Positions 1 through 53,572 of a DNA stretch of 53,572 bases are shown piece by piece. Below the pieces are notes generated by a model. It saw nothing but the letters and a program-made list of their open reading frames with translations, did not search any database and was not told the DNA's origin. The stretch is taken from assembly GCA_020859945.1 (NCBI GenBank), contig JAJBVG010000038.1:1-53572 (forward strand), in the 5' to 3' direction. The DNA is from Clostridiales bacterium. GTDB lineage: Bacteria > Bacillota > Clostridia > Oscillospirales > Oscillospiraceae. Both the position numbers and the translations under genes were made by a program. The first letter of the stretch is position 1. Every line of letters starts with the position of its first letter.

Positions 1-78
1 ACAAACTCAATCGCCTTTTTCTATACCCTGGTCTCACATCTATTGTAAAGCTACAATAGCGAATAGCTTTCTTCTGTA

Positions 79-107
79 TTGACAAGCCCCGGATTTTGTC
101 CTATAAT
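79..107 (+). promoter_or_regulatory. SigA promoter of the Fe-S scaffold operon
   Basis: TTGACA (79-84) and TATAAT (102-107) are both perfect consensus hexamers with a 17-bp spacer. Transcription should start near 114, leaving a 5' UTR of about 100 nt before the ATG at 216. No regulator site was recognised. Confidence 0.85.
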
Positions 108-215
108 TCTTTTAGAAGTGAGATTTCTTTAAGGAACTGTCCACCGCCTGCGTTGCCACACGGATTTGTTGACTGGGTCCGTTGGCTGTATATCGAAGAA
201 AGGAAGGAACATCTC

Positions 216-908
216 ATGATTTATTCCGCAGAAGTGCAAAGTATGTGCTCCGTCACCAAGGGTGCCTATCACGGTCCCGCTCCCATCCCCGAGGAGGGCA
301 AGTGGGTTCAGGCCATGGAGATCAAGGACATCTCCGGCTTCACCCATGGCATTGGCTGGTGCGCCCCTCAGCAGGGCGCCTGCAAGCTGTCCCTGAACGT
401 CAAGGACGGCATCATCGAGGAGGCCCTGGTCGAGACCATCGGCTGCACTGGCATGACCCACTCCGCTGCTATGGCCGGTGAGATTCTCATTGGCAAGACC
501 ATCCTGGAGGCGCTGAACACCGATTTGGTGTGCGACGCCATCAACACCGCTATGCGTGAACTGTTCCTGCAGATCGTCTATGGCCGTACCCAGACCGCGT
601 TCTCCGAGGGCGGCCTGCCCATCGGCACCTCCCTGGAGGACCTGGGCAAGGGCCTGTGTGGTCAGGTGGGCACCATCTTTGCCACCAAGGCCAAGGGCCC
701 CCGTTATCTCTCTCTGACCGAGGGTTACATCACCCGCCTGGCTCTGGATGACAATTCCGAGATCTGTGGCTACGAGTTCGTCCACCTTGGAAAGATGATG
801 GAGTCCATCAAGAAGGGCGTGGACGCGAACGAGGCCCTGGAGAAGGCGAAGGGTACTTATGGCCGCTTTGCTGGCGCCGCCAAGTACATCGACCCCAGAA
901 AGGAATAA
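216..908 (+). CDS. Iron-sulfur cluster assembly scaffold (NifU/IscU-like)
   Basis: Predicted 230-residue protein of the NifU_N/IscU-like group that Clostridia encode next to a GGGtGRT protein. It would hold nascent Fe-S clusters in the cytoplasm. Candidate ligand cysteines sit in GWCAPQQGACKL (about residues 48-59), in IGCTGMT (about 78-84) and in GLCGQVG. A frame opens upstream at a TTG (96), but the ATG at 216 follows the ribosome site AGGAAGG (201-207) and starts the conserved protein, so it was chosen. The next gene follows after 11 nt, which implies one operon driven by the promoter at 79-107. Family assignment is good; the target of the clusters is not known. Confidence 0.8.
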   Translation: MIYSAEVQSMCSVTKGAYHGPAPIPEEGKWVQAMEIKDISGFTHGIGWCAPQQGACKLSLNVKDGIIEEALVETIGCTGMTHSAAMAGEILIGKTILEALNTDLVCDAINTAMRELFLQIVYGRTQTAFSEGGLPIGTSLEDLGKGLCGQVGTIFATKAKGPRYLSLTEGYITRLALDDNSEICGYEFVHLGKMMESIKKGVDANEALEKAKGTYGRFAGAAKYIDPRKE

Positions 909-919
909 GGTGAACGAAC

Positions 920-1921
920 ATGGCACTGTTTGAATCTTACGATAGAAGAATCGGCCAGATCCAGCCTGTGCTGGCCGAGTATGGCATCTCCTCCGTGGAG
1001 GAGTGCCGGGAGATCTGCCAGGCGAAGGGCTTCGACCCCTATGAGATCGTCGCCGGCATCCAGCCCATCTCCTTCGAGAACGCTCGCTGGGCCTACTGCG
1101 TGGGCGCGGCCATCGCCATCAAAAAGGGCGTAAAGACCGCCGCTGACGCCGCCGACGCCATCGGCATCGGCCTCCAGTCCTTCTGCATCCCTGGCTCCGT
1201 CGCTGACGACCGCAAGGTCGGCATCGGCCACGGCGGTCTGGGTGCCATGCTCCTCCGGGACGAGACCAAGTGCTTCGCCTTCCTGGCTGGCCATGAGTCC
1301 TTCGCCGCCGCTGAGGGCGCCATCGGCATCGCCCGCAACGCCAACAAAGCCCGTAAAGAGCCCCTGCGCGTCATCCTGAACGGCCTGGGCAAGGACGCCG
1401 CTCAGATCATCTCCCGTATCAACGGTTTTACTTACGTGCAGACCAAGTTTGACTACTATACCGGCGAGGTGAACGTGGTCAAAGAGACCGCCTATTCCGA
1501 CGGCGAGCGGGCCGCTGTCCGCTGCTTCGGCGCGGACGATGTCCGTGAGGGCGTGGCTATCATGCACATGGAGGGCGTCGATGTCTCCATCACCGGCAAC
1601 TCCACCAATCCCACCCGCTTCCAGCATCCTGTGGCCGGCACCTACAAGAAGGAGTGCATCCAGCAGGGCAAGAAGTACTTCTCCGTCGCTTCCGGCGGCG
1701 GCACCGGCCGTACCCTGCATCCCGACAACATGGCCGCTGGCCCTGCCTCCTACGGCATGACCGACACCATGGGCCGTATGCACTCTGACGCTCAGTTCGC
1801 CGGTTCCTCCTCCGTCCCTGCTCACGTGGAGATGATGGGTTTCCTGGGCATGGGCAACAACCCCATGGTCGGCGCTACCGTGGCCGTGGCCGTCGCCGTC
1901 GCAGAGGCCCTGAAGGATTAA
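920..1921 (+). CDS. GGGtGRT family protein
   Basis: 333 residues. The family is named after the motif seen here as ASGGGTGRTLH, about residues 257-267. The N-terminal half holds an alanine-rich segment and the motif GHGGLGAM; the C terminus is rich in glycine and alanine. Its biochemical role is not established in the family as far as I know. Its constant pairing with an Fe-S scaffold, seen here with an 11-nt gap, suggests a role in metal or cluster handling, which is inference. The ATG at 920 follows GGAATAAGGTGAAC. A strong terminator follows 90 nt after the stop, so this is the last gene of the operon. Confidence 0.8.
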   Translation: MALFESYDRRIGQIQPVLAEYGISSVEECREICQAKGFDPYEIVAGIQPISFENARWAYCVGAAIAIKKGVKTAADAADAIGIGLQSFCIPGSVADDRKVGIGHGGLGAMLLRDETKCFAFLAGHESFAAAEGAIGIARNANKARKEPLRVILNGLGKDAAQIISRINGFTYVQTKFDYYTGEVNVVKETAYSDGERAAVRCFGADDVREGVAIMHMEGVDVSITGNSTNPTRFQHPVAGTYKKECIQQGKKYFSVASGGGTGRTLHPDNMAAGPASYGMTDTMGRMHSDAQFAGSSSVPAHVEMMGFLGMGNNPMVGATVAVAVAVAEALKD

Positions 1922-2009
1922 ACCTATTTTGCGTGGATAGTTCTAAGAAACCGCTGTGAATAAACAATATCGGCGTTTTTAGTTCCTAGAAGTTCTTAAA
2001 TCTCATTGC

Positions 2010-2047
2010 AGAGGCTTCCTGACTTAACAGTTGGGGAGCCTCTTTTT
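2010..2047 (+). terminator. Rho-independent terminator of the scaffold operon
   Basis: A stem of about 10 bp, AGAGGCT(T)CC with GG(G)GAGCCTCT, is followed by TTTTT at 2043-2047. Confidence 0.8.
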
Positions 2048-2088
2048 GCCTTATATTTACCAATATTTAGGAGAAAAGCGTGTAAGAT

Positions 2089-2116
2089 TGTGACCGCAGG
2101 TCACGTCACGGTCACA
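2089..2116. promoter_or_regulatory. Nested dyad upstream of the second dnaK
   Basis: The outer arms TGTGACCG (2089-2096) and CGGTCACA (2109-2116) are perfectly inverted. The inner arms GTGACC (2090-2095) and GGTCAC (2099-2104) form a second perfect palindrome. It lies about 85 bp upstream of a candidate -10 element and is plausibly an operator; the regulator is unknown. Apart from the terminator, this dyad and the promoter, the 1922-2287 gap holds nothing I recognise. Confidence 0.45.
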
Positions 2117-2179
2117 GTACGCAGTGCCTCCCCGCCTGAAAACAAAAATTTCTGCAATTTTTGCTTTTTTCTCGGAATC

Positions 2180-2211
2180 TTTACAGTTTCTTCATGTTCG
2201 TGTGGTATAGT
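2180..2211 (+). promoter_or_regulatory. Candidate extended -10 promoter of dnaK paralogue
   Basis: TGG-TATAGT (2203-2211) fits an extended -10 element. The nearest -35-like hexamer, TTTACA (2180-2185), is 20 bp away, which is too far for a standard SigA promoter, so the extended -10 would have to dominate. No CIRCE element (HrcA operator) is visible. Confidence 0.4.
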
Positions 2212-2287
2212 AACTCCAGAATGAACGATGGAGGGGGAACCTGCCGACCCGCTGCCTTTCCCCGCTCCACATTTTGGAGGCTTTTAC

Positions 2288-4117
2288 ATGAACAACACCA
2301 TCATCGGCATTGATCTGGGCACCACCAACAGCTGTGTCGCCGTCCTGGAAGGGGGCAAGCCCGTCATCATCCCCAATGCGGAGGGCGGGCGCACCACGCC
2401 CAGCGTCGTGGCCTTTACCAAAAACGGTGAGCGGCTGGTGGGCGATTTGGCCAAGCGGCAGTCCGTCACCAACGCCCAAGGCACCATCTCCTCCATCAAG
2501 CGGCAGATGGGCACCGACTACCGGGTGGACATCGACGGGCGCAGGCGCACCCCCCAGGAGATCAGCGCCATGATCCTCCAAAAGCTCAAGCAGGACGCGG
2601 AGGCGTACCTGGGCCACGAGGTCCAGGACGCGGTCATCACCGTCCCCGCCTACTTCAACGACACCCAGCGCCAGGCCACCAAGGATGCCGGGCGCATCGC
2701 TGGGCTGAACGTCCGCCGGATTATCAACGAGCCGACTGCCGCTGCCCTGGCCTACGGCCTGGACCACGGCTCGGCCCAGAAGATCATGGTCTACGACCTG
2801 GGCGGCGGCACCTTCGATGTCTCCATCATCGAAATCGGCGACGGGGTCATTGAGGTTCTCTCCACCTGCGGCGACAACCATCTGGGCGGCGACGACTTCG
2901 ACCAGCGGGTGGCCAACTACCTGGTCAGTGAGTTCAAGCGCCAGACCAAAATCAACCTGGCAAAGGACCCCACCGCCATGCAGCGGGTGCGGGAGGCGGC
3001 GGAAAAGGCCAAAATCGAACTTTCCACCTCTTCTATCGCCAGCGTCAACCTGCCCTTTATCGCCCAAAACCGCAATGGCCCGGTGCATATGGACCTGACC
3101 ATCACCCGCGCGGTGTTCGACCAGCTGACCCAGGACCTGGTGGAACGGACTAATCTCCCCGTCCAAACCGCCCTGAACGACGCCGGTATCACCACCCGCG
3201 ACCTGGGCAAGGTGTTGCTGGTGGGTGGCTCCACCCGCATCCCCGCCGTGCAGGAAAAGGTGCGGCGGCTGACTGGCCTCCAGCCCTCCAAAGGGGTGAA
3301 CCCGGACGAGTGCGTGGCACTGGGCGCAGCGGTGCAGGGTGGCACCCTCAGCGGCGCGAACCTGACCGTCTCCAACGGCGACGGGGTGCGCAGCTCAGTG
3401 GGCGGCAATGAGATTTTGCTGTTGGACGTGACCCCATTGTCTCTGTCCATCGAGACGGTGGGGGGAGTAGCCACCCGGCTCATTGACCGGAACTCCACCC
3501 TGCCCGTCCACTACTCCCAAATCTTCACCACCGCCGCCAACTACCAGACCATGGTGGAAATTCACGTCCTCCAGGGTGAGCGCCCCATGGCGAAGGACAA
3601 CAAGACCATCGGCAAGTTCCGGCTCACCGGCATCAAGCGCGCCCCCAGAGGGGTGCCACAGATCGAAGTCACCTTTGATCTGGACACCAATGGCATTTTG
3701 AAGGTCAGCGCCAAGGACCTGGGCACAGGCCGTGCCCAGGAGATCACCATTGCCTCCAGTTCCAACCTGCCGGAGGACGAGATTCAGCGGGCCATTCGGG
3801 ACGCCCAGGAGTACGCGGCACAGGATGCCGCCCGGAAACAGGCGCTGGAGGCCCGGAACGAGGCGGAGTCTCTGGTCAACGAGTGCAAGGCGGCGCTGAC
3901 GGTCTGCGGCAAGGAACTGGACCGGGGCGAGCAGAAGCGGGTCAAGAACGACATGGCCGCCGTGGAAAAAATCCTCAACAAAAAAATCGAAAAGCTCAAG
4001 GACGAGGACTACCAGAACCTGTCCTACGCCACCAACCAGCTCCGGGGCAGCGCGGGCAACCTGCTCCAGCGCTACGCGCAGAAGCGGGAGCAGGAGGACC
4101 AGAGTTCGTCCAACTGA
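2288..4117 (+). CDS. dnaK: Hsp70 chaperone, DnaK paralogue
   Basis: 609 residues, full length for Hsp70. The ATPase domain starts with [15 protein letters not shown] and contains [30 protein letters not shown] and [14 protein letters not shown]. The interdomain linker is [17 protein letters not shown] at about 388-404, followed by the beta-sandwich substrate domain and a helical lid. The tail ends QEDQSSSN and lacks the EEVD-like acidic end. The ATG at 2288 follows TTTTGGAGG; the frame extends further upstream to 2228, but that part is not Hsp70-like. There is no grpE, dnaJ or hrcA beside it, so this is probably a second, stand-alone DnaK rather than the main heat-shock copy. Confidence 0.9.
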
Positions 4118-4131
4118 ACGGTGAATTTGCA

Positions 4132-4173
4132 GAAGAATCAGGGCAGAAAATTTTTCCTCTGCCCTGATTCTTC
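4132..4173 (+). terminator. Terminator after dnaK (first copy of a repeated hairpin)
   Basis: A perfect 16-bp stem: 4132-4147 pairs with 4158-4173 around a 10-nt A/T-rich loop. A near-identical hairpin recurs at 4412-4453. Confidence 0.75.
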
Positions 4174-4241
4174 AGATTGTCAAAAAAGTCATTTCCATCG
4201 AATTAAGTGTAACGAAACGTTATAGAAACCCTCCGCAGGAG

Positions 4242-4411
4242 TTTTGTTGCGCAAGCAACAAAATAAATTGAAATCCGTGCTTTTAGCCGGGCGTGTACCG
4301 GCAAAAGCACACAGGGAGGCCCCAAACGTGCGCGCTTGCGCGTGCGCTGCCGGGGCCGCATTTTCGACCAAAATCCGTGATTTTGGTCGAGAGCCTGTCG
4401 GAGACAGGCTC
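4242..4411 (+). repeat. Array of five hairpins between two copies of a terminator
   Basis: Consecutive stem-loops are visible. 4242-4263 has a 9-bp stem with a GCAA loop. 4277-4310 has 13 bp with one bulged A. 4318-4357 has GGCCCC/GGGGCC enclosing a CGCGC/GCGCG stem. 4364-4390 has a 12-bp stem. 4391-4411 has a 9-bp stem with a GGA loop. There is no credible ORF. This could be a structured RNA, a REP/MITE-like DNA element, or a read-through regulatory leader for the next gene. Confidence 0.7.
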
Positions 4412-4453
4412 AAGAATCAGGGCAGAAAATTTTTTCTCTGCCCTGATTCTTTT
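4412..4453 (+). terminator. Second copy of the terminator hairpin
   Basis: The 15-bp stem 4412-4426/4437-4451 is followed by TTT. Stem sequence and loop almost duplicate 4133-4172, so the two copies flank the hairpin array as direct repeats. Confidence 0.75.
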
Positions 4454-4528
4454 CATTTGTGGTGGTTTTGCTGTTTTTTTGTTGTTATAATATCTTAAAC
4501 AATTTGTTTTGTTTCCTCTTTGCAAAAA

Positions 4529-4583
4529 CTGACTGCAAGTCAGAAAAACAGTGCTTGCAATTTGTATCTTGTTCCTTTAAAAT
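4529..4583 (+). promoter_or_regulatory. Promoter and dyad of the acyl-CoA synthetase gene
   Basis: TTGCAA (4555-4560), a 17-bp spacer and TAAAAT (4578-4583). Just upstream is a perfect dyad CTGACT-GCA-AGTCAG (4529-4543), positioned like an activator or repressor site. Confidence 0.65.
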
Positions 4584-4628
4584 ATTTGTAGAAAAGAAAA
4601 GATTTCTATACAAAAGGAGAAATTGCGA

Positions 4629-6338
4629 ATGAAAAATGCTGACTATCCACTTTATCCGGCGCGGGAGCTGACCGACCTGCGCCAGTTACTGGAGCAAAAG
4701 GCCCTGTCCTGCCCCGATGAACCCGCCTTCCGCTATATGGCAAGCCGCAAGGCCATGGTGGAACGCACCTACGGCCAGTTTTACCGGGATGTCCGCGCCC
4801 TGGGGACCTTTTTGCTCAAGCACTACACGGTCGGGCGAAAAATCGCCCTCATCAGCGAAAATTCCTACTACTGGCTGGTGGCCTACTTTGCCATCGTCAC
4901 CACCGGCAACGTGGCGGTGCTGATTTCCAAGGACTCCACCGACCTGGAGGCATCTACCCTGGTGTTCCAGAGCGACGTGGATATGATCGTCACCAGTGAG
5001 GAGTGCGAGGGGGTCGCCCGGTTCTGCAAGGCGAAATATGGACGCAAATGCCGTTATTACTCCATGAGCCACATGAACAAGTGGCTGGCGGCGGGATACA
5101 AGGCCCTGGACAAGGGCAAGAAGCACTATGACCGGGTGACGGTGGACCCGGACGCTCTGGCCTGCATCTTCTTTACCTCCGGCTCCACCGGGTTCAGCAA
5201 GGGCGTTATGCTCACCCAGCGCAACATGACCAGCGACATCATCGGCATGTTGCAGCTCTTTGACCCCACCGGCTCCACTATGTCGGTGCTGCCCTTCACC
5301 CACGCCTTCGGTCTGGTGGTGGGGCTGATGGTGCCCTTCTTTTGCCAGATGCCGGTGTTTATCTGCTCCAGCCTGTCCAACTTTATGCGGGAAATTCCAC
5401 TGGCAAAGCCCACCATTTTGGTGCTGGTGCCGCTGTTTGTGGAGACCTTTTCCAAGACCATCTGGCGCACCGCCGAAAAGCAGGGCCGAGCCAGGACCCT
5501 GCGCCGGGGCATGACCGCCAGCGACGCCATGCTGCGTCTGGGCATTGACCGCCGCCGCAAGCTGTTCACCTCCGTTCACGCGAAATTCGGCGGTCAGCTG
5601 CACACCATCATCTGCGGCGGTGCGCCGCTGGACCCCCGGTTTGTGAAGGAGTTCCGCAGCCTGGGCGTGGAAATCATCAACGGCTATGGTATTACCGAGT
5701 GTTCCCCCGTGCTGTCCGCCAACCGGAACAACTACCACCGGGACGGCTCCGTGGGCCTGCCCGTGCCCGGCGTCGAGCTGAAAATCGCAAACCCGGACGG
5801 CAAGGGCCGGGGAGAGATAGCGGTCCGTGGCCTCAACGTCATGCTGGGTTATTACCACGACCCCAAGTCCACCAGTGAGGTCATCGACAGCGAGGGCTGG
5901 TTCTACACCGGCGACCTGGGTTATCAGGACGAAGACGGCTTCCTCTCCATCACCGGGCGGAAAAAGAGCGTTATCATCCTCTCCAACGGGGAAAATGTCT
6001 CCCCGGAGGAAATCGAGCAGTATGTGGAGCGCATTGACGAGGTGCAGGAGGTGGTGGTCTACGCCGACGAAAACGCCATCACTGCCGAGGTCTACCCAGA
6101 CCCAGAGACCGGCCTGAACCGGAAAGATTTGGCGCGGCGCATCCAGAAGCAGATCGACAAGCTCAACGCCTCCCTCCCCAGCTACAAGCATATCCAGCGG
6201 CTGAAAATCCGGGACAAGGAGTTTGAAAAGACCTCCACCCGGAAAATCAAACGCTACAAGGCGGCCCCCAAGCAGGCGGAGCCAGAGGACGCCGCGCCCA
6301 CCGACCCTGCGGCTCCCGCGCTGGAACCGGAAGAGTAA
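4629..6338 (+). CDS. Long-chain fatty acid-CoA ligase (AMP-forming)
   Basis: 569 residues of the ANL superfamily, which activates a fatty acid to acyl-AMP and then acyl-CoA. Visible motifs are the P-loop-like FTSGSTGFSKGVMLTQ (about 185-200), YGITECSP, the hinge region YTGDLGYQDEDGFL and ITGRKKSVIILSNGENV, and the C-terminal catalytic lysine region KTSTRKIKRY. A proline/glutamate-rich tail follows. The ATG at 4629 was chosen over an upstream TTG because AAGGAG sits 9 nt before it. It is monocistronic, with its own promoter and terminator. The substrate chain length cannot be told from sequence alone. Confidence 0.85.
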   Translation: MKNADYPLYPARELTDLRQLLEQKALSCPDEPAFRYMASRKAMVERTYGQFYRDVRALGTFLLKHYTVGRKIALISENSYYWLVAYFAIVTTGNVAVLISKDSTDLEASTLVFQSDVDMIVTSEECEGVARFCKAKYGRKCRYYSMSHMNKWLAAGYKALDKGKKHYDRVTVDPDALACIFFTSGSTGFSKGVMLTQRNMTSDIIGMLQLFDPTGSTMSVLPFTHAFGLVVGLMVPFFCQMPVFICSSLSNFMREIPLAKPTILVLVPLFVETFSKTIWRTAEKQGRARTLRRGMTASDAMLRLGIDRRRKLFTSVHAKFGGQLHTIICGGAPLDPRFVKEFRSLGVEIINGYGITECSPVLSANRNNYHRDGSVGLPVPGVELKIANPDGKGRGEIAVRGLNVMLGYYHDPKSTSEVIDSEGWFYTGDLGYQDEDGFLSITGRKKSVIILSNGENVSPEEIEQYVERIDEVQEVVVYADENAITAEVYPDPETGLNRKDLARRIQKQIDKLNASLPSYKHIQRLKIRDKEFEKTSTRKIKRYKAAPKQAEPEDAAPTDPAAPALEPEE

Positions 6339-6354
6339 GACGTTATACAAAACA

Positions 6355-6400
6355 GCAAACCGCCCCCTGGTGCATACAGAGGGCGGTTTGCGCTTCTTTT
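6355..6400 (+). terminator. Terminator of the acyl-CoA synthetase gene
   Basis: GCAAACCGCCC (6355-6365) pairs with GGGCGGTTTGC (6381-6391), 11 bp, followed by a T-rich tract. Confidence 0.75.
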
Positions 6401-6466
6401 CGTCTGTTTTTTTCACGCATGGTGAAAAACGGAACCATTGCACATTGCGAATTGCAAATTGCATAT

Positions 6467-7312
6467 TTATTGCAGCAGCATCCCCAAAAGCGCCTCGTAG
6501 GGAACGCCGTCGTTGCGGTCTGTCCCTTCCCGGGCTGCGGCGGCGATGGAGGCGGAGAGAAACCGCTCCGCCCGTTCCACAGCCTGTGGAACCGTCTCTC
6601 CCCGCAACAGCGCCCCCAGGAGGGCGGCGGCGAACAGGTCGCCGGTGCCGGAGTAGCTTTTGCCGTTGTAGGGCTGGGCCAGGAAAAACGTTCCGCCGTC
6701 CCACAGAGCCAGGTTGCCCACGGCGGGCTTGCCGTCCTCGCCGGGGACCTGAACCCCGGTGATGACCACCGTTTGTCCGGGGCGACGGAGGGCCTCGCCG
6801 CAGGTGGCCACCCGCTCGGTGTAATTCTGCTCCCGCTGGTGGGCGGTCAGCGCGGTATAATCCCAGTCGGTCAGCAGACAGCACTCCGTCAGGTTGGGGA
6901 CCAGCAGGGTCCCCCGGCGGCACAGCCCCCGCATCCCCGCCAGCAGATCCGGGCTGAACATCCCAAAGGCGCGGCCCCCGTCTCCCATCACCGGGTCCAC
7001 CAGTACCAGGGTGTCCTCCTGCTGGAAGGCGTCTAAAAAGGCGCTGAGCTGGTCGAATTGGGCTGGGTCCGCCACAAAACCGGTGGAAATGCCGTCGAAG
7101 CGGGCGCCCATCGCCTGCCATGCACAGCGGATGCCGTCCATCTGGCTGGTCAAATCCAAATAGGTGTAGTTGGGGTAGCCCGTCTGGGCGGAGAGCAGCG
7201 CCGTGGGCAGCGGCACCGGCTGCACTCCCATGGCGGCCAGCACTGGCAGGGCGGCGGTCAGGGAGCAGCGCCCAAAGCCGGACAGATCGTTGATGACTGC
7301 GACCTTTTTCAT
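6467..7312 (-). CDS. pdxY: Pyridoxamine/pyridoxal kinase
   Basis: 281 residues, ribokinase-like fold. It phosphorylates B6 vitamers with ATP in PLP salvage. The N terminus KKVAVINDLSGFGRCSLTAA is typical of the Firmicute PdxY/PdxK-like group. LVDPVMGDGGRAFG (about 103-116) and the anion-hole and catalytic aspartate motif YSGTGDLFAAALLGA are intact. The start overlaps the stop of the upstream HAD gene by 4 bp, so the two are translationally coupled. Choice between pdxY and pdxK naming is arbitrary. Confidence 0.85.
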   Translation of the reverse strand: MKKVAVINDLSGFGRCSLTAALPVLAAMGVQPVPLPTALLSAQTGYPNYTYLDLTSQMDGIRCAWQAMGARFDGISTGFVADPAQFDQLSAFLDAFQQEDTLVLVDPVMGDGGRAFGMFSPDLLAGMRGLCRRGTLLVPNLTECCLLTDWDYTALTAHQREQNYTERVATCGEALRRPGQTVVITGVQVPGEDGKPAVGNLALWDGGTFFLAQPYNGKSYSGTGDLFAAALLGALLRGETVPQAVERAERFLSASIAAAAREGTDRNDGVPYEALLGMLLQ

Positions 7313-7911
7313 GGCTGCATCCCCAGTTCCCGGCGGATGGCGGGGTAGTCCATGCGGAATACGTGTCCGCCCATGCCTAGGGCCTGAGCCGCCGCCACGT
7401 TGTCCGGGCGGTCATCCACAAAATAGCAGGTCTCCGGCTCCAGATGATACCGCTCCAGCAGCCGCCGGTAAATTTCCGGGTCGGGTTTCAGCAGTTTCTC
7501 CTGGCAGGAGATCACCGCCCCATCGAAGAACTCCAGCGGGCAGAAAGCCGGGAAGTAGGTAAAGAACAGGTCGGAGGCGTTGGAGAGCAGGTACAGCCCA
7601 TACCCCGCCGTCTTGCAGTCGTGAAGGAAGTCCAGCGCGCCGGGAATGGGGTTGTGCATACACACCCACCAGTTGTCCGCGCAGGCTTTCAGGGCGGGCC
7701 AATGCTCTTTTGGCACCCGGCCTTTGACGTGGTCGAATCGCTCGCAGTCCCGGATCAGCCCCTGGTCGGCCATGAGCCATACCGGACCTTGAAACAGCTC
7801 CCGCCGTATCAGCTCCTTTTCCTCCGGGGTGGAGCAGTATAAATCCAACGGCACCTGCGGGTCAAAGTCCAGCAGCACATTCCCCATGTCCATTACGATG
7901 TTTTTTGTCAT
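7309..7911 (-). CDS. HAD family phosphatase (YihX-like)
   Basis: 200 residues. HAD motif I is MDMGNVLLDFD, whose DMGNV form is usual in the YihX branch. Motif II is LLSNAS, motif III lies around EKLLKPDPEIY, and motif IV is YFVDDRPDN. It should hydrolyse a small phosphorylated metabolite. It is the first gene of a two-gene operon with the pyridoxamine kinase, so PLP or a sugar phosphate are possible substrates; this is inference only. AGGAGG lies upstream of the ATG at 7911. Confidence 0.8.
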   Translation of the reverse strand: MTKNIVMDMGNVLLDFDPQVPLDLYCSTPEEKELIRRELFQGPVWLMADQGLIRDCERFDHVKGRVPKEHWPALKACADNWWVCMHNPIPGALDFLHDCKTAGYGLYLLSNASDLFFTYFPAFCPLEFFDGAVISCQEKLLKPDPEIYRRLLERYHLEPETCYFVDDRPDNVAAAQALGMGGHVFRMDYPAIRRELGMQP

Positions 7912-7978
7912 AAAAAACGCCTCCTGAGATGTGGATTGTTCCCATCTCGAACTTTATAAAAAATTTTTGCAAAAACGC

Positions 7979-8040
7979 TTGACAGATGGGCGGATCTGTG
8001 GTATCCTTTATTCATCCAAAAGAGGATACCAAAATTCACT
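7979..8040 (+). promoter_or_regulatory. Strong SigA promoter with an operator-like dyad
   Basis: TTGACA (7979-7984), a 17-bp spacer and TATCCT (8002-8007), preceded by TGG. The -10 lies in the left arm of the inverted repeat GGTATCCT (8000-8007)/AGGATACC (8033-8040), which could bind a repressor or fold at the 5' end of the transcript. Confidence 0.75.
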
Positions 8041-8198
8041 ACAGAAAGGGGTCGGTTCCCAAGACGCAGTGAAAACGGCAGCTGTTCCGTCAAGCAGCGA
8101 TGTTCCTTCCGCTCCATCCACTTGACCGTTTGAGAGGATGATGTGTTATGTGGTATGATTTCAGGTCAGCTATTCAGTAACACAGGAGGTACGGTCCC

Positions 8199-8210
8199 AT
8201 GTACAAGTAA
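8199..8210 (+). CDS. Tripeptide mini-ORF MYK
   Basis: ATG-TAC-AAG-TAA with AGGAGG 9 nt upstream, in repeat unit 1. Ideal ribosome-site spacing suggests it may be translated, perhaps as a regulatory uORF. The function is unknown. Confidence 0.3.
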   Translation: MYK

Positions 8211-8308
8211 GTTCGTCCCTATCCACCACCCCCGTTTTCCGAAAGGATGAATGTGTTATGAGGGTTGCTTTCAGAGCCGCAATCAAATAACGCAGGAGGT
8301 ACGGTCCA

Positions 8309-8320
8309 ATGTACAGGTAA
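8309..8320 (+). CDS. Tripeptide mini-ORF MYR
   Basis: ATG-TAC-AGG-TAA with AGGAGG 9 nt upstream, in repeat unit 2. It matches the first copy except for a conservative K to R codon change, and start and stop are kept. Confidence 0.3.
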   Translation: MYR

Positions 8321-8363
8321 GTTTGTCCCTATCCACATTCCGCCTATAGAGGAGGCGCGTGAT

Positions 8364-8390
8364 ATGAAGCGTGTGCTCAAGATTTCTTAG
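8364..8390 (+). CDS. Octapeptide mini-ORF MKRVLKIS
   Basis: ATG to TAG, with AGGAGG (8350-8355) 8 nt before the start. Basic short peptide in the same transcript. Function unknown. Confidence 0.3.
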   Translation: MKRVLKIS

Positions 8391-8515
8391 ACGACGGAAG
8401 AAAGGACTGAGACCAAAGAACAATTCAGAACAGCCATCAGTGACGGCGCAGTGAATAGTCCTGAACGTACCTTATGAAAAGTTGAGGTAAGGACCCTTGG
8501 ACAATGAACAGAAGT

Positions 8516-8551
8516 GACCCGGCGAGAGGTTGAATCGCCGGGTCTTTTTTT
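8516..8551 (+). terminator. Terminator of the candidate RNA
   Basis: GACCCGGCGA (8516-8525) pairs with TCGCCGGGTC (8535-8544), a perfect 10 bp, followed by seven T. Confidence 0.85.
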
Positions 8552-8571
8552 GTCTGTTCAGCGGGGAACGC

Positions 8572-9465
8572 TCATTCGCCGCTGCCGAACAGACTGCTCA
8601 GCAGGTTTTGCACGAATTGCAGCGCCTTCTGGAAGAAGTTCAGCGCCGATTCCCTGGTGATGCCCATAGAATCCATGGTTTCGCTGATTTTGTCGTAGAG
8701 CTGGCCGGCTTGCTGGGCCAGGGCGTCCACGTCGATGTCGGTTTCCTTCAGCTTCAGCAGCAGGTCGATGATTTTCTGCTTCAGCTCATCGTCGATGGCC
8801 ACGCCCATTTCCTCACAGGCGTTGTCGATGGCCTCGGAAAGCTCGTCCTCGTTCAGGTCCTGTTCCAACAGCTGCTGTTTGAGCAGCGCGATCAGCTCCG
8901 CAGCGGTGTCGTTGCTGCCGATGGCGTCGCCCAATTCGCCGGTGGTCACCAGCTCGTCCACGGCGGCGTCGGCGCTGGCTTCGGAAATTTCCTCCCCAGT
9001 CAGGGTGGAGTAGGCGTTCATGGCGCTGACCAGAGCGCAGGTGCCGGAGACGGCGGAGGGCGCGGCGATGTAGATAGCCACGTCCTCCACTCCGGCGGAA
9101 ATCAGCGCGTTCTGATACATTTCCACTGTGCAGTAGGTGATATTATAAGAGGTAACGGAGATGCCGTCTCCCTCCTCGCCGGGAACCAGCAGGATGGAGG
9201 ACAGAGCGCGGCTGCCCACCACCGACGCGCTGAGATAACTGTCGAAGGCTTCGTGTTCCTGCTCGTTGGTGGTGTAGCTGACCACATAGTCGTCCATATC
9301 CTCCACCTGGAGGAAGGACAGCACAGTTTCCAGCTCCGTGCTGGTCAGGTCCTCGCCCAGCACGAGATAGCCTTTGGTCTCCGTGCCGGTGCCGTCGGCC
9401 AAGGCCAGTACGCTGGCCGAGAGCGCCATGCAGACCGCCAAAAAAAGCGCCGTCAATCGTTTCAT
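8572..9465 (-). CDS. Secreted DUF1002 family protein
   Basis: 297 residues. A signal peptide MKRLTALFLAVCMALSASVLALA is expected to be cleaved near residue 23. The mature part begins TETKGYLVLGEDLTS and carries SYTTNEQEHEAF and SVTSYNITYCTVEMYQNAL, features of the DUF1002 (YpuA-like) family. The second half is acidic helix. The biochemical function is not known. The frame continues upstream, but the ATG at 9465 begins the signal peptide and has AAAGG before it. It has its own promoter and is convergent with the RNA unit to its left. Confidence 0.75.
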   Translation of the reverse strand: MKRLTALFLAVCMALSASVLALADGTGTETKGYLVLGEDLTSTELETVLSFLQVEDMDDYVVSYTTNEQEHEAFDSYLSASVVGSRALSSILLVPGEEGDGISVTSYNITYCTVEMYQNALISAGVEDVAIYIAAPSAVSGTCALVSAMNAYSTLTGEEISEASADAAVDELVTTGELGDAIGSNDTAAELIALLKQQLLEQDLNEDELSEAIDNACEEMGVAIDDELKQKIIDLLLKLKETDIDVDALAQQAGQLYDKISETMDSMGITRESALNFFQKALQFVQNLLSSLFGSGE

Positions 9466-9498
9466 TCCGCATCGCCTTTCTGTCTGAGATTGAAGCCC

Positions 9499-9528
9499 AT
9501 TGTACCACAAAACGGCGGGGTTGCACAA
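9499..9528 (-). promoter_or_regulatory. Promoter of the DUF1002 gene
   Basis: On the minus strand, TTGTGC (9528-9523), an 18-bp spacer and TACAAT (9504-9499) with an extended TGG. Confidence 0.55.
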
Positions 9529-9640
9529 GCGAAAAACGGCAATTTCATCTTCTTTTAATTTGCAACGTTTTCCTTTTTAATGAGAAATTTCTCCAGCGAA
9601 ACGTTCCCATCTCCAGCGGCACAGTTCCGCCGACATTTGA

Positions 9641-9686
9641 CGCGCCCAACGCTGCCCGACTTTGGCAGCGGCGGCGCGGTTTTTTT
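9641..9686 (+). terminator. Strong rightward terminator in the gap before spoIVB
   Basis: CGCGCC/GGCGCG (9641-9646, 9673-9678) enclose GCTGCC/GGCAGC (9651-9656, 9664-9669), followed by seven T. No rightward gene precedes it, so it may insulate spoIVB. I see no other gene in 9466-9798. Confidence 0.7.
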
Positions 9687-9723
9687 CGGCTCTGCGAGAA
9701 ATAGTAATCTGGCAGCATGATTT

Positions 9724-9779
9724 GGCCCATAGCGCGGAGAAAAATCCCTAAACTGGCGTATTTCTCCGCAAAATGGGCC
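9724..9779 (+). promoter_or_regulatory. Long hairpin just upstream of the spoIVB ribosome site
   Basis: GGCCCAT (9724-9730) pairs with ATGGGCC (9773-9779), and GCGGAGAAA (9734-9742) pairs with TTTCTCCGC (9761-9769). It ends 7 nt before the Shine-Dalgarno sequence GGAGG (9786-9790), so it could affect transcription or translation start. Confidence 0.5.
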
Positions 9780-9798
9780 GCAGATGGAGGGATGGAGA

Positions 9799-10860
9799 AT
9801 GAAGGAAGAAAAACAGACGGCACGCACCGCCGTCCTGCTGGGTGCGGCACTGGCTTTGGCGCTGGCGCTCCTGCTCACTGCCGTTGGACAGGTGTGGCGA
9901 TACCGGGCTGTCCAATGCTCCGGTGAGGCGGAGACGACCATGCTGGTGCCAGTGGGCAAGACAGTGGGCATCAAACTGTTTTCCCACGGCGTCATGGTGG
10001 TGGGGCTGGAGGAGATCGCCACCGCCCAGGGCAGCTACTCCCCGGCCAGAGAGAGCGGCTTAAAGGTGGGGGACATCATCACCCAGTTGGACGGCCAGCA
10101 GGTGGACACCATTGAGGAGGTTGAGACGATTCTGCGCCAGCAGAGCGGAGAGGCGCTGGCGGTCACCGCTCTGCGGTCGGGGCAGCGGTTGGAGGTGACA
10201 GCAGAGGCCGCCCCCTGCCTGGCCGACGGCAGCTATAAGCTGGGAGCCTGGGTGCGGGATTCGATGGCGGGCATTGGCACCGTTACCTGGTACGACCCCG
10301 CCACCGGACGGTTCTGCGCTCTGGGCCACGGCATCAACGATGTGGACACCAGTCTGCTAATGCCGCTGAAAACCGGCAGCATCATGAGTGCCACCGTGAC
10401 CAGCGCTGTTGTGGGGAGCAGCGGTCATCCGGGGCAGCTCCACGGGACCTTTGACCTGACCCAGGACCTGGGCAGCCTGACGGCGAACACCGACTGCGGT
10501 GTGTTCGGCCAGTTCTACGGGTCATTGGACGGCGAGTCGCTGCCGGTGGCACAGCGGAGCCAAATCCAAACTGGCAAAGCTACCATCCTCTGTAATGTGG
10601 AAGGAGACGAAGTCAAGGAGTATTCTGTGGAAATTCTGCGGCTTTATCCCGCGGCGGCCTCGGAAACCCGAAACCTACTGCTCCAGGTGACGGACGCTGA
10701 GCTGCTGGAGGCCACCGGCGGCATCGTTCAGGGAATGTCCGGCTCGCCCATTTTGCAGAATGGGCAGCTGGTGGGGGCGGTGACACACGTTCTCGTCAAC
10801 GACCCCACCCGCGGCTATGGCATTTTGGCGGAGACAATGCTGGACGCCTGCGGCGGGTAA
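9799..10860 (+). CDS. spoIVB: SpoIVB serine peptidase (S55), sporulation signalling
   Basis: 353 residues. In sporulation SpoIVB is exported from the forespore and triggers pro-SigmaK processing. One N-terminal transmembrane segment spans about 11-30. A PDZ domain covers about 80-135. The S55 catalytic region shows LGHGIND with His177 and IVQGMSGSPI with the catalytic serine near 314. The ATG at 9799 has GGAGG 8 nt upstream and was chosen over the in-frame ATG at 9784. In most endospore formers spo0A follows directly; here the next DNA is a recombinase fragment and accessory genes. Confidence 0.9.
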   Translation: MKEEKQTARTAVLLGAALALALALLLTAVGQVWRYRAVQCSGEAETTMLVPVGKTVGIKLFSHGVMVVGLEEIATAQGSYSPARESGLKVGDIITQLDGQQVDTIEEVETILRQQSGEALAVTALRSGQRLEVTAEAAPCLADGSYKLGAWVRDSMAGIGTVTWYDPATGRFCALGHGINDVDTSLLMPLKTGSIMSATVTSAVVGSSGHPGQLHGTFDLTQDLGSLTANTDCGVFGQFYGSLDGESLPVAQRSQIQTGKATILCNVEGDEVKEYSVEILRLYPAAASETRNLLLQVTDAELLEATGGIVQGMSGSPILQNGQLVGAVTHVLVNDPTRGYGILAETMLDACGG

Positions 10861-10874
10861 CGTGCGGAGCGGGG

Positions 10875-10907
10875 AAAAGCGTGTCGGTGCATCCGGCACG
10901 CTTTTTT
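10875..10907 (+). terminator. spoIVB terminator
   Basis: AAAAGCGTG pairs with CACGCTTTT around a short inner stem CGG/CCG, ending in six T. Confidence 0.75.
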
Positions 10908-10972
10908 GCCGCAAAAAAAGCATTTCCAGCGCTGTGAAAAAGCGACTGTTTTCCTGTTTGGCATTGACTGTA

Positions 10973-11464
10973 TCACAGGGCAATGCTGCCCAGGTATTTG
11001 CCCTCGGAGGCGCTGCTGTCGCGCCCTCGGATGAGCCGTCGGTTGATGGTTTTGTACTCTCTCCGGCTCATGAATAGGCCGAACTCGAAGTATTCTTCAT
11101 CAAACTCATTGGACGGGTCATAGACCTTCATGGGTGTGATGATCTTTGTGCCGGAGAACTGGAACACCTGGCTAATGTATGCCTGATCTGCGCCATTGCC
11201 TCTGGCCAGACGCTCCACGTCAACTACGAGGACACCGGCGTACAGCCCGGCGCTCACTTCTTCCAGCATTTTTTGAATCTCCGGCCTGGCCGCAATAGAT
11301 TCGCCAGAAACGACCTCATAATAGGTTTTCGCAATACAATACCCTCTGTCATTTGCCATTTTGTCCAAAATTGCTTCATGCCTTTTCAGCGTTTTCTCAA
11401 TACTGAGTTCCGCATAATCCCGGTCAAAACGTGATTTACGAAGGTACTTGACGTACTGCTCCAT
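10973..11464 (-). pseudogene. Truncated serine recombinase (resolvase domain only)
   Basis: 163 residues against 450 or more in large serine recombinases. The resolvase N-terminal domain is complete: YVKYLRKSR with catalytic Ser11, VVDVERLARG, and RREYKTINRRLIRGR. Translation stops after EGKYLGSIAL, exactly where relatives continue into PYGY and the DNA-binding recombinase domain, so all DNA-binding and zinc-ribbon parts are missing. The ATG at 11464 has AAAGGCGG upstream. It is the last gene of a leftward operon and lies between spoIVB and the accessory region, so it probably marks a decayed junction of the island. Confidence 0.7.
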
Positions 11465-11541
11465 AGGGGCCGCCTTTCTGGCATTATTATAGTTGTGGTT
11501 CAGCACAGCGTCAACGGTGCGAACCGCGCCAAATTATGTAA

Positions 11542-11567
11542 TATGCCGCAGTCGGTGCTGCGGCATA
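11542..11567. terminator. Hairpin after the 53-residue gene
   Basis: TATGCCGCAG/CTGCGGCATA, a perfect 10-bp stem with a 6-nt loop, but with no proper T-tract on either side. It may be an attenuator or RNA-stability element inside the leftward operon. Confidence 0.4.
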
Positions 11568-11571
11568 CGTT

Positions 11572-11733
11572 TCACTCCTGTTTGGGAGCTTTTTCTTTTT
11601 CAGCGTTCCTTCTCTTGTAGGAGTTGGTGATGATTTGACTGATGTGCTCCAGGCTCCCCTGGGAAACGCCGGTAAAAAATTCGTCGTGAATCCGAACGGT
11701 GGCTGCTTCGGTCTGCATTTCCGCGATAATCAT
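11572..11733 (-). CDS. Small hypothetical protein (53 residues)
   Basis: ATG at 11733, preceded by AAAGGA. It carries RIHDEFFTGVSQGSLEHIS in the middle and ends with a basic, glutamate-rich tail. I do not recognise the family. It lies in the leftward accessory operon between the toxin gene and the recombinase fragment. Confidence 0.5.
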   Translation of the reverse strand: MIIAEMQTEAATVRIHDEFFTGVSQGSLEHISQIITNSYKRRNAEKEKAPKQE

Positions 11734-11788
11734 AGCGTGTCCTTTCTTTTGGCTGATTTTGGTTTAGTATTTGCGTTTCTCCAAACGT

Positions 11789-12226
11789 TTATACGCTGTC
11801 AGGCTCGTCTGTCTGATGAGCGAGGTTTTTCACGCACTGGGAGGAAGTCGGTTTGTGTTCCGTATCCAGCCCCAGCTCCACCTCCAGACACCGGCTGATT
11901 GCCTCCATATGCCTGTCCGACAGATGTGCCATATAGCGGATAATGTCCGACTTGTTGATGGTGTCCGGCTGCTCCGCCAGAACCTGCGAGGGGTACGGGA
12001 TACCCCTCACATTTTCCAGCGTGTAGTGGGTGGGCTGGTTGGGCTTCTTGGGCTTCTTGTTCACCTTCGAGGTCAGTTTCACCACGCTGAGCGTGGGGCT
12101 GTGCCGGTTGCCGGTATTGTTTTGCATAACCACCACCGGGCGGATGCCGCCCTGAATAGAGCCGCGCCATGCGCCGCAGTCGGCGAGATACACGTCGCCA
12201 CGGCGGTACACCCAATTTTCTCTCAT
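11789..12226 (-). CDS. PemK/MazF-like toxin domain protein
   Basis: 145 residues with the MazF/PemK layout: YRRGDVYLADCG at the start, then GIRPVVVMQNNTGNRHSPTL, SKVNKKPKKPNQPTH and a C-terminal segment KSDIIRYMAHLSDRHM. The family consists of mRNA interferases. No antitoxin gene (AbrB or RHH type) is next to it; the upstream neighbour is a ParB-fold protein, so it may be an orphan or act with a non-classical partner. The ATG at 12226 was preferred over GTG at 12235 because GAGGTG lies just upstream of it. The upstream gene stops 10 nt before it. Confidence 0.7.
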   Translation of the reverse strand: MRENWVYRRGDVYLADCGAWRGSIQGGIRPVVVMQNNTGNRHSPTLSVVKLTSKVNKKPKKPNQPTHYTLENVRGIPYPSQVLAEQPDTINKSDIIRYMAHLSDRHMEAISRCLEVELGLDTEHKPTSSQCVKNLAHQTDEPDSV

Positions 12227-12236
12227 GGCAGGCACC

Positions 12237-13016
12237 TCAGAATTTCAAGGGCAGAGCATACTTTTTGCTGTTCCCATTGTAAATCCGGTAGACCTGGTAG
12301 AGATATTTTTTGTGTCCGGTCAGGCTGCTGCCGATGGCCCGGCCCTCCCGGTAGATGGTCAGCGGGTCCACCTTGCGGAGCTGCGTCACCATGCGCTTGG
12401 GGTTGTACTCGCCGTGATACAGTGCCACGAACCGGCACATCCCTCTGACGTTCGCTGCCCACAGGGAATCCGGGTCGCCGTTCCACGCCGCCAGCAACAG
12501 TCCCAGGGCCTCCTTGTACTTGTCCTCACCGATGGTCTGGAACTCTTCGAACGCTGTCTTGATACAGGCGATTCGCTTGTAACCTTGTTTCTGGTCGTAG
12601 TCCAGCGTCAGGCCCAGGCTTTCGTTGACACGGAGAAACCACATCTCCACCTCTTCGCCGCCGAAGATATTGGCGCGGATTTTCTCGCCGGGGGTCAGCC
12701 GGGCAGAAGCGCCGGTCTGCTTGGCGAACAGCAGAGCCTCATCGCTCTCGGTCATACCGTAATAAACCTTGCACCGGATGGACAGAGGTCGGCCTCCGTT
12801 CTTGGCGACGCGGGCGTCGATGGTGTGCTGGCCATCGAACACATAGTAGCGCCCGTTGCGGCAGCTCACCTTCGGTTCGTTGGCGATGCGCTCATCGAAG
12901 TCGGAGACAATGGCGTCCACGCGATTGGGACGCAGACGGCGCTGATAGTCCTTCGGGATGATCAGTTGCTGCGAGTTCAGCAGCATGATCTCATACGGAC
13001 ATTCCACAGGTTTCAT
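12237..13016 (-). CDS. ParB/Srx-fold protein, DUF6551-like
   Basis: 259 residues. The N-terminal segment YYVFDGQHTIDA resembles the ParB motif DGQHR, with KDYQRRLRPNRVDAI ahead of it, which marks a ParB-like nuclease fold. LTPGEKIRANIFGGEE and a helical C-terminal half follow. The family is common on clostridial mobile elements; its role is not established. GGAGGGAAAA precedes the ATG. It sits 9 nt after the 62-residue gene in a tightly spaced operon. Confidence 0.55.
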   Translation of the reverse strand: MKPVECPYEIMLLNSQQLIIPKDYQRRLRPNRVDAIVSDFDERIANEPKVSCRNGRYYVFDGQHTIDARVAKNGGRPLSIRCKVYYGMTESDEALLFAKQTGASARLTPGEKIRANIFGGEEVEMWFLRVNESLGLTLDYDQKQGYKRIACIKTAFEEFQTIGEDKYKEALGLLLAAWNGDPDSLWAANVRGMCRFVALYHGEYNPKRMVTQLRKVDPLTIYREGRAIGSSLTGHKKYLYQVYRIYNGNSKKYALPLKF

Positions 13017-13025
13017 TTTTCCCTC

Positions 13026-13214
13026 CTAAAATTTCTGTAAGTAGTAGATACCTTCTTTTGCGATTTGTTTGATACGGGTGGAAAAAGTCGCCGCTTTTGC
13101 AATTTCCGGGTTCAGTTCCAGACACTTGTTCCAGCGAAAAATCAGGGTGTCAACGGCGTCCTGCATATCCAGAACCACGTCATCCTCGGTGGTGATACCA
13201 TCAGAGTTCAACAT
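13026..13214 (-). CDS. Small hypothetical protein (62 residues)
   Basis: An acidic, mostly helical protein starting MLNSDGITTEDDVVLDMQ. Its start overlaps the end of the upstream ParB-like gene by 7 bp, which suggests coupled translation. Family not recognised. Confidence 0.55.
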   Translation of the reverse strand: MLNSDGITTEDDVVLDMQDAVDTLIFRWNKCLELNPEIAKAATFSTRIKQIAKEGIYYLQKF

Positions 13215-13975
13215 ACTGTTGGGGCGGGTTCATCCTCGTCGTCGAACGGTTCTGACGAGTCGGTTTCTTCCGGCTGTCTCTCCGTTTGCGTCCGTTTTAT
13301 CTCTGACCGGGGCTTGCCTCGCCGCTGGACCTCCGGGTCTCGAAGATGGTTGGCGAGGGCCTCCCGTTCTTCGGGTAGAGCCTGGGCAACAGCCTGAACC
13401 GCCGCATCTACCGGGCAGATTTTGCCGGAGAGAATGTCCTGCCGGGTGCCGGGGACGGCTTCTTCAGCGGCATCAATGCCATTTGCGAAGTGGCCAGCTC
13501 GAACCACATAATCTTTTCCGACATGGTTCTCCTTAGCGATTCTTTCGCAGGTTTTACCGCCTGACCGCAAGTTCTGATTTTCAGAACTTGCGGTGAACTC
13601 TCCGGTTTCTTCATCCCGAATCGTTCCACGATTGCCGCCATGTGGTGACTTCTCTGTTTCGTACTGCTTCCCAATCAGGTATTTTCTCTGTACCGGAGTT
13701 AGATTCCGCCGTCCAAGCTGATTCTTACAGATCCAGGCCACCACCTCGCTGCGGTCCGAAAACTGCTTCTCAAAGGTCTTGTACGGAACCTCCGGGTGCT
13801 TCTCCAGAACGCGAAAGCGGTTGTGACCGTCCACGATCACGCCGTTCCAAACAATGATGGGGTTGATGACCTCGCCGTCGCTCAGAATGTTGGCCTTCAG
13901 TTGCCGGAACTCCTCCTCGGTGAGAGGCGGGATCTGGTCGGCAAATTCCGGGTCGATTTTCAACATTTTTCTCAT
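13208..13975 (-). CDS. ParB N-terminal domain protein
   Basis: 255 residues. LTEEEFRQLKANILSDG and VDGHNRFRVLEKH match the ParB N-terminal domain with the DGHNR box. Relatives occur on phages and conjugative elements as regulators or methylase partners. The middle part GKTCERIAKENHVGKDYVVRAG looks like a helix-turn-helix. The C-terminal 60 residues are acidic and low in complexity. It is the first protein gene of the leftward operon. No parA is nearby, so plasmid-type partition is not indicated. Confidence 0.65.
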   Translation of the reverse strand: MRKMLKIDPEFADQIPPLTEEEFRQLKANILSDGEVINPIIVWNGVIVDGHNRFRVLEKHPEVPYKTFEKQFSDRSEVVAWICKNQLGRRNLTPVQRKYLIGKQYETEKSPHGGNRGTIRDEETGEFTASSENQNLRSGGKTCERIAKENHVGKDYVVRAGHFANGIDAAEEAVPGTRQDILSGKICPVDAAVQAVAQALPEEREALANHLRDPEVQRRGKPRSEIKRTQTERQPEETDSSEPFDDEDEPAPTVC

Positions 13976-14016
13976 CTCGTTTCTGTTTATGATTCATCGG
14001 TTCCCGATGTAAAAGA

Positions 14017-14050
14017 GGACTGCCAGACCACCCTCGGTGCAGCAGTCCTC
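14017..14050. repeat. Hairpin upstream of the ParB operon
   Basis: AGGACTGC/GCAGTCCT arms around an 18-nt loop, seen from either strand. It may be an attenuator in the operon leader. Confidence 0.4.
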
Positions 14051-14104
14051 CCAATTTTTATGATGAACTCTTATTTGTCCTCGACATCCCAGAGTCTGTG
14101 GGAG

Positions 14105-14217
14105 TTACACAGGCGGCTGTTCGCGCAGCTCCATGGGCTTCACCCCTCCTCAATGAGCTGCCCCCATTGCTTGATCCCGGCTGTCGGGCCGGGGCTGTGG
14201 CTGGGCAGAAGTATCAT
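14105..14217 (-). other. Two coupled short ORFs in the operon leader
   Basis: A 25-residue ORF (14217-14140, starts MILLPSHSPG) ends in GAGGAGGGGTGA, which gives the ribosome site for a 9-residue ORF MELREQPPV (14134-14105). The arrangement looks like a translated leader. Otherwise 13976-14403 holds no gene I can support. Confidence 0.3.
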
Positions 14218-14403
14218 TATCCCTGCTGCGGGTCGTGGCCGAGTCGGTTGCGAGGCGACTGTCACAGACGGTAGGAATCGCTGCCGGATAGAATCCGGGT
14301 CACGGCGTACCGCTGATGTGGCTCGTCACAGCAGGAACGTACCTGTGTACTGATATTCAGTTGGAAAGGTGCAGGTTGTGCCTTTTTTGTTTGGCACAAG
14401 TAA

Positions 14404-14470
14404 ATTGTAGCAGAGAAGTTTTGCTTTGTATTGGTACCAGTGGTACTAATCAGGTAGTACTAGTGGTACT
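14404..14470 (-). promoter_or_regulatory. Leftward promoter with double XRE operator
   Basis: GTACCAGTGGTACT (14434-14447) is a perfect palindrome in its first 13 bases. GTACTAGTGGTACT (14457-14470) repeats it with one mismatch, 23 bp apart. A minus-strand TACAAT lies at 14409-14404. The -35 region is weak and adjoins the operators. The site sits directly downstream of the XRE gene, so that repressor is the likely ligand. Confidence 0.6.
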
Positions 14471-14475
14471 ATTTT

Positions 14476-14766
14476 TCAGAGTTCCTTTGTAATTCTTGTC
14501 AGTTGCGTAACAATCGACTGTAATTCGTTTTTCACCTGCTCCCGGTCAGCATCCACACCCTTCAGTAGATATTCGGTACTTACATGAAGCACACAGGACA
14601 GTTCTACCAAGAGGTCGATAGAACACGTTTTTTCACCCCGCTCAATCTTACTTATATGCTGGCTGCTTGACAGTCCCAGCCGCTCAGCCAGTTCCGCCTG
14701 CGTAAGACCCCGCATTTTCCTTGCGCTCTGAAGCCTCTTGCCAAATTCTTTTGCGTTGAAATACAT
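14476..14766 (-). CDS. XRE family transcriptional regulator
   Basis: 96 residues. The helix-turn-helix is FGKRLQSARKMRGLTQAELA, then ERLGLSSSQHISKIERGEK, a standard Cro/CI fold, followed by a short helical tail for dimerisation. The ATG at 14766 has AAAGGA upstream; the frame extends further but without similarity. It precedes the leftward ParB/toxin operon and probably represses it through the paired palindromes at 14434-14470. Confidence 0.8.
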   Translation of the reverse strand: MYFNAKEFGKRLQSARKMRGLTQAELAERLGLSSSQHISKIERGEKTCSIDLLVELSCVLHVSTEYLLKGVDADREQVKNELQSIVTQLTRITKEL

Positions 14767-14963
14767 AGTGTTTTCCTTTCCGCTGCTCCGCAGAGCAGGA
14801 GGAAAAGAGAAGAGCCGCATGACAGTGAGACCAAAATCCTATACCGAAGAAACAAAAACCCCATAAAAGAGAATTTTTGTAATCATGCGGCATTAGGAAG
14901 ACTTCACCATCAGGCGGCTCCACAGCACAGCTATGAATTATTCTGTTGTGTAATTGAGTGATT

Positions 14964-15233
14964 TTACTTACTTTGTTCGGGAAGTGGAGAGTGGTACGCT
15001 TTTGGTCGCCGTACTCTGCGCATTTCCAAAACATCGAAAACGGTTTCCTTACCACAAACCTTACATTTTGCTTGAACATGACCTCTTGTGTCACCAAAAA
15101 CCACGATTGAGCTGTGATGACAGTACGGACATCGAATTGTCCTGGGTTCCTGCTCTGCAATCGCCTCCCTTGCTCGAACGATTTTGCCCATCATCTCATC
15201 TGAAGGCTCCGAAATTCGGATCGGTCGGCTCAT
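14964..15233 (-). CDS. Small zinc-ribbon protein
   Basis: 89 residues. CPYCHHS and CKVCGKE, about 20 residues apart, form a four-cysteine zinc ribbon in the middle; the N terminus is helical and basic. The ATG at 15233 lies 2 nt after the stop of the protease gene, with GGAGGTGGTG in the end of that gene as ribosome site, so the two are coupled. Possible DNA-binding partner of the protease/repressor system; no family name can be given. Confidence 0.6.
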   Translation of the reverse strand: MSRPIRISEPSDEMMGKIVRAREAIAEQEPRTIRCPYCHHSSIVVFGDTRGHVQAKCKVCGKETVFDVLEMRRVRRPKAYHSPLPEQSK

Positions 15234-15235
15234 GG

Positions 15236-15970
15236 CTACATCACCACCTCCAGCGGATCTTGATATTCCCAGACGGACCGTCTCTCCAAATACCCCAGAT
15301 GCTCTAAACGAATGCTTGCCGCGGTTTTTGAGACGCCAAAGGTGGAGCAAAACTTCTTGATAAGGATTTTGTCGTCACCGAAAAAATAGTCTCCGTATCT
15401 GGTTATTGGCTTATTACAGGTCAGATAGCACATCGCCCGGTCTACCTCTGCGCAGGGCATAAGGATAGCCGCGCCCAAGGCGTTTGCCTGCCACTCGTTC
15501 CAATCTTCATGGGTTTTCAGCAATCTTGGCGTATGCACTCTGCGTTCAGCATAGGCCCGTCTGTGGGTCGGTTTACTCTCGTTTTTTTCAAGCTGGAATA
15601 AAATCTGGTGCGCACATTCATGAGCAAGAGTAAATCTGCGTCTCCCGCGCATTCTTCGGACGTTACCTGGTTGAATAAAGCTCGAATCAAGGACGATTTG
15701 GTTGCGTTTCAGTGGCAGAATGCGTGAGCAACCGTTCTGTATGATCTCAAATTGTGTGTCAGCATAGGTGGTCAGCCCCAGAATACTCCCGTCCTGTGAC
15801 AGATTTGCAAAGGTCACGTTGAGGTTGAGGTATTCTTTGGCCAACTGGTCAATCGGGGTTGGTTGAACATATTGTCGTTTCTCCCTGTCATCTGCACCGA
15901 AAAAGAACCGGTCAAAATCCCAGGTTACGGCTGCGGCTATATCCTCGATGTCGCTATGTGATAAAATCAT
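15236..15970 (-). CDS. ImmA/IrrE family metallopeptidase
   Basis: 244 residues. The zinc site HECAH (residues 117-121) sits in RRFTLAHECAHQILF, and a second conserved segment is WNEWQANALGAAILMP with the third ligand. A C-terminal winged-helix-like part is KKFCSTFGVSKTAASIRLEHLGYL. In ICEBs1 ImmA cleaves the repressor ImmR to induce the element. A repressor gene (16244) is divergent, so a similar induction switch is plausible. GGAGGG precedes the ATG. Confidence 0.8.
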   Translation of the reverse strand: MILSHSDIEDIAAAVTWDFDRFFFGADDREKRQYVQPTPIDQLAKEYLNLNVTFANLSQDGSILGLTTYADTQFEIIQNGCSRILPLKRNQIVLDSSFIQPGNVRRMRGRRRFTLAHECAHQILFQLEKNESKPTHRRAYAERRVHTPRLLKTHEDWNEWQANALGAAILMPCAEVDRAMCYLTCNKPITRYGDYFFGDDKILIKKFCSTFGVSKTAASIRLEHLGYLERRSVWEYQDPLEVVM

Positions 15971-16182
15971 ACTTTTCCCTCCTCGGCTGCGGTTACGGCT
16001 GTTCCACCATCTGCTTCACATCCAGATGCGAAACCTCCATCGTATACTTTTTTTACCTCCCTGTGAAGCAGGATGCTGTTGCAGGGATATGATCCACACC
16101 CTCCTCCCTGGTCGTGATGAACAGTATAATCACTGTCATGGACGTTATCAAGAAAAAATCAAACTAGATTCACTTATTTTTG

Positions 16183-16211
16183 TTGACATAGAATTAAATT
16201 TGATTTATAAT
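16183..16211 (+). promoter_or_regulatory. Consensus promoter of the S24 repressor gene
   Basis: TTGACA (16183-16188), a 17-bp spacer and TATAAT (16206-16211). AATCAAA upstream and TTTGATT inside the spacer form an inverted pair around the -35, a possible autoregulatory operator. Confidence 0.8.
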
Positions 16212-16243
16212 AGAAATAACCAAACCGCAAGGGGGCATGACCT

Positions 16244-17116
16244 ATGGCTGACAACAGCCCGAAAATGATTAAGATGAACGCTTTAATTACAGACCGGAAG
16301 AAGAAAAGCACCATCACGTTTCAGTTCCAGGACATGAGGAATGATAATGTGATCGGCAGGAAGTTGACTGAGGCTCGTAAGAGCAAGAACGTGAGCCAGA
16401 AGGAATTGTCTGCAATTCTGAGCCAGTACGGAAACAGCATCACCCCGGCCGCTATCAGTAAATGGGAAAAGGGCGAATCAATACCCAGCGCCCTCCAACT
16501 GCTTGCTCTCTGCGACATTTTCGGCATCACAGATATAAGGAACTATTTTCTTGGAGACGTGCCAGAGTCTCCTGCTTTCTCCCCGGAGTTGAACCAGAAG
16601 GGATTGAATATCCTTCAATCCTTCAAGGAGGCACTCATCACGTCCGGCCAGTTCGTGCCGAAGGAGCGCCGCAGAACGACAAAGTATTTTGAGCAGATCC
16701 AGAAAATCAGCAAAGCGGTGAGCAAGCTCCCCGTGTCCGCCGGCACCGGCAACTTTTTGGACGAAGATAACTTCGAGATGAAGGAATTTCCATCTTCACC
16801 AACCATCGAGGCGGCGGACTTTGGCCTGCGTGTCAGTGGAGACAGTATGATGCCAACCTATACGGACAACCAAATCGTTTGGGTGGAACAGTGCGAGGAA
16901 CTCAATCCTGGCGAAATCGGCATTTTCATTTACGACGGCTGTGGGTACATCAAGGAGTACCAGGAAGTTATGCCTGACGAGGAGGAGATGAATGACTACC
17001 TGGTCGATGGCGTAATATACCCGAAAGTCCTTCTGGTTTCCCACAACAAAGAATACGAACCCATCGAAATCAATCCGGCTCTTGGTTTTCAAATCGTTGG
17101 CCGTGTTCTGAACTAA
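16244..17116 (+). CDS. XRE-S24 repressor (LexA/CI-like)
   Basis: 290 residues. The N-terminal helix-turn-helix lies around IGRKLTEARKSKNVSQKEL and ITPAAISKWEKGESIPSAL. A linker leads to an S24 peptidase domain with the catalytic serine in RVSGDSMMPTYTDNQIV and the lysine near GCGYIKEYQEV. Such repressors self-cleave on RecA activation and control mobile-element or SOS genes. The ATG at 16244 has AAGGGGG upstream. The following UmuC-type polymerase is a natural target. The divergent ImmA/IrrE gene offers a second way to inactivate it. Confidence 0.85.
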   Translation: MADNSPKMIKMNALITDRKKKSTITFQFQDMRNDNVIGRKLTEARKSKNVSQKELSAILSQYGNSITPAAISKWEKGESIPSALQLLALCDIFGITDIRNYFLGDVPESPAFSPELNQKGLNILQSFKEALITSGQFVPKERRRTTKYFEQIQKISKAVSKLPVSAGTGNFLDEDNFEMKEFPSSPTIEAADFGLRVSGDSMMPTYTDNQIVWVEQCEELNPGEIGIFIYDGCGYIKEYQEVMPDEEEMNDYLVDGVIYPKVLLVSHNKEYEPIEINPALGFQIVGRVLN

Positions 17117-17134
17117 ACTATGAGGTTGTGTGAA

Positions 17135-17227
17135 ATGATGAATACAGGGGAACCTTCGGCCTTTGTGAAGCATGACGGGCCAAATACCGGTTGTAAGATT
17201 GGAAATTACACAAAATATGATTTTTGA
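17135..17227 (+). CDS. Possible small protein (30 residues)
   Basis: MMNTGEPSAFVKHDG and so on, stop at 17225-17227, with GAGG 9 nt before the ATG. It lies between the repressor and polymerase genes. Not recognised; may be leader peptide or chance. Confidence 0.3.
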   Translation: MMNTGEPSAFVKHDGPNTGCKIGNYTKYDF

Positions 17228-17284
17228 ACCTGCGCCTTATCCGCCGCGGTTTGGAAGATGGTTTGTAGAGATCAGTAATGCGGG

Positions 17285-18790
17285 ATGATACACCCCGACG
17301 ACAAAATACCACAGGGGGCCATTGTTATGGCAAACCAACACGTCTATTTAGCCATAGATTTGAAATCATTTTACGCCAGCGCAGAGTGCGCCGACAGGCA
17401 CCTGGACCCGCTGACCACAAATCTTGTTGTCGCGGATCAGAGCCGAACGGACAAAACCATCTGCCTTGCGGTCTCTCCTTCCCTGAAAGCCTACGGGATA
17501 CCGGGGCGCGCCAGGCTCTTTGAAGTCATGCAGAAGGTAAAGCAAATCAACGGGGAACGTCTGCGCAAAGCCCCCGGTCACAGGTTTACAACCGAATGTT
17601 TTGATGCCAGAGGGCTTGCCAATGATCCAAGCCTGAAGCTCTCCTATATCGTTGCCCCGCCCCGGATGGCCCGGTATGTGGAAGTCTCAGCCCAGATTTA
17701 TGCCATTTATCTGAAGTATATCGCCCCGGAGGACATTTTCGCCTACAGCATTGATGAGGTATTCATCGACGCCACCGGTTATCTGAATACCTATCACATG
17801 ACGGCGCACGAGCTTTGCATGACGTTGATCCGGGAAGTGCTCTACGCCACAGGGATAACAGCCACAGGCGGCATCGGAACGAATCTCTATCTGGCGAAGA
17901 TTGCAATGGATATTGTCGCAAAGCACGTCCCGGCGGACAAAGACGGGGTGCGAATTGCCGAATTGGACGAATACTCCTACCGCAAGCTGCTGTGGAACCA
18001 CACGCCCCTCACGGATTTCTGGCGCATCGGTCACGGGACGGCGCGAAAACTCGAAAAGAACTACATTTTCACGATGGGCCAGCTGGCGAGAGCGTCCATC
18101 TATGACCAAGAATGGTTCTACAAAACATTCGGCATCGACGCGGAGATCCTTATCGACCACGCCTGGGGCGTAGAACCCACCACGATGGAACTGGTAAAAT
18201 CCTATCGGCCGGAGACAAACTGTATCTCGGAAGGGCAGGTGCTTTCGGAACCCTATCCGTATGAAAAGGCACGGATCATCGTCCAGGAGATGACGGATTC
18301 TCTTATGCTGCAACTGAACAGCAAGGGAATGGCCTCGGATTCTTTCACATTAGACATCTCCTATGACCGGGAGAATTGTGACAGCGGCAACTATAAAGGC
18401 CCAATGAAGGCTGACCACTATGGCCGATTGGTTCCGTGTCCTTCCCACGGAAGTACACGCTGTGGCAACCCGACGAACATCGGGAGCCAGCTCCAGGAAG
18501 CAGTCGTGGGTTTGTTTGACCGAATCGTGGACAGAAATTTGACTGTGCGGCGCATCACCATCACGGCAAACCGGGTCGTGAAGGATAGCGGCGTCGTACA
18601 GCTGGATCTGTTTACTGACGCGGCGAAATTGGAAAAAGAGAAGCGGCTACAGGACACTATGGTCAAACTCAAGCAGCGGTTCGGCAAGAATGCCGTGTTG
18701 AAGGGGACGAACTTCCTGGAAGGCGCAACGATGCGGGAGAGGAATCAGCAGATTGGCGGTCACAAAGCCGGGGATGCTGAAAAGTTATAG
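17285..18790 (+). CDS. Y-family DNA polymerase (UmuC/DinB-like)
   Basis: 501 residues. The palm motifs are YLAIDLKSFYASAEC and FAYSIDEVFIDATGY with the catalytic acidic residues. GGIGTNLYLAKIAMD and RIGHGTARKLEK form the helix-hairpin-helix part. A beta-clamp-binding peptide VVQLDLFTD lies near residue 437. It should carry out error-prone lesion bypass. The ATG at 17285 was kept, although an in-frame ATG at 17327 has the better ribosome site AGGGGGCC. A YolD-like partner follows after 23 nt. This pair is common on clostridial conjugative elements and is likely SOS-induced. Confidence 0.85.
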   Translation: MIHPDDKIPQGAIVMANQHVYLAIDLKSFYASAECADRHLDPLTTNLVVADQSRTDKTICLAVSPSLKAYGIPGRARLFEVMQKVKQINGERLRKAPGHRFTTECFDARGLANDPSLKLSYIVAPPRMARYVEVSAQIYAIYLKYIAPEDIFAYSIDEVFIDATGYLNTYHMTAHELCMTLIREVLYATGITATGGIGTNLYLAKIAMDIVAKHVPADKDGVRIAELDEYSYRKLLWNHTPLTDFWRIGHGTARKLEKNYIFTMGQLARASIYDQEWFYKTFGIDAEILIDHAWGVEPTTMELVKSYRPETNCISEGQVLSEPYPYEKARIIVQEMTDSLMLQLNSKGMASDSFTLDISYDRENCDSGNYKGPMKADHYGRLVPCPSHGSTRCGNPTNIGSQLQEAVVGLFDRIVDRNLTVRRITITANRVVKDSGVVQLDLFTDAAKLEKEKRLQDTMVKLKQRFGKNAVLKGTNFLEGATMRERNQQIGGHKAGDAEKL

Positions 18791-18813
18791 ATACGGGCAA
18801 AGGAGGTCTAATC

Positions 18814-19296
18814 GTGGGGACAGAGGAGAATTACGACGACATCATAGCGATGGAAAGGCCCTGGCCGGAACGCACACTTCAAAACCACCCAAAAATGACA
18901 TTGCAGGACAGAGCCAAAATTTTCGCTCCCTTTGCGGCTCTCCGGGGACATTCGGAGCGTCTGGGGGAAGAAGATGTGAAACTGCGGCGGTGTCACCGGA
19001 CAGAGCTGTCCGAGGAAGAAGCAGAAATCCTTTCCGACAAGCTCATGCAGGTAAGGAAGGGAATGACAGTGACCGTTGTCTACTTTCAGCCAGATGTCGA
19101 TGAAGGGGATATTGGCTATGATGTGACCATAACCGGCACTGTGAGCAGCGTAGATAGTGTTTATAGAATTTTGAAAGTCAACGCAGGCAGGAAAACCGAA
19201 AAAGGTTCCATCGATGAGGTGATAAGATTTGATGATCTGCTCGATGTCAATGGCGAGGGCATTGTTGACATAGATGCTTTTCTTGGCCTTGAATGA
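18814..19296 (+). CDS. YolD-like family protein
   Basis: 160 residues. The YolD signature lies in NHPKMTLQDRAKIFAPFAAL, about residues 25-44, followed by an Sm-like beta fold. Members accompany Y-family polymerases and are thought to act with them. The GTG start at 18814 follows AAAGGAGGTC. The segment 19297-19464 behind it holds no gene I can support. Confidence 0.75.
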   Translation: MGTEENYDDIIAMERPWPERTLQNHPKMTLQDRAKIFAPFAALRGHSERLGEEDVKLRRCHRTELSEEEAEILSDKLMQVRKGMTVTVVYFQPDVDEGDIGYDVTITGTVSSVDSVYRILKVNAGRKTEKGSIDEVIRFDDLLDVNGEGIVDIDAFLGLE

Positions 19297-19464
19297 TAGA
19301 AAGACTGATTGGCACAGCGAACTTTGAAAAAGAATACTCTCGGCGGCGCATTTTGAGACAATGATAGCTGCCGCAGAGTAAAATTGAGCCGGGCGGCGGA
19401 ACGACCTACAAGGACGTTCTGTCGCTTTTACGCACTCATTTTGAAAGTTTAGGGAGGGACAACT

Positions 19465-20223
19465 ATGAGACAACAAAAAGCGAAACAAAAGCGCGGTATC
19501 CTGGCACCGATCCTATTGCTTGCGCTGCTGGCGATGCTTCTGGCCTCCACCTTTCTGCTGGCGCAGTATTCCTATACCTCAACCACAGAAAAAAACGCCA
19601 ACGAAGCACTGGCAGACCAGGTGGATACCGACGCGGAAGATGAGACAAACGAAAATGGCGTTTTGCTTCGGTTCGAGACCCTGTGGGAGCAGAACCACGA
19701 CATGGCGGGATGGCTGTCCATTGAGGGGACTGTCATTGATTATCCGGTCATGTACACGCCGGAGGACCCGGAGTATTATCTGCACCGGGCCTTTGATGGC
19801 AGCGACGCCAAAAGCGGCTGCCTGTTCATCGGAGAGGGGTCTGGCCCCGACGCCAGCAATATCATCATCTACGGCCACCACATGAGGGACAACACCATGT
19901 TCGGCTCCCTGGTGGACTACGGAGATGAGGCTTACAGGGAAGAACATCCGGTGATCCGATTCGACACCCTCTACGAGCTGCGGGAGTACGAGGTGGTGGC
20001 AGCCTTTTGTTACGACCTGAACAACGATGACTTCCCATACTACCAGTACACCGATTTGACCGATGAGACAATCTTTGACGAGTACCTGGAAAACCTGGCC
20101 CGGTACAATGTCTATGGTGGGGACATCGACGCCGTTTATGGCGACCAGATGCTCACTCTCTCCACTTGCAGCTACCACACCGACGAAGGACGGTTCGTGG
20201 TGGTGGCCCGGCGCACCGAATGA
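19465..20223 (+). CDS. srtB: Class B sortase
   Basis: 252 residues. An N-terminal signal anchor covers about 12-34, then the sortase beta-barrel with His138 in IIYGHHM, the catalytic Cys235 in TLSTC, and Arg243. It would attach surface proteins to peptidoglycan or build pili. No LPXTG or NPQTN substrate is encoded nearby, so its substrate lies outside the window. GGGAGGG precedes the ATG. Sortases of this type are frequent cargo of clostridial conjugative elements. Confidence 0.85.
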   Translation: MRQQKAKQKRGILAPILLLALLAMLLASTFLLAQYSYTSTTEKNANEALADQVDTDAEDETNENGVLLRFETLWEQNHDMAGWLSIEGTVIDYPVMYTPEDPEYYLHRAFDGSDAKSGCLFIGEGSGPDASNIIIYGHHMRDNTMFGSLVDYGDEAYREEHPVIRFDTLYELREYEVVAAFCYDLNNDDFPYYQYTDLTDETIFDEYLENLARYNVYGGDIDAVYGDQMLTLSTCSYHTDEGRFVVVARRTE

Positions 20224-20312
20224 GCTTTTGCGATGTGAATTGAGGCGATGATCTCCGAAAGTCGATGCAGAGGTTTGTTGAATACTATTACAAGACGAAG
20301 CGAATATAATGC

Positions 20313-20341
20313 TTGACTAACGTCAAATGATATGATATTCT
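20313..20341 (+). promoter_or_regulatory. Promoter of the riboswitch transcript
   Basis: TTGACT (20313-20318), a 17-bp spacer and TATTCT (20336-20341), immediately upstream of the riboswitch-like sequence. Confidence 0.65.
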
Positions 20342-20344
20342 ATT

Positions 20345-20476
20345 ATCACCATAAAGAGTGCGCGAGGGACAAGCCCGTTGACCGCACAGCAACCTGCCGA
20401 TTGGTAAGGTGCTAAAGCTTGATTCGATGGGGTTTATAATGTTATTTCGGCACCCATCGAGGACGATGGGTGCTTT
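20345..20476 (+). promoter_or_regulatory. SAM riboswitch (S-box/SAM-I-IV-like) with terminator
   Basis: GCGAGGGACAAGCCCGTTGA, then GCAACC, then AAGGTGCTAAAGC reproduce the conserved core of the S-box superfamily. A terminator GCACCCATCG/CGATGGGTGC (20450-20459, 20464-20473) with a T-tract follows. CGATGGGG (20425-20432) can pair with the 5' terminator arm and would be the antiterminator. Known S-box logic predicts termination when S-adenosylmethionine is bound. The exact subclass needs a covariance-model search. Confidence 0.75.
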
Positions 20477-20506
20477 TCTTTGCGCTTTTCAAAGGAGCGC
20501 AATATC

Positions 20507-20913
20507 ATGGTCAAAATCGAGAAGGCAGCAAAAGAGGCTAAGAAAGAGATCAAGAGGTCAATCATGGCCAGGAAGTGTCGTATCCCGCGGAAGACCGTAC
20601 ACTTACAGCACTCACGAAGCTCAACGGCAGGGTCTATGTCTACTGTGGAGATGAGAAAACGCGACAGAAGTTTATTGAAGACGCGGAGAATGAATATTTT
20701 CATTACGGCGACGGCGTGTCGCTGCGGGAAAGAAAACCGGATTCCATTATGGCACTGAACAAGAACCAAACGGTCAATTTTATCGGTTTTGCGGGTACAA
20801 TGGCTTTTCGATGGGCGGATCATTTCAATTCGGGTAAGGACGCGATCCCGCTGATTAAGGTCGATTACAGAAAGTATGTCGCGGGGTATAAGGATTTTAT
20901 CTACAAGCCTTAA
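20507..20913 (+). pseudogene. Frameshifted gene under the SAM riboswitch
   Basis: The ATG at 20507 has AAAGGAG upstream and opens MVKIEKAAKEAKKEIKRSIM. The reading frame then changes by one base near 20567-20571 into EVSYPAEDRTLTALTKLNGR, which runs to 20913 (ends YKDFIYKP). Adding one C at GCC would restore a continuous protein of about 136 residues. The second half shows GRVYVYCGDEKTRQKF and looks like a real, conserved-style protein, but I do not know the family. It is probably inactivated by a 1-bp deletion; a sequencing indel is possible. Confidence 0.55.
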
Positions 20914-21101
20914 CTAAAATATTATGTAACAGTCAACTTTGGTTTGCAGATATGTATTATCTGTGGTAAACTATCAGTATTGCTCCCGCAAAATTTGTCA
21001 TGTGGACTGTTTAGAAGATGAGCGCTCTGTTTCTCAATTTCTGTAGTTATTACATAGCTCAACATCTACAAGACAATCCCCGTTCTGTATGCTTTTGAGG
21101 A

Positions 21102-21129
21102 TTGACAACGACGATAAGATCTCTACAAT
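21102..21129 (+). promoter_or_regulatory. Candidate promoter for the BREX operon
   Basis: TTGACA (21102-21107), a 16-bp spacer and TACAAT (21124-21129), with ACAATCATTGT as a dyad over the -10. It lies 500 bp before brxA with no gene between, so the leader would be long. Confidence 0.45.
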
Positions 21130-21363
21130 CATTGTATGCGATACCGTGTAACGACTGAAGCCCTATTTGATTCATACGGCGGAATTCTTTTGATTTGGCA
21201 GGAAGTAAGGTTGAAATATTGTAATTGAGTATGATACAAAAAAAGAAGCACAAAACCAAGCCCCTAAAAAGCGAAAGAGCGGAGTTTGATTGCCGCTGAG
21301 CTATCTAGAAGTAGGAGCAATCACAAGATACCTCTGCCACAGAAACCTCACAACGCACAGGAG

Positions 21364-21486
21364 GCTAGTCAACCTTACGGTAGAGTTCTGGACTGTACGG
21401 CTCATTTGTCTTGAGCATATTGTAGATTGCCGTAAGCTGCCATTCTGGTAAGGCCGTGCTTGAAAGAGCGTCCGACACACATAACC
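21364..21486 (-). pseudogene. Possible transposase C-terminal remnant
   Basis: A minus-strand frame reads ALPEWQLTAIYNMLKTNE then PYSPELYRKVD before a stop at 21364. That is the style of a transposase C terminus, but no catalytic part remains. The rest of the 20914-21634 gap shows only the promoter above and unconvincing ORFs. Confidence 0.25.
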
Positions 21487-21634
21487 GAAGCTGGATCTGC
21501 TCACCTTCACGAACTCTGTAGTGTGCCTGCTTCCGCAAGCATATTCTAACAAATCAGGACTCGTTGCGATAGAAGCAATTGTGTTTCGTTCCCTTTGATG
21601 CCTTGGAACGCAGCGGAAAGGAATGGTCATAATA

Positions 21635-22819
21635 ATGACAGCAGTACACAACAGCCCATATAAGGGTTCTCTGACCAGAGAGCAGTTTTTGTTTTATGAG
21701 ATGCGGACAACTGCGAAGCTGATGGCAGAAGGGCTATCTGAGCAGGACATTGTTGACCGCATCGTGACGGAAAATCTATTTCAGTATCCAACGGAGAAGT
21801 CCCTGCGCAATCTGTCCCATGCCTGTATCAACAGACTGAACGCTATGAACGACAGGTCGCTGGTTGTTGCCATCGCAGAGCAGCCTTCTGACGTGGCAAA
21901 GCAAATCTGCCTCTATGCCATGATGAAGCATCAACGGCTGGTCTGGGATTTTATGATTACCGTGATTGGCGAGAAGTACCGTTTAAGGGACAGTTCCTTT
22001 GGTAGAATAGACTTGAACGTATTCTTCCTGCGTTTACAGGAGCAGGACGATAGCGTGGCCTCCTGGTCTGACAGCACGATTGCCAAAATCAAATCTGTCC
22101 TTGTCAGGGTGCTGGTGGAGACGGAGTACCTGGACAGTAACAGAGCGAGCCACCTGAACACGGTTTTGCTGAATCCAATTTTGGAAAATGCGATCAGAAG
22201 CAACAACGATGAGGCGGCGCTCCCGGCGTTTAACTGCTTCTCAATAGGAGGGTATCGACTGATGGGTGAGATAAAGGAACGATTGGATGGCTTGCGGGCT
22301 TTGATGCAAGAGGACGACTTCCTGGATGGAAAGGGACTGAGCAACGAGGTCAATATTCGTATTTTCTGTTATGATGCCGCTGATGAGATGACCGTCCGGC
22401 ATTTCATCCGGCAGATCAAATCAGACCAGTCCATGCGCTGCCGGATCGTGGAGTGCGATATTTACAAGGTGTTCCTGGAAATCTGTGACGATATGGACAT
22501 CACCGAGGCCATCCCGGATATGGAAGAAGCGGACGGCGGTGATTATCTGTTGGAACAACTCCATTCAGCCATTGGTGTGGAGGAATTCATTGAGAAGATT
22601 CAATACTCCCCTCACAAGCGGGGCGATGTTCTGCTGCTGACTGGCGTTGGAGATGCGTTCCCCTTCATGCGGGTACATACGCTTCTGGAAGCCTTGCAGC
22701 CGTATTTTTCAGATATTCCGATTCTGGTCATGTACCCTGGAGAATTTAACGGCTATTATCTCAGGCTCTTTGATCGCCTGGAACCCAACGATTACTATAG
22801 AGCGTTCAATATCATTTAA
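21635..22819 (+). CDS. BREX BrxA-BrxB fusion (DUF1819 + DUF1788)
   Basis: 394 residues. Residues 1 to about 202 are BrxA-like (DUF1819): YKGSLTREQFLFYEMRTTAK at the start and LPAFNCF at its natural end. Residues 210-394 are BrxB-like (DUF1788): MGEIKERLDGLRALMQ, FLDGKGLSNEVNIRIF and ILVMYPGEFNGYYLRLF. The junction codon TCA (22241-22243) is one substitution away from a stop. Directly behind it an AGGAGGG (22246-22252) sits 9 nt before the in-frame ATG at 22262, the expected separate brxB start. The fusion thus seems to come from stop loss, and internal initiation may still yield free BrxB. The start at 21635 (AAAGGA, 12 nt upstream) is uncertain; 21623 is also in frame. Confidence 0.75.
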   Translation: MTAVHNSPYKGSLTREQFLFYEMRTTAKLMAEGLSEQDIVDRIVTENLFQYPTEKSLRNLSHACINRLNAMNDRSLVVAIAEQPSDVAKQICLYAMMKHQRLVWDFMITVIGEKYRLRDSSFGRIDLNVFFLRLQEQDDSVASWSDSTIAKIKSVLVRVLVETEYLDSNRASHLNTVLLNPILENAIRSNNDEAALPAFNCFSIGGYRLMGEIKERLDGLRALMQEDDFLDGKGLSNEVNIRIFCYDAADEMTVRHFIRQIKSDQSMRCRIVECDIYKVFLEICDDMDITEAIPDMEEADGGDYLLEQLHSAIGVEEFIEKIQYSPHKRGDVLLLTGVGDAFPFMRVHTLLEALQPYFSDIPILVMYPGEFNGYYLRLFDRLEPNDYYRAFNII

Positions 22820-22834
22820 GGGAGGGCAAGCACT

Positions 22835-25800
22835 GTGTTGATTCGTAATATGTTTGCCGATGACATCAATCGTAAAATCAACGGCGTAGTACAAGTGAAT
22901 CAAATTGTTGATGATGTAGTCGAGCGGGAAGTAAAGGAGTATGTCATTACCAAAGAGTTGAAAAAGCATTTCATCACTTTTTTTAACAACTATGGAGATG
23001 GCTTTGACAACCCCACCGCCGACATCGCCGTTTGGATTTCCGGTTTTTTTGGAAGTGGTAAATCGCACTTCTTAAAGATGCTCTCCTATATCCTGGAGAA
23101 TAAGAAAATAGGCGACACCACTACCGTTGAGATGTTCCGCCGCAAATTTGAGGACGACCCGGCCACCTTCATGCTGATTGACCAGGCGACCCGCTATGAA
23201 ACGCAAACAATTCTGTTCAACATCGACATTGAAGGCTCCATCAACAAGGACAAGACCGCCGTTCTCCGTGTCTTTGCCAAGATGTTCTATAACCACCTGG
23301 GTTTTTATGGCGAAAACCTGAAGGTTGCCATGCTGGAGCAGTACATTGACCAGTTAGGCAAAACCGAGGAGTTCCGTCGGGTGTTCGAGGAGAAGAAGGG
23401 CAAGCCCTGGGTGGAACAGCGCCGTGCCTTTGCCTTCAACGGGAAAGCCATTATCCCGACGCTGATGGAAGTGCTGGATATGAGCGAGGAGGACGCTACC
23501 GCATGGTTCCGGGATAAAAGCTCTGTGGAGTTCTCCATTGCCCAGCTTGTCAACGACATCAAAGCCTATGTAGACAGCAAGCCGAAGAACTTCCGTCTGC
23601 TGTTTATGATCGACGAGGTAGGCCAGTACGTTGGCACAGACACCGATATGCTGCTGAATTTGCAGTCCCTGACCGAGAAGATCGGCAGCGAACTGGATGG
23701 CAGAGTGTGGGTCGTCTGCACTGGGCAGGAAGCTATCGATGAAATTATCAGAGTTCGTGCTGATGCATTTTCTCGAATTCAGGACCGGTTTAAGACACGC
23801 CTGAGCCTGTCATCTTCCTCTGTGGATGAGGTGATTCAGAAGCGTATTTTGAAGAAAAAGGCTGATGTCACCCCTAGACTGGAGAGCCTGTATGCCGAAA
23901 ATGATTCCGTTCTCCGCAATCTGTTCAGCTTCAAGGGTGCTATTTTGGACATCAACGGTTACACGGGACCATCCGAATTTTCGGAGAATTTTCCTTTTGT
24001 TCCTTATCAGTTTATCATCTTGCAAAAGGCGCTTAACGAAATTCGAAAGTACGGAAATTCCGGTAAGAATATGTCTAGTGGAGAGCGTTCTATGCTGGAG
24101 TGCTTTCAGATTGCCGGCCAACTCATGCAAGAGCGTGATGAAATGGCGCTAGCACCATTTTATCTGTTTTATCAGCCAATCCACAACGTACTGGACGGCT
24201 CCATCCGCCGAGTGATCGAACGTTGCCAGAAGGCGGCGGACACCGGTGCCGGAATTGAAGATTTTGACGTAAATGTGTTAAAGCTTCTGTATCTAATCCG
24301 CTATGTGAATGATATACCTGCCAACGTGGATAATATTACGATTCTCATGGCTGAAGACATCCAAACGGAGAAAATCACCCTGCGGGCGACTGTCCGGGAG
24401 TCTCTTGACCGTCTGCTCAGCCAGAACTATATCGGCAGAACCGGTGACACTTATAACTTCCTGACTGATGAGGAGCAGGACATCCAGCGAGGAATCCGAG
24501 ATGCCCATGTGGACACCATTTCCATCGTTGAGCGCATTGCTCACATGATTTTTGGGGACATCTATACGGCCAAAAAGTATCGTTACGGCAGATACGACTT
24601 CTCCTTTGACCAGATGGTGGACGGCGTGACTGTGGGCGCTATTACTGGAGGGATGCGGCTGAAATTTCTGACCGTCGCCGCCGATGCTTCGGAGAAATTG
24701 AAACTACATTTGATGGCAGAATCTTCTAGGCAGGCCCTCGTCGTGCTGGGGGATACCCCTTATTATGAATCACTGGAAAGTGCCATGAAGATTCGCAAAT
24801 ACAAAAAGCAACGTAACATCAACCAGCTTCCCCAATCTGTACAGAACATTATAAGTGTACAAACGGACAAAGCAACTCAGCTCGAAGCAGCCGCTATGGA
24901 GGAGCTGAAAAACGCTATCGTCTCCGCACAGTTCTATGTGGACGGGGAGCAAATCGAAATCAAGGGCGGCGACGCCAAATCCAAACTGGATCAGGCGCTG
25001 GAATACCTGGTCGTTCATGTTTATGATAAACTGGATTTAATAGCCAAACACGCTCAGAGCGATGCTGATATTTTTGCGATTCTCTCCGGCACCAACCAGG
25101 CCATTGATGGGATGGAACCGAACCGTGACGCTGCCGCCGAGGTGGAGGAATACCTGATTATGCAGGATCGGAAGAGAATGCCCACCTCTATGGCGGATGT
25201 CCAGTCCCGGTATCAAGGTATCCCCTACGGCTGGAAGGAAATCGACATCGCCGCCGTGGTCGCTCTGCTCATCTACCATCAGAAAGTCACCGTCAAATAC
25301 GGCGGAGCCACTGTCCAGCCCAACAACCCCAAGTTGCCAGATATGCTGCGTAAAAAGAGCGAGATCGGCAAAACCAGCATCTCCATCCGCAAATCTCCGT
25401 CCCTCCAGAAGATGAAGGCTGCCAGGGAGTTCCTGCGGGAATACTTCGACGTGATGGATGTGCCGGACGACGAGGACAGCCTGATTGCCTTTATCGTGGA
25501 CAAGTTCACGGCGCAGAAGACCCATTATGAAGACCTGAAATCCCGCTATTCCAACGGGCGCAAATACCCGGACGGGCCATTGGTCACGGAATCCATTCAA
25601 CTTATCTCTGTCGTCCTCTCTCAGCAGAAGGATAATATCGCACTGATCGACCGGGTGCTGCGGGACAGTGAGAAGCTGCTGGACAACAAGGACGATATGC
25701 AAAACGTGGAGAGCTTCTTCAAGTCCCAGGTGCAGGTGTTTGACGCCGCTTTCCAGATGGAGGCCGACCTCCGGGTGGACAACGACTACCTCTCCACCGT

Positions 25801-26380
25801 CAAGGAAGCCTACGACGCCATGAACCGTATTCGGCTCCTTGTGGTGGTGCAGAGCAGCAAATTCAACTATCACTGCATCCCGGAGCTGAACCGGCTGATG
25901 GATACCGTTCGTGCCGGTCACGATGAACTGATGGCGAAAAAGCGGGATGAGCTGAAAGAGGTCATTCAGCAGTGCATGAGTGCCATTCACACCGCCGCAG
26001 GCGGCGACCTCCATGCCAGAGACGCCGTGCAGAAAGCCGACCAATACTACGACCAGAAGAAGTCGGAAATTGCCGCCGGTAAGACCCTGAACTATCTGGA
26101 CGGTCTGATGGTTCCCATGTGGCAATATAAAGACAACGCCCTTGCCCACATCGAGGCTCAACTGGCACCCCCGAAGCCGCCCGTTGAACCGCCCAAGCCG
26201 ATTCCCGGCGGCGGAAAGCCTACCCCGCCGCCTCGCAAGGTGTACAAGACCATGTACCGGCAGAGTATGTTCCCGGCCAAGACGCTGGAGAGCGAGGCCG
26301 ACATCGACGCATATCTGGCGCAGAGGAAACAGCAGATGATGCAGCTCCTGAAAAGCTGCGATGGCATCAAAATCCAGTAA
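22835..26380 (+). CDS. brxC: BREX P-loop protein BrxC
   Basis: 1181 residues, full length for BrxC/PglY. Walker A is GFFGSGKSHFL (70-80), and a Walker B-like LLFMIDEVGQYV lies near 255. BrxC is an AAA-type ATPase needed for BREX phage exclusion and host methylation. The GTG start at 22835 follows AAGGGAGG, 15 nt after the brxAB stop, and pglX follows after 11 nt. The C-terminal part has a proline-rich linker PPKPPVEPPKPIPGGG before a conserved tail. The gene appears intact although the locus lacks pglZ and brxL. Confidence 0.85.
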   Translation: MLIRNMFADDINRKINGVVQVNQIVDDVVEREVKEYVITKELKKHFITFFNNYGDGFDNPTADIAVWISGFFGSGKSHFLKMLSYILENKKIGDTTTVEMFRRKFEDDPATFMLIDQATRYETQTILFNIDIEGSINKDKTAVLRVFAKMFYNHLGFYGENLKVAMLEQYIDQLGKTEEFRRVFEEKKGKPWVEQRRAFAFNGKAIIPTLMEVLDMSEEDATAWFRDKSSVEFSIAQLVNDIKAYVDSKPKNFRLLFMIDEVGQYVGTDTDMLLNLQSLTEKIGSELDGRVWVVCTGQEAIDEIIRVRADAFSRIQDRFKTRLSLSSSSVDEVIQKRILKKKADVTPRLESLYAENDSVLRNLFSFKGAILDINGYTGPSEFSENFPFVPYQFIILQKALNEIRKYGNSGKNMSSGERSMLECFQIAGQLMQERDEMALAPFYLFYQPIHNVLDGSIRRVIERCQKAADTGAGIEDFDVNVLKLLYLIRYVNDIPANVDNITILMAEDIQTEKITLRATVRESLDRLLSQNYIGRTGDTYNFLTDEEQDIQRGIRDAHVDTISIVERIAHMIFGDIYTAKKYRYGRYDFSFDQMVDGVTVGAITGGMRLKFLTVAADASEKLKLHLMAESSRQALVVLGDTPYYESLESAMKIRKYKKQRNINQLPQSVQNIISVQTDKATQLEAAAMEELKNAIVSAQFYVDGEQIEIKGGDAKSKLDQALEYLVVHVYDKLDLIAKHAQSDADIFAILSGTNQAIDGMEPNRDAAAEVEEYLIMQDRKRMPTSMADVQSRYQGIPYGWKEIDIAAVVALLIYHQKVTVKYGGATVQPNNPKLPDMLRKKSEIGKTSISIRKSPSLQKMKAAREFLREYFDVMDVPDDEDSLIAFIVDKFTAQKTHYEDLKSRYSNGRKYPDGPLVTESIQLISVVLSQQKDNIALIDRVLRDSEKLLDNKDDMQNVESFFKSQVQVFDAAFQMEADLRVDNDYLSTVKEAYDAMNRIRLLVVVQSSKFNYHCIPELNRLMDTVRAGHDELMAKKRDELKEVIQQCMSAIHTAAGGDLHARDAVQKADQYYDQKKSEIAAGKTLNYLDGLMVPMWQYKDNALAHIEAQLAPPKPPVEPPKPIPGGGKPTPPPRKVYKTMYRQSMFPAKTLESEADIDAYLAQRKQQMMQLLKSCDGIKIQ

Positions 26381-26391
26381 GGAGTGCCGCT

Positions 26392-27360
26392 ATGGATAAA
26401 AATGCGATAAAAAAATACGCAACCTGGGCGAGACGGGAGCTGATTTCCCGTGTGTCCCAGAAGGCTGCGTATTACGAAATTACAGAGGAACACCACGGCA
26501 AAGTCGGGGACGACCACATCGGTGGCCGGGTGCTGACCGCTGTGGAAAAAAACCAACGGGACGCCCTCATTTGCCGCATCCAGCGGGAGGGCTATGAGCA
26601 GGTCATGGAAGAAGTGGCCTATACCTGGTTCAACCGGTTCTGCGCTCTGCGGTATATGGAGGTCAACAACTACCTCCCCACCCATATCCGGGTGTTCACC
26701 GATGAGGAGGGCGCTTTCAAGCCCCAGATTCTCACCGAAGCCATCAATTTGGAGCTGGACGGGCTGGACATGGAGAAGGTCTATGCCTATAAGGACGCCA
26801 ACGAGCAGGAGCAGCTCTATCGCTATCTGCTCATCACCCAGTGCAACGCCCTGAGCAGCATCCTGCCGGGGATGTTCCAGAAAATCGAGGACTACACCGA
26901 GCTGTTGCTGCCGGAGAACCTGCTGCGGGAGGGGTCTGTCATCGAGCGGATGGTCACGCTCATCCCGGAGGAGGACTGGACGAATCAGGTGCAGATCATC
27001 GGCTGGTTGTATCAGTATTACAACGCTGAGAAAAAGGACGAGGTTTTCGCCGCCCTGAAAAAGAACGTGAAAATCACCAAGGAGAACATCCCCGCTGCTA
27101 CCCAGCTTTTCACCCCGGACTGGATCGTGCGCTATATGGTGGAAAACTCTCTGGGTCGCCTCTGGGTGGAGGGACACCCCAACGACGAGCTGAAAGCGGG
27201 CTGGAAATACTATCTGGACGAGGCCGAGCAGGAGCCAGAGGTGCAGGCACAGCTTGCCGAAATTCATAGGGAGTATTCTGCCCTGAACCCCCAGGACATC
27301 CGCTGTATTGAAATCCCCACTCAACTTTTAATACAATTTGGCGATAGCTTATGTGCCTGA
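26392..27360 (+). pseudogene. pglX: Truncated BREX methyltransferase pglX (N-terminal third)
   Basis: 322 residues of about 1,200 expected. The N-terminal domain is well preserved: TWARRELISRVSQKAAYYEI, FNRFCALRYMEVNNYLP and TQLFTPDWIVRYMVENSLGR. Similarity ends at ALNPQDIRCIE, just where relatives enter the SAM-binding motif (DPCxGSGH-like). The last 15 residues, IPTQLLIQFGDSLCA, are foreign. NPPY and all catalytic motifs are missing, so host DNA methylation by this copy is impossible. The break coincides with repeats at 27337-27412. Confidence 0.8.
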
Positions 27361-27412
27361 GTTCAGGTGGGGACAAATCCTCCGAGGTGGGGACACCTTT
27401 TGGCGATAGCTT
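27337..27412. mobile_element. IS-end-like repeats at the pglX breakpoint
   Basis: AGGTGGGGACA occurs at 27365-27375 and 27385-27395 (20-bp period), and TTTGGCGATAGCTT at 27337-27350 and 27399-27412. Multiple short repeats are typical of IS21-family ends, but no istA or istB remains. It may be the scar of a deletion. Confidence 0.4.
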
Positions 27413-27441
27413 GTTAGACTATATTCATGGAGGAATTATTG

Positions 27442-27810
27442 ATGAGTAATGAAAATAAATCTCGAAAAAACAAGATTCAGGAATCCTTCCTTGATACAGG
27501 AACAGATGCTGTAATAGATTGGGGAAATGATTTTATTAAAACAAATACGCCAAAAGCGTTAAATACAGTCACGGAGAAGGTTAAGGAATTAGTTTCTTCG
27601 ATAGCTAATAAAAGAAGCAAATCTCTTACTGATAGTATTCATGAAACAATATTTGCTGGTGTAGAGATTGGAGAGCAAAATAAAGAACAATCTTTTATCA
27701 AGGCTATGAGGGTATTGGAATACGATGACGAACAAATTTCCTTGATTTTGGAAACCTCTAGGAATTTCTTGGTGACGAGGGAAGAAGTCGAATCAGAAAT
27801 GCGAAAGTAG
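27442..27810 (+). CDS. Hypothetical protein (122 residues)
   Basis: ATG at 27442 with GGAGG upstream. It is charged and helical, with DWGNDFIKTNTPKALNTVTE near the start and EYDDEQISLILETSRNFL near the end; no transmembrane segment. Codon use is more A/T-rich than in the BREX genes, so it came from elsewhere. Family not recognised. It sits between the pglX scar and the recombinase operon, converging on it. Confidence 0.55.
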   Translation: MSNENKSRKNKIQESFLDTGTDAVIDWGNDFIKTNTPKALNTVTEKVKELVSSIANKRSKSLTDSIHETIFAGVEIGEQNKEQSFIKAMRVLEYDDEQISLILETSRNFLVTREEVESEMRK

Positions 27811-27818
27811 ATATTACA

Positions 27819-27865
27819 AAAGAGTTGCGTTGCCAGCAAGATATGAACTGAAAACGCAACTCTTT
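27819..27865. terminator. Bidirectional terminator
   Basis: AAAGAGTTGCGTT (27819-27831) pairs with AACGCAACTCTTT (27853-27865), a perfect 13 bp. A/T-rich flanks on both sides serve the convergent genes. Confidence 0.65.
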
Positions 27866-27873
27866 GCTTTAAT

Positions 27874-29454
27874 TTAGGATTTTATTTCCAGCCCGTTTTT
27901 AAACGTGAACCGAATATCGTCCTTCGAATACACAGTGGCATAATCCACCAGCGTGCACCATGCCTCCGGGTCGAATTTTGTCAGAATGGCCTTCCTTGAC
28001 CGGAGGGCCTTCTGAAAATCGGTGAGCGCCGCTCTCGAAAGTTCTTTCTGCTTAATTTGCTCGGTGACAGCGTCCAATTGTGCTTTCGTCACGTTGTACC
28101 GCTCCGTAAGAGCATCATAGCGTTGCTGGTATTCTCTCTGGTCGAGGGCATGATGGGCGTTCTCCGTTATGGCCTTCTGTACCAGTTCTGTGACAAGTGC
28201 CAGTTCATCGGACAAGCGGCCATGTTCTACGGAAAGGCTGTCAGTATCGTACACACTGGCTTTAACCAAGTCGATGTCCGCAATAATGGAGTCCCGGTTT
28301 TTCAGCAACTGATTGACTGCGGAAACGAACTTCTCCTCAATTTCTCCATCTGTCAGGTGGGGAGTGTGACATTTGGTATCCCCCTCAAATTTGTGATTGC
28401 ACTGCCAGACTACCCTTCGGTATTTGTCATTGGAGTGCCACACCTTCGAACCGTACCAACTGCCGCACTCCCCACATTTGATTTTCCCGGAAAATGTATG
28501 GATGCCGCTATGTCTGTATCTACCTGCGTTACGCTGGGCCATCTCCCGCTGCACCATCTCAAAGGTATCTGGGTCAATGATGGCCTCATGGTCACCTTCC
28601 ACATAGTACTGGGGTATTTCCCCCTCGTTGACCTTTGTTTTCTTCGTCAGAAAATCTGTGGTGAATGTTTTCTGGAGCAGGGCATCGCCTTTGTATTTTT
28701 CGTTTTGGAGTATGGACTTAACTGTAGACTGGCTCCATTTGTCTTTCCCTGCGGGGGACTTGATGCCTTCTCGTGTCAGTTGCGTGGCGATACCACTGGG
28801 CGTTTTCCCCTCCAGGAACAACTGATAGATTTTCCGGACAACTGCTGCCTGTTCCTGGTTGATTACAAGTTCCCCATTCGGGCCCCGGTCGTAGCCCAAG
28901 AACCGTTTGAACGGAACAGTTACCTTCCCGTCTGAGAACCGTTTCCGCTGGCCCCAAGTGCAGTTTTCTGAAATGGAGCGGCTCTCCTCCTGGGCAAGGC
29001 TAGACATGATGGTGATCAGCAGTTCACCCTTACCGTCAAAGGTCCAGATGTTCTCCTTCTCGAAATAACATTCTGTACCATTTTCCTTCAACTGGCGTAT
29101 GGTGGAAAGGCTGTCCACCGTGTTCCTCGCAAATCGACTGACCGACTTGGTGATAATCAGGTCTATCTTACCAGTCAGAGCGTCGGCGACCATTCGCTTG
29201 AATCCTTCCCGATGCTTGGTGCTGGTTCCCGTTATCCCTTCGTCTGTATAGACCCCCACGAACTCCCAGTCATCCCGTGCCTTGATGTAATTGGTGTAAT
29301 AATCGATTTGCGCCTCATAACTGGTGAACTGGTCATCGTGGTCAGTAGATACACGGGCGTATCCAGCAACCTTCCGCTTTGTCTGCTCTGTGATGGGCAT
29401 GGATGTAATTTGGGTGCGAGTAGCCGGTATCGTAGTTACTTTTCTTTGCGCCAT
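27874..29454 (-). CDS. Large serine recombinase 2
   Basis: 526 residues and apparently complete. The resolvase domain has VAGYARVSTDHDDQ with catalytic Ser36 and SRFARNTVD. The recombinase domain has KRFLGYDRGPNGELVI and a zinc ribbon FSGKIKCGECGSWYGSK; a coiled coil covers about 395-480. Such enzymes integrate and excise mobile DNA. The ATG overlaps the end of recombinase 1 by 19 bp, so they are made together. Paired recombinases suggest a Tn4451/TnpX-like or SCCmec CcrAB-like arrangement. Confidence 0.85.
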   Translation of the reverse strand: MAQRKVTTIPATRTQITSMPITEQTKRKVAGYARVSTDHDDQFTSYEAQIDYYTNYIKARDDWEFVGVYTDEGITGTSTKHREGFKRMVADALTGKIDLIITKSVSRFARNTVDSLSTIRQLKENGTECYFEKENIWTFDGKGELLITIMSSLAQEESRSISENCTWGQRKRFSDGKVTVPFKRFLGYDRGPNGELVINQEQAAVVRKIYQLFLEGKTPSGIATQLTREGIKSPAGKDKWSQSTVKSILQNEKYKGDALLQKTFTTDFLTKKTKVNEGEIPQYYVEGDHEAIIDPDTFEMVQREMAQRNAGRYRHSGIHTFSGKIKCGECGSWYGSKVWHSNDKYRRVVWQCNHKFEGDTKCHTPHLTDGEIEEKFVSAVNQLLKNRDSIIADIDLVKASVYDTDSLSVEHGRLSDELALVTELVQKAITENAHHALDQREYQQRYDALTERYNVTKAQLDAVTEQIKQKELSRAALTDFQKALRSRKAILTKFDPEAWCTLVDYATVYSKDDIRFTFKNGLEIKS

Positions 29455-31211
29455 GCTTTCCCACGCTCCTTCCTCAACTGTTTCATGTGTTCGCTCATCT
29501 GCTGTCTTCTTTCCGGCGGGTAGGCATCCTTGATGGATTCTTGGAATTTAGCTCTCTGCTCATCTGTCCACGGCCTACCCACGCGCTTTGGCGGCACCCA
29601 CTCACGGCTGTTCGTTGTCCCGTCTTTAAAGACGAATGTGACCTCTGATGCGGAGAGAATGTCGATGTGGTCAATCCGCTCACGGAATAATCCTTCATCG
29701 AACTCTGCTACGCCAAGTACATCCGCCGTCAACGATTTCAGTAAATCCTCACGCAGGCCGACGGTATCACAGCCATTATGCTCAGCGCATCTCCAATACC
29801 GCATCTTCCCGCCCTCGGCGTCCACCTTTTTCTGAAATGCTCCCCGGAAGTTGCAGCCGCAGTGGACGCATTTCAATTTTGCCGTAAAACAGGATGCTCC
29901 CTTCGGATTCGTACCTGTCTTTCTTCTCTGTGCTGACACTCTCGCTCGATATTCAGGAGTCCAGCAATCCTGGTGTCCTGTCGGAGTGCAATCACGCTCA
30001 GTGATCGTTCCGTCTTTCAGGTGGAACTCCAACTTATATCGCTCCGGTACGTTAATGATGTCAATTTGCTCCAGGAAAGCAGCGGAGTCAAATTCCTCCA
30101 GTCCCAGCACGTCACAACAGGCATCTATCAGCTTTTGCTGGATAATTGAGCCACCAACCGGGCAGCGTCCACCGACTTTCTTTCTTGCCCCACACATCCA
30201 GTACTCACGTGGATTTTTATCCGGTTGCTGGTTGTGGATGTAACTCACCCCGCAATAGGGGCACTTGATTTTCCCTGTAAAGCAGGTAGTGTTGAGTGCC
30301 TTATTTGCCAGAGGGCCAAGTTCTCTGCGCCGCGCCATCTCGTCCTGGACGAACTGAAAGGTCTCCATGTCGATAATCGGCTCGTGCGTGTTCTCTACAT
30401 AGTACTGTGGCAGTTCCCCGTGGTTATTCTTTTTATGTTTTGAAATGGGATCGGCAACATACTGCTTTTGAAGCAGGAGGTTCCCTGTGTAGGTAACGTT
30501 GGTGAGTATGTGGTGGATGTTGGAATCCCGCATGACACATCCGTTGATGCTGCGAATGCCCTCGGCTTCCAGTTCCCGTTCCGTCTCCAGCCGTGATTTT
30601 CCATCGAGAAAATTCTGAAAGATGCGCTTCACGATTGCCGCTTCTTCCGGTTCGACCACCAACCGGTCGTCTTTCCATCGGTAGCCCAGTATTCGAAAGT
30701 GGCCGTTTGGGATGCCTTCCTGCATCCGCTTTCGGATGCCCCACTTTACATTGTTGCTGATGCTGATAGACTCCTCCTGGGCAAAGGATGCCAGGAGCGT
30801 CAGCATGACCTCACCGTCTCCGGACAAAGAGTGGATGTTCTCCTTTTCAAACCACACCTCAATGCCAAGTTCCTTTAAGTGCCTGACCGTCTCCAGCAGG
30901 TCAAGAGTATTCCGTGCGAACCGGGAGATGGACTTGGTCAGAATGATGTCAATCAGTCCGGCCTCGCAGTCCGCTAGCATCTGTTGGAATTCTGCTCGGT
31001 CAGTTTTGGTTCCGGTTATGCCTTCATCGGCGTACACGCCAGCGTATTCCCACTCCGGGTTCTTCTGAATCAACTCGCTGTAGTAACTGATTTGAGCAGA
31101 GAGGGAATGGTGGAGCCGCTCACTTTCCACTGAAACTCTGGCGTAAGCAGCGACCTTCTTTCGCGCCGGTATGGCCGGTATCTGCGGCTCGATTTTCGTT
31201 ATTTTCTTCAA
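29436..31211 (-). CDS. Large serine recombinase 1 with two zinc ribbons
   Basis: 591 residues. Resolvase motif VAAYARVSVESERL with Ser27, GITGTKTDRAEFQQML and SRFARNTLD. Recombinase domain HFRILGYRWKDDRL. The first zinc ribbon is FTGKIKCPYCGVSYIHN; a second one, FTAKLKCVHCGCNFRG, lies near residue 450, so the C-terminal part is duplicated. The start is a TTG at 31211 after AAGGTGAT. It lies in one operon with the zinc-finger and SHOCT-like genes before it. Confidence 0.8.
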   Translation of the reverse strand: MKKITKIEPQIPAIPARKKVAAYARVSVESERLHHSLSAQISYYSELIQKNPEWEYAGVYADEGITGTKTDRAEFQQMLADCEAGLIDIILTKSISRFARNTLDLLETVRHLKELGIEVWFEKENIHSLSGDGEVMLTLLASFAQEESISISNNVKWGIRKRMQEGIPNGHFRILGYRWKDDRLVVEPEEAAIVKRIFQNFLDGKSRLETERELEAEGIRSINGCVMRDSNIHHILTNVTYTGNLLLQKQYVADPISKHKKNNHGELPQYYVENTHEPIIDMETFQFVQDEMARRRELGPLANKALNTTCFTGKIKCPYCGVSYIHNQQPDKNPREYWMCGARKKVGGRCPVGGSIIQQKLIDACCDVLGLEEFDSAAFLEQIDIINVPERYKLEFHLKDGTITERDCTPTGHQDCWTPEYRARVSAQRRKTGTNPKGASCFTAKLKCVHCGCNFRGAFQKKVDAEGGKMRYWRCAEHNGCDTVGLREDLLKSLTADVLGVAEFDEGLFRERIDHIDILSASEVTFVFKDGTTNSREWVPPKRVGRPWTDEQRAKFQESIKDAYPPERRQQMSEHMKQLRKERGKAWRKEK

Positions 31212-31259
31212 AGTATCACCTTCTTTCAGTAGAATTAATCACTCTAAAAGGCTGTAAAG

Positions 31260-31430
31260 TCAACGGTTTTCTGAAAATAATGTACCCAAAACCGGCTGGT
31301 ATTTTTCGAGCATGATTGTATCAATTTTTGCGTAATCCTCCTGCGTAATTTTGCCTTCTTCAAGCATCTGACGAAAGCACAGCATGGACGCCTGGTAGTT
31401 CTTCTCTGCTTCAAACTGTTTTTCATCCAT
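31260..31430 (-). CDS. SHOCT-like small protein
   Basis: 56 residues: MDEKQFEAEKNYQASMLCFR, then QMLEEGKITQEDYAKIDTIM. The short C-terminal helical hairpin resembles SHOCT domains and is common beside serine recombinases in Clostridia. The ATG at 31430 overlaps the end of the upstream gene by 8 bp, with GGAGG before it. Confidence 0.6.
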   Translation of the reverse strand: MDEKQFEAEKNYQASMLCFRQMLEEGKITQEDYAKIDTIMLEKYQPVLGTLFSENR

Positions 31431-31833
31431 TGCCGTTACCTCCCTTAAACCGGCTGCGAATATAGCAATCGTGGGAGCAGTATTTTCGACCGGCGTTGCC
31501 ATAGGAGACGAATTTCCTTCCGCAACCAGCACAGACGATAGTGTAATAAGCTTTGTGTTTTCCGCTGTCAGGGTGCGCTTTCCACCAAGCCCTGCGGCAC
31601 TCCGTGGAGCAGAACACGGGTTGCTTTCTTCCATGAACGACGGGGATGTCGTTGCCGCAAAACTTGCAGCGCAGAGCAACAGAAGAAATGGGTGCAACAG
31701 TCATAGTGGCTCTGTGCCGTTGGCAGTATTTTTTAACGGCATCCCGTGACGCACCGGCCTTGTCTGCTATCGTTGCATAGCTGCAGCCCTGTGAACGCAT
31801 ATTCTTAATCAGTGTTTTTTGCTCATCGGTCAT
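31423..31833 (-). CDS. HTH and zinc-ribbon regulator of the recombinase operon
   Basis: 136 residues. The N-terminal helix-turn-helix is IKNMRSQGCSYATIADKAG then ASRDAVKKYCQRH, similar to resolvase/sigma region 4 helices. Two cysteine clusters, CKFCGNDIP...FCSTECRRAWW and CAGCGRKFVSYG...YCSHDC, follow. It is the first gene of a four-gene recombinase operon and probably regulates it or assists recombination. GGAGG precedes the ATG. Confidence 0.7.
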   Translation of the reverse strand: MTDEQKTLIKNMRSQGCSYATIADKAGASRDAVKKYCQRHRATMTVAPISSVALRCKFCGNDIPVVHGRKQPVFCSTECRRAWWKAHPDSGKHKAYYTIVCAGCGRKFVSYGNAGRKYCSHDCYIRSRFKGGNGNG

Positions 31834-31924
31834 AGTGGTTTCCTCCGGGTATGCTAATAGGCGGACAGCATCCAGCCTCTACTTTCCACTGGAGAAAAAC
31901 ACACGATTTGAGCGAAAAAATTTA

Positions 31925-31984
31925 GGGAGCGTTGCAAAACAAAAAAACAGCAACGCTCCCGTTTTTTTGTTTTGCAACGCTCCC
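31925..31984. terminator. 24-bp perfect palindrome with a third arm in the loop
   Basis: 31925-31948 is the exact inverse of 31961-31984. The 12-nt loop (31949-31960) again contains GCAACGCTCCC, so the left arm can pair either with the loop (giving a terminator with GTTTTTTT) or with the far arm. It separates the recombinase operon from the metallopeptidase gene. The rest of 31834-32103 shows nothing else. Confidence 0.7.
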
Positions 31985-32103
31985 AATAAACATGATCTTC
32001 GGAGATTTGGCCCCCACCATAGCAGAGGTGCGTTTCCGCTCTTGCCTTCTTTGGTTACACCCCTGTTACAGTGTAACGGCATTCACAGAATGCATACCTA
32101 TTC

Positions 32104-32877
32104 TCATGTAGTACTTATGTTCTTATTTGCATATTCAAATCTAGCTTTCACTTTGTTTGCTAATGGAATCGAATTTGTAAGCTCACTTGCCATGAAACAT
32201 TGGGCCATGAATTCATGTATATCATCATTAAAATCATCCCGATATCTATCAAAGAGTTCCTGAATAATGCTGTCATCTGCAAGATTGTAATTATAAGCTA
32301 TGGCATGGCCAATTTCATGCAAGGTAAGGCGCTTAACAAACAAGTTCCCTTCTAAGCACTTAATTAGGGCCACATCGAAATCTGCGGATTTAATACATGA
32401 ATTCTTCTTCAACTGCTCCGAAAATATGGATTCTTTGGCATCCATGAATTCAGCAATTGATTTGGTTTGATGCGGATTTAGGTTTTTGTTCCCAGATAGT
32501 AATTGTTTGCATTTTCGTTCCAATAAATCAGCACGCTTTTTATTATCTTCCACTTTCTGTATTAGTTCGTTATTCTCTATCGGTAAATTAGACATTCTTA
32601 TATGATTGAATCCTATCAATTTATCGATATCATTATACCTTGCCATGTAATCCCTTTTGCTGTAAGGAATCCCATCCTTATCATGTAAATAACTATAAAT
32701 GCTGAATTTTTCATCATAGTGATCCCAATGGTAGAAATCGCACACAAAATTCAACTGCATTCCAGGATATTTCTCAATATATTCTTGAATTATCGACCTA
32801 ATACTTTGAATTTGATTGTCGTTAAGCCCATCACTTCTGCCCTTGATAAATTCAAAACGAATGTCACTAAAATTCAT
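32104..32877 (-). CDS. Orphan zincin-like metallopeptidase
   Basis: 257 residues. HEIGH at 187-191, in RLTLHEIGHAIAYNYN, is an HExxH zinc site; Glu222 in DDIHEFMAQCFM is a likely third ligand. The rest, with a charged helical region (about 105-130), matches nothing I know. The ATG at 32877 has AAGGGGATG upstream. It has its own strong promoter and low-GC codon use, unlike the phage genes next to it, which suggests separate acquisition. No signal peptide, so it is intracellular. Possible anti-phage or regulatory protease; this is speculation. Confidence 0.6.
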   Translation of the reverse strand: MNFSDIRFEFIKGRSDGLNDNQIQSIRSIIQEYIEKYPGMQLNFVCDFYHWDHYDEKFSIYSYLHDKDGIPYSKRDYMARYNDIDKLIGFNHIRMSNLPIENNELIQKVEDNKKRADLLERKCKQLLSGNKNLNPHQTKSIAEFMDAKESIFSEQLKKNSCIKSADFDVALIKCLEGNLFVKRLTLHEIGHAIAYNYNLADDSIIQELFDRYRDDFNDDIHEFMAQCFMASELTNSIPLANKVKARFEYANKNISTT

Positions 32878-32914
32878 GGATACATCCCCTTGTTCACCTA
32901 CATTTTGATAAGTG

Positions 32915-32943
32915 ATTTTATCATAAATCAAGAAATAAGTCAA
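32915..32943 (-). promoter_or_regulatory. Promoter of the metallopeptidase gene
   Basis: Minus strand TTGACT (32943-32938), a 17-bp spacer and TAAAAT (32920-32915). Confidence 0.75.
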
Positions 32944-32983
32944 AACACTCTTTAAACGCACATCTATGACTAGTTGATAAGAC

Positions 32984-33029
32984 TAAAAAAACAGCCGGAG
33001 ACGCATCACAACGATACGCCTCCGGCTGT
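32984..33029 (-). terminator. Terminator of the phage late operon
   Basis: ACAGCCGGAG pairs with CTCCGGCTGT and continues through a mismatch with CG/CG; read leftward it ends in seven T. Confidence 0.8.
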
Positions 33030-33036
33030 CCTCATC

Positions 33037-33699
33037 TTACCCCAGCAGCTTGCCCCAGGTGTTCTCCCCAACGATGCCGTCCACCGTGAGGCCCTGAGCC
33101 TCCTGATACTGTTCCACAGCATCCTCGGTCTTGCTGCCGAAGACACTGTCCTTATCCAGGCCGCAGCCCAGCGCATAGTTCAGCAGGATCTGCAGGACTG
33201 TTACCTGCTGGCCCTTGTTCCCGTTTCTCAGCGTGTCCATGTTATGCACCTCCGTTCCCTTCAGATATAATTCACGCTCCGCCTTGCGCCGATTCACCAG
33301 GCCGGACAGCACTTTGCCGCCCGTCTTGTTGTACAGCAGCATGGCATCCGCAATCTCGGACACCGTGCGGTTCTTGCACAGCTTCTTGAGGTTGGCCTGC
33401 CCACAGTTGAAGGCGAAGCTGGTCAGCGCGGAACGCTGGTTTTCGTTCAGAGCCGCCGTGACCGGCACATAGCTGGTCAGGCCGGTGCAGTCCCAGAACT
33501 TCTTCACATCGACTTTCAGCAGCTCGTTGGCCTTGGCGCTGGTGATTTTCATCCCCTTGCAGACAGCCACGCCGTCCACTTTGCCGGTATGACCGTAGCC
33601 AATTGTCCACACGCCCGCACAGTCCTGATAGGCGGTCAGCCGCAGGCCCTCGTACTGCTTGATAAGCGCGAGACCTGCGGCGTTGATGGTGTCACTCAT
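33037..33699 (-). CDS. Phage endolysin: GH24 lysozyme with peptidoglycan-binding domain
   Basis: 220 residues. The lysozyme active-site pattern Glu-x8-Asp-x5-Thr is seen in EGLRLTAYQDCAGVWTIGYG; FAFNCGQANL is also typical. The C-terminal 65 residues (GNKGQQVTVLQILLNYALGC onward) are a PG_binding_1 domain. It cleaves the glycan strands at lysis. The ATG at 33699 overlaps the holin stop by 8 bp. Confidence 0.85.
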   Translation of the reverse strand: MSDTINAAGLALIKQYEGLRLTAYQDCAGVWTIGYGHTGKVDGVAVCKGMKITSAKANELLKVDVKKFWDCTGLTSYVPVTAALNENQRSALTSFAFNCGQANLKKLCKNRTVSEIADAMLLYNKTGGKVLSGLVNRRKAERELYLKGTEVHNMDTLRNGNKGQQVTVLQILLNYALGCGLDKDSVFGSKTEDAVEQYQEAQGLTVDGIVGENTWGKLLG

Positions 33700-34033
33700 C
33701 GTCATCACCACCCTTCAGACCGCCAAACAGAGCCACCAGCTTGTCCGGCATCAGGTCGGGGTCAATTTTACAGATGTTCTCGATGGAACTGCCGACCTCC
33801 ATCACGCAGATGTAGCCGCAGACAGCGCCCGCAATGGGGATGGTGGCCCCCAAGTCAACATACCCCTGGGCGTAGTCGATGAGGATTCCCAGCAGGATGA
33901 TGAGGAGCAGACCGACCTTGTGAAGCAGGCCCTCCCGCATGATGGAAGAAGAGAAGGTCTTGGTGGCGATGGCCTGTACCAGACCGGTGATGAAGTCGAG
34001 CGCAATGAACGCGCAGGTGATCAGATAGCTCAT
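33692..34033 (-). CDS. Phage holin
   Basis: 113 residues with three hydrophobic segments (about 1-20, 38-58 and 62-80) and a charged tail GGLKGGDDDE, as in the toxin-secretion/phage-lysis holin group (holin_4). It would perforate the membrane for endolysin release. It lies between the two lysin genes. Confidence 0.8.
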   Translation of the reverse strand: MSYLITCAFIALDFITGLVQAIATKTFSSSIMREGLLHKVGLLLIILLGILIDYAQGYVDLGATIPIAGAVCGYICVMEVGSSIENICKIDPDLMPDKLVALFGGLKGGDDDE

Positions 34034-34045
34034 GATGATTCCTCC

Positions 34046-34708
34046 TCAGTAAGTCAGTTCAACGTAGCCATAGGTGTAATCGTCGCTGACCTTCCGGGTC
34101 TGACGCTTGCACACCTTGCTGGCATTGTAGTTGATGGTGTTCAGGGTGCTGCCGTCCTTACAGGCCAGCAGCTCGGTGTGGGTGGCGGTGGACTTGCCGG
34201 AAGACTTGAACTGCACCAGGTCACCGGGTTTCGGTTCGTAGTTCCCACCCTTGACGTGCCAGATGCCCTTCTTGCGGGCTTTCGTTTCCAATTTGGCGGC
34301 AGTTCTGGAAATCAGGGAGCCAAGGTCGGTTCCCTGAGAGGCTCCCCACATGGCACCCACAGTGCAGTAAGCCTCGCTGGTGGGTTTGGGGTCGGATTTG
34401 CCGCTGTCCGTGCTGTTGTACCACGCGATGGCCTTGCTGCCGGGTTTCTTCCCCAGCCAGCTCTCGCCGTGGAGCAGCGCTGCCGCCTGCCGGTCGGAGA
34501 TTGCAATCAGATAGGCGTCATGCACCCAGCGGTACACACCGTCCACCAGCACGGGCAGATATACCTTGTTCAGGGAAGTGTTGCTGAACTTCCCGCAGTC
34601 GTCCGTCTGCACCACCTGTCCGGCGGTCAGTTTGACCACCTGCTTGCCGGTCTTGCTGGAGGGGAAATCCCGCGCCGCGACTGCCTTCTTCACAACATAG
34701 TAACTCAT
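34046..34708 (-). CDS. Second lysin: SH3-like plus CHAP-like amidase/peptidase
   Basis: 220 residues. The N-terminal 70 residues, YYVVKKAVAARDFPSSKTGK onward, look like a bacterial SH3 wall-binding domain. The C-terminal part has AYCTVGAMWGAS with a likely nucleophile cysteine, PKPGDLVQFKSSG and THTELLACKDG with the histidine, the order expected of CHAP/NlpC enzymes. GGAGG precedes the ATG at 34708. Two lysins of different specificity would attack glycan and peptide bonds together. It could instead be a tail-associated hydrolase. Confidence 0.6.
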   Translation of the reverse strand: MSYYVVKKAVAARDFPSSKTGKQVVKLTAGQVVQTDDCGKFSNTSLNKVYLPVLVDGVYRWVHDAYLIAISDRQAAALLHGESWLGKKPGSKAIAWYNSTDSGKSDPKPTSEAYCTVGAMWGASQGTDLGSLISRTAAKLETKARKKGIWHVKGGNYEPKPGDLVQFKSSGKSTATHTELLACKDGSTLNTINYNASKVCKRQTRKVSDDYTYGYVELTY

Positions 34709-34712
34709 AGCC

Positions 34713-34901
34713 TTAGTCCTCCTTTTCCTCTTTGGCCTTTTCAGCTTGCTGTTTTTCCTGCTCGATGGCGGCTCTCTCCAGTTCCACCAGCTGGTTCCGG
34801 ACAAGGTCCAGAGCCAGCCGTGCGTTTACCGGAGACAGGCCGCTCTCCTGCACCAGCTTTGCCAGCGCGACGAGAAAGTCGTTGGTCTTCGTGTTCAGCA
34901 T
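34713..34901 (-). CDS. Small phage protein (62 residues)
   Basis: MLNTKTNDFLVALAKLVQES followed by a Glu/Lys-rich coiled-coil tail. Its start overlaps the stop of the tail fibre gene. Such small helical genes commonly lie between fibre and holin; no function is known. Confidence 0.6.
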   Translation of the reverse strand: MLNTKTNDFLVALAKLVQESGLSPVNARLALDLVRNQLVELERAAIEQEKQQAEKAKEEKED

Positions 34902-37483
34902 GATGATTCCTCCTTTGTATTCGCCGCGAGAGCCGTTTCCAGTTGCTCGATGCGGCGCTGCTGATGTTGTACCATCGCCACCAGCGGGGCGATGAGTTCC
35001 TCATAGGACAGGTACCATTGAAGCTGCTCGTCCGGCAGCTCTTCGCTGTATTCCGCATGGTCATCTCCAATGACGCTTGCGCTGAACAGAGAAAGGTCGC
35101 CTACAGTGGCGAGCGCCGTGTCCCTGACATCCTGGGCGATGAAGCCCATGTGTTTGCGGTGGCTGTCCCCGTTGATGAAGTCGTACTCCACAGCGGTCAG
35201 GCCCATAATGAGCTGCTCGTAGTCCTCCGTCAGCGGCTTGACGTTCTGCTTTAGCTTGCGGTCGGACAGCGATTCTTCACTGCTTCTGTATACCGTGTTG
35301 ACGTAAATGCGGCGGTAACGATAAGAGCTGCCGCCGAAATCGTAGGTATTGGTGGATGCCGGGTCGATGTCGTTGACGATTTTGCAGAGGTTCAGATAGG
35401 CGTAGTAAGTGCCGGTGTAGATACAGCGAAGCTCACTGTCGCAGTAGGTCAAGTCGCCGTCCCCATCAGCGTAAATGGCTCTGGTGGGGTAAATGTCGAT
35501 GCCGCTGCATTTTACTTTTCCCCAGCCTGTTACCGAATAGGGGATAATAGCGTTAGACCAGGCATCCCCCGACTTTTTCCAAATCAAATACTGGTTTAAC
35601 GCAGTTAAGGAACTGCCAGTGGCCTTAATGCCAAATTCCGCATCTACGGTCGTTGATACCGTGCTGTCATCCGTTGTCGCGTCCCAGACCGTTACGCTTG
35701 TGCCGTACTGCTGGACAAATAAGGATGAAGCATACGTATGACCACTGTTTGCGTCGGTGTTGGACGAGTTGGAGATGGTCAGGGGTCCTATCGTCCCGCT
35801 TTTTGCGGTGATGACCCCGGCCTTCGTTACCGAGAACGTACTGCCCAGAGAGATGCCGTCCGTCCCCACATACACACCGCTGGCCGTGGAACTCAGGGAT
35901 GATTTAGAGTTATAAAGGGCGCTGCTCCCAATGGTGAATCCGCCGATGGTGCCGCTGGTGGCTGTGATCTTCCCGGTAAAGGTGCCGTTCGTGGCAACAA
36001 TTGTCCCGTCCGCAGCCAGGGAGAAGTTGTCGCTGCTGATGACCAGCTGTCCGCTGGTCAGTTCGATGCGGTCGGCGTTGGCCGATAGTTTTGCCACATG
36101 GGTCGTTTCGCCGTTGCTGTCCATCTCGTCCTCAATGGTCAGCGCCAGGCTTGCGGAGACTGCTTCGACAGCGGAGTCTGTATCCTCCGGAGCCGGAGTC
36201 CAGTCGGTGGACATCGTTCCCTTTTCGAATTTGATGTAGGCGATGTCAAAGGTGTCGCCGTTTTCGATATTGGGGATGTAAAAACCGATGTACCTGGTCA
36301 CGGTGTCCGAGGAATAGTAGTCATAGGGAACGCCAGTAAAGCTGGCAACCGCCCACTCGCCCACACCGTCCCCATCGCCGATGGAACTGCCCAGTGAAGT
36401 CAGCGACAGACCACCATCCGCAAGCACAGACCCGGCGTAGAGGACGATTTCCCAGTCAGCGGAAAGCCTGTATTTCACGGTGATGGTGTACTTTTCGTCC
36501 GCCTGGAAATCGACCGCGTCAGAGAGTTTCAGCCACAGGCCGTAAATGCCGCTGCTGGAGTTGATTTTCTCCATCCGCACATATCCATCGCAGGCGGTCA
36601 GGGATACATTCGCGGAATAGTCCGTGGGATACCAGACCCAGTTGCTCAGGTCACTGTCCTCGGTATAGCTGCCAGAGGTCAGAGCGTAGTTCCGTCCACC
36701 TACGGAGATAGCGGACACACTGGCGACAAGGCTGTTCGCTGTGCTGGTCAGTTTATTGATTGCCAGCGTGTTGTCACTGACCGATGTGGAGATGGCGGTC
36801 AGCGCATCATAATAAATCGTCCCCGCATTTAGGTCGATGAGCAGGCCGGTCCCCTCGTCCGCGTCGTAGTTTTGCGATTTCAGGATGCCGGAGGTCAGTT
36901 CCCCTACATTGCCCGTGATGGCGGACAGTACGGACACATTGAGGTTTCCCGCCTCGATGGTGTTGGCGGATATCTTGTCCCCGGTGATGGTCTCGGCGGC
37001 GATTTGGTTCGCCGTGATGCTCTGGGCGACAATGCAGGTGCCGTTGATGTAGTTCTGGTACTGCTCCTCGGATAATTCCGTCTCGGTCAGGCCGCTGGAG
37101 GAGACGTTGATGGCATAGACGATACCGCCCTCGCCGGTCAGCAGAAGCCTGTCCACACTGAGTGTCCCGGTGGTTATCACATCGGCGTTGATGGTCACAC
37201 CGTTCAGAGTGCCGGTGACGCTCCCGTCCACCACCGTCATGTTGGTCAGCAGGCCCACATTGGCGAACAGCGTCCCCACATCCGCCACAGCTACGTTTGC
37301 CAGGTCTACCGTAGCGTACTGCGCTTTGAGTTGGGCGGTGGTCAGGTAGTTGGTGTTGAGGTCGGTAATGGTGGCGTAAGTGGATTTTATGACCGAGGCC
37401 GTGATATAGTTGGAGGCCAGATAGTCGCTGGTCACATACTTGGCGGCGATTTGCGTTGAGGTCAAATAGCCCAGTTCAGCCAC
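34895..37483 (-). CDS. Tail fibre, C-terminal part with S74 chaperone domain
   Basis: 862 residues from a GTG at 37483. The N-terminal part has repeats of the type AELGYLT, TSTQIAAKYV and ANQIAAETITGDKIS, typical of central fibre or tip shafts. A carbohydrate-binding-like middle is followed by the S74 intramolecular chaperone SSEESLSDRKLKQNVKPL and MGFIAQDV, which autocleaves after folding. The true gene most likely starts at 38787: adding one base to the G5 run at 37528-37532 joins this frame to the upstream gene. Without that, the start has no good ribosome site. Confidence 0.7.
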   Translation of the reverse strand: MAELGYLTSTQIAAKYVTSDYLASNYITASVIKSTYATITDLNTNYLTTAQLKAQYATVDLANVAVADVGTLFANVGLLTNMTVVDGSVTGTLNGVTINADVITTGTLSVDRLLLTGEGGIVYAINVSSSGLTETELSEEQYQNYINGTCIVAQSITANQIAAETITGDKISANTIEAGNLNVSVLSAITGNVGELTSGILKSQNYDADEGTGLLIDLNAGTIYYDALTAISTSVSDNTLAINKLTSTANSLVASVSAISVGGRNYALTSGSYTEDSDLSNWVWYPTDYSANVSLTACDGYVRMEKINSSSGIYGLWLKLSDAVDFQADEKYTITVKYRLSADWEIVLYAGSVLADGGLSLTSLGSSIGDGDGVGEWAVASFTGVPYDYYSSDTVTRYIGFYIPNIENGDTFDIAYIKFEKGTMSTDWTPAPEDTDSAVEAVSASLALTIEDEMDSNGETTHVAKLSANADRIELTSGQLVISSDNFSLAADGTIVATNGTFTGKITATSGTIGGFTIGSSALYNSKSSLSSTASGVYVGTDGISLGSTFSVTKAGVITAKSGTIGPLTISNSSNTDANSGHTYASSLFVQQYGTSVTVWDATTDDSTVSTTVDAEFGIKATGSSLTALNQYLIWKKSGDAWSNAIIPYSVTGWGKVKCSGIDIYPTRAIYADGDGDLTYCDSELRCIYTGTYYAYLNLCKIVNDIDPASTNTYDFGGSSYRYRRIYVNTVYRSSEESLSDRKLKQNVKPLTEDYEQLIMGLTAVEYDFINGDSHRKHMGFIAQDVRDTALATVGDLSLFSASVIGDDHAEYSEELPDEQLQWYLSYEELIAPLVAMVQHQQRRIEQLETALAANTKEESSC

Positions 37484-38787
37484 AGCCGCCGACAGGTTGT
37501 CCGTCTGGACATACGAGGCAGCGATCTGGGGGCAGTCAGATAGCCCAGTTCGGCAATGGCGGCGTTCAACTCATCCGCAGCCACATAGTCGAAGTCGGCT
37601 ATGATGGCTCTGACCGTCTCGGCAGTTATAGCACCCGCCGCAAGGGTCTGGATGCTGGCGTACAGCGTCTCATATCGCTGTGTCTGCTTTGCCTCCAGCG
37701 CGGCGGTGCTTGCCGCCACCAGGTCGTCAATGGTGGACACCAGAGAACGGCTGGACACCACAGTGGAGTTGGAGAGCGTGATGCTCTCATATCGCTCCAG
37801 CAGCGTGTCGTAGACTGTCTCCGTCACCTTGCTGGACACCTCAAGGCCCAGCTTGGCGATGTAGACGTGGACGGTGTCGCACAGGCTGACCTGCTCCGCC
37901 GCCGCGATGCCGGCGTAATCCGGCGTCTGCCAAAGCTGAGCGAAGTTTATCTCGATGTCCACGTCCGGCGTGGTATAGCTGGTGGATTCCAGGTAGCTCT
38001 CGGCATAGGCGCGGAGTTCCGTCTCGCTGGGTTGCTCCTCAAAGACGGTGCTGCAGTCCAGCACCCGGATGCGGTACTCGGTGGCGCCCTCCGCCAGAAC
38101 CAGTTTTTCCGGCAACTCCACATACACCTCATCGTCCCCGTCCATGCCTTTCCAGAAGGGGTGTATCCCGGTGATCACGTCCCCTGCGTCCTCGGTCATG
38201 GTCAGGTCGACCAGGTTCTTGCCGTAGACGATGCGGACGTTGTTGTCGCTGCCTCTGGCCTTGTGGAGGATGACGTTGTACCAGTCCCACTCAAACTCGC
38301 CGCCATAAGTGTCCAGGATGGAACCGTCTATCCCGCCCAGGCAGTTGCGGAGGGAGTTGGGTTCGCTGATGCTCAGCGCCGTGTCCGACTCGATGTCGGT
38401 GGAGAAGGTGAAGTCGCAGGTGGTGGTGGCGTTGGTTTTCAGGGAGAGGATAGCGGAGAGACAGCTTGCGCCGTAGACCGTGGAGGCTGTAATATAGTTC
38501 AGCTGATAGCTGACGTGCCGGGCCGCCACCTCCAGCGTTCCGGCAGCGTTGGTGACCACCTTGTAGATGCGGAAGGGCTGAGGCTCTGTTGCCACAGAAG
38601 GCTTCGCCACAATGACACAGCCCTTTTGCAGGCTGTCCGCGTGGATGCCGTCCGTGGGGTAGGTCAGTTTCAGTTCGTAGCTGCTGTTCCGCTTCTCCGT
38701 GACCTGACAGGAGATACAATCCGCCAGTTTCCCGATACCATTGGTCGTAAACGCGGTTTCAGTTGCGGAATATAGACAGGGTATCAA
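37462..38787 (-). CDS. Tail endopeptidase/minor structural protein (Tal), 5' part
   Basis: 441 residues. The start IPCLYSATETAFTTNGIGK and SSYELKLTYPTDG match the N-terminal region of phage minor structural proteins (prophage tail endopeptidase family). The TTG at 38787 overlaps the Dit stop by 4 bp and has AAGGTGG before it; GTG at 38799 is an alternative. The last 20 residues, after AIAELGYLTAP, are out of frame. One extra base in the G run at 37528-37532 would continue in frame into the fibre gene. This could be a frameshift mutation, phase variation, or an assembly error. Confidence 0.7.
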   Translation of the reverse strand: MIPCLYSATETAFTTNGIGKLADCISCQVTEKRNSSYELKLTYPTDGIHADSLQKGCVIVAKPSVATEPQPFRIYKVVTNAAGTLEVAARHVSYQLNYITASTVYGASCLSAILSLKTNATTTCDFTFSTDIESDTALSISEPNSLRNCLGGIDGSILDTYGGEFEWDWYNVILHKARGSDNNVRIVYGKNLVDLTMTEDAGDVITGIHPFWKGMDGDDEVYVELPEKLVLAEGATEYRIRVLDCSTVFEEQPSETELRAYAESYLESTSYTTPDVDIEINFAQLWQTPDYAGIAAAEQVSLCDTVHVYIAKLGLEVSSKVTETVYDTLLERYESITLSNSTVVSSRSLVSTIDDLVAASTAALEAKQTQRYETLYASIQTLAAGAITAETVRAIIADFDYVAADELNAAIAELGYLTAPRSLPRMSRRTTCRRLWLNWAI

Positions 38788-39542
38788 AGGGTCCACCACC
38801 TTGGAGTGATTGCAACGGAGGTGATGCCGCCGTCCCAGACGATGGTGTTCTCGCCGGGGGCCAGCAGTGGAAAGTCCTCCGAGTATATGGTGTCGTTGCA
38901 GAAGCCGTTTGCGTTGTAGGCATTCTGGGTTTCGCAGTTCAGGTCAACGTAATCGCTAAAAGAATAAATGACCACCGAGTAGTCCCCGATGGTCAGCGTC
39001 CCTTCATCCGTCCCGTAGACACGGATGAGGGGCTGTGCGTGAAAGGCGTAAGGATTCTCCAGCACGGCGCCGCTGGATGAAAGGGCCACTGGTTCCTGTC
39101 CGGTCTCGCTCCATCTTTGGGGCTTGCAGTTGAAGATCAGTTCCATCTCCGCCGCCTGCTGGCGGGTCACGTCAAAGGCCAGGGCGGAGGTACACACCGC
39201 CATGCGGAAGAAGTCCGGGTCGTAGGAATCAGTGAGTTTCTGATACCCCACCGGGGACAGCAGCCACGACTTGACTGCCGCCGTCTTGGCGGGGAGACCG
39301 TTAAAGAAAAACGCCTTGTACTTGATGTCCACGTTCTGGAACCGCCGGAGGCCCGTTCTGGCATTATCGGTTATCAGGTCGCCGTTGAGACCGGGAATGG
39401 AGGTGGCGGTCACGTCCGGCGCGGGAGCGTCATAGACGCCGGGGCCGGAGAGATACAGCAGGAAGTCCCGGCTGGAGGTGCCGTTGAAGGACAGATACTG
39501 CCGTCCTGATGTTCTCTTTGTATTGTACTGTGCATCTGCCAT
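38784..39542 (-). CDS. Distal tail protein (Dit)
   Basis: 252 residues. SRDFLLYLSGPGVYDAPAPD, then VDIKYKAFFFNG and MELIFNCKPQRW, fit the phage_tail/Dit family, which forms the hub connecting tail tube and tip. The ATG at 39542 has GGGGGAA upstream. Its position between tape measure and Tal supports the call. Confidence 0.75.
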   Translation of the reverse strand: MADAQYNTKRTSGRQYLSFNGTSSRDFLLYLSGPGVYDAPAPDVTATSIPGLNGDLITDNARTGLRRFQNVDIKYKAFFFNGLPAKTAAVKSWLLSPVGYQKLTDSYDPDFFRMAVCTSALAFDVTRQQAAEMELIFNCKPQRWSETGQEPVALSSSGAVLENPYAFHAQPLIRVYGTDEGTLTIGDYSVVIYSFSDYVDLNCETQNAYNANGFCNDTIYSEDFPLLAPGENTIVWDGGITSVAITPRWWTL

Positions 39543-39562
39543 TGTCAGTTCCCCCTTTCCGG

Positions 39563-42500
39563 TCACTGGAACACAGCGTTGTCTTCTTCGAACATATCGC
39601 TGATTTTGTCCGCCACCATCTTCGCCAGCGCGTTGTCGTCCTGAGCGTTATAGCCGCTCACCACGACACTGATGCCGCCGAGGTTGGTGGTGTTCTGGTT
39701 GTTGTTGGTCGTGGTCGTTGTGCCGCCGCCAGCCAGCGCCAGTTCCGGCATCTGGAGGTCCACATCAGAGAGGTTCAGCGCATCGGTCACCACGCCGCTG
39801 ATGGATTCCGCCACGGCTTTGGTCTCCTTCACTACACCGTCCATGCTGTCCCGGATGCCCTGAGACAGCAGCTCCATGAAGTCCGGCATATAGGTGTCAG
39901 CATCCGACAGGGGGCCTTCCTCCGGCAGAGAGAAGCCCAGGATGCTCTTGATTTTGTTGGCCACGCCAGTGACGGCGTTGGAGAGGGCGGAGATTTTGCT
40001 CTTGATGCCGTTGATGAGGTTCTGGATGATGTCCTTACCCCAGGAGGTGGCCAGCTTCTTGATGCTGTTGAAAGCGTTGCTGAAAGTGGTTTTGATGGAC
40101 GACAGCTTGCTGGACACTGTGGATTTCAGGCTGTTCAGAGCGTTGGAGAAGGTGCTTTTGATGCTGCTCCAGGCAGAGGAGATAACGCTTTTCACGCTGT
40201 TGAAAATCGAACTGGTGGTGCTTTTGATAGCATTCCACGCAGTGGACACATTGCTCTTAATGCTGTTCAGGATGGGTGACAGCAGCGACTTGATGGCATT
40301 CCATACGCTGGAGATGGTGGATTTGGCAGCGTTGACTGCCGTGGTTATCGCTGATGTGATTGCGTTCCACACACTGGAGAAGGTGGACTGTATCCCGTTC
40401 AGCAGCGGCGTCAGGAAGGAAACGACAGCGTTCCAGATGTTCGTGATGGTGTTTTGGATGGCGTTCATGGCTCGTTCAATCAGAATTTGAATCGCCTGGA
40501 AAATCGTCTCGAAGAGGTAGCCAAAGGCAGTCACCAGCGGCTCAATGACCGAGTATACAGAATTCCACACAGAGGTGATGGTGTTATACACCGAAGTCCA
40601 GACTGTGGAGACCACGCTGTAGATGCTGTTGAAAACAGTGGTGAAGAAGGTGCTGATGGCTGTCCAGATGGTCGTGGCAACAGTTTGGATACTGGTCATG
40701 ATGCCGGAAAAGAATGTGCTGATACCTGTCCAAATTCCCGTGAAGAAGGTGCTGATGCCTGTCCACACTTCGTTCCAACTGGTGCCGAACCAGCCCAGAA
40801 TGACATCCGCCACGCCCTTTATCGTTTCCAGCGCAATGGAGAACAGGCTGGTGATGCCGTCCCAAACGCCTGAAAAAATCTCTGTGACGCCCGTCCACGC
40901 CTGCTGCCAGTCGCCGGTGAAAACACCGATAAACAGGTCGAAAAGTCCTGTGATAACGTCCAGGACTGTGGATAAAATTGTGGAGATTGTTGAAAACGCG
41001 CTCTCAAATAACGGCGCAAGAAGATTGCAGAATTCTGTCCACACGCCCTTGAGTACATCCAGCACGCCGCCCACACCCTCGAAACTGATACCAAGGGCCT
41101 CCAGTCGCTCTTTGATGCCGTCCACAAAGGAAGTTATCTTCGCCACGATGTCGTTCCAGATGGAGACTATCTTCTCACGGAACTCAGAGTTGGTGTCCCA
41201 GAGAGTTTTGAACGCCGCCACCAACACAGCGATAACGGCAACGACAGCAAGGATGGGCGCGGAGATGCCGGAGATCGCTGTGGCCAGCTTTCCGGCCATA
41301 CCCGTCCCGGTCTTGATGTGATTGACCACCTTGAGGACGCTGACACCGAGGGAACTGAATCCCTGCATGGCCTTGCCCACTGTGCTTATTGCTTTCCCGA
41401 TGACAATGAGCAGAGGCCCGATAGCGGCCACCAGCAGACCGACCTTCACGATGGTCTCCTTCGTTCCCTCGTCCATGTTGTTCAGCTTGTCCACAAAGCC
41501 CTGCAGCTTGCTGACAATATCCTTGACGGCTGGCATGAGAATTTGCCCAAAGGAGATGGCCAGTTCCTGTAACTGGGACATGAGGACGGTAAGCTGACCG
41601 GAGAGGTTGTCCTGCATGGTCTCCGCCATTGTCTCGGCGGCGCCGGTGCAGTCGGAGAGGCCAGCGGTGTACTGCTCAAAGCTGCCTGTAGACTCACCCA
41701 GGACGGTCATAAGTTCGGACTGAGCGGTCTTACCTGCCACCACATAGGCCAGGTTGGACTTCTGCTCGTCTGTCAGGCCAGCCCACACGTCCTGCATCCC
41801 GGAAAGAATGCTGGACAGGGATTTGACGTTGCCCTCCGAGTCGTAGACCTCCACGCCGTACTCCGCCAGCATATCCCGGCAGCCGGATGTGTTGTTGCCC
41901 AGACGGGTCATAATGGAGGAAAGGGCAGTACCGGCCTCTCCGCCCTTGATACCAGCATCAGCCATGACCATGAGAGCCGCCGTGGTCTCGTCCAGGCCGT
42001 AGCCAAGCTGCGTAGCGGTGGCGGCGCAGTTTTTATACGCCTCACCCAGTTGCTCGGTGCTGGTGTTGGAGTTGCTCATGGCGTAGGCCATTTTGTCCAC
42101 CAGAGCGCCGGAGTCAGCGGCGGTCAGGCCGAAGGCCGACAGGTAATCGGTCACGATGTCCGATGCCGTGGCGAGGTCCATCTCGGACGCTGCCGCCAGG
42201 TTCAGGACACCGTCCAGACCATCTATCATCTCATCCGCCGACCACCCGGCAAGGCCCATGTAGGACATGGCCTCGGCAGCTTCCGTAGCGGAGAACTTGG
42301 TGGTCTCTCCAGCCTGCCGCGCCTTCTCCTCCAGACGTTCCATATCCCCCTCCAGGTCGGCGGAGGAGGACGAAATGAGCGCCTCTACCTTGCTCATGGC
42401 GGTCTCGAAGTTGGCGGTGGTGGTGACTGCCGCCGTTCCCAGAGCCACAACAGCGGTGGTAGCTCCCAGCAGCTTTTCCCCCACACCGGAGATGGTGTCG

Positions 42501-42913
42501 CCTACGGACTCCAGCTTTTCGCCTGCCTCGCTGACCTTGACCAGCGCGGCGTTGGATTCTGCCGCTTCGTCAGCCAGCTTTTGCAGTTCCTGCTCGGTGG
42601 CGATGATCTCACGCTGGAGTGCGTCATATTGCTCCTGGGTGATGTCGCCTTTCTGGAGCTGCTCGTTGGCCTGTTCCGCAGCGGTTTTCAGGGTGGTCAG
42701 CTTGGTCTGGGTGTCCGCAATGGCGGCGGTCAGCAATTTCTGTTTTTGGGTTAGGAGAGTGGTGTTGGTGGGGTCCAGTTTCAGGAGTTTGTTCACGTCC
42801 TTTAGCTGGGACTGTGTGCTTTTGATTTGCGTGTTAACTGATTTCAGCGCAGTCTGCAGCTTCGTGGTATCTCCGCCAATTTCCACTGTGATACCGGCTA
42901 TCCTGCTTGCCAT
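39563..42913 (-). CDS. Tape measure protein
   Basis: 1116 residues. The N-terminal coiled coil carries STQSQLKDVNKLLKLDPTNT. The TP901-like core has FETAMSKVEALISSSSADLE and ETTKFSATEAAEAMSYMGLA. The middle has hydrophobic segments (about 490-545). Near 700-960 there are many Trp-Asn repeats of the form SIWNDI / SVWNAIKS spaced by about 11-18 residues. It sets tail length, roughly 160 nm by the usual 1.5 Å per residue rule. GGAGG precedes the ATG. Confidence 0.9.
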   Translation of the reverse strand: MASRIAGITVEIGGDTTKLQTALKSVNTQIKSTQSQLKDVNKLLKLDPTNTTLLTQKQKLLTAAIADTQTKLTTLKTAAEQANEQLQKGDITQEQYDALQREIIATEQELQKLADEAAESNAALVKVSEAGEKLESVGDTISGVGEKLLGATTAVVALGTAAVTTTANFETAMSKVEALISSSSADLEGDMERLEEKARQAGETTKFSATEAAEAMSYMGLAGWSADEMIDGLDGVLNLAAASEMDLATASDIVTDYLSAFGLTAADSGALVDKMAYAMSNSNTSTEQLGEAYKNCAATATQLGYGLDETTAALMVMADAGIKGGEAGTALSSIMTRLGNNTSGCRDMLAEYGVEVYDSEGNVKSLSSILSGMQDVWAGLTDEQKSNLAYVVAGKTAQSELMTVLGESTGSFEQYTAGLSDCTGAAETMAETMQDNLSGQLTVLMSQLQELAISFGQILMPAVKDIVSKLQGFVDKLNNMDEGTKETIVKVGLLVAAIGPLLIVIGKAISTVGKAMQGFSSLGVSVLKVVNHIKTGTGMAGKLATAISGISAPILAVVAVIAVLVAAFKTLWDTNSEFREKIVSIWNDIVAKITSFVDGIKERLEALGISFEGVGGVLDVLKGVWTEFCNLLAPLFESAFSTISTILSTVLDVITGLFDLFIGVFTGDWQQAWTGVTEIFSGVWDGITSLFSIALETIKGVADVILGWFGTSWNEVWTGISTFFTGIWTGISTFFSGIMTSIQTVATTIWTAISTFFTTVFNSIYSVVSTVWTSVYNTITSVWNSVYSVIEPLVTAFGYLFETIFQAIQILIERAMNAIQNTITNIWNAVVSFLTPLLNGIQSTFSSVWNAITSAITTAVNAAKSTISSVWNAIKSLLSPILNSIKSNVSTAWNAIKSTTSSIFNSVKSVISSAWSSIKSTFSNALNSLKSTVSSKLSSIKTTFSNAFNSIKKLATSWGKDIIQNLINGIKSKISALSNAVTGVANKIKSILGFSLPEEGPLSDADTYMPDFMELLSQGIRDSMDGVVKETKAVAESISGVVTDALNLSDVDLQMPELALAGGGTTTTTNNNQNTTNLGGISVVVSGYNAQDDNALAKMVADKISDMFEEDNAVFQ

Positions 42914-42960
42914 TGCGTACCACCTCCTTATGAATCTTGTATAAATTTGCTTGCGATTGC

Positions 42961-42989
42961 TTGCATTTATCTGGCGTTTCAGGTATAAT
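42961..42989 (+). promoter_or_regulatory. Promoter of the toxin-antitoxin pair
   Basis: TTGCAT (42961-42966), a 17-bp spacer and TATAAT (42984-42989), facing away from the tape measure gene. Confidence 0.75.
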
Positions 42990-43017
42990 AGAAAAAACGA
43001 TAGGGGAGTTGATTCTT

Positions 43018-43323
43018 ATGGCAAATACAACAGCGGTTTACGCAAGAATTGATACCAACTTGAAGGAGAGCGCGGAGGGCATTCTCTCCCAGCTTGGTAT
43101 CTCGCCCTCCAGCGCCATTCAGATGTTCTACAGCCAAATCGTACTCAACGATGGAATCCCCTTTGATGTGCGCCTTCCGGCAAAGAAGCCGACAGCGATC
43201 GGCGCAATGACGAGGGAGCAGTTGGATGCGGAACTCGCTAAGGGCTTTGCGGACAGCAAGGCCGGGAGGACATACACGATGGATGAAGTGGATGCGGAAC
43301 TGCGCGAGAGGTACGGCATATGA
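43018..43323 (+). CDS. RelB/DinJ family antitoxin
   Basis: 101 residues. TTAVYARIDTNLKESAEGIL then SQLGISPSSAIQMFYSQIVL is the ribbon-helix-helix of DinJ-like antitoxins; GIPFDVRLP is the usual end of the fold. The C-terminal half would wrap the toxin. The ATG at 43018 has AGGGGAG 9 nt upstream. It overlaps the toxin gene by 4 bp and is expected to autoregulate the promoter at 42961-42989. Confidence 0.85.
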   Translation: MANTTAVYARIDTNLKESAEGILSQLGISPSSAIQMFYSQIVLNDGIPFDVRLPAKKPTAIGAMTREQLDAELAKGFADSKAGRTYTMDEVDAELRERYGI

Positions 43324-43766
43324 GCGAAAAATACAAGGTCGTCTATTCCTCGGCGGCATTAGACGACCTTGACGCTATTTATTCCTACATCGCTCATGGA
43401 CTGAAAGAGCGAACGACTGCTCGCAATCAGGTGAACCGCATTCGAAAAGAAATTCGTTCCCTGGATGTATTTCCCGGACGGTACGCAAAAGTCGACTGGG
43501 AACCATGGGCATCCGCCGGAATGCACAGAGTCCCCGTAAATAACTTTGTTGTTTATTACCTCGTGGATACAAAGTCGATGCTGGTCACCATAATCCGTAT
43601 TTTTTATGGCGGCAGAGATGTCGAAAACATGATCAGTTCCGAAACCCAGACAACGGAAGCACAGGCAGCGGTTTTTGTGAACGAAGCATTGGATGAGGTC
43701 GATGCCGATGACCAGTCGGTAGAAGGGCACGCTTTCTTTGATTCCATGCGAAAGAAGTATGACTAG
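43320..43766 (+). CDS. RelE/ParE family toxin with acidic extension
   Basis: 148 residues, about 40 more than normal. YKVVYSSAALDDLDAIYSYI and RSLDVFPGRYAKVDWEPW, then VVYYLVDTKSMLVTIIRIFY and GRDVENM, are the ParE/RelE fold. The extra C-terminal part (about 105-148, acidic) is unlike usual toxins of this family. The pair lies on the strand opposite to the phage late genes, a typical moron position between tail chaperone and tape measure. Confidence 0.8.
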   Translation: MSEKYKVVYSSAALDDLDAIYSYIAHGLKERTTARNQVNRIRKEIRSLDVFPGRYAKVDWEPWASAGMHRVPVNNFVVYYLVDTKSMLVTIIRIFYGGRDVENMISSETQTTEAQAAVFVNEALDEVDADDQSVEGHAFFDSMRKKYD

Positions 43767-43793
43767 GCAGCCCGATATTTCATGAACTCCAAG

Positions 43794-43823
43794 TACCCTC
43801 GGCACCGCAGCCGAGGGTATTTT
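43794..43823 (+). terminator. Toxin-antitoxin terminator
   Basis: TACCCTCGGC (43794-43803) and GCCGAGGGTA (43810-43819), a perfect 10-bp stem with TTTT. Read leftward it also lies behind the tail chaperone genes. Confidence 0.75.
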
Positions 43824-43827
43824 GCTG

Positions 43828-43991
43828 TTAAAATTTATCCATCTGTTCCTGCGTGGCCACCAGCGGATAGTCATACCCATCGTTGTGGCTCTCTGCGAAC
43901 TATCGTTGACCAGACCAATGGTCAGCAGGTCCAGGTCGCGGATAGAGATGCCCAGTTGGACACACCGCAGCAGGAACAGGGGCGTGGTCAT
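43828..43991 (-). pseudogene. Frameshift extension of the tail chaperone (GT part), damaged
   Basis: The frame MTTPLFLLRCVQLGISIRDL...LTIGLVND is entered by a -1 shift from the upstream chaperone. After about residue 30 the coding potential changes to another frame, ESHNDGYDYPLVATQEQMDK, ending with TAA at 43828-43830. One T inserted near 43901 would rejoin them into a protein of about 54 residues. As it stands the frame runs on antisense through the toxin-antitoxin pair. Confidence 0.6.
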
Positions 43992-44368
43992 TTCCCGGCT
44001 GCTGCGGTTAAGTTTTTTTTACGCTCCACCTCAGTTCGCAGGTTGTCCGCCCACAGGTCGAGGATCTCCGGCAGCGCGGTGTAGATGGAGAAGGTGCCGA
44101 ACTCCTCCAGCCACTCATCCGGCGAGTCAGGGACCCCTTTGGGGTCGGCGTGCTTGGCGAAGGTGTAGGCCACGTTCTCAAACATGGTCAGCACCTCCGG
44201 GTCCAGACTGGAGGCATCCGCATCGCTCTCCTGGGTCACGGTGGAGAGGCCGTTCATGTCCTGGAGGATGTCCCGTCCGAACTTCATGCGGTAGATACGG
44301 GGAATGGCGGCGCTGGCTTTCAGCCGCACCTCCTGCCCATCGATCTCAATGATTTTTGTCACAGCCAT
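43988..44368 (-). CDS. Tail assembly chaperone (gpG-like) with -1 frameshift site
   Basis: 126 residues. KIIEIDGQEVRLKASAAIPR and YRMKFGRDILQDMN match the family of tail assembly chaperones that precede the tape measure. Near the 3' end the codons AAA-AAC preceded by A form the classic slippery heptamer A-AAA-AAC (44012-44018). A -1 shift leads straight into MTTPLFLL, as in lambda gpG/gpGT. The overlap of ATG and TGA also allows reinitiation. Confidence 0.8.
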   Translation of the reverse strand: MAVTKIIEIDGQEVRLKASAAIPRIYRMKFGRDILQDMNGLSTVTQESDADASSLDPEVLTMFENVAYTFAKHADPKGVPDSPDEWLEEFGTFSIYTALPEILDLWADNLRTEVERKKNLTAAAGK

Positions 44369-44383
44369 GATGTCACCCTCCTG

Positions 44384-44959
44384 TTACGACTCCGTGGTGG
44401 TGAAGATGTCGGTGTAAACGGCGCTGAACCAGCCGTTGTAGACGGTGTCCGAGGTGGTGGACGTGGTCTTTGCCTTGACGTAACCGTTGGCCAGCGCAGC
44501 GGCGGTAATGGTCAGGGTGTCCGTCTTAGGCTCCTTGCTGTCCTCGATGGTCTCGCCCTCGATGTCAGGCCGGGATGCGGTGCAGTTGTACAGGACGTGC
44601 CGGGTGGCCTTCTGGTCGCCCTCGAACTGGAACAGCAGAGCGAAATGCTCCAGTTCCGCCTCGGTGTTTTCCGCCAGTACGCCGTTTTCATCCAGCGTTT
44701 CGTTCATAATGTCCTGCAGGAACGCCTCCGGGATGAGCGCCAGTTCCAGGTCGCCGGAGTAACCGCTGTTGTTGTTCAGCACCACATACACGATGTTATC
44801 GGCGTACCAGTTCTCCGGCTCGCCCTCCGCGCTGATGGACAGGCTCCGCGCACCCGGCATAGCAACCGGCGTGGCGTAGGTCACGTTGCCGTCATCATCA
44901 AAGGTGGCCTTGGCGTAATACAGGCTTTTCAGGCCGTACTTGATTTTGTTTGCAGACAT
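44384..44959 (-). CDS. Major tail protein (phi13-like)
   Basis: 191 residues. NKIKYGLKSLYYAKATFDDD and PGARSLSISAEGEPENWYAD are characteristic of the phi13-type major tail tube protein. GYSGDLELALIPEAF and TRHVLYNCTASRPDIEGETI follow. It polymerises into the tail tube. AGGAGGAAA precedes the ATG. Confidence 0.85.
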   Translation of the reverse strand: MSANKIKYGLKSLYYAKATFDDDGNVTYATPVAMPGARSLSISAEGEPENWYADNIVYVVLNNNSGYSGDLELALIPEAFLQDIMNETLDENGVLAENTEAELEHFALLFQFEGDQKATRHVLYNCTASRPDIEGETIEDSKEPKTDTLTITAAALANGYVKAKTTSTTSDTVYNGWFSAVYTDIFTTTES

Positions 44960-44986
44960 AAGTTTTCCTCCTTGTCTGTTCGCCGG

Positions 44987-45304
44987 TCACACGACCAGCT
45001 CGTATAAAACTTCATACAGTTGTTCCGATTCTATCCAGACCTCGGACTTCTCAAAATACAGTTCATGGGCTGTCAGCACTGCCTCGATGTTCTCCTCCAG
45101 TGACGGGTCCTTGCGGTCGGTGTAGACCTCAATGTCCAGTTCCCGGTCAGAGTGATAGACGATGTTGTCCGCGCCGAACTGCTGGGCAGCCGGGTACAGG
45201 AAACAGAGAAAGGGCGGGTCGGGAGACTCGCCCTCGGCAAAGTGGTGGTAGGCATAGGGAATGCCCATCTCATCCAGCATTGCCAACACTTCTTCGTGGG
45301 TCAT
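44987..45304 (-). CDS. Tail completion/terminator protein
   Basis: 105 residues. THEEVLAMLDEMGIPYAYHH and PPFLCFLYPAAQQFGADNIV fit the minor tail/terminator group found between the gp10-like protein and the major tail protein. ELDIEVYTDRKD is typical. The ATG at 45304 was preferred over GTG at 45313. The function comes mainly from gene order. Confidence 0.65.
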   Translation of the reverse strand: MTHEEVLAMLDEMGIPYAYHHFAEGESPDPPFLCFLYPAAQQFGADNIVYHSDRELDIEVYTDRKDPSLEENIEAVLTAHELYFEKSEVWIESEQLYEVLYELVV

Positions 45305-45313
45305 TGGCGTCAC

Positions 45314-45697
45314 CTAGCCTTTCAGCGCAGTCTCAATGAGCCGCTGCAGCAGTTCGACACCCTCCGCCTCGGCAGGCGCGATGTGGGGGTAGGCTTTCGT
45401 CCGACCGCCTCCCCGGTTTGCGTGGCCTTTCTCCAGCAGATGGGCCAGTTGGTACCGGTTCTTCGAGTGAACGGTGAGGTGGAGGGACTGGCTGTCCTCG
45501 CCGGTCTTTGTCACCGTCCAACTTTTCCGATACGCGCCCGTCCGTACAGGCGCGCCAGCCTGGATGGACTTTCTGACTGTGGCCGCGCTTTTCCTGACAG
45601 CGGATTTCATATCTTCCGCTGCCAGGTCAGCGTACTCCTGCAAGCCCTCGTTGATGGCGTCCGCCATCTCGTCAATGCTCACTTTCTTTGTGGACAT
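45314..45697 (-). CDS. HK97 gp10-like morphogenesis protein
   Basis: 127 residues. SAATVRKSIQAGAPVRTGAY and RKSWTVTKTGEDSQSLHL, then YQLAHLLEKGHANRGGGRT, are the gp10 family signature. It acts in head-tail joining. Its start overlaps the stop of the head closure gene. Confidence 0.8.
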   Translation of the reverse strand: MSTKKVSIDEMADAINEGLQEYADLAAEDMKSAVRKSAATVRKSIQAGAPVRTGAYRKSWTVTKTGEDSQSLHLTVHSKNRYQLAHLLEKGHANRGGGRTKAYPHIAPAEAEGVELLQRLIETALKG

Positions 45698-46041
45698 CAG
45701 GTATCCCGCCTTTCCTTCTCGCAGGTCAGTTTCAGGGACTTGCGCAGGTAATTCATCCAGTTGATGGACGTAATGTTATACGGCTTGTCCCGGAACCGGA
45801 CACGATAGTGGGTGGTGTCAAGGTCTGCCAGTTCTGAGCAGGAACGGACAGTGAACACCAGCGATTCCTCCGCAGATGTGACACCCGCTGCCTGTTGCTC
45901 CTTCTGCTGGAGACCGGATGCGGCGGCAGTGGCGGCACAGGTGAAATAGTCCGTCCACTCGTTGATGTGGTTTCCCACAGAATCAACGGTGACAGAATTT
46001 TTCTGGATGGTGATGCGCACATTCAGGAGGGAGATGTTCAT
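45697..46041 (-). CDS. Head closure protein
   Basis: 114 residues. Begins MNISLLNVRITIQKNSVTVD and contains YFTCAATAAASG and VRFRDKPYNITSINWMNYLR, which fits phage head-tail adaptor (SPP1 gp16-like) proteins. It sits in the expected place after the connector. Confidence 0.75.
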   Translation of the reverse strand: MNISLLNVRITIQKNSVTVDSVGNHINEWTDYFTCAATAAASGLQQKEQQAAGVTSAEESLVFTVRSCSELADLDTTHYRVRFRDKPYNITSINWMNYLRKSLKLTCEKERRDT

Positions 46042-46042
46042 G

Positions 46043-46375
46043 TCAGAACACCCCCTCCCGAATGGCGAATAGCAGGGACCGCAGGGTCAGCGTCAGACCA
46101 TAGTGGTCGGCCTCCTCCCGATGCTCGTAGAGGTAACCGAGGGAGTACAAAACGGCGACCTTCATGACCTCTTGGATACGCGCCAACTCGTCCTCGGTGT
46201 AAAGACCTGCTTCGTCCTCTCCGCCATCCACTACAGCCCACTGCTCGTCCGACAGCCTTGCCACGTCCGCGCAGAGGCGGCAGGCGGAGGCCAGGAGGAC
46301 GCCAATGAGACCGTCATCGTCCGAAGTGTCCACGCGCAGATAATTTTTCGCTTCCTCCAGCGTAATCAGGCTCAT
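46043..46375 (-). CDS. Head-tail connector protein (gp6-like)
   Basis: 110 residues. SLITLEEAKNYLRVDTSDDD followed by a helical region is the standard start of the gp6-like DNA-packaging/connector family. It forms the adaptor ring below the portal. Confidence 0.8.
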   Translation of the reverse strand: MSLITLEEAKNYLRVDTSDDDGLIGVLLASACRLCADVARLSDEQWAVVDGGEDEAGLYTEDELARIQEVMKVAVLYSLGYLYEHREEADHYGLTLTLRSLLFAIREGVF

Positions 46376-46395
46376 ATGGCATCCTCCTTTTCAGG

Positions 46396-47556
46396 TTAGC
46401 CGGTGGTGCTGCCGATGGTCAGCACCTGCACGGCTTCCGGCAGGAGCAGCCGACCGTCTACACGCTCCTTGGCGACATAGCCGATCATGCCGTTGCCCGC
46501 GAACAGTTCTCGCAGTTCCGCGAAGGAACGGGTGCCGCGGTCCCCGATGTTGTAATAGTGGTAGTCGCCAAAGGCGATGGCGGTGGTGGGCGCATAGGCG
46601 CTGGTGTGTACGGCGTACCCCAGCACCCGGTCAGGCTCGCCAGCCTGGTAGCTGGGCTGCCAGATGTATGCGCCGTTGTTGTCCTTCAGCTTGCGGATGG
46701 CGGCGATGGTGGCGTCATTCATAATGAAGGAGGCGTTCTTCCGGTAGGGGCGCTTCAGCGCGTACACCAGAGAGATGAGGCTGTCGGAGTCCACCTCGTC
46801 CACAGCGTCAAACGCAGTGGCGGTGGTGAACAGGCCGGTGGGCTTGCCTGCGCCGTCCCCGTTCAGGAAGGCGTCCTCCTCGGCGTTTGCGAGAGCCTTG
46901 CCAAACTGGGTGGTGATGTAGTTCTCCAGACCAAAGGCGTTGTCGTAGAGCAGTTCCTCTGTCACCTTGATGGCCACATGGAGTTTGTAGGCGTCCAGCG
47001 TCACCTGGTCGAAGGTGGCGTCTCCCCAGGTCAGTTCTCCGCCTTCCTCGATCCAGGCGGCAGTGGGTTTGTTCGCCGTCAGGTTGATGCGGTGCAGGCC
47101 GCTGGTGGTGATTTTGGTGGCCAGAGAGCGCATGATGTTCTCCTCGTCCAGCACATCAATGAGCCGCCGGTCCCATTCCTCCGGCACCAGGTAGCCGCCC
47201 TCGGCGTCCACACCTTCCTGCAGGGCGTTGCTCACGTTCTTGAAGTTGGAGCGCAGCGCAGCCAGAGCTGCCTGCCGATACTCATCGGAGGCGCGTCCGG
47301 TCTTCTGCTTGCCCTTACCGCCAGGCTGACCGGTGATGGGGTCACTGGTGGGCTGGGAGAGCTGCTTCTCGATTTCGGCGGCACGCTCCAAGCGGGAGAT
47401 TTCCCTGCCCAGGTCGTTGATCTCCTGTTCCATGCGGGAATAGGTGGCATCGTCCTCGGCGGACAGGGTACCGTTCTTGGCTCGATGGCTGTCCAGAAAT
47501 GCCTTGGCGTCATTCCACACTTTGTTGCGCTTCTCGCGCAGTTCGTTGATGGTCAT
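46396..47556 (-). CDS. HK97-fold major capsid protein
   Basis: 386 residues. The first 100 are a coiled-coil scaffold (delta) domain, SRMEQEINDLGREISRLERA, that the neighbouring protease would remove near residue 100. The shell domain includes GGYLVPEEWDRRLIDVL, EEDAFLNGDGAGKPTGL and RKNASFIMNDATIAAIRKLK. GGAGG precedes the ATG. Confidence 0.9.
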   Translation of the reverse strand: MTINELREKRNKVWNDAKAFLDSHRAKNGTLSAEDDATYSRMEQEINDLGREISRLERAAEIEKQLSQPTSDPITGQPGGKGKQKTGRASDEYRQAALAALRSNFKNVSNALQEGVDAEGGYLVPEEWDRRLIDVLDEENIMRSLATKITTSGLHRINLTANKPTAAWIEEGGELTWGDATFDQVTLDAYKLHVAIKVTEELLYDNAFGLENYITTQFGKALANAEEDAFLNGDGAGKPTGLFTTATAFDAVDEVDSDSLISLVYALKRPYRKNASFIMNDATIAAIRKLKDNNGAYIWQPSYQAGEPDRVLGYAVHTSAYAPTTAIAFGDYHYYNIGDRGTRSFAELRELFAGNGMIGYVAKERVDGRLLLPEAVQVLTIGSTTG

Positions 47557-47569
47557 GGTAAATTCCTCC

Positions 47570-48310
47570 TCAGAAGTGGTATTTGATAAGGTTCAGCCGC
47601 TCCAGCAGTTCGTCTGCCGTGCGGCCAGTCTCAGCGGGTTTCTCGATTTTGCAGTGACGGGCCAGCTTTTCCATCAGGGAATTTGTGACACCCACGCGGG
47701 AGTACACCATGCTGGCTTGGGGGACTTCGATGTTCTCCGCGTCAGAGCGTTTCATGATTTCGTCCGCAAAGCCCATCTCCACGGTGCTGTTGGCGTCCAT
47801 CCAGGTCTCCGCATCCATAAGATGAGAGAGCTTTGCGCGAGACAAGCCGGTCTTTATCTCATAGGCATTCATGATGCTCTCTTTGACCTCGTCCAGCATG
47901 GCAATGGCCTTCTGCATCTCTGCGGAATCGCCCGCCGCGATGGTGGCCGGGTTGTGGATCATCATCATGGACACCGGGGAGACCAGCACTCTGGTTCCCG
48001 CCATTGCGATAACAGATGCAGCACTCGCAGCAATGCCATCGATTTTGACGGTGACGCTGCCCTTGTAATCCATGAGCATATTGTAGATTTGAGCCGCAGC
48101 CACGCAGTCCCCACCGGGGCTGTTTATCCAGACGGTGATGTCGCCTGTTCCGGCGTTCAGTTCATCCTTGAACAGCTGGGGTGTGACTTCATCGTCCAGC
48201 CAGCTTTCGTCTGCGATGGCTCCGTTCAGGTACAGCGTTCGCTCCTGCATCGGAACGTCCGTTTCCTGATTCGTCACCGTCCGGGTCTTCCAGTTCCAGA
48301 ACTTCTTCAT
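47570..48310 (-). CDS. ClpP-like prohead protease
   Basis: 246 residues. WINSPGGDCVAAAQIYNML, then DGIAASAASVIAMAGT with the active serine, and SMMMIHNPATI with the histidine, match the S14-type head maturation proteases. It would trim the capsid delta domain. The ATG at 48310 lies within the 3' end of the portal gene (122-bp overlap in another frame), as is common in these phages. Confidence 0.85.
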   Translation of the reverse strand: MKKFWNWKTRTVTNQETDVPMQERTLYLNGAIADESWLDDEVTPQLFKDELNAGTGDITVWINSPGGDCVAAAQIYNMLMDYKGSVTVKIDGIAASAASVIAMAGTRVLVSPVSMMMIHNPATIAAGDSAEMQKAIAMLDEVKESIMNAYEIKTGLSRAKLSHLMDAETWMDANSTVEMGFADEIMKRSDAENIEVPQASMVYSRVGVTNSLMEKLARHCKIEKPAETGRTADELLERLNLIKYHF

Positions 48311-49556
48311 CCGATTTTTCCTCCTCTCCGCTTTCAGCCGCGAATAAACCGGCATCGGCTAGTTTTGTCATATTGCCGTTGATAAGATACAAATCGCCGC
48401 CCTCCTCGGCGGAGATGCGGTCCAGATTTTCCAGTTCTCTGATGTCGTTGGCGGACATCCACCCGTTCTGCCGCGCCGTGGCGTAGCCGTTCATTCGGCT
48501 CTGGTAGTCGGCGCGCAGGAGGCCATCCACGTTGAATTTGGCGAAGTAGTTCTTCTTTTCCTCGTCTTTCAGCAGGGCCCTGTGGATGCCCTGCTCCCAG
48601 CGCACCAGCCAGGGCTGAAGGGTGTAGGTCACGAACTCCAGCGATTCCTGCTCGATGTTGGAAAAGGTCGCGTGTTCCAGGTCGCCAATCATATGGGGCG
48701 GGACACGGAAAATACGGGCTATCTCATCGATTTGGAATTTGCGTGTGTCCAGGAACTGGGCCTCGTCCGGGGAGATGGAGATGGGCGTGTATTTCATGCC
48801 CTCCTCCAGCACTGCCACCTTGCTGGAGTTGCCGCTGCCGCCAAAGCCCTTGTTCCACGCTTCCCGGACGGCGTCCGGGTTCTTGATGACGCCTGGATGC
48901 TCCAGGATGCCGCCAGGGGTGGCGCCGTTGGCGAAGAACTTTGCTCCGTACTCCTCCGTGGCGATGGACAGCCCGATGGCGTTCTTGGCCACCGCAATGG
49001 GCGAGTAGCCCACCAGCCCGTCAAAGCCCAGGCCGGGGATGTGCAGCACCTCGGAGGGTTTCAAAATCTTCTTTTTGACCTGGGGAGCGTCATCATCGCT
49101 GAGCAGATACTCATAGTAGAGCCGCTGGTGTTCATCTCTGTCCACCGTCATGCGGTTAGGCATAAGGGGATACAGAGCCACAACCTCGCCCTTGCCGTTG
49201 CGGATGATTTGGCTGTATGCGTTTCCCCACAGGAGCAGGTGCGTCATCATGGTTTCCCGATACACGAAGCTGCTCATTTCCGGATTTGGCTCATCGTGGA
49301 GCAGGGTGTAGAGGGGATGGTCCACAGCGCGTTCTTTGCTGCCCTCCCCAGTGTAGCGGTACAGATGCAAAGGCAACTGCGCTACTGCCTCCGACAGCAC
49401 CCGGACACAGGCATACACCGCCGCCACCTGCATGGACGACCGCTCGGTCACCAGTTTGTTGGACGAGGAATTGCCAAGATAAAACCGCCAGGCTGTCCCG
49501 GCGGTACTATTTTGGGGTTTGTCCCTCGCCTTGAAAATGCTTGAAAAGATACCCAT
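48189..49556 (-). CDS. Portal protein
   Basis: 455 residues of the HK97 portal family: TERSSMQVAAVYACVRVLSE, AVDHPLYTLLHDEPNPEMSS and VLEEGMKYTPISISPDEAQF are the usual conserved blocks. LEHATFSNIEQESLEFVTYT and an acidic C-terminal tail follow. It forms the dodecameric DNA entry ring. The start lies 16 nt after the terminase stop. Confidence 0.9.
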   Translation of the reverse strand: MGIFSSIFKARDKPQNSTAGTAWRFYLGNSSSNKLVTERSSMQVAAVYACVRVLSEAVAQLPLHLYRYTGEGSKERAVDHPLYTLLHDEPNPEMSSFVYRETMMTHLLLWGNAYSQIIRNGKGEVVALYPLMPNRMTVDRDEHQRLYYEYLLSDDDAPQVKKKILKPSEVLHIPGLGFDGLVGYSPIAVAKNAIGLSIATEEYGAKFFANGATPGGILEHPGVIKNPDAVREAWNKGFGGSGNSSKVAVLEEGMKYTPISISPDEAQFLDTRKFQIDEIARIFRVPPHMIGDLEHATFSNIEQESLEFVTYTLQPWLVRWEQGIHRALLKDEEKKNYFAKFNVDGLLRADYQSRMNGYATARQNGWMSANDIRELENLDRISAEEGGDLYLINGNMTKLADAGLFAAESGEEEKSDEEVLELEDPDGDESGNGRSDAGANAVPERSHRRRKLAGR

Positions 49557-49571
49557 CAGTTGCTCCCTTCG

Positions 49572-51164
49572 TCAGATAAACAGAATGCCTCTGTGGTTGT
49601 ATATGGAATCATCCGGCTCTGCGCCGCAGCGAATCGCCCTGTCCAGAGCCATGACGGTGGCTACCGCGCCGTCTATCTTCTCTGTGGATTTCTCCTTGTC
49701 CATTTTGATGTTGCCAGCCGGGTCGGTGCGGATGAAGATGTTGTCCATGTTCCAGCGCAGGATGGGATGCCCACCGTGGGCAATCTTCTGTTCCAGCACC
49801 AGCTTCATCAGTTCCTTGGTGGGCGGAGACATATCCTTGAACCCCTGCCCGAAGGGGACCACGGTGAAGCCCATGCCCTCCAGATTCTGCACCATCTGCA
49901 CGGCACCCCATCTGTCAAAGGCGATCTCACGGATGTTGTACCGCTCTCCCAGTTTTTCGATGAAGTTTTCGATGTAGCCGTAGTGGACTACGTTGCCTTC
50001 AGTAGTCTGGAGGATGCCCTGGTGTTCCCAGACATCGTAGGGGACGTGGTCTCGGTTGACCCGCAGCGTTACGTTGTCTTCCGGTATCCAGAAATAGGGC
50101 AGTACCACGTACTTTTCGCCCTCGTCCTTGGGTGGGAACACCAACACAAAGGCAGTCATATCCGTGGTCTGGGACAAGTCCAGGCCGCCATAGCAGACGC
50201 GCCCTTCCAGTTCGTCCTCGTCCACGGGAAAAGCACAGGCGTCCCACTTCTCCATCGGCATCCAGCGGACGGACTGTTTCACCCACTGGTCTAGTCGAAG
50301 CTGACGGAAGGAGTTCTCCTCGGCGGGGTTCTGCTTTGCGGATTCACAGGCCGCCTGCACCTTGTCTATGGTGATGGTGTACCCCAGCGAGGGGTTGGCC
50401 TTTTTCCACACCTCCGGGTCGGTCCAGTCATCGTCCATGTCGGCGCCGTAGATGACGGGGTAGAAGGTGGGGTCTATCTTCCTGCCCTCGATGATGTCTT
50501 TTGCCTTCTGGTGCAGTTCGTAGCAGATGGAGTTGGTGTCCGTTCCCGCCGTGGTGATAAGGAAATACAGCGGCTGCTCTCTGGCATCGCCAGAGCCTTT
50601 GGTTAGCACATCGTACAGTTTCCGGTTGGGCCGTGCGTGGACCTCGTCCAGCACAAGACCGGAGACGTTCAGGCCGTGCTTGGTTCCGACTTCTGCGGAC
50701 AGCACCTGATAGAAACCGTTGTTTTCAAAATTGCGGATGCGCTTGTTCGCCGTCAGTATCTTGGAGCGCCGGTTCAGCGCCGGGGACAACTGCACCATCT
50801 GGCTGGCCACATCAAAGACGATTCCGGCCTGCTGGCGGTCGGCGGCGGCACCGTAAACCTCTGCGGACGGTTCCCCATCTCCGAAGAGAAGGTACAGAGC
50901 GATGGCAGCAGCAAGTTCGCTTTTGCCGTTCTTCTTGGAAATTTCTACATATGCAGTGTTAAACTGGCGTTTTCCGTTGGGTTTCAGGACACCAAAGATG
51001 TCCCGGACGATTTGTTCCTGCCAGGGGAGCAGATGGAACCGCTGTCCATACCATCTTCCCTTGGTGTGGCAGAGGCATTCAATGAAGCTGACGACATAGT
51101 TTGCCATATCCTCGTCATAGTAGGAGTTCTTTGCCATGAATCTGGTCGGTGTGTAATTCTCCAC
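49572..51164 (-). CDS. Terminase large subunit
   Basis: 530 residues. The ATPase part has RFHLLPWQEQIVRDIFG, the P-loop-like YVEISKKNGKSELAAAIAL and Walker B LVLDEVHARPN. The nuclease part has CYGGLDLSQTTDMTAFVLVF and IREIAFDRWGAVQM with the metal-binding acidic residues. The GTG start at 51164 follows GGAGGGAGG; the frame opens earlier, but not with terminase sequence. No small terminase or HNH gene lies upstream, so the packaging module is incomplete here. Confidence 0.9.
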   Translation of the reverse strand: MENYTPTRFMAKNSYYDEDMANYVVSFIECLCHTKGRWYGQRFHLLPWQEQIVRDIFGVLKPNGKRQFNTAYVEISKKNGKSELAAAIALYLLFGDGEPSAEVYGAAADRQQAGIVFDVASQMVQLSPALNRRSKILTANKRIRNFENNGFYQVLSAEVGTKHGLNVSGLVLDEVHARPNRKLYDVLTKGSGDAREQPLYFLITTAGTDTNSICYELHQKAKDIIEGRKIDPTFYPVIYGADMDDDWTDPEVWKKANPSLGYTITIDKVQAACESAKQNPAEENSFRQLRLDQWVKQSVRWMPMEKWDACAFPVDEDELEGRVCYGGLDLSQTTDMTAFVLVFPPKDEGEKYVVLPYFWIPEDNVTLRVNRDHVPYDVWEHQGILQTTEGNVVHYGYIENFIEKLGERYNIREIAFDRWGAVQMVQNLEGMGFTVVPFGQGFKDMSPPTKELMKLVLEQKIAHGGHPILRWNMDNIFIRTDPAGNIKMDKEKSTEKIDGAVATVMALDRAIRCGAEPDDSIYNHRGILFI

Positions 51165-51193
51165 TGTGTTCCCTCCCTCCGTTTTATGGCATG

Positions 51194-51216
51194 GAAAAAG
51201 CCGCTTCTCAGCGGCT
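51194..51216 (-). terminator. Small terminator before the terminase gene
   Basis: AGCCGCT/AGCGGCT, a 7-bp stem; read leftward it ends in TTTTT. It would stop transcripts entering from the right. Confidence 0.5.
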
Positions 51217-51225
51217 CCAAAATTT

Positions 51226-51241
51226 ATGGTGAACAAGCAAC
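51226..51241 (-). repeat. Partial copy of the repeated leader
   Basis: Read leftward, GGCTCCGTTGCTTGTT differs by one base from the upstream part of the leader copies at 52411-52425 and 52811-52824. It suggests that the terminase region was once joined to the leader module. Confidence 0.4.
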
Positions 51242-51299
51242 GGAGCCAGCCTGATAAATGACTGGTTCTGTCGACTTTTAACTTTCGCACTTTAAATTC

Positions 51300-51328
51300 T
51301 TGCAGAATAATGAAATGTATGCTAATAT
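51300..51328 (+). promoter_or_regulatory. Promoter of the YbaK-like gene
   Basis: TTGCAG (51300-51305), a 17-bp spacer and TAATAT (51323-51328). Confidence 0.6.
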
Positions 51329-51367
51329 TTTAAATTTAGAGAGTAAAAATTAAAGGAGACGTTTGAA

Positions 51368-51832
51368 ATGTCCGTAGACAAGGTAAAAGCATATTTTGCG
51401 CAGTATGGGATGGAAGAGCGCGTGATGGAGATGGAGCATTCCAGCGCGACGGTGGAACTGGCTGCGGAGGCGCTGGGCTGTGAGCCCTGTCGGATTGCCA
51501 AGACAATGTCGTTCTTACAGGGAGACAGGGCAATCCTGATCGTGGCGGCAGGCGACGCGAGGGTGGATAATAAGAAGTACAAGGCGCAGTTCCATACAAA
51601 GGCGAAGATGATTCCCCGCGATGATGTGGAGGAATGGATCGGCCACGCGCCGGGCGGCGTCTGTCCCTTCGCAATCAGGCAGGGTGTGGCCGTTTATCTC
51701 GATGAATCGCTGAAACGCTTTGATATCGTCTATCCGGCGGCAGGCAGCGGCAACAGCGCCATCGGGCTGAACCTCACGGAGTTGGAGCAGTATTCGGGCG
51801 CTGTCGGCTGGATTGACGTCTGTCGGTATTGA
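51368..51832 (+). CDS. YbaK/EbsC family aminoacyl-tRNA deacylase
   Basis: 154 residues. SSATVELAAEALGCEPCRIA and AKTMSFLQGDRAILIVAAGD, then DNKKYKAQFHTKAKMI and APGGVCPFAI, match the YbaK/ProX editing fold. It hydrolyses mischarged tRNA, for example Cys- or Ala-tRNAPro. AAAGGAG precedes the ATG. It is a single gene with its own promoter on the strand opposite to both neighbours, so it looks like an insertion between phage genes and the leader module. Confidence 0.85.
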   Translation: MSVDKVKAYFAQYGMEERVMEMEHSSATVELAAEALGCEPCRIAKTMSFLQGDRAILIVAAGDARVDNKKYKAQFHTKAKMIPRDDVEEWIGHAPGGVCPFAIRQGVAVYLDESLKRFDIVYPAAGSGNSAIGLNLTELEQYSGAVGWIDVCRY

Positions 51833-51934
51833 AACGTTTACCCATTCGTAAAAATGCTATGGCTTAGGCATGATGTCAATATCTTTCCTGCTGAGCAGAA
51901 ATAGCCTTTAGGCTCCGTCCCCTCGTAAATCGTT

Positions 51935-52267
51935 TTACGCTCTTGCGACATCCGCGAACCAGAATGCTTCCGGATGGCTGATGCCTGTGGCTTTCTCCGG
52001 CACCATGCGCTCCTCGTCAATGTAGTGCAGCCCTTTGCCGACCTTGATGAATTTCACATCTTCAAAGCCTGCGAAGTTCAGCCTGTAGACGCGGGCTGTG
52101 CGGCTCTCGCCATCGTAGCTCTTGCCGTCCCAGTCGTTGAAGGTGAAGGTAATCTTCTCCTTCGTCCTGGTGAAGTAGTGTTCAAAATCGTCTCGCGGCA
52201 TCGTGGTGTTGCCGTTCATCAGGCAGAAGTTGTTGCGCTGGCTGTAAATCTCGTTGTTGATTTTCAT
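51935..52267 (-). CDS. Hypothetical protein behind leader copy 1
   Basis: 110 residues. MKINNEIYSQRNNFCLMNGN, then DDFEHYFTRTKEKITFTFND and RVYRLNFAGFEDVKFIKVGK. It is likely a mixed alpha/beta cytoplasmic protein; no known family. The ribosome site GGAGGA is the 3' end of the repeated leader. The region 51838-51934 behind it has no gene. Confidence 0.55.
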   Translation of the reverse strand: MKINNEIYSQRNNFCLMNGNTTMPRDDFEHYFTRTKEKITFTFNDWDGKSYDGESRTARVYRLNFAGFEDVKFIKVGKGLHYIDEERMVPEKATGISHPEAFWFADVARA

Positions 52268-52276
52268 GGTGTTTTT

Positions 52277-52437
52277 CCTCCGTTTTGTTTGGTTTTCCCT
52301 TTCGGTGAGTGTATATTCGCTCTGAATCGGAGAAATAGCAAGTCAATTCTGAGGGATATAATACACAAATAAACAGGAGGATTTTTGTCGCTTATACACC
52401 ATGCCGGACAACGAGCAACGGAGCCTTTCGGCTCCGT
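52277..52437 (-). promoter_or_regulatory. Repeated structured leader, copy 1
   Basis: Read leftward it has a GAAA-loop hairpin ACGGAGCC/GGCTCCGT (52418-52437), then GGTGTATA that can pair with TATACACTCACC further on. Between these lie AATCCTCC and TTTCTCCG, both complementary to the ribosome site CGGAGGA at its 3' end. The layout suggests control of translation by alternative pairing. The second anti-SD is mutated in this copy. Confidence 0.6.
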
Positions 52438-52458
52438 CCCTGTGTAGTCTGGTTCGTT

Positions 52459-52668
52459 TTAAGCCTTCTTCATGGCTTTGGCAAGGTCAGCGGCAACCTG
52501 GAACTTGTTGCCGTAGATTCGGAAGGTCTCCACGTCCTCCCAGCAGTTGAGGTGCAAGGCAGTGAGGAGGATGTCGTAGCAAGTGGAACTGTAGGCCAAC
52601 GCCTCGGCCTCTTTGCGCGTAAGGGTGATCTCGTAGGTGTTCATGTTCTTGATGTACTTCGCTGTCAT
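52459..52668 (-). CDS. Hypothetical protein behind leader copy 2
   Basis: 69 residues: MTAKYIKNMNTYEITLTRKE, then AEALAYSSTCYDILLTALHL. The ATG at 52668 follows the leader ribosome site CGGAGGAACC. It resembles the many small genes on clostridial conjugative elements; no function is known. Confidence 0.6.
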   Translation of the reverse strand: MTAKYIKNMNTYEITLTRKEAEALAYSSTCYDILLTALHLNCWEDVETFRIYGNKFQVAADLAKAMKKA

Positions 52669-52676
52669 TTTCGGTT

Positions 52677-52836
52677 CCTCCGTTTTGTTTGTTTTCCCTT
52701 TCGGTGAGTGTATATTCGCTCTAAATCGGAGGAATAGCAAGCTAATTCTGAGGAATAATTTATACAAATAAATAGGAGGATTTTTGTCACTTATACACCA
52801 TGCCTGGCAACGAGCAACGGAGCCTTTCGGCTCCGT
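52677..52836 (-). promoter_or_regulatory. Repeated structured leader, copy 2
   Basis: Same parts as copy 1: GAAA-loop hairpin (52817-52836), GGTGTATA/TATACACTCACC, AATCCTCC, TTCCTCCG and the CGGAGGA ribosome site. Most differences lie in the A/T-rich middle. Confidence 0.6.
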
Positions 52837-52853
52837 CTCCTGCCTGGTCATCG

Positions 52854-53036
52854 TCAGGAAAACTGGATGTTCAGCATTCCTTTGGTTCCGAGGAAGAAGT
52901 CCAGTTCCTCGTTCGGGTCTTCCCGGAACCCTTCTTTTGCGCAGTCAGTTATCCGTTTGACCCGGTCGGCTCCCAGCATCTCGGTGAGTTTCTTTTTGGT
53001 GATTTTCTTGCCGTTCAGGTAGTAGTTGGTTCTCAT
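52854..53036 (-). CDS. Hypothetical protein behind leader copy 3
   Basis: 60 residues: MRTNYYLNGKKITKKKLTEM, then LGADRVKRITDCAKEGFRED. Basic at the N terminus, acidic after that; no recognised family. It uses the ribosome site CGGAGGATT of leader copy 3. Confidence 0.6.
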   Translation of the reverse strand: MRTNYYLNGKKITKKKLTEMLGADRVKRITDCAKEGFREDPNEELDFFLGTKGMLNIQFS

Positions 53037-53044
53037 GGTGTAAT

Positions 53045-53184
53045 CCTCCGTTTTGTGTTGGTTTTCCCTTTCGGTGAGTGTATATTCGCTCTGAATCGGA
53101 GGAATAGCAAGTTAATTATGAGGAATATACTACACAAATAAATCGGAGGATTTTTGCCATTTATACACCATGCCGGACAACGAG
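53045..53184 (-). promoter_or_regulatory. Repeated structured leader, copy 3
   Basis: GGTGTATA/TATACACTCACC and both anti-SD segments are present. AATCCTCCG matches CGGAGGATT over nine bases here. The upstream hairpin is replaced by CCCGGC/GCCGGG (53191-53206). Confidence 0.6.
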
Positions 53185-53229
53185 AGAGGACCCGGCAGGT
53201 GCCGGGCTTCTCGGAGGGAGGGCTTTCCC

Positions 53230-53490
53230 TCAAAGGAAAACCCTCATGGTCAAGCCGACTTCGTTCAGAAGTTCTTCGAGGCTCTTGTAGCGGTATTCTT
53301 CATCGTAGCTTTCTTCCTCTTCCTCCTCGTCGGGGTCTTCTTCGGGGAAGGGGTCGTAGTTCCATCCGTTCTCCTTGTAAATCGCCAAGCGGATGCGGTT
53401 GATGTCGTCCCAGTCGAGTTCGTAGTCTTCTTCAAGTTCCGCGATGCGGCTGTCGATGATGTCCTCGATTTCGATGTGGTTCTTTTTCAT
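53230..53490 (-). CDS. Acidic hypothetical protein behind leader copy 4
   Basis: 86 residues: KKNHIEIEDIIDSRIAELEE, then DWDDINRIRLAIYKENGWNY, an EEDPDEEEEEE stretch, and SLEELLNEVGLTMRVFL. Strongly acidic, as in phage DNA-mimic or antirestriction proteins, but no such family can be claimed. ATG at 53490. Confidence 0.6.
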   Translation of the reverse strand: MKKNHIEIEDIIDSRIAELEEDYELDWDDINRIRLAIYKENGWNYDPFPEEDPDEEEEEESYDEEYRYKSLEELLNEVGLTMRVFL

Positions 53491-53498
53491 GGTGTTTT

Positions 53499-53572
53499 CC
53501 TCCGTTTTGTGTGTTTTCCTTTCGGTGAGTGTATATTCGCTCTGAATCGGAGGAATAGCAAGTTAATTCTGA
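53499..53572 (-). promoter_or_regulatory. Repeated structured leader, copy 4 (cut by window end)
   Basis: The 3' half of the same leader (ribosome site, TATACACTCACC, TTCCTCCG) is visible. The rest lies outside the window. Confidence 0.55.

Follow-up and report, generated by a model that had tools for sequence, protein, structure and literature searches.

A family of promoter-like units in phages of Bacillota with upstream arms that may hide the ribosome-binding sites of the genes behind them

Introduction

Genes e, soc, 49 and I-TevI of phage T4 carry a late promoter that overlaps a hairpin hiding the ribosome-binding site (RBS). Longer transcripts of these genes conceal the RBS, and transcripts begun at the promoter lack the pairing arm, according to PMC3014915. 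Ltr of phi13 and Alt of TP901-1 are small phage regulators, described together with repeats upstream of a weak late promoter (PMC13123087, likewise in excerpt). In the extracts returned by a search of open-licence PMC literature, no description of a promoter-embedded RBS-hiding mechanism for phages of Bacillota was found.

Here we analyze a window of 53,572 nt, the left part of a contig (C84) from a clostridial genome of 2.67 Mb. Read in the direction of transcription, the phage in this window encodes a helicase, a DUF1492 protein, an HNH protein, the small terminase, an S-adenosylmethionine synthetase-like protein and two DNA methylases, followed by a region with repeated units and the large terminase. 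A preliminary description had noticed these units as structured leaders in front of small genes. We propose that they belong to a promoter family, some members of which may also keep their genes silent in RNA that arrives from upstream.

Results

Repeated units in front of small genes

Units of up to ~155 nt lie on the minus strand ahead of four different small open reading frames (ORFs) between 51.9 and 53.6 kb. With the third unit as query, the other three showed 89-90% identity (E 4e-51, 4e-45 and 3e-31). Each of the four ORFs has a GGAGG 8-9 nt 5′ of its ATG, and the fourth unit is truncated at the window end. The near identity of the units, their placement before different genes and their ending in the gene's own ribosome site were thus described correctly from the start. 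The ORFs, all on the minus strand, encode 110 aa (51935-52267), 69 aa (52459-52668), 60 aa (52854-53036) and 86 aa (53230-53490). None of them matches a Pfam family at E 0.01, and three of the four, among them the 110-aa ORF, were searched against PHROGs with no match. Relatives of the 60-aa protein in two phages (L020 and L170), and a relative of the 86-aa protein in a third (L011), stand behind the same type of promoter-like unit.

Extension of the locus to the right, suggested in the preliminary description, yielded further copies. The window end is followed by 100 N and then by a near-identical unit (C84:53673-53750), whose gene is lost in the gap. Diverged copies occur farther right ahead of an amidoligase gene and of a gene for a 239-aa protein, and one diverged copy on the opposite strand precedes a 56-aa ORF.

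Near-identical GGAGCC..GGCTCC hairpins without a clear T run lie between the cassettes (51903-51923, 52422-52442 and 52821-52841). A terminator scan found none among the units, and these hairpins are not typical terminators. What had been taken for a 16-nt scrap of the unit beside the terminase is instead ~12 nt of this hairpin (AGCAACGGAGCC), as its letters read. A gene with an aminoacyl-tRNA editing domain (PF04073, 51368-51832, plus strand) separates the last cassette from the terminase and is opposed to the direction of the array. Elsewhere in the window, Rfam recognizes a SAM riboswitch (RF00162, 56.5 bits, 20346-20433, plus strand) and a pemK RNA motif (RF02913, 39.2 bits, 14131-14220, minus strand).

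A two-box core at constant spacing

The members of the family have a common layout: a -35-like box (TTGCTA, TTGATA, TGGATA or TTGACT), a 17-nt spacer ending in TTTAGAG, an AT-rich -10-like box (forms GAATAT, GATATA and TAATAT), a leader of ~30 nt and the RBS. Ahead of the 110-aa ORF, on the minus strand, the -35-like box TTGCTA, recognized by its family and its 17-nt spacing, lies at 52336-52341, the spacer at 52319-52335 and the -10-like box GAATAT at 52313-52318, with the start predicted 6-8 nt 3′ of this box. The Shine-Dalgarno sequence GGAGG follows at 52277-52281. Cores of the same kind, with CCTCCG in the spacer, precede the 69-aa ORF (52712-52740; Shine-Dalgarno GGAGG at 52677-52681) and the 60-aa ORF (53082-53110; GGAGG at 53045-53049). 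The core of the 86-aa ORF lies at 53533-53561, its upstream part lost at the window end, with GGAGG at 53499-53503. All four Shine-Dalgarno sequences were read directly from the DNA. The core recurs at 31235-31263 (minus strand; TTGACT, 17 nt, GATTAA), ahead of a serine recombinase gene at 29436-31211. This gene is the first of two adjoining large serine recombinase genes (27874-31211, minus strand).

Because the pattern used to collect leaders itself fixes the 17-nt core, we take the spacing only from a set gathered by protein homology, the regions upstream of homologues of the 239-aa protein (the best 80 of 484 relatives; 79 used, 72 distinct). The right box was found in 66 of the 72 distinct regions, compared with 2 of 68 control stretches farther upstream. 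Although distances of 8-30 nt were permitted, the best left box was exactly 17 nt away in 64 of these 66 regions. Counting one right-box form only, which misses the GAATATG form, gave 43 regions at 17 nt, 8 at other spacings and 21 of 72 boxless.

Two boxes at this fixed spacing make the core read as a promoter, with a predicted start downstream of both anti-Shine-Dalgarno (anti-SD) segments of the unit. We infer from this fixed architecture that the units belong to a family of phage promoters. By the rules for ordinary sigma-A promoters the spacing fits, and the hexamers fall below 9 of 12 matches; the GATATA form is without the usual last T of a -10 box. Requiring at least 9 of 12 matches, a sigma-70 scan of 51100-53572 missed every unit and called one site elsewhere, compared with 2.1 in shuffled sequence. 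Hexamers this weak by sigma-70 standards, which escape the scan, make an activator or an altered polymerase likely.

A Heliusvirales-like sub-type carries in addition an inverted motif upstream, roughly ACACAA ... TTTGTGTAnTTTAT, whose near arm keeps a constant distance to the -35 box. In the window this proximal dyad arm, TTTGTGTATTATAT in the consensus of 57 leaders, lies at 52356-52369 (minus strand). Three divergent pairs of copies have one dyad in common (in L011 and L170 with the strict pattern, and L009 4716/4787), an arrangement that suits a DNA operator rather than an RNA element. In L011 (~2074-2150, plus strand) no ORF follows a copy of the core; a strong hairpin resembling a terminator, with a T run, comes within ~30 nt instead, and the copy may thus serve a small RNA.

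A candidate activator is the sigma-region-4-like protein of the phrog_36/DUF1492 type, encoded ~5 kb upstream of the first copy. The window phage has a DUF1492/Sigma70_r4 match, as expected for a small regulator of the Ltr/RinA/ArpU type in the same phage; phrog_36 was found in 29 of 31 records and DUF1492 in 20 of 31. This association is not specific, as each of the 14 control genomes also gives weak phrog_36 matches at E 0.01. The host's own genome has a second phrog_36 match, on a contig (C56) that holds no unit copy, and a search of solved structures with the regulator gave no match (best E 0.1).

Distribution among phages and genomes

A blastn search with one unit matched 22 of 50,697 phage records at 46 places. 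Of these records 14 were examined: 13 are labeled Ca. Heliusvirales (human faeces) and one is Erysipelothrix phage phi1605. A plasmid origin was also considered and rejected, there being no unit match in PLSDB. An HMM search returned 51 sites in 18 loci, and the core CTTGCTATT-N7-TTTAGAG-YGA.. occurred in at least 120 stretches of IMG/VR and at least 118 of GTDB genomes. The titles of the 80 genome loci among the matches listed are mostly of Bacillota, and at least 6 of these 80 are metagenome bins labeled otherwise (Bacteroidales, Dysgonamonadaceae, Desulfobulbaceae, Micrarchaeota). The strict window-type core pattern gave no stretch in viral and genome contigs. Within the host's genus, 12 of 32 genomes had a match, one of them (10% contamination) with 55. 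The promoter-like family occurs in many phages, chiefly of Bacillota.

A sequence-only model, applied to whole records, found 1-6 copies in each of the 23 records given (out of 31 used elsewhere), a presence that holds by construction, as many of these records supplied the model. The copies cluster ahead of the terminase, often with one more at the far end. They precede co-oriented genes between methyltransferase and terminase, and also recombinase genes; of five far copies examined, four stand directly 5′ of genes annotated as DNA invertase or integrase and one 5′ of an unannotated ORF. Because copies also stand before recombinase genes, the putative promoters need not be late.

Arms that covary with the ribosome-binding site

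The spacers of the window contain CTCCG or CCTCCG, complementary to the CGGAGG of the RBS (for the 110-aa ORF, CTCCG at 52328-52332), and a second anti-SD segment, AATCCTCC, lies farther upstream (52376-52383, minus strand), where it pairs with the RBS in the predicted fold of read-through RNA. Leaders were collected with a pattern of the fixed 17-nt core plus an RBS and a start within 75 nt, leaving out sites near N, near ends or without an RBS. In a smaller set, spacer and RBS could form at least 6 bp in 39 of 248 leaders, compared with 13.6 (sd 3.2) after shuffling, a count reached in 0 of 300 shuffles. The enlarged set holds at least 630 distinct sites in 623 loci, or 228 leaders after de-duplication, which are still related by descent; the shuffles ignore this kinship except in the one-per-family draws described below. 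An upstream arm pairing with the leader's own RBS over at least 8 bp, wherever it lay, was present in 28 of the 228 (4.9 with shuffled partners, 0/200 shuffles) and one of at least 7 bp in 50 (16.5, 0/200), leaving 178 leaders without a 7-bp arm.

The positional profile of RBS complementarity over the 228 leaders peaks in the spacer (z 7.6). Lesser peaks occur at -16 to -6 (z 4.6) and at -44 to -26 (z ~4), the region of AATCCTCC; values elsewhere are smaller (the highest, z 3.0, at -12 to -2), and a weak excess is found also 3′ of the predicted start (z 2.5 at +28 to +38). A lack of signal within the conserved core proves little, since a conserved core cannot covary. Controls with direct, mirror and parallel-complement matching stayed between z -0.2 and 0.6 when the upstream stretch was taken as a whole, and the parallel-complement control gave z 2.2 in the spacer alone. 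Gene families were built by single linkage, and one of them holds 404 of the 630 sites. With one site per family (61 families), the mean stem was reached in 0 of 200 shuffles in each of five draws, and the count of 6-bp stems in 0, 0, 5, 0 and 0 of 200.

The pairs of arm and RBS are of diverse, independent types, such as CTGTGTTT/AAACACAG, CTGTACTTT/AAAGTACAG, CCTCCATTC/GAATGGAGG and TCCCCTTT/AAAGGGGA, and the spacer stems enclose loops of 22 to 50 nt while the box spacing stays constant. Spacer covariation is weaker in the window's own sub-type (57 leaders with CCGAAAGG), where the mean stem is 4.42 versus 4.11 (observed value reached in 1/300 shuffles) and stems of at least 7 bp number 4 versus 2.3 (46/300). 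The effect is stronger outside this sub-type, with 16 such stems versus 2.4. Thus the anti-SD segments of the preliminary description exist and belong to a pairing that covaries over the 228 leaders, although less clearly within the sub-type of the window. Arms of at least 7 bp showed no clear excess in leaders with a co-oriented upstream frame (32/113 versus 8/44). The covariation argues for selection on RBS hiding in part of the leaders and not in every copy. A second class of arm lies just 5′ of the -35 box and pairs with the stretch after the Shine-Dalgarno sequence, for example GTGCGAAAA/TTTTCGCAC; it was seen in five phage loci (L025 4802, L312, L313, L326 and L330), and both sides change between phages.

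Folding predicts a difference between read-through and own transcripts. Mean predicted RBS exposure (n=225) is 0.328 in read-through RNA and 0.637 in the predicted own transcript. Swapping upstream regions among sites gives 0.384 (sd 0.012, 12 swaps), so that the shift relative to read-through is modest. The RBS is hidden in 107 of 225 read-through RNAs, in 88.3 with swapped upstreams (range 82-102) and in 10 of the own transcripts. The three complete window units have their Shine-Dalgarno region buried in the predicted folds of read-through RNA, and their own transcripts are nearly unfolded; the gain of these read-through folds over shuffles is no more than moderate (z -1.74, -2.15 and -0.88). 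Covariation and an exposure below that of swapped upstreams together point to an RBS-hiding helix in the read-through RNA of a subset of leaders.

Discussion

The best model, by analogy, is that the units work like the promoter-embedded RBS hairpins of T4, and we regard a promoter family with an RBS-hiding arm as the probable explanation. A sizeable minority of copies carry, ahead of the expected start, an antisense copy of the RBS region of their own gene, most often in the variable part of the spacer itself. RNA entering from upstream genes would carry this arm, so that the RBS is hidden and the gene probably remains untranslated. RNA begun at the unit's promoter would lack the arm, leaving the RBS free for translation. 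The start between the 5′ arm and the RBS is predicted from the two boxes at 17 nt. Such a start, downstream of the anti-SD segments, had been named as evidence against a switch; it would speak against one in the promoter's own RNA, and it is what a T4-type silencer of read-through RNA needs. Each small gene or recombinase gene would in this way be insulated from upstream transcription and tied to its own promoter.

A simpler reading, raised as the alternative in the preliminary description, is that the units are solely duplicates of an activator-dependent promoter and that the anti-SD matches of the window arose by chance and were copied with the unit. Its promoter part stands, as the two-box core at a fixed 17 nt reads as a promoter. 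The window copies are so alike that their anti-SD matches are not independent, and most leaders have no long arm. We nevertheless consider duplication alone rather unlikely, given the covariation over 228 de-duplicated leaders and 61 gene families. It is less probable again that the units form a cis-acting RNA switch in their own transcript, with the true promoter farther upstream and the core exposed as the loop of a hairpin that hides the RBS and binds a protein or ligand. The high conservation of the loop side of the core, and the one register (N7-TTT with AAA-N7′) shared by some of the spacer stems, would fit such a switch. However, many leaders keep the core without a stem, and the arms lie at differing places (-41, -12, +10) and close no common loop, which makes binding to a loop less likely. 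Divergent copies with a common dyad also argue against a switch, and an upstream stop codon lies a median of 40 nt before the core (113 sites with a same-strand frame), leaving little room for another promoter.

The preliminary description had suggested a riboswitch, a thermosensor or competing helices, with a long-range helix of GGTGTATA and TATACACTCACC competing with the anti-SD helices. Both strings are present in the window units, and one window fold uses part of the region. Their pairing, however, is no better than with shuffled partners in 57 related leaders (at least 6 bp in 5 versus 5.1; mean 4.00 versus 4.00), and we regard this long-range switch as very improbable. A new structured cis-regulatory RNA was rejected on the same lack of excess and because RNAalifold placed 0 pairs in the conserved core of 33 sequences, a result that also weighs against the loop-bound switch. 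Known riboswitches and other Rfam families were likewise rejected: searches of 51000-53572 at gathering and permissive thresholds gave just two chance matches far below gathering scores, which counts against the loop-bound switch too.

If the promoter family does carry RBS-hiding arms, this would explain how packed phage genes with one promoter type escape translation from upstream transcripts, and would supply a sequence rule for spotting genes that stay silent until their own promoter fires. It would extend the T4-type mechanism to common gut phages and offer compact insulated promoter-RBS parts. More tentatively, with the chances a little short of even, the spacer, free of constraint by RNA polymerase, may repeatedly have evolved into an antisense of the RBS behind it. 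A promoter class of Bacillota phages would then double as a translational insulator for dozens of small genes and recombinases, a general and portable design rule beyond T4.

Compared with known systems, the units resemble the cis-regulatory RNAs of Rfam (riboswitches, thermosensors) in sequestering the RBS within a leader, and differ from them in having no Rfam match over the region and no conserved structure in the core. With the Ltr, RinA and Alt systems, as far as the excerpt of PMC13123087 describes them, they share a small phage regulator encoded before the region that it possibly controls, and repeats upstream of a weak promoter. Those cases have one promoter, one long late transcript and direct repeats, whereas each phage here has several putative promoters, one sub-type shows an inverted dyad, and recombinase genes too have copies ahead of them. 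The T4 genes (PMC3014915) are similar in the position of the 5′ arm of the helix that hides the RBS, within the promoter (here a predicted one) or ahead of it. Unlike in T4, the arrangement is known here from sequence alone, the phages are not T4-like, the boxes are others, with no gp55-type TATAAATA promoter, and many genes per phage are served by one promoter family with arms that differ from gene to gene.
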